Positions 1 to 25,818 of a DNA stretch of 25,818 nt are shown here, in pieces. The stretch spans positions 1 through 25,818 of the IMG/VR virus record IMGVR_UViG_3300032304_001933; one strand, written 5' to 3'. Numbering within the stretch: the stretch's first letter is position 1; each line of letters opens with the position of its first letter. The notes under the pieces were generated by a model. It made no database searches, was not told the origin of the DNA, and saw only the letters and a list, made by a program, of their open reading frames with translations. Position numbers and translations under genes: made by a program. The DNA comes from a virus.

Positions 1-627
1 CAAATTCCAAGACTTGTTGAGCCATTTTTTGACTAGGTCAGAACTGGTATTAACTTGTTTTGCAATGTCACAAATTCTCAAACCGGTTTTTCTTAACTCA
101 TGAATTTGATTGTATTGTTGTTCACTAAGGGCTCGGCGTGTCATAGCACGTTTAACAATTTGTTCTTGAGTCCATTTTACCCAGGGTTTTTTCATGCCCT
201 TGTGTGCATCAGATATCTTTTTACGACTTTCTGCTGACTGTTTTTTTCCTGCCGCCCGGACGTAATTTTTTGGTTTTCCTTTAAGTGCTAGGCTACGAGC
301 CAAATTAGATTCAGCTGACATTTTTATGTCGTTGTTGCCATCTCCTCCTCTGGTTGCATTATATCCCTTGTCATAGGATTCAAACAGTTTGATGTATTCT
401 ATTTCTTTTTGTTTTGCTAAATTTTTGTCATTGACTTCTTCAAGAATTTCTTGAGTCCAGCAATCTATTCCATATTTTCTTATAGCATTGTAAAATGGTC
501 GATTGTCTTGATTTTTTTGTGCCAGCTTTTTGTGTTGGTGCCATCTTGCATCAAAAGATTGACTGGTCCAGCCTATATAGGACTTGTTTGTAAGTTGATT
601 TGTGATTTTGTAGATTATAGCCGTCAT
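1..627 (-). CDS. GIY-YIG homing endonuclease, 3' end cut by window edge
   Basis: Reading from the ATG at 627 to the window edge gives 209 codons with no stop, so the gene is partial. The N-terminus carries a GIY-YIG nuclease domain: IIYKIT at 4-9, SYIGWT at 16-21, R28, a catalytic-type Glu in the KEIEYIK helix (75 or 77), and N90 in GYNATRGG. Residues about 114-150 look like a NUMOD3 DNA-binding repeat (SAESRKKISDAHKG). Residues 165-205 look like a helix-turn-helix (NUMOD1-like, DIAKQVN..SDLVKKWL). This is the usual architecture of free-standing T4-type homing endonucleases, which cut intron- or gene-less alleles to spread themselves. A TAAATA box lies 4 nt before the ATG, and a hairpin covers the start codon. 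The target site cannot be told. Confidence 0.88.
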   Translation of the reverse strand, partial: MTAIIYKITNQLTNKSYIGWTSQSFDARWHQHKKLAQKNQDNRPFYNAIRKYGIDCWTQEILEEVNDKNLAKQKEIEYIKLFESYDKGYNATRGGDGNNDIKMSAESNLARSLALKGKPKNYVRAAGKKQSAESRKKISDAHKGMKKPWVKWTQEQIVKRAMTRRALSEQQYNQIHELRKTGLRICDIAKQVNTSSDLVKKWLNKSWNL

Positions 628-644
628 GCTCTATTTAGCACGAC
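623..644 (-). promoter_or_regulatory. Hairpin over the GIY-YIG start codon
   Basis: On the minus strand GTCGTGCT (644-637) pairs with AGCATGAC (630-623): eight pairs with one G-U, closing a 6-nt loop. The 3' arm contains the start codon (627-625), and the late box 639-632 spans the end of the 5' arm and the loop. RNA started at the late box would lack the 5' arm. Confidence 0.6.
632..639 (-). promoter_or_regulatory. T4-type late promoter box GCTAAATA
   Basis: The octamer matches the TAAATA core of T4 late promoters. Only 4 nt separate it from the ATG of the GIY-YIG gene, so a transcript starting the usual few bases downstream would be essentially leaderless. Confidence 0.6.
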
Positions 645-653
645 TTATTGACG

Positions 654-1499
654 TCACCAGTTCTTACAACTCCAATATCTGGCTTTTAATTTGCTGCCCG
701 GATTGTCGCAGTTATGTCTTGCTCTAAAACTTTTTCTAGCCGCAGGATTAGACTTTCTAATACGCATGGTTTTTTGACCTAGTCTCTTGGCTGTCTTACC
801 GCCGTGGCCAAAGTTTACTTTTTTAACATTGCCTGTGGCAGGATCTTTGACATAGACTTTAAATTTGGCCTGATCTCCAGGCATCTTTTTGTTTAACTGA
901 ACCTCGCGGCCTTGATACTTGGCCTCATCAAGGTCGCCCATGATAGCGTTCCAAAATTCACGGATCCATTCTTCGTCGCCGTACTTGTCCACAAACTGTT
1001 CAAGTGTCATGCGTTCCGCATCACGCCACATGAGTTCCTTCATCTGGCCTTCTTCCATGGGAATTGGTTTGACTGCGGCCGAGGCTATGTTTTTTTCTAA
1101 ATCTTCAATGTTGCCTTCATTAACTCCATGCACGCCATCCCAGAATTCACCTAACCACTCGTCACCACCGTAATAATCTATAAAATGTTCGCGGCTCATG
1201 CGCTCGGCCATTTCCCACATTTGATGTTTTGTCTGCCCTTCACCCACAAGACCACCGTAGCCCATGGTTTCCAGTACAACATTTGAATCACCTTCGTCGG
1301 TGTCTTCCAAGGCAGCCCATTGTTCCAACACAGCCATGATTTCTGGAGTGGCATCCAACAAGATACAGTCGTCGGCTACTTCTATGATGTAGGTTTCTAC
1401 CAAGGTGTCATCTTCAAATTCAATGGCAAACACATCACCGTCGGCTGGAGCATGCATCCATGATTCTGATTCAGCTATGTATTCTCTCAGGCTTTTCAT
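654..1499 (-). CDS. Putative internal head protein with capsid-targeting-like N-terminus and basic C-terminal domain
   Basis: This 281-aa protein starts MKSLREYIAES, very close to the T4 capsid-targeting sequence (MKTYQEFIAE, cut by gp21 after I/L-x-E). I infer that it is packaged in the prohead and trimmed after E10. Residues about 20-62 are acidic. Two copies of a 34-residue motif follow (87-120 and 150-183). The last ~75 residues are basic and end in a conserved-looking block (FRARHNCDNPG then KARYWSCKNW). I recognise that block from many T4-like marine phages, probably DUF5872, of unknown function. The start overlaps the upstream stop as ATGA (1496-1499), so the two genes are translationally coupled. 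It is the last gene before the GIY-YIG gene. The function after packaging or injection is unknown. Confidence 0.75.
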   Translation of the reverse strand: MKSLREYIAESESWMHAPADGDVFAIEFEDDTLVETYIIEVADDCILLDATPEIMAVLEQWAALEDTDEGDSNVVLETMGYGGLVGEGQTKHQMWEMAERMSREHFIDYYGGDEWLGEFWDGVHGVNEGNIEDLEKNIASAAVKPIPMEEGQMKELMWRDAERMTLEQFVDKYGDEEWIREFWNAIMGDLDEAKYQGREVQLNKKMPGDQAKFKVYVKDPATGNVKKVNFGHGGKTAKRLGQKTMRIRKSNPAARKSFRARHNCDNPGSKLKARYWSCKNW

Positions 1500-3175
1500 T
1501 GTGCTTTGTAGTTTTGATACAGTCTAAACAAATCGTTTTCAATTTTAACCGACTCTTCCATTGAAACTTGTCTGCGCAATTGGCTGGCAATGACAGGAAC
1601 AGTTGTTTGACCTGTGCTCTTGGGGCCGTTGAGTCCACCTGAGTACTGCAAGGCATCATCACTGGTTTCTGTGTTGGTTGGCCAATCTGGCGAATTCTCA
1701 TCCAGTTCTTCCTCGCAACCACAGGGTGTCTGGCCACAGGTGTCACAGCTTTCTGCGTCGCTGTGACCGCCAATGCCGGCCATCTTTAACAATGCAGCCA
1801 ACTTGTCGGCATCTTCGCCATCAGCTGATATTGTGATATTCTTGCCGGGCTCGCCATTGGGACTGGTGTTCATGTTTACACTGATGTTCATGCCTTCTGT
1901 GAGAGCTTGTTTAAATTTACGATCTAAACTTTCATACACTCCGCCGCCAAAGTTGTAGCCACCTGAAGATTTTTTCTCCTTGGGTGCTTCGGCATCAGCT
2001 TCTTTGACTTTCTTTGGCAGACCCGTTTCTTTGGTCTTGGCAAACTTTTTGAGTTCACCCTTGGGCATCCGGGCCATTTCTTTACTAGCGCCACGCAGTT
2101 CTTTTTTAGGAATCTCACCTTTTTGTGCGGCATGTGCAATGCCAGCGGCTCTGCGTTGTGCCACGCTGACAGCTTTTTCAGCAATAGTATTATCTGCGTC
2201 GTGCCGTTCTTGATCCATGTAGTCATTGGCTGTCTTGATATAGTCAAGTGCCTTGGTGATCTTTGATTGCACCCACTCTGGCAAGTTGTCATCGTCGGCT
2301 AGAATTCCATGCAGTTCTTTGGCAGCCTTGACCAGGGTGTGTAGTTGATCTCGGGCCATGTCGCCTTCTTGATCATATTCACCTTTGTCTGTGAGTGACA
2401 CTGCGTCCATCTCTTTGATACTGTCTTTGCTCATCAACTTGCTCTGGCCTGTAGGGCCTTTGGCGCCAATGGCACGCTTGGTACCAGTGGGACGACCTTT
2501 TTTCTTGGGTGCATCTGTTGCCACTTCGTCATCTGTCTCGGCCTCAGGTTCTGGCTTGCGAGTATAACGCTTGCTGTAGCCTGTGTCCTTGACATCATAA
2601 CGACTGCTGTCATCTTTGTGTGCAAACATTGATTTGGCCACTTCAGGATCAAAGGCTGTGCCTTTGCTTCTTGGCTCTTTCTTTTTTTCTTCCAGACCCA
2701 TTGGATCTGCTTCGCTCATTTTCTTTTTGTCAGCGGCAGCCTTTTTCATTGACTCTTTACGGTTGCCATCCTTGTCGAGATCGATGTAATCAGGTTTAGC
2801 AGCTTCTTTGACAGGATATGACTTGCCGTCTACTTTGAATTCTTTGGCGCCTGGCGCACGGGCCTTGACCAGTTCGCCTGAGAACTCGTTGCCTTCTTCC
2901 ATGTCGGCTTCTTTGACGCCTTTGCGTAGTTTGGCCAACACAGCACCAGCTACACGTTCGCCGGCGGCCTTGCTACCGTATTCTTTGCCTGCTGATTTAG
3001 CAATCTTTGAAAACATCTTGCCAGGCTTGCCAATGTCTTTGCCAGCAGCAGCTTTCTTGGCTGAATAGTCACCGGTGCTGGCTTCAGCAACAGCGGCGCT
3101 TTCAGTCAGTTGTTTAGCATCTTGTTTGGCAGATAAATCCGCCAGTTTCTTGTTTAGGTTGTGAAAGAAATCCAT
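1496..3175 (-). CDS. Large charged phage protein of the internal-protein cassette, function unknown
   Basis: This 559-aa protein is very rich in Lys, Glu, Ala and Asp and of low complexity for most of its length. It opens with an amphipathic segment (MDFFHNLNKKLADLSAKQD) followed by LTE at 23-25, which fits the I/L-x-E rule for gp21 cleavage. Residues 477-487 hold a tight cysteine cluster (C477, C480, C485, C487) that could bind a metal. The C-terminal ~70 residues (ENSPDWPTN, DDALQYSGGLN, TVPVIASQ) look like a block conserved in T4-like cyanophage structural proteins. The Shine-Dalgarno GAGGA precedes the ATG, and only 4 nt separate it from the upstream gene. I infer a virion or prohead-associated role from its neighbours; no enzyme motif is visible. 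Confidence 0.7.
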   Translation of the reverse strand: MDFFHNLNKKLADLSAKQDAKQLTESAAVAEASTGDYSAKKAAAGKDIGKPGKMFSKIAKSAGKEYGSKAAGERVAGAVLAKLRKGVKEADMEEGNEFSGELVKARAPGAKEFKVDGKSYPVKEAAKPDYIDLDKDGNRKESMKKAAADKKKMSEADPMGLEEKKKEPRSKGTAFDPEVAKSMFAHKDDSSRYDVKDTGYSKRYTRKPEPEAETDDEVATDAPKKKGRPTGTKRAIGAKGPTGQSKLMSKDSIKEMDAVSLTDKGEYDQEGDMARDQLHTLVKAAKELHGILADDDNLPEWVQSKITKALDYIKTANDYMDQERHDADNTIAEKAVSVAQRRAAGIAHAAQKGEIPKKELRGASKEMARMPKGELKKFAKTKETGLPKKVKEADAEAPKEKKSSGGYNFGGGVYESLDRKFKQALTEGMNISVNMNTSPNGEPGKNITISADGEDADKLAALLKMAGIGGHSDAESCDTCGQTPCGCEEELDENSPDWPTNTETSDDALQYSGGLNGPKSTGQTTVPVIASQLRRQVSMEESVKIENDLFRLYQNYKAQ

Positions 3176-3179
3176 TTGT

Positions 3180-3788
3180 TTATCCTCGTGGGTTGCCGCC
3201 GGTGGCTGGGCGTGGTGGGCGTTTTACTTTGGTCATTGGGCTACTTGTTCCCATGGGCAAATCGTTTGTGGTTCGAGCTGGCGGTGTCTTGCCACCAGCC
3301 ACAGTAAACTCACTGCGGTAGGCATTCTTCAACACAGCATGATCATGTGGTGCAGCCGAATAATCTTTGCTGAGTGCTTTTTGTTCTGCGTCGGGTGCAG
3401 GGTAGTCTGTGTCTGTGAGTAGGTCTTTGTTTTCGTCCGCAATCTTTTCTTTTTCGTCCATCATGCTGTCTTCATAGGGAACAGTCAACATACGGACGCG
3501 GTTTGGATCAAGCCCCAAGAGTTGAGCAATCTGTTGAATCTGTGGCTCAATGGCTGGATAGCGGAATTCGCAGTCCATGGCGCTGACGCTTTCATTGGCG
3601 GCAGCCGGAAAGTCTGCGGGCTTGAGTTGAATGGGTGTCTTTTTTACAGCAGACACTTTGACTGGGTCAAACTGTTTTAGCTTTTCTTCCAGCATTTTAA
3701 TCAAAGCGGGCTCAACGTCACCTACAATTTTGATTCTGTAGTTGTAAGTTCTTTGGCTTTCGGCCAGGTATTCTTGAAAATTTTTCAT
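3180..3788 (-). CDS. Putative internal head protein with capsid-targeting-like N-terminus
   Basis: This 202-aa protein begins MKNFQEYLAES, matching the T4 capsid-targeting consensus (MK..QEF/Y I/L-A-E) with a gp21-type LAE|S site. Residues 14-70 could form a small alpha/beta domain (YNYRIKIVGD, a charged helix, then VSAVKKTPIQL). Residues ~75-105 hold EFRYPAIEPQIQQIAQLLGL and a short VPYEDS segment. The remainder is Pro/Ala/Asp-rich and probably disordered, ending in a basic Pro-rich tail. It is preceded by its own late box (CATAAATA, 18 nt upstream), which uses the TAA stop of gp16, and by an AGGGA ribosome site. It heads the three-gene cassette down to 654. I do not recognise a biochemical function; packaging into the head is inferred from the N-terminus. 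Confidence 0.75.
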   Translation of the reverse strand: MKNFQEYLAESQRTYNYRIKIVGDVEPALIKMLEEKLKQFDPVKVSAVKKTPIQLKPADFPAAANESVSAMDCEFRYPAIEPQIQQIAQLLGLDPNRVRMLTVPYEDSMMDEKEKIADENKDLLTDTDYPAPDAEQKALSKDYSAAPHDHAVLKNAYRSEFTVAGGKTPPARTTNDLPMGTSSPMTKVKRPPRPATGGNPRG

Positions 3789-3806
3789 GTTTGTATCCCT
3801 ATATGA

Positions 3807-3814
3807 TATTTATG
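3807..3814 (-). promoter_or_regulatory. T4-type late promoter CATAAATA
   Basis: An exact CATAAATA octamer lies 18 nt before the ATG at 3788. Its TAA (3812-3810) is also the stop codon of gp16. It should drive the internal-protein cassette 3788-654. Confidence 0.75.
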
Positions 3815-4298
3815 CTTTTGTATTGTTTTGGTCCTTGGACCCTTTGATCATTTCCAACAAATCGTTACGACTCAACACCTGTCCGTGTGCTGTTTGTGTG
3901 GGCTCGTCGCCTTGCACATCGCGGTCCAATTTGACTTTTTTCATCTGCAACTCAACCATTTTGAGCTTTTTGTTCAGCTTGGCTGTCTTGGCTGTGAGCG
4001 CATGGCCCAGCATGGTTCCGGCCACTGCAAATATTTCACTGGCATAACGGCTGTCCACATTGAAGCCCAGGTCCATGAGATTGTCAAAGGTTTCTTGTGC
4101 TTTCGTGGCCAGGTCGTCCATTTCGGCATCACTGGCATCCAGCCCGCGCACTGCCGGCAGGGCCGCATCGATCTTGTCTATGGTAGCATCAATCTCTTGT
4201 AGCTGAATTTGGGTGGCAGGAACCGTGGCGGGTTCAGTGGTTTCGCTGTCGTAACCACTGGGTGGCAAATCAAAAAACTCCTCTAATTTTCTCGTCAT
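3810..4298 (-). CDS. gp16: Terminase small subunit gp16
   Basis: The 162-aa length matches T4 gp16 (about 164 aa). The acidic N-terminus opens with EEFFDLPP, as in T4-like small terminases. The central helical region (about 78-135) aligns by eye with the T4 core: SRYASEIFAVAGTMLGHAL against the T4 segment RHMEVFATLMGQM, followed by a Lys-rich coiled-coil stretch (KLNKKLKMVELQMKKVK). The family forms a ring that recognises concatemeric DNA and regulates the packaging ATPase gp17. It follows gp4, and the gp4 stop codon is part of its late box (GGTAAATA), which lies only 5 nt before the ATG. No clear Shine-Dalgarno site is visible. gp17 does not follow it here, unlike in T4. Confidence 0.8.
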   Translation of the reverse strand: MTRKLEEFFDLPPSGYDSETTEPATVPATQIQLQEIDATIDKIDAALPAVRGLDASDAEMDDLATKAQETFDNLMDLGFNVDSRYASEIFAVAGTMLGHALTAKTAKLNKKLKMVELQMKKVKLDRDVQGDEPTQTAHGQVLSRNDLLEMIKGSKDQNNTKA

Positions 4299-4303
4299 AA
4301 CCC

Positions 4304-4311
4304 TATTTACC
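4304..4311 (-). promoter_or_regulatory. Late-box GGTAAATA before gp16
   Basis: The TAAATA core (4309-4304) starts with the TAA stop of gp4 and ends 5 nt before the gp16 ATG. A transcript from it would be nearly leaderless. The match is to the core only, so it is less certain than the CATAAATA sites. Confidence 0.5.
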
Positions 4312-4747
4312 GGCCGTTTTTGCCAGGTGTGTGGAATATGTCTTGCTCAGTCATGACTCTAAAAGTCAGACCGTTTCTTTTGCACCATTTTTGAGCTTCA
4401 GCCCATTTGGCATAATTTATGGCCACTTGCGCACGGTCTCGTTGACTTTGTCGTTCTTCTATGATGCTTTGTTTTTTGGGTTTGATCTCGATCATTTCGG
4501 CACGCATGGTATTGTCGCGCCCGCGGTAGGTCACAATAAAGTCGGGCACATACATGCTCTGCTTGCCTGTGATGGGATTACGGTAAGGTATGCTGACACC
4601 TTCGCTGGCCCATTGTAGAACATGGTCGTTGTTGTCACAAAACATCATAAAAGTCATTTCCCAACCTGAGCGATATTTTGGCTTGCCCAGACCCACATAT
4701 TTGTGTGGGTTTTTTATTTCGTAAAATCCTTGTCGGAAGTTAGGCAT
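4307..4747 (-). CDS. gp4: Head completion protein gp4, nuclease-like
   Basis: The 146-aa protein resembles T4 gp4 in length and motif order: an N-terminal FRQGFYEIKNPHKYVG, then YRSGWE (E30), LQWASEG, VPDF (D69) and IEIKP (E87, K89). The E...PD...ExK layout is that of a TnsA-like/PD-(D/E)xK nuclease fold. In T4, gp4 works with gp2 and gp50/65 at the head portal to finish DNA-filled heads before tails join. It lies 1 nt downstream of the 120-aa gene and directly before gp16, so it is probably cotranscribed with the tail genes upstream. The start is weakly supported: GAGAG lies upstream of two close ATGs. Whether the nuclease is active cannot be seen. Confidence 0.85.
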   Translation of the reverse strand: MPNFRQGFYEIKNPHKYVGLGKPKYRSGWEMTFMMFCDNNDHVLQWASEGVSIPYRNPITGKQSMYVPDFIVTYRGRDNTMRAEMIEIKPKKQSIIEERQSQRDRAQVAINYAKWAEAQKWCKRNGLTFRVMTEQDIFHTPGKNGR

Positions 4748-4748
4748 G

Positions 4749-5111
4749 TCATGCTCTCACATTCCTGGCCACATAAAAGTTGGGTTGAGTTGCAGCGTTA
4801 AGCCCCAACAAAGTAGCGTTGCTACGTACACTGTTGAGGTAATATGACAGGATCAAGGTCAGTTCAGGTTGACTCTGTCCTTGAAATTCCTGCAACAAGG
4901 TCATCACAGGAATATCACTGCTTTCACTGATTCTAAACACACTGACCGTAAAATTACCAGCGGCTTCGGCTGTGTCAAACACACTGCGAAAATAACTGTT
5001 GACCGCATCATACTCCAATTGAGGCACCGAGGCCTCATAGGCATAAAACTCGTCAAAGATTTTTACTGTGCCGTCAATGTTGGGATTGGCGTAGTTGACT
5101 GTGGTGCCCAT
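4749..5111 (-). CDS. Conserved small T4-like phage protein, probably tail or baseplate related
   Basis: This 120-aa soluble protein has mixed alpha/beta character (VKIFDEFYAYEASVP, FTVSVFRISESSD, ELTLILSYYLNSVRSN) and no transmembrane segment or catalytic motif. I recognise the general type from T4-like cyanophages, where it also sits between tube-fold genes and gp4, but I know no assigned function. It is 1 nt from the gene on either side (upstream tube-fold protein, downstream gp4), and AGGA lies before the ATG, which points to a tight cotranscribed block. A structural or assembly role in the tail is inferred only from position. Confidence 0.7.
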   Translation of the reverse strand: MGTTVNYANPNIDGTVKIFDEFYAYEASVPQLEYDAVNSYFRSVFDTAEAAGNFTVSVFRISESSDIPVMTLLQEFQGQSQPELTLILSYYLNSVRSNATLLGLNAATQPNFYVARNVRA

Positions 5112-5112
5112 G

Positions 5113-6351
5113 CTAGAATCCTATGCGCGAATTTGGACCCAGTATGCCTGCACCAATTCCTGTGCCAATGGTTCTTCCAGGTGTGGTAGGATTTGGTGAG
5201 TTAGAAACATATTTAGGAAAAAACTGACCGTTGCCGCTGTTGATTGCTTGTCTTACTGCTCCAGGCAACGAAGTCTGTAAAATCTGGGTGGCTGCTTGCC
5301 GGGCTTCCTGGTTGGCAATACTGGCAATATTTTTGCCTTTGAAAGTTTGATAAGCAGTACCGGCTTTTTGTACAGCACCCAGGATGTTTTGTAAACCGCC
5401 TTGTCCAGTTTGTAGAGCATTGAGATCTTCCAACAGGCCAATTCCAGCGTCAACTAGACCGCCTTGTCCGAACACTGTGGCCTGGCTGCCGGGACGACTT
5501 ATACCACTGCGAGTAACATCGTAATGATTGGAATCAGCAAAGCCCACCACAGTTGAACTGGGCTGATTGCCACCCACATAACCATTGTAGTATTTGACTG
5601 TTTCGTAGCGTATGGTCATGGTATTTTGCATGGTGCCGTTGCCTTGGGCATAATCATAGGTGTCGTGGTCCCAGTTGGTTACCACAGGATTGATCAACAC
5701 ATAACTGGCAAATTTCTTTTGACTGAGTCCATAGATCTTGATGTCTCTGAAGAATGGTGGTTTATTGGCGGCCCCTAGAGCCTGACCAGTAGAGGTTATG
5801 CTATCTTGGTAACCTTCGCCGATATAACCCCAGTCATTGACCTGACGGCTGTTTTCGTAAATGTCGTTGGTGTTGTAATTGAAACCGTTTTGCAAAGTTT
5901 GTAGCTGTCCAATGGAGCCGCTGATGCTGGCTGAATTATCATACTCGTATGTGCTGTCTTTGTAGTAGTAACGATAGTAATTGTACCACATGTTTCGGAT
6001 CAAGTCGCTTTGATCATCGTTGAACACTATCTGCACAGGATTGTAGTCAATCTTGGTCTGAATCAGACGTTTGCGATTGTACTGATTCATGGTCTCTACA
6101 TTTATGGTGTATGTGGGCAATTGCACAGTCTTGACCATGAGACCCACTGTGGCCACCTCGCCATCACCAAATGCGTTTCTTAGTGCGGGAATCTGTCCAG
6201 TGTTTATGGTAAAAAACACATGGAAAAGAAATTTTAGTCTGGGACTATATTGATAGCCGTTGGTTCTAAAAGTCTTGGCCGCATGACTGTAGTCTTTGAG
6301 ACCGTCTGCGCCGAAGAATCCTTTGAGGAAATCTTCGCCAAAATAGCTCAT
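5113..6351 (-). CDS. Tail-tube-fold structural protein (gp19/gp54-like)
   Basis: This 412-aa protein sits directly behind gp19. Its first ~140 residues have the pattern of T4 tube-fold proteins: a strand near FLFHVFFTIN, a VKTVQLPTYTINVETMNQYNRK segment (shown to 20 or fewer here by parts: VKTVQLP, YTINVETMNQYN) and YNPVQIVFNDDQSDLIRNMW. The gp19 and gp54 families share the 'sliding strands plus PVxIxFxDD' theme. A Tyr-rich stretch (YNYYRYYYKD) and later repeats of Gly and Asn follow. The C-terminal ~100 residues are Gly/Ala/Gln-rich and look flexible. It could be the tube initiator at the baseplate (gp54 role) or a tube-capping paralogue of gp19; I cannot decide from sequence alone. No good Shine-Dalgarno is visible, and the 4-nt spacing from gp19 suggests coupling. 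Confidence 0.65.
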   Translation of the reverse strand: MSYFGEDFLKGFFGADGLKDYSHAAKTFRTNGYQYSPRLKFLFHVFFTINTGQIPALRNAFGDGEVATVGLMVKTVQLPTYTINVETMNQYNRKRLIQTKIDYNPVQIVFNDDQSDLIRNMWYNYYRYYYKDSTYEYDNSASISGSIGQLQTLQNGFNYNTNDIYENSRQVNDWGYIGEGYQDSITSTGQALGAANKPPFFRDIKIYGLSQKKFASYVLINPVVTNWDHDTYDYAQGNGTMQNTMTIRYETVKYYNGYVGGNQPSSTVVGFADSNHYDVTRSGISRPGSQATVFGQGGLVDAGIGLLEDLNALQTGQGGLQNILGAVQKAGTAYQTFKGKNIASIANQEARQAATQILQTSLPGAVRQAINSGNGQFFPKYVSNSPNPTTPGRTIGTGIGAGILGPNSRIGF

Positions 6352-6355
6352 GGCG

Positions 6356-6991
6356 TTAGATCAATCCGTTGCCTGCGCCTGTTGCTATGTCGCCTAGAGT
6401 TCTTCCCACAACAGCTCCTACACCTGATCCAACTGGAGATTGAACAGCATTGTCAAATCGTATGGTCATGGAGATTGTCACAGCTTCGCTGGCTCCATAA
6501 TCCACATTGTTGTAGTTGACGCCTTGTAGATAGCAACCATACAACTCCCAGGTCTCTAGGACCACAGGTTCGTTGGCACCATTGCCACCATCAAGAATTT
6601 CAAATTTGGTTAAGAATTTGTAGTCAATGCCCGAACTGGCACTGCTTTGTTCCATGAAATCCAACTGTTTCTGCAATTGTTCACCAACCAACTTGCTGAC
6701 ATTGTTGGCTGCGTCATCACGCAAGTTACAGGTGACATTTTCCCAGGTATGTTTGCCGGCCAATTTAATGGTACTGTTGTAAATAGGTAACTCAATGTCG
6801 GCAAACGTGACGCTGGGACGAGTAAAGTCCATGACCTGTTTGGTCAACTCTGTGCGTGGTGTTGAAACACCAAAGTTTTCAAACATCACTCTAAAGCGAT
6901 ATTTGAGCTTGGGCATGAGCAAGCCCTGTACAGGTGAGCTCTGGTCACTTGCCAAGGGCACTGTCATTCTGCTGAGTGATGAAACGGCCAT
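6356..6991 (-). CDS. gp19: Tail tube monomer gp19
   Basis: This 211-aa protein follows the sheath gene, as gp19 does in T4 (163 aa there). The N-terminus LMPKLKYRFRVMFENFG is the typical first strand of contractile-tail tube subunits. It is followed by RPSVTFADIELPIYNSTIKL, then HTWENVTCNLRDD, and near the end YGCYLQGVNYNNVDYG and AVTISMTIRFDNA, the conserved C-terminal strand. Hexameric rings of this protein form the tube inside the gp18 sheath. Its start is well set: AGGAG 9 nt before the ATG and a CATAAATA late promoter 23 nt before. It has a Gly/Ala-rich C-terminal extension of about 30 residues relative to T4. Confidence 0.88.
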   Translation of the reverse strand: MAVSSLSRMTVPLASDQSSPVQGLLMPKLKYRFRVMFENFGVSTPRTELTKQVMDFTRPSVTFADIELPIYNSTIKLAGKHTWENVTCNLRDDAANNVSKLVGEQLQKQLDFMEQSSASSGIDYKFLTKFEILDGGNGANEPVVLETWELYGCYLQGVNYNNVDYGASEAVTISMTIRFDNAVQSPVGSGVGAVVGRTLGDIATGAGNGLI

Positions 6992-7014
6992 GTTGTTTGT
7001 CTCCTATGTACTGT

Positions 7015-7022
7015 TATTTATG
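7015..7022 (-). promoter_or_regulatory. T4-type late promoter CATAAATA before gp19
   Basis: An exact octamer lies 23 nt before the gp19 ATG, with AGGAG between them. It should give gp19 and downstream tail genes their own late transcription in addition to read-through from gp18. Confidence 0.8.
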
Positions 7023-7032
7023 CTAGGGTTCA

Positions 7033-7048
7033 GGGTGGTTAACCACCC
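7033..7048 (-). terminator. Perfect GGGTGG-TTAA-CCACCC hairpin between gp18 and gp19
   Basis: A 16-nt palindrome (6-bp GC-rich stem, TTAA loop) sits between the gp18 stop (7056) and the gp19 late promoter. No T-tract follows on either strand, so it is more likely an mRNA 3'-end stabiliser or processing hairpin than a strong intrinsic terminator. Confidence 0.45.
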
Positions 7049-7055
7049 CGATTCC

Positions 7056-10000
7056 TTATACTGATTGGCTAGCAATTTCCCCAGTGTTCTTGATACGAAC
7101 CGGAATGTAGATAAACTCCACTGCTTTCACAGGTTCGATAGCAATATCCACATAAAGTTCGTTGCGGTCTATTCTTGTTGGTGTGTTGTTGGTCAAGTCA
7201 CAAACCACCAAATAGTCGTAGATACCACGCTTGGCCACCAAATCAATCATCAAGCTGGTTATGGCATTGGTAATTTCGTTGCGTGTGATCTGATCGTTTG
7301 GTTCAAACAGGAACTGTTTGGCAATGCTTTCTAATCTTCCACGAACAAAGGCCACCAAGCGTGCCACGTTGATGCGATTCAAGGCCGAATCCAGGCTGGT
7401 CAAGGTCTTGTTACCAAAGTTGGTAATGCCCACTCCTGGTATGAACGTGATTGGATTGATGCGATTTTCGTACAACACATCACGAAGTCCTTGGCGTACT
7501 CCAATGCTTTCAAATTCACCTGTGGCGGCGTTGATGTAACCAATCTGTGTGGCATTGTCTATGACACCACGGCGTGTTCCTGCAGGAGCCAGCCATGGAT
7601 ACGCCACTTCATCGCTGCGTATGATAGTGCGGATCATCATGTGACTGGGTGGTTGAACCACTGGTGATCCCGACAAGTCTGTGGTCTGGCAGCTAGGATA
7701 GAATGTGCCAGCATAGATGCTGCCTGTGGTCAGACCATCCTGGGAAGGTAGACCCAGTCCGTCGTTGTTGGTTGCCCAAGCAACTACTTCCTCAGGTGTC
7801 AATCGCAACGGAGTATCGGCTATCACAAATGCTGTGTTGTTGCGCTCGTTGTTGAGTGCCACTAGATTTGCTGTGAGTTCTGGATACTGTGGGCATGAGA
7901 TCAAGTTGTAGATCAGTTGTTCTTCTCTGGCTGTGGCGCTGGCATCAATGCCGGCCTTGAGAGCCGCAACTATGATTGCTCGTTGTGCTTGGCGACCCAT
8001 GTAAGGACTACCGTCGTCCCGGTTGCCACTTTGAGTTACCCAGGCATTGGTCACTGTGGGCAAGGTGTCATCTGGGAATGTGGTTGAATTAAAGTAATTG
8101 ACTTGGAATGATTTGACATTGAATCCGCTTCTACGAGTGTTCCACAACAAAGTACCTTGTGGATACAGGCTAGCATCAGGAGCATCCAGATCTAGATAAG
8201 AACTTGTGATCAACGGAGTTGCACCTGTGGCAATAGGCGGAATTGGGTCAGTGATAGGATCGGTGTTTCCATTTGGAGCCCATCGTGCGTCAGCAAACAA
8301 TATGCCATTGACTGTGGTTTGATCGGTATTGTCAATCAACGCCCATTGATCATTACCATCCACGTTGCTCCAACGATAGATCACCGGATAGTTTTCTAAA
8401 TCACTGGTGTCAATCCAAAGGTCGCCATAGACCAGGGGACTTTGGCTGTCGTCGGTCTGTGTGGTAGGTGCTGTGGCACTGAAAATAGGACCAGTTGCAT
8501 TGGTCAAGGTCAAATTGTCACCTCGTGCGTCGTTGCTGACAGTTTGGTAACCGAGCCAAGATCCATTGTTTTGAATCATGATATCAGCTTGATCTGTCGC
8601 ACTGTAATACCATAAACGTCCATCTGCAGGATCTTGATCCGGCGCAGTGCCACTGGCGGCGTAGGTAAATGTAGGAGTGGTTACCCAGTTACTGAGAATT
8701 GCATAGGTTGGCACATAGTTACCGTAACGAACACCCCTGGTAACTCCAGCAGTAAATCCTGCTGCTGTCAAAGGTGTAAAACCGTTGTTGCCTGGGTAAT
8801 AGAATATATCGCCGCCTTCGGCATGTGTAAACACAATGGCTCCGGCACTGTTTTGTGTCACACTCACCGGTGTTCCACTGGGCAGGGCAGCACTGATTGA
8901 TGTCAAAAAGTCCGCCACTGTGGTGCCGGACAAGGTGACCACTACATTGACGTTGTTTTGTGACCCAGAAAAAGTATAACCCAAGGTAAAGGTGTTGCCA
9001 GCAATAAATGGACCAGGTGTAGTGTCACCGCCGGTGACTATGGTAGGACCAGCGGCGTATCTTTCTAGTATCAGAAAACTGGCTGTTTGTTGCAGTGGGC
9101 TGAGATTAGTTGGCTGGTGTGAATAGGCATCCACCTGTGCATAAGTTGCTCCAGCTGGAATATTTTGTCCGCCGCCGCTGGGGTCCAGACCAAAAAGTGC
9201 AGCACTGTCGCTGCTGTAAACTGGACAGGACTGTTGTACAAAGGTTCCCAGAGTAGAGTCGAATTTTTTGACCACTATGTTGGCGCCCAAATTCACATTG
9301 TTCATTTTGATCCAAACTGATCCAGTGGGCTCAGGTTGTGTGTCTGTGGTTCTCCAACGTGGTGCTTGATAACTGAAGGCACTCAAGTATTCTGGTGCTG
9401 CATACTGTCCAGCTGTGATACCCAGGGTGGCCAGGGGTGTGCCAGAGACGTTGTTGATGGCAATCACACCAGTGCCTTCGGTGCTGCCGTCATTGGTTGC
9501 AGTGCCATCGGCATAAAGATTTAATTTTCCACCAATCACAGCCGCATACACACCAGCGATGGCAGATGAGTTGATCGCATCAGCCAGACCATCTACAGTG
9601 GGATCTCCGCCTGGCACAGCCACAGCGATATCGTTAATGGCAATGCTGTTGCCTGCTGTCAGCGAAGCTGGTGCGTTGGTTCCTTGTATGGTGGCCCAGG
9701 CTGTTTTCCAATCGTCACTTCCAACCAAGACCCAGGTGTTGTAAAGATCACTAAGTGCAATGGCACTGGTTTGAGTAGAGGTAGGACCTCCGCGTTTGTA
9801 ATAAATTGGGTTGAATGTGCTGGTTGCAACCACAGCATAATCGCCCTCGTTGCCAATACTTTGCAAGGGCACAGTGCTGGCAGGTTCTAGATCTGCTGTG
9901 CTGGTGATTACTGTGGGAATCTGGTTGGTAAACGCTGCCGTGGTCTGATTCCACTGAAAAATTCCCCAGGCTGTGTTGGCTGTATCCAACCAATAGGTGT

Positions 10001-10397
10001 TGTTGTCAGGATTACCAGTGGGGCGTACCAGGGTGGCTGTGAGTTCGGTCAGATCAATGTCAGCACGCTGAACATAACAACGGTTACTAATACCCAAGGC
10101 ACTCCAGGCGGCCAGCAGGCCGTATTCATTGAGCTCATATCCATTGATAGGAGTTCCGGCTGTGGTCTTGTAAAAGAATGGCACGCCAAAAGTTGCGCTG
10201 AGATCACGTTGACTGGTGATCAAATAGGTCTTGTTGGCATTGGCCGCTAGTGTGCCGGCAGCTACTCCTACTCCAGAGCCCGAAACTTTGTTCTGAGCCG
10301 TGACTAATAAGACATAAGGAACCGAGTTGGTAGCGGCAGGAATATACTGACTTTCGTCAATGATTGTGACTTCTACGCCTGGTGATGTAAGTGCCAT
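7056..10397 (-). CDS. gp18: Tail sheath protein gp18, greatly enlarged
   Basis: At 1113 aa this is far larger than T4 gp18 (about 659). The N-terminus (MALTSPGVEVTIIDESQYI, YVLLVTAQNK) and the last ~290 residues (from GRQAQRAIIVAALKAGIDAS to VEFIYIPVRIKNTGEI) are classic contractile-sheath core. This includes the C-terminal region with LDSALNRINVARLV, QFLFEPND and DLVAKRGIYDYLVVCD. Between about 160 and 800 lie several inserted beta-rich modules. One resembles the flagellin/hook IN type (VDGLADAINSSAIAGVYAAV ... LNLYADG ... LGITAG), with a weaker second copy further on. There are also Trp-rich modules (GRLWYYS.., GDLWIDTSDLENYPVIYRW). Inserted sheath modules face outward in T4, so these probably decorate the tail. 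A CATAAATA promoter and AAGGA site set the start. Confidence 0.93.
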   Translation of the reverse strand: MALTSPGVEVTIIDESQYIPAATNSVPYVLLVTAQNKVSGSGVGVAAGTLAANANKTYLITSQRDLSATFGVPFFYKTTAGTPINGYELNEYGLLAAWSALGISNRCYVQRADIDLTELTATLVRPTGNPDNNTYWLDTANTAWGIFQWNQTTAAFTNQIPTVITSTADLEPASTVPLQSIGNEGDYAVVATSTFNPIYYKRGGPTSTQTSAIALSDLYNTWVLVGSDDWKTAWATIQGTNAPASLTAGNSIAINDIAVAVPGGDPTVDGLADAINSSAIAGVYAAVIGGKLNLYADGTATNDGSTEGTGVIAINNVSGTPLATLGITAGQYAAPEYLSAFSYQAPRWRTTDTQPEPTGSVWIKMNNVNLGANIVVKKFDSTLGTFVQQSCPVYSSDSAALFGLDPSGGGQNIPAGATYAQVDAYSHQPTNLSPLQQTASFLILERYAAGPTIVTGGDTTPGPFIAGNTFTLGYTFSGSQNNVNVVVTLSGTTVADFLTSISAALPSGTPVSVTQNSAGAIVFTHAEGGDIFYYPGNNGFTPLTAAGFTAGVTRGVRYGNYVPTYAILSNWVTTPTFTYAASGTAPDQDPADGRLWYYSATDQADIMIQNNGSWLGYQTVSNDARGDNLTLTNATGPIFSATAPTTQTDDSQSPLVYGDLWIDTSDLENYPVIYRWSNVDGNDQWALIDNTDQTTVNGILFADARWAPNGNTDPITDPIPPIATGATPLITSSYLDLDAPDASLYPQGTLLWNTRRSGFNVKSFQVNYFNSTTFPDDTLPTVTNAWVTQSGNRDDGSPYMGRQAQRAIIVAALKAGIDASATAREEQLIYNLISCPQYPELTANLVALNNERNNTAFVIADTPLRLTPEEVVAWATNNDGLGLPSQDGLTTGSIYAGTFYPSCQTTDLSGSPVVQPPSHMMIRTIIRSDEVAYPWLAPAGTRRGVIDNATQIGYINAATGEFESIGVRQGLRDVLYENRINPITFIPGVGITNFGNKTLTSLDSALNRINVARLVAFVRGRLESIAKQFLFEPNDQITRNEITNAITSLMIDLVAKRGIYDYLVVCDLTNNTPTRIDRNELYVDIAIEPVKAVEFIYIPVRIKNTGEIASQSV

Positions 10398-10424
10398 GGT
10401 AAATCCTTTTTTTCTAGTTACAGA

Positions 10425-10432
10425 TATTTATG
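10425..10432 (-). promoter_or_regulatory. T4-type late promoter CATAAATA before gp18
   Basis: An exact octamer lies 27 nt before the gp18 ATG, followed by an AAGGA ribosome site. It is divergent to the late box of the plus-strand gene at 10497; the 99-nt gap holds little else. Confidence 0.8.
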
Positions 10433-10468
10433 GAAAATGGCAAAAACTCCGTGTTGTTACTGCCCTTA

Positions 10469-10496
10469 GGTAAGGTTTGTTGTTAAATACCCTACC
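10469..10496 (+). promoter_or_regulatory. Possible hairpin abutting the start codon at 10497
   Basis: GGTAAGG (10469-10475) can pair with CCCTACC (10490-10496), six pairs with one A-C mismatch, leaving a 14-nt loop that holds the late box. The 3' arm touches the ATG. It is weaker than the hairpins at 623-644 and 13597-13615. Confidence 0.35.
10482..10489 (+). promoter_or_regulatory. Late-box GTTAAATA before the zinc-ribbon gene
   Basis: The TAAATA core ends 7 nt before the ATG at 10497, which would give a near-leaderless transcript. It lies in the loop of a possible hairpin at 10469-10496. Confidence 0.5.
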
Positions 10497-10841
10497 ATGA
10501 GACCTATCTGTCCTGCGTGTAATCAGCGTGCCTGTGCCATCAACTGCTATCGTGGTGAACGGGTGTATTACCGCAGCCGCTGTGACTACTGTATCCGGCG
10601 TAACCGACGTTTAAAAACACCCGAAAGCCTATGGAAACTGGCCGGCTACAAAAAGAAAAATCAGTGCGATCGTTGCGGATTTCGTGCCAAGCATGCCACA
10701 CAGTTGATTGTCATGCACCTGGATGGCAAGCTCAATAACACTGCTTTGCGCAATTTAAAAACTGTTTGTTTGAACTGTGTGGCCGAGATCAAGCGGCTGG
10801 ATTTGCCTTGGAGACCGGGAGATCTTGAACCAGACCTGTGA
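10497..10841 (+). CDS. Zinc-ribbon / degenerate HNH-like phage protein
   Basis: This 114-aa basic protein has four CxxC pairs (C5/C8, C29/C32, C57/C60, C91/C94), enough for two zinc sites. The second half looks like an HNH/beta-beta-alpha-metal fold: C57-C60, then VMHLDGKLNN with H74 and D76, N86 in RNLK, and C91-x2-C94. The terminal His expected after the last Cys pair is absent (V95), so it may be a DNA- or RNA-binding relic rather than a nuclease. Similar proteins of this size are common in T4-like cyanophages without assigned function. It is a plus-strand gene between minus-strand gp18 and the dNMP kinase, and its 3' end overlaps the kinase 3' end by 53 nt. Confidence 0.75.
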   Translation: MRPICPACNQRACAINCYRGERVYYRSRCDYCIRRNRRLKTPESLWKLAGYKKKNQCDRCGFRAKHATQLIVMHLDGKLNNTALRNLKTVCLNCVAEIKRLDLPWRPGDLEPDL

Positions 10842-11499
10842 CTTGTTGATATAAATGGTCCATGGTACTGTTGTTGTCTATGACAGCATCAAACTCTGTG
10901 CCAATCCAGGCAGTTTCACTGGCATGTATGTTGTATTTTTCCAAGGCCAACTTGCTGGTGGTCCATTCAAGATTTTGTGGACCCGAGTTAACTATTTCTG
11001 CATAACCATACCACTCAGGATCTGGTCCACGATGCACCCTGATCACCGCGCCGCCGGCTCGCTTGATTGCTGCTATTTCGTTGGGGAATCTGCAGTCTGA
11101 AATCACCACATCGTCGGTGGTTTTACTCAGTTTGTTTTCCAGGCTGGCAATCCAGGTGTCATCGTGAAAGCTCCTGCGTACCACTTCTGTGCCCCAGTAT
11201 TGCAACACCCAGCGTGGGGTCAACTCAGGCATGCCCAGGCGAGTTGCCCACCAAGCGTCCACTTGTTCACGCCATTCTCGGCTGTGGCGGGTGCGACCTT
11301 CCAAGAGTTCGCGGTCCCAGCCAAACACCGAGCTGACTGCATCTTTTAGTGTGTTGGCAAAACTTTCTCTACGGAATTGGTGTATGTTTACTAGATAATC
11401 TGCAATGGTGTCTTTGCCGGCACCGATCAACCCCACCACCCCAATAATAGTAGGTTTTTTACTTTTTGTGTTTACATCTATCACCGTGCCATCTCCCAT
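10789..11499 (-). CDS. gp1: Deoxynucleoside monophosphate kinase (T4 gene 1 type)
   Basis: This 236-aa P-loop kinase has a Walker A of the gene 1 type, GLIGAGKDT (23-31), where Asp sits between Lys and Thr. It is followed by FANTLKDAVSSVFGWDRELLEG, a region with HSREWREQVDAWWA, and LQYWGTEVVRRSFHDDTW, then VVISDCRFPNE (Walker B-like strand). The enzyme phosphorylates dNMPs, including modified ones in T4, to feed phage DNA synthesis. The ATG at 11499 has no Shine-Dalgarno. A GTG at 11484 is preceded by GGGAGA at good spacing and may be the true start (231 aa). Either start lies inside the 3' end of the upstream HNH endonuclease gene. The 3' end overlaps the convergent zinc-ribbon gene. Confidence 0.88.
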   Translation of the reverse strand: MGDGTVIDVNTKSKKPTIIGVVGLIGAGKDTIADYLVNIHQFRRESFANTLKDAVSSVFGWDRELLEGRTRHSREWREQVDAWWATRLGMPELTPRWVLQYWGTEVVRRSFHDDTWIASLENKLSKTTDDVVISDCRFPNEIAAIKRAGGAVIRVHRGPDPEWYGYAEIVNSGPQNLEWTTSKLALEKYNIHASETAWIGTEFDAVIDNNSTMDHLYQQVTGLVQDLPVSKANPAA

Positions 11500-12211
11500 A
11501 GTTCATAGCGTCTACTTCACTATTACAATAATAACATATTTTTTTTGGTGCCGTAAGTTTTTCTTTACTCTTTTTACGACGCTGTTCTTCCGAATGTGTC
11601 TTACCATAGAAGCCGTTTTGTTCGCCAACGTGTCTTACTTTTTCTTTTAGTTCTGTTGCTTGTTCTGCGCCGTAGAGTTCTTCGAATGTTTTTCCTTTAT
11701 TATGCGGAGTCCGACCCTTAAATCGCCCCTTCATTGCTAAGGATTGTTTTATTTTTTGTTCTTCTGTCCGCGGCTTACGCAGTTTTTTTAGTGTCTCTTC
11801 GGTATGCGTTTTATTTTTAAATGTGCCAGGAGAGTTTGTGAATCTTTTTTTCTGCGATACGCCCATCTTTTTTCGAGTTTCGTTAGAGACCTCTACTGCT
11901 TGCTGTTTAAGTATTTGGTAAATGCGGCCCGTAACTTTGTATCGCTGTTGTCCGGGGCCTACTGTTGTTGCCATCATTCTCGCGGCTTTCACAGCTTTGT
12001 GTTTAAGCGGGCCGTCTAGCATCTTTGTTAGTAGTAAGTGACATACAAAGTGTTCGTGTCCTGTAAGCCTTACAAGATTAATAGGACTGTCGTCTCCGCC
12101 CATGCTCTGCGGAATAATATGATGCTCTTCTGTGTATCCGTCAACAGAGCGATTTGTAGCGTTTTCTACTATGCGATAGTAGTATGTTGTATATTTGTTT
12201 TTTATGAACAT
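11459..12211 (-). CDS. HNH homing endonuclease with NUMOD3-like repeats (copy 1)
   Basis: This 250-aa protein has an N-terminal HNH motif: EEHHIIPQSMGG (H30, H31), NLVRLT (N45), then H54 and H58 in GHEHFVCHLLL. The middle is very basic, with NUMOD3-like DNA-binding segments (GVSQKKRF, HTEETLKKLRKP, TEEQKIKQSLAMKGR, HSEEQRRKKSKE). The C-terminus is a small zinc finger (C226, C229, H242, C246). This is a mobile free-standing homing endonuclease, with the same architecture as the gene at 22574-23323. Its late box ends 4 nt before the ATG. Its last 41 nt overlap the dNMP kinase start, so it may have inserted just upstream of that gene. Confidence 0.87.
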   Translation of the reverse strand: MFIKNKYTTYYYRIVENATNRSVDGYTEEHHIIPQSMGGDDSPINLVRLTGHEHFVCHLLLTKMLDGPLKHKAVKAARMMATTVGPGQQRYKVTGRIYQILKQQAVEVSNETRKKMGVSQKKRFTNSPGTFKNKTHTEETLKKLRKPRTEEQKIKQSLAMKGRFKGRTPHNKGKTFEELYGAEQATELKEKVRHVGEQNGFYGKTHSEEQRRKKSKEKLTAPKKICYYCNSEVDAMNYGRWHGDRCKHKK

Positions 12212-12234
12212 ACTTTATTTAGTTAAATACGCTC
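12206..12234 (-). promoter_or_regulatory. Possible hairpin over the HNH-1 start codon
   Basis: On the minus strand GAGCGTA (12234-12228) can pair with TATGTTC (12212-12206), seven pairs including two G-U. The 3' arm contains the ATG, and the 15-nt loop contains the late box. The stem is weak, so this is tentative. Confidence 0.35.
12216..12223 (-). promoter_or_regulatory. Late-box ACTAAATA before HNH-1
   Basis: The TAAATA core ends 4 nt before the ATG at 12211. The same arrangement (TAAATAAA..GTATG) precedes the second HNH gene at 23323. Confidence 0.55.
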
Positions 12235-12251
12235 AGGATAAGATATTTACT

Positions 12252-12773
12252 TCATCTGATTTCCTTTACGTTTAAATGTCTAAGGGTGGCCTGCAACATG
12301 TCGATCTGCCTGCGGCAGTCTTCCAGCGCATGGTGACTGGTGGCAGGTCTGGGCAGGCCGGGCCACAGGCTGTAGATGGTTCTAGCATCACGCACATTGT
12401 AGAACTGCCAGGGCAGGGCTTTGCCGTAGCTCTTGTAAGCATGTTCCAGGATGTTCATGTCATACGTGGGACCGTTTGCGAATATAAACTTGTGTTGCCA
12501 GGCCAGCTTGTAGAGACTGTCCAAGGCTTGATCAAGATCTACACGGCCTTCTTCCATGAATGCTTCGGCTTGTGCTTGTTTCTGGGTTGACCACCACTGC
12601 AAGGTGCCTTCTTCTATGGCACGGTTTTCTTGGCTTTCCAAGGTTATTCTAGCATAGTAACAACGGTCGTAGTAGCCGGTACCAAATGGATCAAAGCTCT
12701 GGGCCGCTATGGTCAGGATTGTGGCATCTGGACCAGTGGCCAAGCCTTCTATGTCAATCATCAGTGAACTCAT
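12252..12773 (-). CDS. DEDDh 3'-5' exonuclease, DexA-like
   Basis: This 173-aa protein has all four DEDDh residues: D7 and E9 in MIDIEGLATGP, D105 in NGPTYDMNIL, and H147 with D152 in SHHALEDC. The early segment DATILTIAAQSFDPFG and the GTLQWWSTQ motif match the T4 exonuclease A (DexA) type. It probably degrades single-stranded DNA or RNA ends during infection; the exact substrate is not visible. It has its own sigma70-type promoter, with the -10 box 6 nt before the ATG, so the mRNA would be leaderless. The alternative is an in-frame ATG at residue 5 (12761). A perfect 7-bp inverted repeat covers the -10 box and the start. It sits between late gp13 and the HNH gene. Confidence 0.85.
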   Translation of the reverse strand: MSSLMIDIEGLATGPDATILTIAAQSFDPFGTGYYDRCYYARITLESQENRAIEEGTLQWWSTQKQAQAEAFMEEGRVDLDQALDSLYKLAWQHKFIFANGPTYDMNILEHAYKSYGKALPWQFYNVRDARTIYSLWPGLPRPATSHHALEDCRRQIDMLQATLRHLNVKEIR

Positions 12774-12790
12774 GCTACAATTATAGCATG
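12771..12790 (-). promoter_or_regulatory. Palindrome over the -10 box and start of the exonuclease gene
   Basis: CATGCTA (12790-12784) and TAGCATG (12777-12771) form a perfect 7-bp inverted repeat with a 6-nt centre. It spans the TATAAT box and ends in the start codon. It could be an operator, or a hairpin that hides the AUG in RNA reading through from gp13. Confidence 0.5.
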
Positions 12791-12808
12791 GATTTTGGTA
12801 TTAGTCTA
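12780..12808 (-). promoter_or_regulatory. Sigma70-type promoter, extended -10, for the exonuclease gene
   Basis: The -35 is TAGACT (12808-12803), the spacer is 17 nt, and the -10 is TATAAT (12785-12780) preceded by TGC (extended -10). This looks like a host-polymerase early promoter, and it lies in the gap after gp13. Confidence 0.75.
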
Positions 12809-12814
12809 TGGAGT

Positions 12815-13594
12815 TTAACCTATGACCCAAGATAAGGGCTGACTGCCATCTACATAGTTTTTCAAATCTTCCAGGCACTTGTCAATTCCGGCCTGTCCTT
12901 CGGTTTTTAAAGCAGTTCCGTTGAGCTGGCTGCCGCCCTGTGGGCCAGCGTATTGCCCAAACTTTTCACGTGCTTCGCCAATGATCATCTTCGAGGCCGC
13001 AACCATGTAGTCACGTATCCATTGTTGGATCTGGAAGTCTTGTAACAGATTGAATTCGGGTTTGAGGTTGTAGGTCCAAAGCAGCACATTCTCTCCGGTG
13101 CCTTTGGGATCACGGATCAGTTGCAGTTTCTTTGTAACAGGATTCCAGGTGTAGTTCATGTAGGCACCAAACATGCGTCCTGCCAGTTCCACATACTGAC
13201 TGTAGAAGTCGTAGGTGGCAAGGCCGCCAGCCACATTGAAGTTCATCAAGTAAACATTCATACTAGCTTGGCTAAATGGGTCAAAGTTGCTGGCAAATGG
13301 TCCTGTTGAGTCGCCAAATGTTCTGCGGAAGATTTGGCGCACTGTGATCACTTCTTGCGGAAGTGTATAAATGTTTACGTCTGTGACCAACTCCATAAAG
13401 GTGTATGACTCTTCATAGGCGTTTTGTGCTCGCTGACGATAGGTACCAATAGTGCGCTGATATGCCGTTTCGTAGTGTTCAGCATCCAGTTCAAGATCCA
13501 CGATCTGATCACCCAAGGTCAGGCGCACATAATCAAACAGTTGTTGTTTGAGTGTTTCTAGGCTGTTTTGGGCTTGGGTGCTTTGGGCTGTCAT
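12815..13594 (-). CDS. gp13: Neck protein gp13 (head completion)
   Basis: The 259-aa sequence matches T4-like cyanophage gp13: LKQQLFDYVRLTLGDQIVDLEL at the N-terminus, YRQRAQNAYEESYTFMEL, YTLPQEVITVRQIFRRTFGD, FDPFSQASMNVYL, then NPVTKKLQLIRDPKGTGENV and REKFGQYAGPQGG, ending in LSWVIG. gp13 and gp14 form the neck that closes the DNA-filled head and receives the tail. T4 gp13 is about 309 aa. It follows an early-type gene but has its own late box (GGTAAATA) formed with that gene's TAA stop. A 7-bp hairpin carries the CGGAG ribosome site in its loop and 3' arm. gp14 and gp15 are not adjacent but lie beyond two other genes on the opposite strand. Confidence 0.92.
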   Translation of the reverse strand: MTAQSTQAQNSLETLKQQLFDYVRLTLGDQIVDLELDAEHYETAYQRTIGTYRQRAQNAYEESYTFMELVTDVNIYTLPQEVITVRQIFRRTFGDSTGPFASNFDPFSQASMNVYLMNFNVAGGLATYDFYSQYVELAGRMFGAYMNYTWNPVTKKLQLIRDPKGTGENVLLWTYNLKPEFNLLQDFQIQQWIRDYMVAASKMIIGEAREKFGQYAGPQGGSQLNGTALKTEGQAGIDKCLEDLKNYVDGSQPLSWVIG

Positions 13595-13596
13595 AA

Positions 13597-13615
13597 AGGG
13601 AACTCCGTGTTCCCT
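13597..13615 (-). promoter_or_regulatory. Hairpin presenting or hiding the gp13 ribosome-binding site
   Basis: AGGGAAC (13615-13609) and GTTCCCT (13603-13597) form a perfect 7-bp stem with an ACGGA loop, placed just before the gp13 ATG (13594). The Shine-Dalgarno CGGAG spans the loop and the first base of the 3' arm. RNA started from the late box would probably begin within the 5' arm and not fold. Confidence 0.6.
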
Positions 13616-13616
13616 G

Positions 13617-13624
13617 TATTTACC
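13617..13624 (-). promoter_or_regulatory. Late-box GGTAAATA before gp13
   Basis: The TAAATA core begins with the stop codon (13622-13620) of the upstream 383-aa gene and lies 22 nt before the gp13 ATG. Confidence 0.55.
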
Positions 13625-14771
13625 AGGCCCGTAGTAGGATCAAGTTCTCGTTGCCACGCCCGTTGTACTTGGTTTCCGTGGACTTGATGTCCTTGAATAC
13701 CTTGCGTGCCGCGGGTTTTCCGCCTGACATGAGTTCTTTTAACTGTTCCTGGGGTCTGCGTAGAGTTTTTTGTACAGTTTGCATGGTATCAAAACCCACA
13801 ATGGCTGATCCTTTGACGCTGAATGTGCCAAGATGAGCATCAGCTATGACATGGATCAACCGGCGTTTTTTGGTATCATACAACCAGGCTTCGCCGGCAC
13901 CCACCAACTGTGCAGGTGCTATGCTGGTCAGCTTGAGTTCAGCAAAGTCTTTTAGATACTTGAACTTGGCTGAAAGTTTTTCTGGACTCACAGCCTTCTT
14001 GGCTCTGGGTTTGCGTTCCACTTTCTTGATCTGTACATAGTTGCCACAGTCAGCGATGACCTGTTCAATGAACTTGATGCACTGTTTGATTTGATTTTTG
14101 TTGAGATGGCTATAACCTTCCACTAGGTCGGCATCGGTTCCCTCCACGACTTGTTCAAACTCGGCCAACTTTTGTTTCCAGGTATCAGCGATCATGCCCA
14201 CCATGTTGGGGCTGATGTTCATGCCACGGATCTGTGCAATGGGTTTCCAGTCGGCACTCATTCGGGCCCCGGCTCGGATAAAGTCATCAAACATGCCTTC
14301 TAGTTCTCCGGCACATTCCGACACTTTTTCTCTCAGGTGATCCTGTATGGTAAGTTTCGCCACTGCGGCTTCGGCATCTACTTCAGATTTTTCACGGCGG
14401 GCTTCTTGTTTTACTTTCAGCATGGTGGCAATCTGCTCGTCAATGATGCATTGTTCGTGCTCGTTGAGTTGCAGGCCCATCAAGGTCATTCTACATACCC
14501 AGGCCGGTGTCAGTCGAATCTGGCTGTCCGGAATGCCTCGCATGATCTTGGCATCCTTGCTTCGGTGATTGACGTCCAGGTACTGACACAGCATGTCTTT
14601 GGCATCTCGTTTGCCATAGTGATAGTTGTACCAGGCAAAGGCCTTGCTGAATGCACTGATGCGATTGTGTTCTGTGGGCTGAAACTTCCAGTCTGGCTCG
14701 TGCCCAACGTATTTGGTTTCTGCGCCTTTGGGATTCAAGGGTTTGATAACAGTGGCGGCTCGTGCGTTCAT
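13620..14771 (-). CDS. Unrecognised 383-aa early phage protein
   Basis: I choose the ATG at 14771 (383 aa) over the longer reading from 14828. AGGAG lies 5-6 nt before it, and a near-consensus promoter lies upstream and would leave out the longer start. The N-terminal half has EHNRISAFSKAFAWYNYHYG, a helical region with HRSKDAKIMRGIPDSQIRLTP (in parts), and a charged coiled-coil stretch near 120-170. The C-terminal part has KYLKDFAELKLTSIAPAQLVG, EAWLYDTKKRRLIHVIAD and a basic tail (GGKPAARKVFKDI). I have seen similar sized unassigned proteins in T4-like phages but know no function. The early promoter and basic C-terminus would fit a nucleic-acid or host-takeover role, which is only inference. 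Confidence 0.7.
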   Translation of the reverse strand: MNARAATVIKPLNPKGAETKYVGHEPDWKFQPTEHNRISAFSKAFAWYNYHYGKRDAKDMLCQYLDVNHRSKDAKIMRGIPDSQIRLTPAWVCRMTLMGLQLNEHEQCIIDEQIATMLKVKQEARREKSEVDAEAAVAKLTIQDHLREKVSECAGELEGMFDDFIRAGARMSADWKPIAQIRGMNISPNMVGMIADTWKQKLAEFEQVVEGTDADLVEGYSHLNKNQIKQCIKFIEQVIADCGNYVQIKKVERKPRAKKAVSPEKLSAKFKYLKDFAELKLTSIAPAQLVGAGEAWLYDTKKRRLIHVIADAHLGTFSVKGSAIVGFDTMQTVQKTLRRPQEQLKELMSGGKPAARKVFKDIKSTETKYNGRGNENLILLRAW

Positions 14772-14795
14772 GCGATCTCCTGAGTGTAAAGTGTT

Positions 14796-14824
14796 ATTAT
14801 AGCATGTGAGCCATTTTTGGTCAA
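14796..14824 (-). promoter_or_regulatory. Sigma70-type promoter with extended -10 for the 383-aa gene
   Basis: TTGACC (14824-14819), a 17-nt spacer and TATAAT (14801-14796) preceded by TGC. The -35 box includes the TGA stop of the 84-aa gene. The AGGAG and ATG at 14771 lie downstream at normal distances. Confidence 0.85.
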
Positions 14825-15075
14825 CCATTCAACAACACAGCAAATACAAGGTGCTGTTCTACAAATTTTAGCACTCGATCTGCTTCGCTGATCAACTCTT
14901 GATATTTTATTGTTTGTTTTTGTAGTCTGCGACATTCTACTGATTCCTGGTCTACCTTGGTAATGGCTGCGTTTGCACTTTGCAACATCATGGTTAATTC
15001 TCGACGAGCTTGCCGATTTTTTACCTGCGGAATCTGTTGTTTAAGTTGGTTCAGACGAGTTTGTAGTTCATCCAT
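14821..15075 (-). CDS. Small coiled-coil early protein
   Basis: This 84-aa protein is almost entirely helical and charged (MDELQTRLNQLKQQIP, QARRELTMMLQSANAAI, RRLQKQTIKYQELISEAD), with heptad-like Leu/Ile spacing. That fits a coiled-coil dimer or a binding partner of another protein. No catalytic or DNA-binding motif is visible. It has its own strong sigma70-type promoter 8 nt upstream of the ATG, and its stop codon lies within the -35 box of the next gene's promoter. It is probably an early gene of unknown function. Confidence 0.65.
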   Translation of the reverse strand: MDELQTRLNQLKQQIPQVKNRQARRELTMMLQSANAAITKVDQESVECRRLQKQTIKYQELISEADRVLKFVEQHLVFAVLLNG

Positions 15076-15082
15076 GTTTGTA

Positions 15083-15111
15083 ATTATAACTGCTTTTGAT
15101 TTTCAAGTCAA
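15083..15111 (-). promoter_or_regulatory. Sigma70-type promoter for the 84-aa gene
   Basis: TTGACT (15111-15106), a 17-nt spacer and TATAAT (15088-15083): a near-consensus early-type promoter. It is divergent from, and only 7 nt away from, the gp14 late promoter at 15119-15126. Confidence 0.85.
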
Positions 15112-15118
15112 TTTGGCC

Positions 15119-15126
15119 CATAAATA
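15119..15126 (+). promoter_or_regulatory. T4-type late promoter CATAAATA before gp14
   Basis: An exact octamer ends 7 nt before the gp14 ATG (15134), so the transcript would have almost no leader. It should drive gp14, gp15 and the Nudix gene. Confidence 0.75.
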
Positions 15127-15133
15127 CAAGACT

Positions 15134-16519
15134 ATGCCACGCCTGAGCCTTTATCGCCCCAACAGAACTTATGATTATCAGTATCTTGATCGCAATATCA
15201 GCGAAATGTACCAAGTCGGCGGGCTTGATATCTATGTTCATCGCTACATGGGTCCACAAACCGGCGATGTGGGCGATGCTGATGCAACGTTGCCTGTGTA
15301 TGACGAGCAAAATCCCTTGTTTGTGGAAGATCTATTGCTGGGCGAAAATCGCGATCGTGCATATGATCCTGACGTTTTCGTCATGCGTGGTGTGTATCGC
15401 GTACAAGAAATTGATTTCAACCTCAGTCAGTTTGGCTTGTTTTTGAACAATGATACCTTGTACATCACGTTTCACTACAATGACATGATTGACACTTTTG
15501 GTCGCAAACTCATGGCCGGAGATGTGCTAGAGTTTCCCAACCTCAAAGATTACAATCCTTTGGATACTACCTTGGTCCGGGCCTTGCCCAGATACTATGT
15601 GATACAAGAAGCCAATTTTGCTGCTGAGGGATTCAGTGTAACTTGGTTGCCGCATCTTTGGCGAGTGCAGGCCACACCCCTGGTCAATGCCCAAGAATAT
15701 AAACAGATTTTTGACCAACCATTCATGCCCGACAACATTTGGGATCCGGGCAATTTTTACCCCAATGGTTTTGTGGTCAAGGATGGTGATACCTATTATC
15801 AAGCCTCGGGTCCGGTGCCAGCCGGAACACCCATAGACGGCGTTAATCCCACTACCGGATTGCCTTATTGGACTTTAATAACCAATCCTGATACTCTGGG
15901 CGACAAGGGTAGTACACGACCCAAAGACCTGGCCATTAACGATGCCATACTCACACAGGCCTACGAAGAAGTTCCACTAAGTGGCTACGACAATGGTAAA
16001 TTTTATATCTTGCCCACACGTGACGGAGAACCAGCCAGCAACGGTGTTACTAGTACCAGCAGCACCGATGTTTCTTCCAGCAGTGGCATGCCCACAGATG
16101 GAGATGTAACTCCACAGGGATTTGGTTATACCATGGGCTATTTGACCGGCAGTAGAGATCCAGCCAACGGTTACTTGATTCCACCCAATGGCTTGCCAGT
16201 TACGCCCGGGGTGAGTTTTCCGCCCAATCCCAGTGTGGGCGATTATGCCTTGAGATTGGATTACTTTCCCAATCGCCTGTTCCGTTATGACGGAGCCAGA
16301 TGGATCAAGATTGAAGAAAATGTTAGAACAGATCTTGACCTGGCGCAGGGTGCGCTGACGCAACGTGCCAGCTTTGTGAACAATCCTTATACTGTGAGCA
16401 CCACGGATCTAGGCAACATACCCAGCCGCCAGAGTCTCAGTGAGATACTAAAACCCCAGGCCGACAACGGCGATGATGGTGGCAACAAACCACCCAACCC
16501 AAGACCACCAGGACGATAG
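15134..16519 (+). CDS. gp14: Neck protein gp14, with C-terminal extension
   Basis: I choose the ATG at 15134 (461 aa), after the late promoter, not the upstream in-frame ATG at 14957, which would read through the divergent promoters. The N-terminal ~230 residues match T4-like gp14: LSLYRPNRTYDYQYLDRNIS, YVHRYMGPQ, LLLGENRDRAYDPDVFVMRG, FNLSQFGLFLNNDTLYITFH, MAGDVLEFPNL, and YVIQEANFAAEGFS..WLPHLWR. T4 gp14 is about 256 aa. The extra ~230 residues include a carbohydrate-binding-like segment (GFVVKDGDTYYQASGPVP ... PYWTLI), a Ser/Gly linker, a NRLFRYDGARWIKIEE module and a Pro-rich tail. gp14 joins gp13 in the neck that receives the tail. gp15 starts directly at its stop. Confidence 0.88.
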   Translation: MPRLSLYRPNRTYDYQYLDRNISEMYQVGGLDIYVHRYMGPQTGDVGDADATLPVYDEQNPLFVEDLLLGENRDRAYDPDVFVMRGVYRVQEIDFNLSQFGLFLNNDTLYITFHYNDMIDTFGRKLMAGDVLEFPNLKDYNPLDTTLVRALPRYYVIQEANFAAEGFSVTWLPHLWRVQATPLVNAQEYKQIFDQPFMPDNIWDPGNFYPNGFVVKDGDTYYQASGPVPAGTPIDGVNPTTGLPYWTLITNPDTLGDKGSTRPKDLAINDAILTQAYEEVPLSGYDNGKFYILPTRDGEPASNGVTSTSSTDVSSSSGMPTDGDVTPQGFGYTMGYLTGSRDPANGYLIPPNGLPVTPGVSFPPNPSVGDYALRLDYFPNRLFRYDGARWIKIEENVRTDLDLAQGALTQRASFVNNPYTVSTTDLGNIPSRQSLSEILKPQADNGDDGGNKPPNPRPPGR

Positions 16520-17923
16520 ATGCCAACCTTTACTGGACCAACATTTTTTTTCGACGAACAAATACGCAGATTCCTGTTGCAGTTTGCCAGGATCTTCTCT
16601 AACTTTGATGTGGAGTATGGTCGCGATGAAGAAGGAACCAATCACACCTTGATTCGTGTGCCGGTCAAATACGGCGACTGGAGTCGTCAGGCACAAACCG
16701 TGCTGGCCAACAACTCAGCCAGTACCATGCCGTCAACGCCCATGATGACCTTTTACATCACGGCCCTGGACTATGATCGGCCCAGGATCCAAGAGCCCAA
16801 CTTTGTCAGTACCATTGCTGTGCGTCAGCGCACTTACGATAGCAACACAGATACCTATGAGACCACACAGGGCAATGCTTTTACCATTGACCGGCTCATG
16901 CCTGTGCCTTACAAGCTCACACTAAATTTGGATATCTGGACTTCAAACACCAATCAAAAAATGCAACTGCTGGAACAAATTCTAGTGCTATTCAATCCGT
17001 CCCTGGAAATACAGGCCACCGACAACTACATTGACTGGACCAGTCTTACTACCTGCGATTTACAAAGCGTCAAATGGTCCAGCCGCACTGTGCCTATGGG
17101 CACAGACAATTCCATAGACATAGCTACCTTGACATTTACCTTGCCTATTTGGATAAGCAGTCCGGCCAAGGTCAAGAAACTGGGTGTGGTTGAGCGAATC
17201 GTGGCTCGAGTGTTTGATGCCCAGGGCGATGCGTCAGACGCAATTTTAAACAACGACCTGTTGCTGGGCACACGCCAAATCTTTACACCTTATGGTTACC
17301 AGGCCTTGTTGATTGGGGATAAATTACAGGCTCTAAGACAACAACAAGTAGTTGATGAACCAAACAGCAGTTTGGAGCCGCCCGATTCACCGTCTAGCAA
17401 TTTGTTATGGCACAGTGTTATTGGTGTTTACGGAACCTTGCGCCCGGGTATCAGTCAAATTAGATTAGAGCAGGAGGATGGCACCGAAGTCATCGGAACC
17501 GTGGCCTATGATCCCACAGATGATAGATTTTTGCTGTTTACTGTAGACGAAGACACAGTGCCAGCTAATACATTGGCACCTGTGACTGCGGTTATTGACC
17601 CACTGAGAAGTGGACCTGGTGCAGGATTGCCCGCGGCTGTTGTTGGTCAAAGATATTTGTTGACCGAAGCCACCGGTAGCTGGGACGGCAATGCTGAAGC
17701 TTGGCAAGGCATGTTGGGACAACCATTGGTGGCCAAGGCCAATGACATCATTGAGTATGATGGTTCTCTGTGGCAGATTTCTTTTGACTCGACCTCAAGT
17801 CCAGATAATATACAGTATGTTACCAACATCACCACCAGCATACAGTATGAATGGACCGGTTCAAGTTGGATCAAAAGCTATCAAGGACTCTACCCGGGAG
17901 GCACATGGAGCCTAGTGTTGTAA
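16520..17923 (+). CDS. gp15: Tail sheath stabiliser gp15, with C-terminal extension
   Basis: This 467-aa protein begins at the base after the gp14 stop. The first ~240 residues match gp15: FFFDEQIRRFLLQFARIFSN, LIRVPVKYGDWSRQAQTVL, PMMTFYITALDYDRPRIQEPN, then LMPVPYKLTLNLDIWTSN and KMQLLEQILVLFNPSLEIQ, and IDIATLTFTLPIWIS. T4 gp15 (about 272 aa) caps the last sheath and tube ring and joins the tail to the neck. The remaining ~200 residues are extra. They contain an LRPGISQIRLEQEDG strand region and two Trp modules (DIIEYDGSLWQISFD and YEWTGSSWIKS) like those in gp14 and gp18. Its stop overlaps the Nudix start by 19 nt, suggesting coupled translation. Confidence 0.88.
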   Translation: MPTFTGPTFFFDEQIRRFLLQFARIFSNFDVEYGRDEEGTNHTLIRVPVKYGDWSRQAQTVLANNSASTMPSTPMMTFYITALDYDRPRIQEPNFVSTIAVRQRTYDSNTDTYETTQGNAFTIDRLMPVPYKLTLNLDIWTSNTNQKMQLLEQILVLFNPSLEIQATDNYIDWTSLTTCDLQSVKWSSRTVPMGTDNSIDIATLTFTLPIWISSPAKVKKLGVVERIVARVFDAQGDASDAILNNDLLLGTRQIFTPYGYQALLIGDKLQALRQQQVVDEPNSSLEPPDSPSSNLLWHSVIGVYGTLRPGISQIRLEQEDGTEVIGTVAYDPTDDRFLLFTVDEDTVPANTLAPVTAVIDPLRSGPGAGLPAAVVGQRYLLTEATGSWDGNAEAWQGMLGQPLVAKANDIIEYDGSLWQISFDSTSSPDNIQYVTNITTSIQYEWTGSSWIKSYQGLYPGGTWSLVL

Positions 17924-18345
17924 ATGCAGTAGGCGTGTGGTTTTACTCTGTGTCCACGGGCAGATATTTGTATCTCATGCGTAACGATCCCAAACATCCT
18001 GGAAGCTGGGGCCTGCCCGGTGGTCGGATAGAAGCCGGCGAAAGCCTGCGTGATGCCATGTTTCGTGAGTGCCAAGAAGAACTAGGATTTGTTCCTGATT
18101 TCATGCGTCTGGTTCCCATTGAAAAATTCACCACAGTTGATGGCGCATTTGCCTATCACACTTTTTATTGCAGCGTAGAACGCGAATTTGTACCAGAATT
18201 AAATCACGAACACCTTGGGTACGCTTGGATAGATTCTGGAACTTGGCCAAAGCCCATGCATCCAGGATTATGGAGTACCGTGAACTTTGATGCTGTGCGT
18301 GATAAAATTTCTACTTTGGAACTTTTGACTCAAACATCACAGTAG
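17905..18345 (+). CDS. Nudix hydrolase
   Basis: The ATG at 17905 is chosen because GGGAGG lies just before it; an in-frame ATG 54 nt further up lies deep in gp15. The 146-aa protein has a perfect Nudix box: G40, E46, R54, E55, E58, E59, G61, in GGRIEAGESL..REC..EELGF. The N-terminal strand with VWFYSVSTGRYLYLMR and the SWGLPGG lead-in are also typical. Its overall shape resembles GDP-mannose or NDP-sugar/nucleotide Nudix enzymes, but the substrate cannot be told. T4 has its own Nudix (NudE) elsewhere. Here the gene trails the neck genes and would be expressed late, overlapping the gp15 end by 19 nt. It is convergent with the fibre-like gene. Confidence 0.88.
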   Translation: MEPSVVNAVGVWFYSVSTGRYLYLMRNDPKHPGSWGLPGGRIEAGESLRDAMFRECQEELGFVPDFMRLVPIEKFTTVDGAFAYHTFYCSVEREFVPELNHEHLGYAWIDSGTWPKPMHPGLWSTVNFDAVRDKISTLELLTQTSQ

Positions 18346-18360
18346 CTGATATTGTAAATA

Positions 18361-19692
18361 TCATGTTCCAGAACCTGTAATAGTATTCCACTGAGTAGCG
18401 CCGCGAACCTGCATGCCTGTGCCCGTGACAAAAATCATCATACCAGCAACAGGGCTGGATATTGTGCTATCTCTTACTGTTGTATTGGCATAGACTGGAA
18501 GTCTGAAGCTAGTTGTACTGTTTATATTATTACCTGTAATATTGCCAGTACTGCTCATAATACCGGCTGTTAACACATTGCCACCAGTTACGTTGCCAGT
18601 GGCACTGATCAGGCCACCAGTTAATATGTTTCCATGTATTCCATTGCCAGTACTGCTCATAATACCAGCTGTTAACACATTGCCACCAGTTACGTTGCCA
18701 GTGGCACTGATCAGGCCACCTGTCAAGACATTGCCAGCAAACGTGGTATTACCAGCGGCATTACCAATGTTTATGGTTGTCGCACCACCACCCATCTGTA
18801 TGGTGGTAGGATTGACATTGCCAATGAAGAATGTAGATATTCCAACAGGAGTTCCAATTCCACCATTTCCCACATGGACTCTAAAGGCATCAATGTTGCC
18901 TGTAGCAGATATGTTACCGGCGGTTGTGATGTTGCCTGCGGATGAAATCAATCCGCCTGTTAAGACATTACCGCCAGTGATGTTGGCTGAACTGGTTATG
19001 GTACTGGTGGCACTGATCAAGCCACCAGTTAATATGTTTCCATGTATTCCATTGCCAGTACTGCTCATTATGCCGGCAGTTAAGACATTACCACCAGTGA
19101 TGTTGGCTGAACTGGTTATGGTTGAAGTGGCCGAAATCAATCCACCTGTCAATACGTTGCCTGCCGTGACGTTGCCAGTACTGCTCATAATACCAGCTGT
19201 TAACACATTGCCACCAGTTACGTTGCCAGTGGCACTAACCAGGCCACTAGTTAATATGTTTCCATGTATTCCATTGCCAGTACTGCTCATAATACCAGCT
19301 GTTAACACATTGCCACCTGTGATATTGCCTGACCCACTGATAGTTCCAGAAATTTTCAGTCCAATGTTGGACAACTCAAACACATTTATGGTTCCACTGA
19401 TGTTGCCAATGATGTTGCCATTGACCACAGGCACGTTTAACGAACTGGTGCCATTGGACAATTGGCTGGCTGCACCCACGTTACCGGCAGCAATAACTCC
19501 GGTTAGTCCTGCACCGTTGCCAATGAAGAAGTTGCCAGTTACGTTGCCAGTGGCACTGATCAAGCCACCTGTGAGCAAGTTACCAGCTTGTACGTTGCCA
19601 GAAACGTCCAGATTGCCGTCCACGTAGATCGTGCCAACTCCGCTGTCTACTGAAATATACCAATCGTCGCTGATGTTTTTGTAGGTGGCCAT
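18361..19692 (-). CDS. Repetitive fibre-like virion protein
   Basis: This 443-aa protein is rich in Gly, Asn, Thr and Ser. Residues 37-387 hold at least 12 copies of a ~17-residue unit of the type GN[VI]LT[GA]G[LI][IM]S[AS]TGN.. . Some copies carry a 6-residue insertion (TITSSA), and the array is broken once by a non-repeat block around 265-310. The regular Gly/Asn turns suggest a beta-helix or trimeric beta fibre. The C-terminal ~55 residues (FRLPVYANT, VAGMMIFVTGTGMQ, GATQWNT) match the end module of many phage tail-fibre and appendage proteins. It has a CATAAATA promoter 21 nt before the ATG and an AGGAT site, so it is a late structural gene, possibly a whisker or side fibre. Host receptor binding is inference. 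Confidence 0.75.
   Translation of the reverse strand: MATYKNISDDWYISVDSGVGTIYVDGNLDVSGNVQAGNLLTGGLISATGNVTGNFFIGNGAGLTGVIAAGNVGAASQLSNGTSSLNVPVVNGNIIGNISGTINVFELSNIGLKISGTISGSGNITGGNVLTAGIMSSTGNGIHGNILTSGLVSATGNVTGGNVLTAGIMSSTGNVTAGNVLTGGLISATSTITSSANITGGNVLTAGIMSSTGNGIHGNILTGGLISATSTITSSANITGGNVLTGGLISSAGNITTAGNISATGNIDAFRVHVGNGGIGTPVGISTFFIGNVNPTTIQMGGGATTINIGNAAGNTTFAGNVLTGGLISATGNVTGGNVLTAGIMSSTGNGIHGNILTGGLISATGNVTGGNVLTAGIMSSTGNITGNNINSTTSFRLPVYANTTVRDSTISSPVAGMMIFVTGTGMQVRGATQWNTITGSGT
18532..19584 (-). repeat. Tandem 51-nt / 102-nt direct repeats inside the fibre-like gene
   Basis: The 17-codon unit repeats about 12 times. Near-identical blocks recur with a 102-nt period (for example starting at 18541 and 18643, and again at 19171 and 19273). 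The DNA identity is high enough to allow recombination between copies. Confidence 0.85.
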
Positions 19693-19696
19693 GCGT

Positions 19697-20284
19697 TTAT
19701 AGATCCTTTTTGTTATTTATGCGGTCCAACAAGGTGTTTGTGTCTATGTGTTGAAGGTTTTTGATGCTGTCAAGCTCGGCTATGCGGGCTGTGGTTGTTC
19801 CGCAAACCCTTGTGAATTGAGTAAGAGAATGATCTCCCATGATTCTGATCAGTTGTTTGACCCAATTACCTGTGAAAGTGGGCAAGGCGTCAACTCGTTT
19901 GTAAAACTCCGTGCCAGCATAGATGTTGTTGAACTGCTTGTTTTCTGTGGGACCCATGTCAAATCCCAGCAGGTAAATGCGCCTGTGGCCGTCTTGAGCA
20001 GCAATGGCCGTGGCAATGGGGCCGCTGCTGTAACCAAAGTAAGATTCTGGCACACGCCGGGCTCCTAGCCCTTGTATGGGTCTGCGGGTGTAAAACATGT
20101 TTTTTTTGGCATATCCAGAATTTTGTATTTCTGTGGCAATGGGGCGATCGGTGGCCACCAGCACATGCGGAGTGTGCTCTCGGTACAAAGCGTTACACCC
20201 ATATACACGGCCAACAGATTCCAGCAACAACAAAGAAATATGTTTTCTGCTGACGCCATTGCCAAGAACAAATGCTGTGCTCAT
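19697..20284 (-). CDS. Possible glycosyltransferase-fold (DUF115/MptE-like) phage protein
   Basis: The first good start is the ATG at 20284 (195 aa), with GAGGA 8 nt before it. An upstream in-frame TTG reading would run through a hairpin. The N-terminus AFVLGNGVSR has a GNG nucleotide-binding-like loop, followed by GRVYGCNALYRE, PHVLVATDRPIA, a YTRRPI segment and RRIYLLGFDMGP. This alternating strand/loop pattern recalls DUF115/MptE-type proteins seen in T4-like cyanophages. I would not state an activity. It lies behind a structural gene and a terminator-like hairpin whose 3' arm contains its own ribosome site. The next gene's late promoter is inside its 3' end. Confidence 0.6.
   Translation of the reverse strand: MSTAFVLGNGVSRKHISLLLLESVGRVYGCNALYREHTPHVLVATDRPIATEIQNSGYAKKNMFYTRRPIQGLGARRVPESYFGYSSGPIATAIAAQDGHRRIYLLGFDMGPTENKQFNNIYAGTEFYKRVDALPTFTGNWVKQLIRIMGDHSLTQFTRVCGTTTARIAELDSIKNLQHIDTNTLLDRINNKKDL
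19714..19721 (-). promoter_or_regulatory. T4-type late promoter CATAAATA before the fibre-like gene
   Basis: An exact octamer lies 21 nt before the ATG at 19692, followed by AGGAT. It sits inside the last codons of the upstream gene. Confidence 0.8.
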
Positions 20285-20321
20285 AAAAAAAATCCTCACA
20301 GTACTTAGCTGTGAGGATTTT
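20285..20321 (-). terminator. Strong hairpin with T-tract after the 315-aa structural gene
   Basis: A perfect 13-bp stem (20321-20309 with 20301-20289) and 7-nt loop is followed on the minus strand by a run of eight T, a classic intrinsic terminator. The GAGGA in its 3' arm is also the Shine-Dalgarno site of the next gene, whose ATG follows the T-run directly. Confidence 0.8.
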
Positions 20322-20340
20322 GATACTGCCAATAAAAAAA

Positions 20341-21288
20341 TTAAGAAGTGTAATTTTGAACATCACCCAAGGTTAATAACCCCGTGGTGTTGGTCCATGT
20401 ACTGGTTTGTGCACCAGATTTAGCAGTTGTTGATGTAGCTTCGCTGAATGTAAGACCAGTTGTATTACCAGCTGTAGTAACAATATTAGCACCACCTTCT
20501 GCGGCCGACAACTGGAATGTTGTTGTGCCGTTGGTGGCAACAACATAATAAATTGTTGGGTTGACATATCCAGTAATTGTAGAGTTACCTGTCAATGTGC
20601 CGCTGACATTGATAAGTTGGCCAGACACAAAGGTGCTGGTGTTGGCAGTGAACCAGCCCGAGGTGTTGGCAACGTTGACGTTGCCAAGTGTGACAGGTGC
20701 TGAATCTCCAGCCACAAAGAAGTTAACAGCAAAACGCTCAGGTGGTGTGGAGTTATCCCAGATGTACTTGTTGGTCAGGCGAGTGGCCAAAACTGCATTG
20801 CCGTTGGCATTGAATATCATGTTCATTTGACCGTTGGTGATGTTGGCATTTGCAATCAACGAACATTGTCCTGCATTGGTGGCTGTGCCTGTGCCAGATC
20901 CCGCGGCTGTGGCTGTGAATATTGTGCCAACTGTTGGTGTAGCAGGGCCGCCGATTGCTGTCCAATTGGTATCGCCCACAGAGGAAATTCGATAGCTGTT
21001 GCTGGCTACAATATTTGCTGCAGTGACCGAATTTGCGGTTGATACCAGATACTTGGTGGTGCCTTTCTGTGTGATAATGAAAGCATTGCCCTGGGTGCCG
21101 CCAATGTTGGCTGTGATTCTAACCACTGGAAAATCGGCGTCGGCAATACTGACATTGGCGCCACCAACCACGCCCAGATATTCTGTAGCCAATACTCCGG
21201 TTGGAATATTTGCTGCTGTTAAGTTACCAAACGTGTTGAAACCAATGTCAACGGTGGTAGATTGTTTAATTTTAAGTGGACGACCCAT
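20341..21288 (-). CDS. T4-like phage virion structural protein
   Basis: This 315-aa protein starts MGRPLKIKQSTTVDIGFN, an N-terminus I recognise from structural proteins of T4-like marine phages. It is rich in Thr, Asn, Gly and Ala, with no membrane segment. Residues about 90-140 form a module (SYRISSVGDTNWTAIG ... VGTIFTATAAGSGTGTAT) that also occurs as an add-on in other phage proteins. The C-terminal half has repeated beta strands (GQLINVSGTLTGNSTITGY, TTFQLSAAEGG), like decoration or fibre domains. AAGGAG precedes the ATG, and a CATAAATA promoter lies 92 nt upstream, which leaves an unusually long leader for this phage. The location on the virion is not known. Confidence 0.75.
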   Translation of the reverse strand: MGRPLKIKQSTTVDIGFNTFGNLTAANIPTGVLATEYLGVVGGANVSIADADFPVVRITANIGGTQGNAFIITQKGTTKYLVSTANSVTAANIVASNSYRISSVGDTNWTAIGGPATPTVGTIFTATAAGSGTGTATNAGQCSLIANANITNGQMNMIFNANGNAVLATRLTNKYIWDNSTPPERFAVNFFVAGDSAPVTLGNVNVANTSGWFTANTSTFVSGQLINVSGTLTGNSTITGYVNPTIYYVVATNGTTTFQLSAAEGGANIVTTAGNTTGLTFSEATSTTAKSGAQTSTWTNTTGLLTLGDVQNYTS

Positions 21289-21380
21289 GTTGTTTTCTCC
21301 TTAAAGAAGTCCGATCGGGGTTCTAGCCCGTACGCTGTGGGTATTAGTCTCAGCATAAAACACCGTATTGTGTTGACAAG

Positions 21381-21388
21381 TATTTATG
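21381..21388 (-). promoter_or_regulatory. T4-type late promoter CATAAATA, 92 nt before the 315-aa gene
   Basis: An exact octamer with a leader of about 85 nt, longer than at the other late genes here. The leader shows no strong hairpin to my eye. Confidence 0.65.
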
Positions 21389-21422
21389 ACCATGTCAAAA
21401 TATAACCTGTACACCAACATTT

Positions 21423-21430
21423 CTTAAATA
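21423..21430 (+). promoter_or_regulatory. Late-box CTTAAATA before the TPR-glycosyltransferase gene
   Basis: The TAAATA core ends 5 nt before the ATG at 21436. No Shine-Dalgarno site is visible, so a near-leaderless late mRNA is likely if this is the promoter. Confidence 0.45.
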
Positions 21431-21435
21431 TTTGC

Positions 21436-22584
21436 ATGAACACAGACCAACTCATTGAGGCCGGCAATGCCTGCAGACAAGCAAATGACCCAGAAGGTGC
21501 CTTGAAAAATTATGCTCAAGCTCTGACACAAGACCGACATTCATCTTCGGCATTCAACAACTATGGCAATGTGCTACGCGAGTGCGGCGATCCGCTGGGT
21601 GCCATACCGTTCTTGCAAAGAAGCACGCAGTTGGCACCTGCTGCTGTGACACCAAATTTTAATCTGGCTGTGGCTTACTTGTTGGCCGGTGACTATGCTC
21701 GCGGGTGGCCACAGTACGAACATCGCTGGAATTTTGAACACTTGGCCGGCACTTTGCCTGGTCACAGTCAGCCCAGATGGACCGGACAAGATGTCCGGGA
21801 CAAGACCATTCTGGTTGTTCAAGAACAGGGTCTTGGAGATACCATACAGTTTGTAAGATTTATTTTTGGTCTGCACACAGCAGGAGCTCGTGTGATCCTG
21901 CAGGTCAATGACAATCTTGCTCCCCTGTTTGCAGGCAGTGCTGTGATACACCAAATCATTGATGTTGCACACACTCCGGAAGATTTTGATTACTGGACTC
22001 CCATCATGAGCATACCCGGCATCCTGGGTGTTAGCTTGCAAAATCTTCCGCATCAACTGCAATACTTGGCGGCCCGGGCCGATCTGTCTAAAATCTGGCA
22101 AGACTTACTTGGACCAAAAAAACGCCTGCGTGTGGGTGTGTGTTGGAGGGGCCGACCCGACAGCTGGATCAATCGTCACAAGAGCATGCCCTTTGAAGTC
22201 ATGCTGGACCTGATTCAACGTAACCCTGCTGTCGAGTGGTTCAACCTGCAAGTGGAATGCACTGCTGACCAGGCCAAGACCCTGGAACAGCATGGAGTCA
22301 AAAATTTTGCTGGCATGATCCGCAACTTTGCGGATTCAGCGGCCCTGATACATCACATGGACGTGGTGATCAGTGTAGACACTGCTGTGGCTCACCTGGC
22401 AGGAGCTCTTGGCAGACCCGTCTGGATACCACTGAACTGGTATGGCACTGACTGGCGCTGGTTGTTGGCACGCGATGATTCGCCGTGGTATCCAAGTGCT
22501 AGATTGTTTCGTCAACCCAGCCTGGGCGACTGGGCCTCAGTGGTGGAAAAACTGCATCAATATCTTTCGTGGTTCAAGGTCTAA
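21436..22584 (+). CDS. TPR-glycosyltransferase (GT9-like) fusion
   Basis: This 382-aa protein has about three TPR repeats (residues 4-100: ALKNYAQAL, AFNNYGNVLRECGDPLGAI, NFNLAVAYLLAGDYARGW). A GT-B glycosyltransferase-like domain follows: VVQEQGLGDTIQFVR (128-141), GVCWRGRP (234-241) and ISVDTAVAHLAGALGRPVW (312-330), typical of heptosyltransferase/GT9-like proteins. This fusion is common in bacteria and is probably host-derived. In a phage it may modify host surface glycans or virion proteins. The substrate is unknown. It lies between structural genes on the plus strand, and its 3' end overlaps the convergent HNH gene by 11 nt. Confidence 0.8.
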   Translation: MNTDQLIEAGNACRQANDPEGALKNYAQALTQDRHSSSAFNNYGNVLRECGDPLGAIPFLQRSTQLAPAAVTPNFNLAVAYLLAGDYARGWPQYEHRWNFEHLAGTLPGHSQPRWTGQDVRDKTILVVQEQGLGDTIQFVRFIFGLHTAGARVILQVNDNLAPLFAGSAVIHQIIDVAHTPEDFDYWTPIMSIPGILGVSLQNLPHQLQYLAARADLSKIWQDLLGPKKRLRVGVCWRGRPDSWINRHKSMPFEVMLDLIQRNPAVEWFNLQVECTADQAKTLEQHGVKNFAGMIRNFADSAALIHHMDVVISVDTAVAHLAGALGRPVWIPLNWYGTDWRWLLARDDSPWYPSARLFRQPSLGDWASVVEKLHQYLSWFKV

Positions 22585-23323
22585 CTCGGCAGTTGGCTCC
22601 GTGATACCGCGTGTATGGTCCTTTACTGGCCACTACACCGCAGTGCGGACAAATCTTTTTTTGTTGGCTGTAGTGCGTGCCTTCAGCTAACTGTTTGGCA
22701 AGTGTTACCATTCTTTTTTCTGTGTGTCCGGGTGGTTTGGGTTTGCCTAGTAGAGCTTTTGATCTTTTGTCTTTTTCTTCTTGACTCATCGGACCTTTTT
22801 TAATACCTCGCATGCTTTCTGACATTTTGGCTTTTTGTTCATTTGTGCGTTTTTGTCCTCGAGTTTTTTGTGCTTGTTTTTCTCTTGATTCCTTAGACTG
22901 CGGTTTACGTTTAAGTGCCGCTTGTTTTACATTTTCTAATACTTCTGGTCTATCTTCTTTATATCCTCTATTCCAAGGATCTCGACCTTTCATTACGGCC
23001 GCGTGTATAACAGCAAATTCTTTTTTAAGATTTTCGTAAACTCTGCTGGTTATTTTGGTTTCATACCTCTCGTTAAATTTGCCATTTCGTTTCATACCAT
23101 TTAGAGCATAAATCATCTTGGCTCGTGATTCGCCAGTGTGCATTTTGGTCAATAGCCAGTGGCATATAAAGTGTTCTCTTGCTGTGAGATTTACTAAGTT
23201 TTCTTTATCATTAGATCCTCCTAAACTACGCGGAATGATATGATGTCGTTCCGTGTATCCACTCAACATACGATTTTTTGCATTTTCCGTGATGTTATTA
23301 TACCAAGTTTTGTATTTGTTCAT
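22574..23323 (-). CDS. HNH homing endonuclease with NUMOD3-like repeats (copy 2)
   Basis: I choose the ATG at 23323 (249 aa); the reading from 23338 would need a TTG start. It is a paralogue of the gene at 11459-12211: the HNH core has YTERHHIIPRSLGG, NLVNLT and REHFICHWLLTKM, the basic middle has NUMOD3-like segments (SKESREKQAQKTRG, TNEQKAKMSESMRG, SQEEKDKRSKALLG), and the C-terminal zinc finger has C225, C228, H241, C245. It lies between the gp23 terminator and the TPR-glycosyltransferase, with its own late box 5 nt before the ATG, so it can be expressed apart from gp23. Its target may be a gp23-region allele, which is inference. Confidence 0.87.
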   Translation of the reverse strand: MNKYKTWYNNITENAKNRMLSGYTERHHIIPRSLGGSNDKENLVNLTAREHFICHWLLTKMHTGESRAKMIYALNGMKRNGKFNERYETKITSRVYENLKKEFAVIHAAVMKGRDPWNRGYKEDRPEVLENVKQAALKRKPQSKESREKQAQKTRGQKRTNEQKAKMSESMRGIKKGPMSQEEKDKRSKALLGKPKPPGHTEKRMVTLAKQLAEGTHYSQQKKICPHCGVVASKGPYTRYHGANCRVRP

Positions 23324-23328
23324 ACTTT

Positions 23329-23336
23329 TATTTATC
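23329..23336 (-). promoter_or_regulatory. Late-box GATAAATA before HNH-2
   Basis: The core ends 5 nt before the ATG. ACTTT and AAAGT flank it and could form a 5-bp AT-rich hairpin with the box in the loop. The arrangement parallels that of HNH-1. Confidence 0.5.
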
Positions 23337-23385
23337 AAAGTTTGTCATTTACTTAAATAATATATATAACAGAAATTTCACTCAA

Positions 23386-23409
23386 CAAAAAACCACCTTT
23401 CGGTGGTTT
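23386..23409 (-). terminator. Intrinsic terminator after gp23
   Basis: On the minus strand AAACCACC pairs with GGTGGTTT around a GAAA loop, followed by a T-run. It lies 53 nt after the gp23 stop and before the HNH-2 late box. The surrounding gap 23337-23461 is AT-rich, with no gene. Confidence 0.88.
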
Positions 23410-23461
23410 CTTGTAACTTCCCATCCCTGGGTTGTTTATTACTATCTTTGATACCTTTGGA

Positions 23462-24658
23462 TCATGAGAAACTAAGGTTCTGGACAGCGATTTCTCCGAC
23501 GTAGTCGGCGGCGTTTCCGAAACTTGATGCGGTGTTTGTCAATTCGACAAAACCGTATCTTGTCATGAAACTTACGACTGGTTCGAAGGTTGTTGGATCA
23601 AGTACAACACCTGAGCTCATTAAAGGAATATATGGGCAATAGAACGCGGCAGCATCTGCCTCGCTGGTGCCCTTATAACCTACCAACACACTGGCTGTGT
23701 CAGCAGCATAAGTGTTGACAAATATACGCATAGCACCGTTGAGTGTACCAACAAACTTGGTGTTTGTGGGTGCTTCAAATGTGCCTTCTGTGGTTCTAGC
23801 AAAAGCACTTGTTGTTGCACTTTGTAACACTGTCAAACTTGCAGGACTTACAACAGCCCAGTTGCCAGCGCCACGACGTGTACGCTGAGCGATCAAGTTA
23901 GCAGTACGGTTGATCAACACTGCCAAAGCGGCATGCTCATCACCCACAAATGTTGCTGTACCACTTACAGTAGCTTGGTTGTATGTGAACTCTGTTGCAG
24001 CCAAGGTGCTCAAGGATAAAAGAATCTCTTGATCAATCTCAGCTGTGATCTCTTGTGCAAGAGCAGCCATGATTTCTGCTTCAACGTCAATGCCATGCAT
24101 GGCTTGTGCGTCTTGTGCAGATTCAAATGTCCAACGAGCTTGTAACTTGCGTGTCTTGGCTTCAACTGCTTGCTTCAAGATTTGTACGCTGATTTGCTTA
24201 CCGCCTGTGCCTTCCATTTGGGCTGTGAAGCCACCAGTGTAACCTGTGGCTGTACCAGTAGCTTGTGGCACAGTGGAATACGCTGTAGCAATGGTGAATG
24301 GGCTCAACGCTTCTTGACCAGCTGTTACACTTGTTTGAGCCAAGCTGTTGTCAGTCAAGCTCTGTGCATAACGCACACGCAGAGTGTGGATTTGACCCAC
24401 AGGACCTGTCATTGGCTGTACGCCTACCAACTCGTTGGCGATAACGGTTGGCATTACACGACGGATCACTGGCAGAATCACACGGTTTAATGTAGCGATG
24501 TTGCCAGCTTGTGTGGAACCCGAACTTGCATTCTCACGCAAGTATTTCTTGGTATTTTCGAGGATAACGGACATGGATGTACGCTTGGAGCCTGATAAAC
24601 CCTCCAAGAGTGCGTCTTTAGTTTCGTTCCAACGACCTTCTAATAATTCTTGTGACAT
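23462..24658 (-). CDS. gp23: Major capsid protein gp23
   Basis: This 398-aa protein follows gp22 as in T4. It is shorter than T4 gp23 (521 aa). The prepeptide carries a gp21-type cleavage site, L40-R41-E42|N43, followed by the conserved NIATLNRVILPVIRRVMPTV and NELVGVQPMTGPVGQIHTLRVRY segments (in parts of 20 or fewer). Later come the EITAEIDQEILLSL helix, RTRRGAGNWAVVSP and VLVGYKGTSEADAAAFYCPY, then the C-terminal FMTRYGFVEL. These are hallmarks of the family. Mature gp23 would therefore lack the first 42 residues (65 in T4). AAGGAG precedes the ATG. It is probably transcribed with gp22 and ends at the intrinsic terminator at 23386-23409. Confidence 0.95.
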   Translation of the reverse strand: MSQELLEGRWNETKDALLEGLSGSKRTSMSVILENTKKYLRENASSGSTQAGNIATLNRVILPVIRRVMPTVIANELVGVQPMTGPVGQIHTLRVRYAQSLTDNSLAQTSVTAGQEALSPFTIATAYSTVPQATGTATGYTGGFTAQMEGTGGKQISVQILKQAVEAKTRKLQARWTFESAQDAQAMHGIDVEAEIMAALAQEITAEIDQEILLSLSTLAATEFTYNQATVSGTATFVGDEHAALAVLINRTANLIAQRTRRGAGNWAVVSPASLTVLQSATTSAFARTTEGTFEAPTNTKFVGTLNGAMRIFVNTYAADTASVLVGYKGTSEADAAAFYCPYIPLMSSGVVLDPTTFEPVVSFMTRYGFVELTNTASSFGNAADYVGEIAVQNLSFS

Positions 24659-24686
24659 TTAAGTCTCCTTATAATTATGTCTTGGG

Positions 24687-25787
24687 TTACAGCCCTGCCA
24701 AACGCTTTAGATCGATCACGTTGCTGGTTTCCTCAGCTAGTTGATCTGCATCTGGACTGCGGGCAGATTTATCGCCAGTTGCTACGCTGATGGATTCTGT
24801 GATTGCTTTACGGGCTTTCACATGACCTTCGGCGAGGACAGCTGGTAGATACTTTTCAAAAGCTGTGCTCAAACGTGTTGTTTGTACGCTTTCGAGCAAG
24901 TTCTTCATGATTTCGCGCTTCTCTTCGTTGAGAGGAGCCAGCAATTCTTCCATGGCGCTTTCGCGTTGATTGGATTCCTTGATCATGCGGATCTCGCGTT
25001 CTTTTGATTCAACCAGAGTTCGTGCTTTCCGGGTGAACTGGACGGCTTCAGCCAACTTGGCATCCTTGGCAGCAATGATGTCATGCAACTTGCGTACTTC
25101 GGCTTTCTCATTGAGATGAGTTGCGCCAAATTCTGCGGCGTATGCTTCAAAGATTCTACGACCAAAATTGTTCTCGCGAGCAACCTGGATGTCTTCTTTG
25201 AGTTGGTTGAGTTCGGCCTTGAGATGTGTGCTAACAGCAGTGGACATTTTCTGGGCGCTTTCTGTGACGAAACGTGCCTTGAGTTGTTCCAACTTGGTGC
25301 GAGCTTCTGCCACCAAACGGACCTTGGTTTCCACCACGTCACGTTTGTCTTGGGCAAATTCTTGAATCTCGCGTGCAAGAGCCTTGACAACAAAGCTTTC
25401 TAACTTCTCCATGCCTTGATTGTGTGTCTTGCGGTCACGGCGCAGTTCGCCAATTTCTTCGGCCAGTTTGGTGATCATGAAGTTGTTGAACTTGGTTGCA
25501 TCTTCTTTGATCCGGGCTTGAAAACGAACGCGGTCTTCGGCCAGTGCAGACTTTTCAGCTTGCACTGCTTGGACTTCTGCGGTGAGACCTTCTGTTACCA
25601 TACGATCCAGGGCTTCCACCATCACTGATTTGTCATGCTCATAGCGTTGTGCAAACTCTTCGCGGAGTTCTGCACGCACTTGTTCGCGAGCTTCATTTAA
25701 CTTGGATTCCCAAGCCTCAGAAATTTCTTGCTGAGCTTCTTCGCTTAATAGTTCGCTATCTAGTAACGGTTTAATAGCATCTAACAT
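24687..25787 (-). CDS. gp22: Prohead core scaffold protein gp22
   Basis: This 366-aa acidic and basic mixed-charge protein is almost wholly alpha-helical coiled coil, longer than T4 gp22 (about 269 aa). Family features include ESKLNEAREQVRAELREEFA, YEHDKSVMVEALDRMV near the N-terminus, and the C-terminal region with FEKYLPAVLAEG and VIDLKRLAGL. It forms the inner core on which gp23 assembles, and gp21 later digests it. Several I/L-x-E sites for that protease are present. It lies 28 nt upstream of gp23 in the same direction, as in T4, with AGGAG 8 nt before its ATG. Portal gp20 and protease gp21 would be expected just beyond the window end. Confidence 0.92.
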   Translation of the reverse strand: MLDAIKPLLDSELLSEEAQQEISEAWESKLNEAREQVRAELREEFAQRYEHDKSVMVEALDRMVTEGLTAEVQAVQAEKSALAEDRVRFQARIKEDATKFNNFMITKLAEEIGELRRDRKTHNQGMEKLESFVVKALAREIQEFAQDKRDVVETKVRLVAEARTKLEQLKARFVTESAQKMSTAVSTHLKAELNQLKEDIQVARENNFGRRIFEAYAAEFGATHLNEKAEVRKLHDIIAAKDAKLAEAVQFTRKARTLVESKEREIRMIKESNQRESAMEELLAPLNEEKREIMKNLLESVQTTRLSTAFEKYLPAVLAEGHVKARKAITESISVATGDKSARSPDADQLAEETSNVIDLKRLAGL

Positions 25788-25818
25788 GCTTATTTCTCCT
25801 AGATTTTGAGACCACGTA
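25788..25818 (-). other. gp22 leader and possible end of the upstream gene
   Basis: The region holds the gp22 ribosome site (AGGAG, 25800-25796). One minus-strand frame reads RGLKI then TAG (25801-25799), which could be the tail of gp21, but five codons are too few to call. Confidence 0.3.

Follow-up and report, generated by a model that had tools for sequence, protein, structure and literature searches.

Does the three-gene cassette that follows the small terminase gene of an uncultured phage encode proteins targeted to the capsid like the internal proteins of T4? A sequence-only reading of the DNA stretch that holds it (25,818 nt, virus record IMGVR_UViG_3300032304_001933; hereafter the window) had proposed putative capsid-targeted head proteins as a candidate injected-effector set, an interpretation that our analysis partly supports. 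Judging from sequence comparison, p202, p559 and p281 probably form a late operon of virion proteins, most likely head proteins, in a giant T4-type phage, with targeting and cleavage of the T4 type likely for p202 and p281.

Gene order and expression of the cassette

The window covers part of the genome of a T4-superfamily phage, and its nearest relatives are viral-metagenome contigs of up to 353 kb. On the minus strand, where all features described here lie, the gene order is gp22-like scaffold, gp23, other genes, gp13-like, sheath, two tube-like proteins and a 120-aa protein, followed by gp4, gp16, p202, p559, p281 and a GIY-YIG-like ORF. The gp4-like head completion/closure protein occupies 4307..4747 (phrog_218, E 1.4e-40) and the gp16-like small terminase 3810..4298 (phrog_16202, E 1.9e-14; phrog_445, E 1.5e-5), the latter being the gene immediately upstream of p202, so that the cassette does follow the small terminase as had been claimed. 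The three ORFs are likewise where the sequence-only reading had put them: p202 (202 aa) at 3180..3788, p559 (559 aa) at 1496..3175 and p281 (281 aa) at 654..1499, with 4 nt between the p202 stop and the p559 start and a 4-nt overlap (ATGA) between p559 and p281. Downstream of the cassette, and outside the cassette proper, lies the GIY-YIG-like ORF (1..627), a probable homing endonuclease assigned by eye, whose N-terminus is nearly identical to that of an ORF at 324440-325072 of the relative G001. In longer relative contigs more small genes lie beyond the cassette, and then a terminase-like locus.

Comparison of upstream regions identified a T4-type late promoter motif, cATAAATA, before p202 (3807..3813). 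ATAAATA, as cATAAATA or a close variant, is present in 87 of 93 distinct p202 upstream regions, nearly always 17-20 nt from the start, and the window holds seven such motifs where 2.2 are expected. Given the motif ahead of p202 in 87 of these 93 regions, the p202-p559-p281 operon is probably late.

T4-type peptides at the N-termini of p202 and p281

Reading of the ORFs confirmed the N-termini given earlier, MKNFQEYLAES for p202 and MKSLREYIAES for p281. Each begins with a T4-type capsid-targeting-like peptide, MKNFQEYLAE/S (3756..3788) and MKSLREYIAE/S (1467..1499), where the slash marks the predicted cut. In p202 the hydrophobic or aromatic residues are F4 and Y7 and the LAE/S site ends at position 10; in p281 they are L4 and Y7, and the IAE/S site ends at the same position. 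The comparison had rested on MKTYQEFIAE as the start of the T4 internal proteins, which in the T4 record is true of IPII and IPIII, while IPI begins MKTFKEFTSTTTPVSTITE. Between p202 and IPII/IPIII, six of ten positions are identical and three more are conservative. In T4 IPIII, residues 4 and 7 serve targeting and residues 8 and 10 processing, and a mutant with Asp at position 10 is blocked in processing but still allows targeting (PMC9026906).

Scanning 3054 candidate starts in six large relatives with a strict pattern of T4 spacing, M[KR]x[FYL]x[EDQK][FY][ILMV]xE, gave eight matches, all of them p202 or p281; among 447,080 internal positions the K/R-anchored 9-mer turns up three times (a rate of 7e-6). 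The tag observation is thus more than chance. The two proteins, otherwise without similarity to each other, share invariant K2, Y7 and E10 together with a hydrophobic residue 4.

Among 118 distinct p202 relatives, residues 2, 4, 7, 8, 10 and 11 hardly vary or do not vary at all, unlike residues 3, 5, 6 and 9; Glu10 is present in all 118, at overall identities down to 28%. Columns 1-8 carry some selection bias because residues 1-8 were among the patterns used in the collection scans, while Glu10 and Ser11 lay outside those patterns. The most divergent relatives are 64% identical in residues 1-11 and 23-24% elsewhere. This pattern of conservation across the aligned sequences has the shape expected of a targeting peptide, but it extends beyond residue 11 into residues 14-20 and therefore is not by itself proof of a cleaved tag.

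The p281 family was gathered through its neighbouring genes and not through its own N-terminus. The 20 members aligned, which begin with MK and are shorter than 300 aa, all have M1, K2, Y7 and E10; position 8 is Met in several relatives, and at least one of 27 members (L089, YIQQAE) lacks the site. The protein is modular: residues 191-281 match the full 96-residue phrog_7595 domain (RKSFRARHNC...YWSCxxW, 657..932; E 9.5e-11), which is also found in Pelagibacter, Roseobacter, Flavobacterium and Methylophilales phages. Its signature, RxSFRARHNC...YWSCxxW, is that of the C-terminal 90 residues of p281, but in the cultured phages examined the domain sits in other gene contexts and lacks the p281 N-terminal module.

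The bodies of the cassette proteins

Residues 1-136 of p202 match positions 1-140 of the 179-position profile PHROG 14802, 'virion structural protein' (E 1.9e-6). The earlier statement that no such role had been assigned to these proteins is thus not quite right, as PHROG already places this family among the virion structural proteins of head and packaging, although the entry names no mechanism or targeting role. A weak match to phrog_2667, which holds the bodies of T4 internal head proteins, covers residues 1-42 only (E 0.36). AF2 modelling of p202 from a deeper alignment raised the pLDDT from an initial 55 to 69 overall, with about 80 in the core and 58 in residues 1-10. In the model, residues 4-11 form a helix of lower confidence and the fold proper begins at residue 14, an arrangement that fits a detachable peptide without proving one. 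The core (residues 14-107) gave a ferredoxin-like or S6-like match in fold searches (best Z 8.6), a common fold that indicates no function. Pfam matches of p202 and p281 (KdpC, 0.12; MGAT4A, 0.15) were discarded as noise, PDB sequence searches with p202, p281 and p559 gave no match, and Pfam, PHROG and PDB searches revealed no catalytic or effector domain in any of the three.

The Lys/Ala-rich p559 has a DUF3008 domain at residues 335-390 (Pfam, E 3.8e-14) and is a predicted protease substrate. The LTE near its N-terminus pointed out in the sequence-only reading is real and conserved (LTE/S, residues 23-25; 3101..3109), but the N-terminus itself, MDFFHNLNKKL..., does not have the form of a T4-type targeting sequence, and the same is true of the general form MxFFxDLNKKL. 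An [LI]xE lies within residues 13-45 in 111 of 112 relatives (shuffled mean 29, maximum 46), which does not amount to 111 independent events since the relatives are homologous. Its position shifts within the family, most often falling at 20-25.

A putative processing protease and its other predicted substrates

Of the 16 records searched, 13 encode an S77/gp21 protease, among them the seven cultured phages and every contig longer than 220 kb. The protease is present in the relatives G001-G005 and G008, and the window stops just short of the expected gene. In the window, gp23 carries a predicted gp21 site, LRE/N (24533..24541), whose L-x-E is kept in the clade (YL[RK]E/N) and in PA5oct (FLVE/N). 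The gp22-like scaffold (24687..25787; phrog_10922, E 2.2e-82) contains twenty L/I-x-E sites and is homologous to genes that follow gp21 in relatives.

Homologues in the virions of cultured jumbo phages

PA5oct gp282, the homologue of p202, is annotated as detected in virions by ESI-MS/MS, as is gp281, the next gene and the one in the position of p559; the p202 homologues of RaK2, XaC1 and 121Q are annotated as structural. Virion packaging of p202/p559-type proteins is therefore well supported, if indirectly through homologues, with MS annotation here meaning presence in the virion without separating head from neck or tail.

The sequence-only reading had named homologues lacking the motif and site as evidence against it, and the comparison yielded such evidence in part. 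Positions 4 and 7 are hydrophobic in all cultured jumbo homologues of p202 compared, but position 10 is Glu in Atu_ph07, Vibrio 2.275 and 121Q, Asp in RaK2, Ala in PA5oct and XaC1, and Ser in Phosso. PA5oct gp282, RaK2 ORF047 and 121Q gp557 resemble p202 in gene position and are annotated as structural, and only that of 121Q keeps Glu10. Since the PA5oct homologue is still found in virions, cleavage is not essential for the p202 family, and the comparison indicates that cleavage at position 10 is not obligate across it. By the T4 Asp10 result, the PA5oct case is compatible with targeting without processing; for the phages lacking Glu10, a docking helix that is never removed is an equally good fit. 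MS-detected proteins of PA5oct are not enriched for tag-like N-termini (4/93 versus 11/350, p 0.39), so that lineage gives no demonstration of a tag code.

Phosso, Atu_ph07 and PA5oct have the p202 homologue, with the protein or proteins that follow, after the small terminase and immediately ahead of the large terminase; in RaK2-like phages the p202-p559 pair directly follows gp4-gp16. The conservation of p202 beside the terminase argues for a role in the head or in packaging.

Comparison with T4 internal proteins

The T4 signals of IPI, IPII and IPIII have the same layout as the peptides described here: ten N-terminal residues, hydrophobic at 4, 7 and 8, with Glu10 before Ser or Ala. The S77/gp21 protease (here in relatives) and the occurrence of unrelated bodies behind similar peptides are also common to both. 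The T4 bodies, however, appear unrelated to those of p202, p559 and p281, and T4 internal proteins are basic whereas p202 (pI 6.2), p559 (7.1) and p281 (4.9) are neutral to acidic. The T4 proteins are variable and unlinked to terminase, in contrast to p202, and some p202 homologues differ from them in lacking the cleavage Glu.

Mechanism and alternatives

In the mechanism that we propose, hydrophobic residues 4 and 7 of the p202 and p281 tags would bind the prohead core, a gp21-type S77 protease would cut both proteins after Glu10, and the folded bodies, presumably located in the head, would stay inside it with the DNA. The p559 protein would be co-packaged and trimmed at the L-x-E about 25 residues in. 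Targeting of p202 and p281 is likely on the sequence evidence, and so is their processing in the clade of the window. The claim of capsid-targeted head proteins is supported for these two proteins by the spacing and key residues of their tags, by S77 and the L-x-E of gp23 in the clade, and by mass spectrometry of the p202 homologue in PA5oct; p559 has the conserved L-x-E site but no T4-type tag.

The N-terminal helix might instead never be removed and serve to dock these virion proteins permanently to a partner in the head, portal or neck, the L-x-E being incidental. We consider this unlikely, even though the helix is kept while position 10 varies among E, D, A and S in cultured jumbo phages, the site-less PA5oct homologue is in virions, and conservation runs on into residues 14-20; against it stand the invariance of Glu10 in the 118 distinct relatives despite their divergence, the invariance of the same positions in the unrelated p281, and the genome-wide enrichment of N-terminal P1 Glu (29/73 versus 6/78, p 2e-6; see below). 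A coincidental likeness of the tags would be required if p202 and p559 were accessory factors of packaging or the neck, acting with gp4, gp16 and gp17 at the portal, a role suggested by the location of the pair between the terminase genes or directly after gp4-gp16, and by a conservation in distant phages that T4 internal proteins do not show. That explanation is quite improbable: it leaves unexplained the identical tag positions of p281 and the tagged proteins far from the cassette locus, and the strict pattern is restricted to the cassette against an internal rate of 7e-6.

The view of the sequence-only reading that the cassette is a set of injected effectors for host takeover or anti-restriction, like T4 IPI and Alt, draws on the ejection of signal-bearing T4 proteins with the DNA (PMC9026906), and variants of the tag do occur in relatives on GNAT, kinase-like, ParB-like and GH19 proteins. 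It is improbable for p202, p559 and p281, in which the Pfam, PHROG and PDB searches revealed no catalytic or effector domain, and was not supported: p202 is not an accessory gene but a gene of a conserved locus, retained next to the terminase genes of distant jumbo phages, whereas the T4 internal proteins vary. The preferred reading remains that of packaged proteins with a targeting peptide on p202 and p281.

Further tags in related phages

A looser tag, mostly MRAxEF[IVL]xE, occurs in the relatives at 29 of 3054 starts compared with 6 of 7963 internal Met (p 2e-11), and in three genomes examined once this pattern had been fixed at 14 of 1237 compared with 3 of 3227 (p 4e-6). Given an aromatic-aliphatic pair, Glu is the next-but-one residue in 29 of 73 cases at N-termini and in 6 of 78 inside proteins (p 2e-6). 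A scan of viral contigs with MRAxEFIxE as a DNA pattern returned at least 95 matches, and 93 of those listed open ORFs of at least 40 aa. Among the matches listed, the tagged ORFs form at least 23 groups without detectable similarity beyond the tag, and profile searches assigned GNAT (6e-13), GH19 (1e-14), ParB-like (7e-10), T7-type kinase (phrog_15752, 8e-10) and DUF6321 (3e-18) domains.

Also among the matches listed, S77 and gp23 are both present in each of the six tag-bearing contigs longer than 150 kb, and neither is found in 14 smaller fragments (53-129 kb), for which fragmentation may or may not be the reason. Five small fragments were read by eye: four, with tagged genes, look T4-like, and the fifth, G029, does not look T4-like and has no tagged gene. 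On the evidence of the contigs above 150 kb and of five of the 14 smaller fragments, the idea that the 9-residue tag also occurs in phages without a T4-type head seems less likely. Because this tag has no hydrophobic position 4 and a different spacing, we only infer that it is the T4 signal.

To our knowledge, what large phages deliver along with their DNA is mostly unknown, and the wider tag set is a more interesting lead than the cassette. We tentatively suggest, from the N-terminal patterns, that short tags (MKxFxxYLAE, MRAxEF[IV]xE) could be a general capsid-loading code in uncultured giant T4-type phages, one that might load a modular repertoire of GNAT, kinase, ParB-like and GH19 proteins into the head for delivery to the host, a much larger set than the few internal proteins of T4. 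If the tags are capsid-targeting signals, the N-terminus alone would suffice to predict packaged proteins of uncultured phages, the T4 mechanism would be general in this group, and the tagged enzymes would be candidates for early host takeover. The tags open to testing a hidden set of packaged, perhaps injected, proteins.

A literature search of non-subscription papers gave no report of such tags outside the T-evens. The cyanophage core protein T4-GC190, a cytidylyltransferase, has been detected in S-SM1 virions (PMC3037559). Its S-SM1 N-terminus (SSM1_190), MKKFSAFLNE/AERSF, is a perfect T4-spaced peptide; the protein resembles p202 and p281 in this putative tag, with an unrelated enzyme body. 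The counterpart in Syn9, gp184, begins MKKFSAFLSE/A and is the only tag match in that phage.

N-terminal tags

A 9-residue N-terminal peptide, MRAxEF[IVL]xE, heads at least 23 protein groups encoded by relatives of the window (G001-G005 and G008) and by the viral contigs L285-L363. Behind this tag the groups have no detectable similarity to one another, and they include GNAT, kinase-like, ParB-like, GH19 and DUF6321 proteins. A Cys-rich body, EGWSxKYKxSIxCSxPKGFSQRAHC, is common to viral contigs L427 (901-1020) and L428 (901-1056) and to the giant phage G004 (54208). This body is preceded by MKTFKQFQE in cyanophages and by MRANEFVTE in giant phages, an apparent exchange of tags.

The relatives also carry a tagged family of 123-133 aa proteins that ends in SPVxxFKGYPR and is located between p281/p559 and the large terminase gene gp17 (G001 325384; G004 263121 and 263489; G003 127896). 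A search of cultured phages returned no match to this family.

In the GH19 protein of contig L294 (2992-3609), the tag is followed directly by a Tat-like signal (MRAVEFIAEIDRRGFLGALGAGAMAAAG) and the GH19 domain. This protein is possibly a packaged enzyme that the host exports again, or the tag may simply be the n-region of a signal peptide.

Linkers, motifs and other genes

Large tagged proteins, including G004 64466-66094, have repeated 'QGVAEG' linkers (V-x-E-G) between domains, which are possible prohead-protease sites in candidate polyproteins. An LxxLAG[ILV]-like motif recurs at the C-terminus of the gp22-like scaffold (window 24687-25787), in p559, in gp281 of the cultured jumbo phage PA5oct and in others; it is located at scaffold ends and in neighbouring head proteins, and may be a core-binding motif.

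The window's tail sheath (7056-10397), at 1113 aa, is far longer than T4 gp18 (659 aa), and short repeats (SATGNVTGGNVLTAGIMSSTGN) make up a 443-aa protein at 18361-19692. In viral contig G013 (C1:193317-194306), a match to the capsid protein gp23 runs through one in-frame TAA, for which an intron, an error and recoding are candidate causes.
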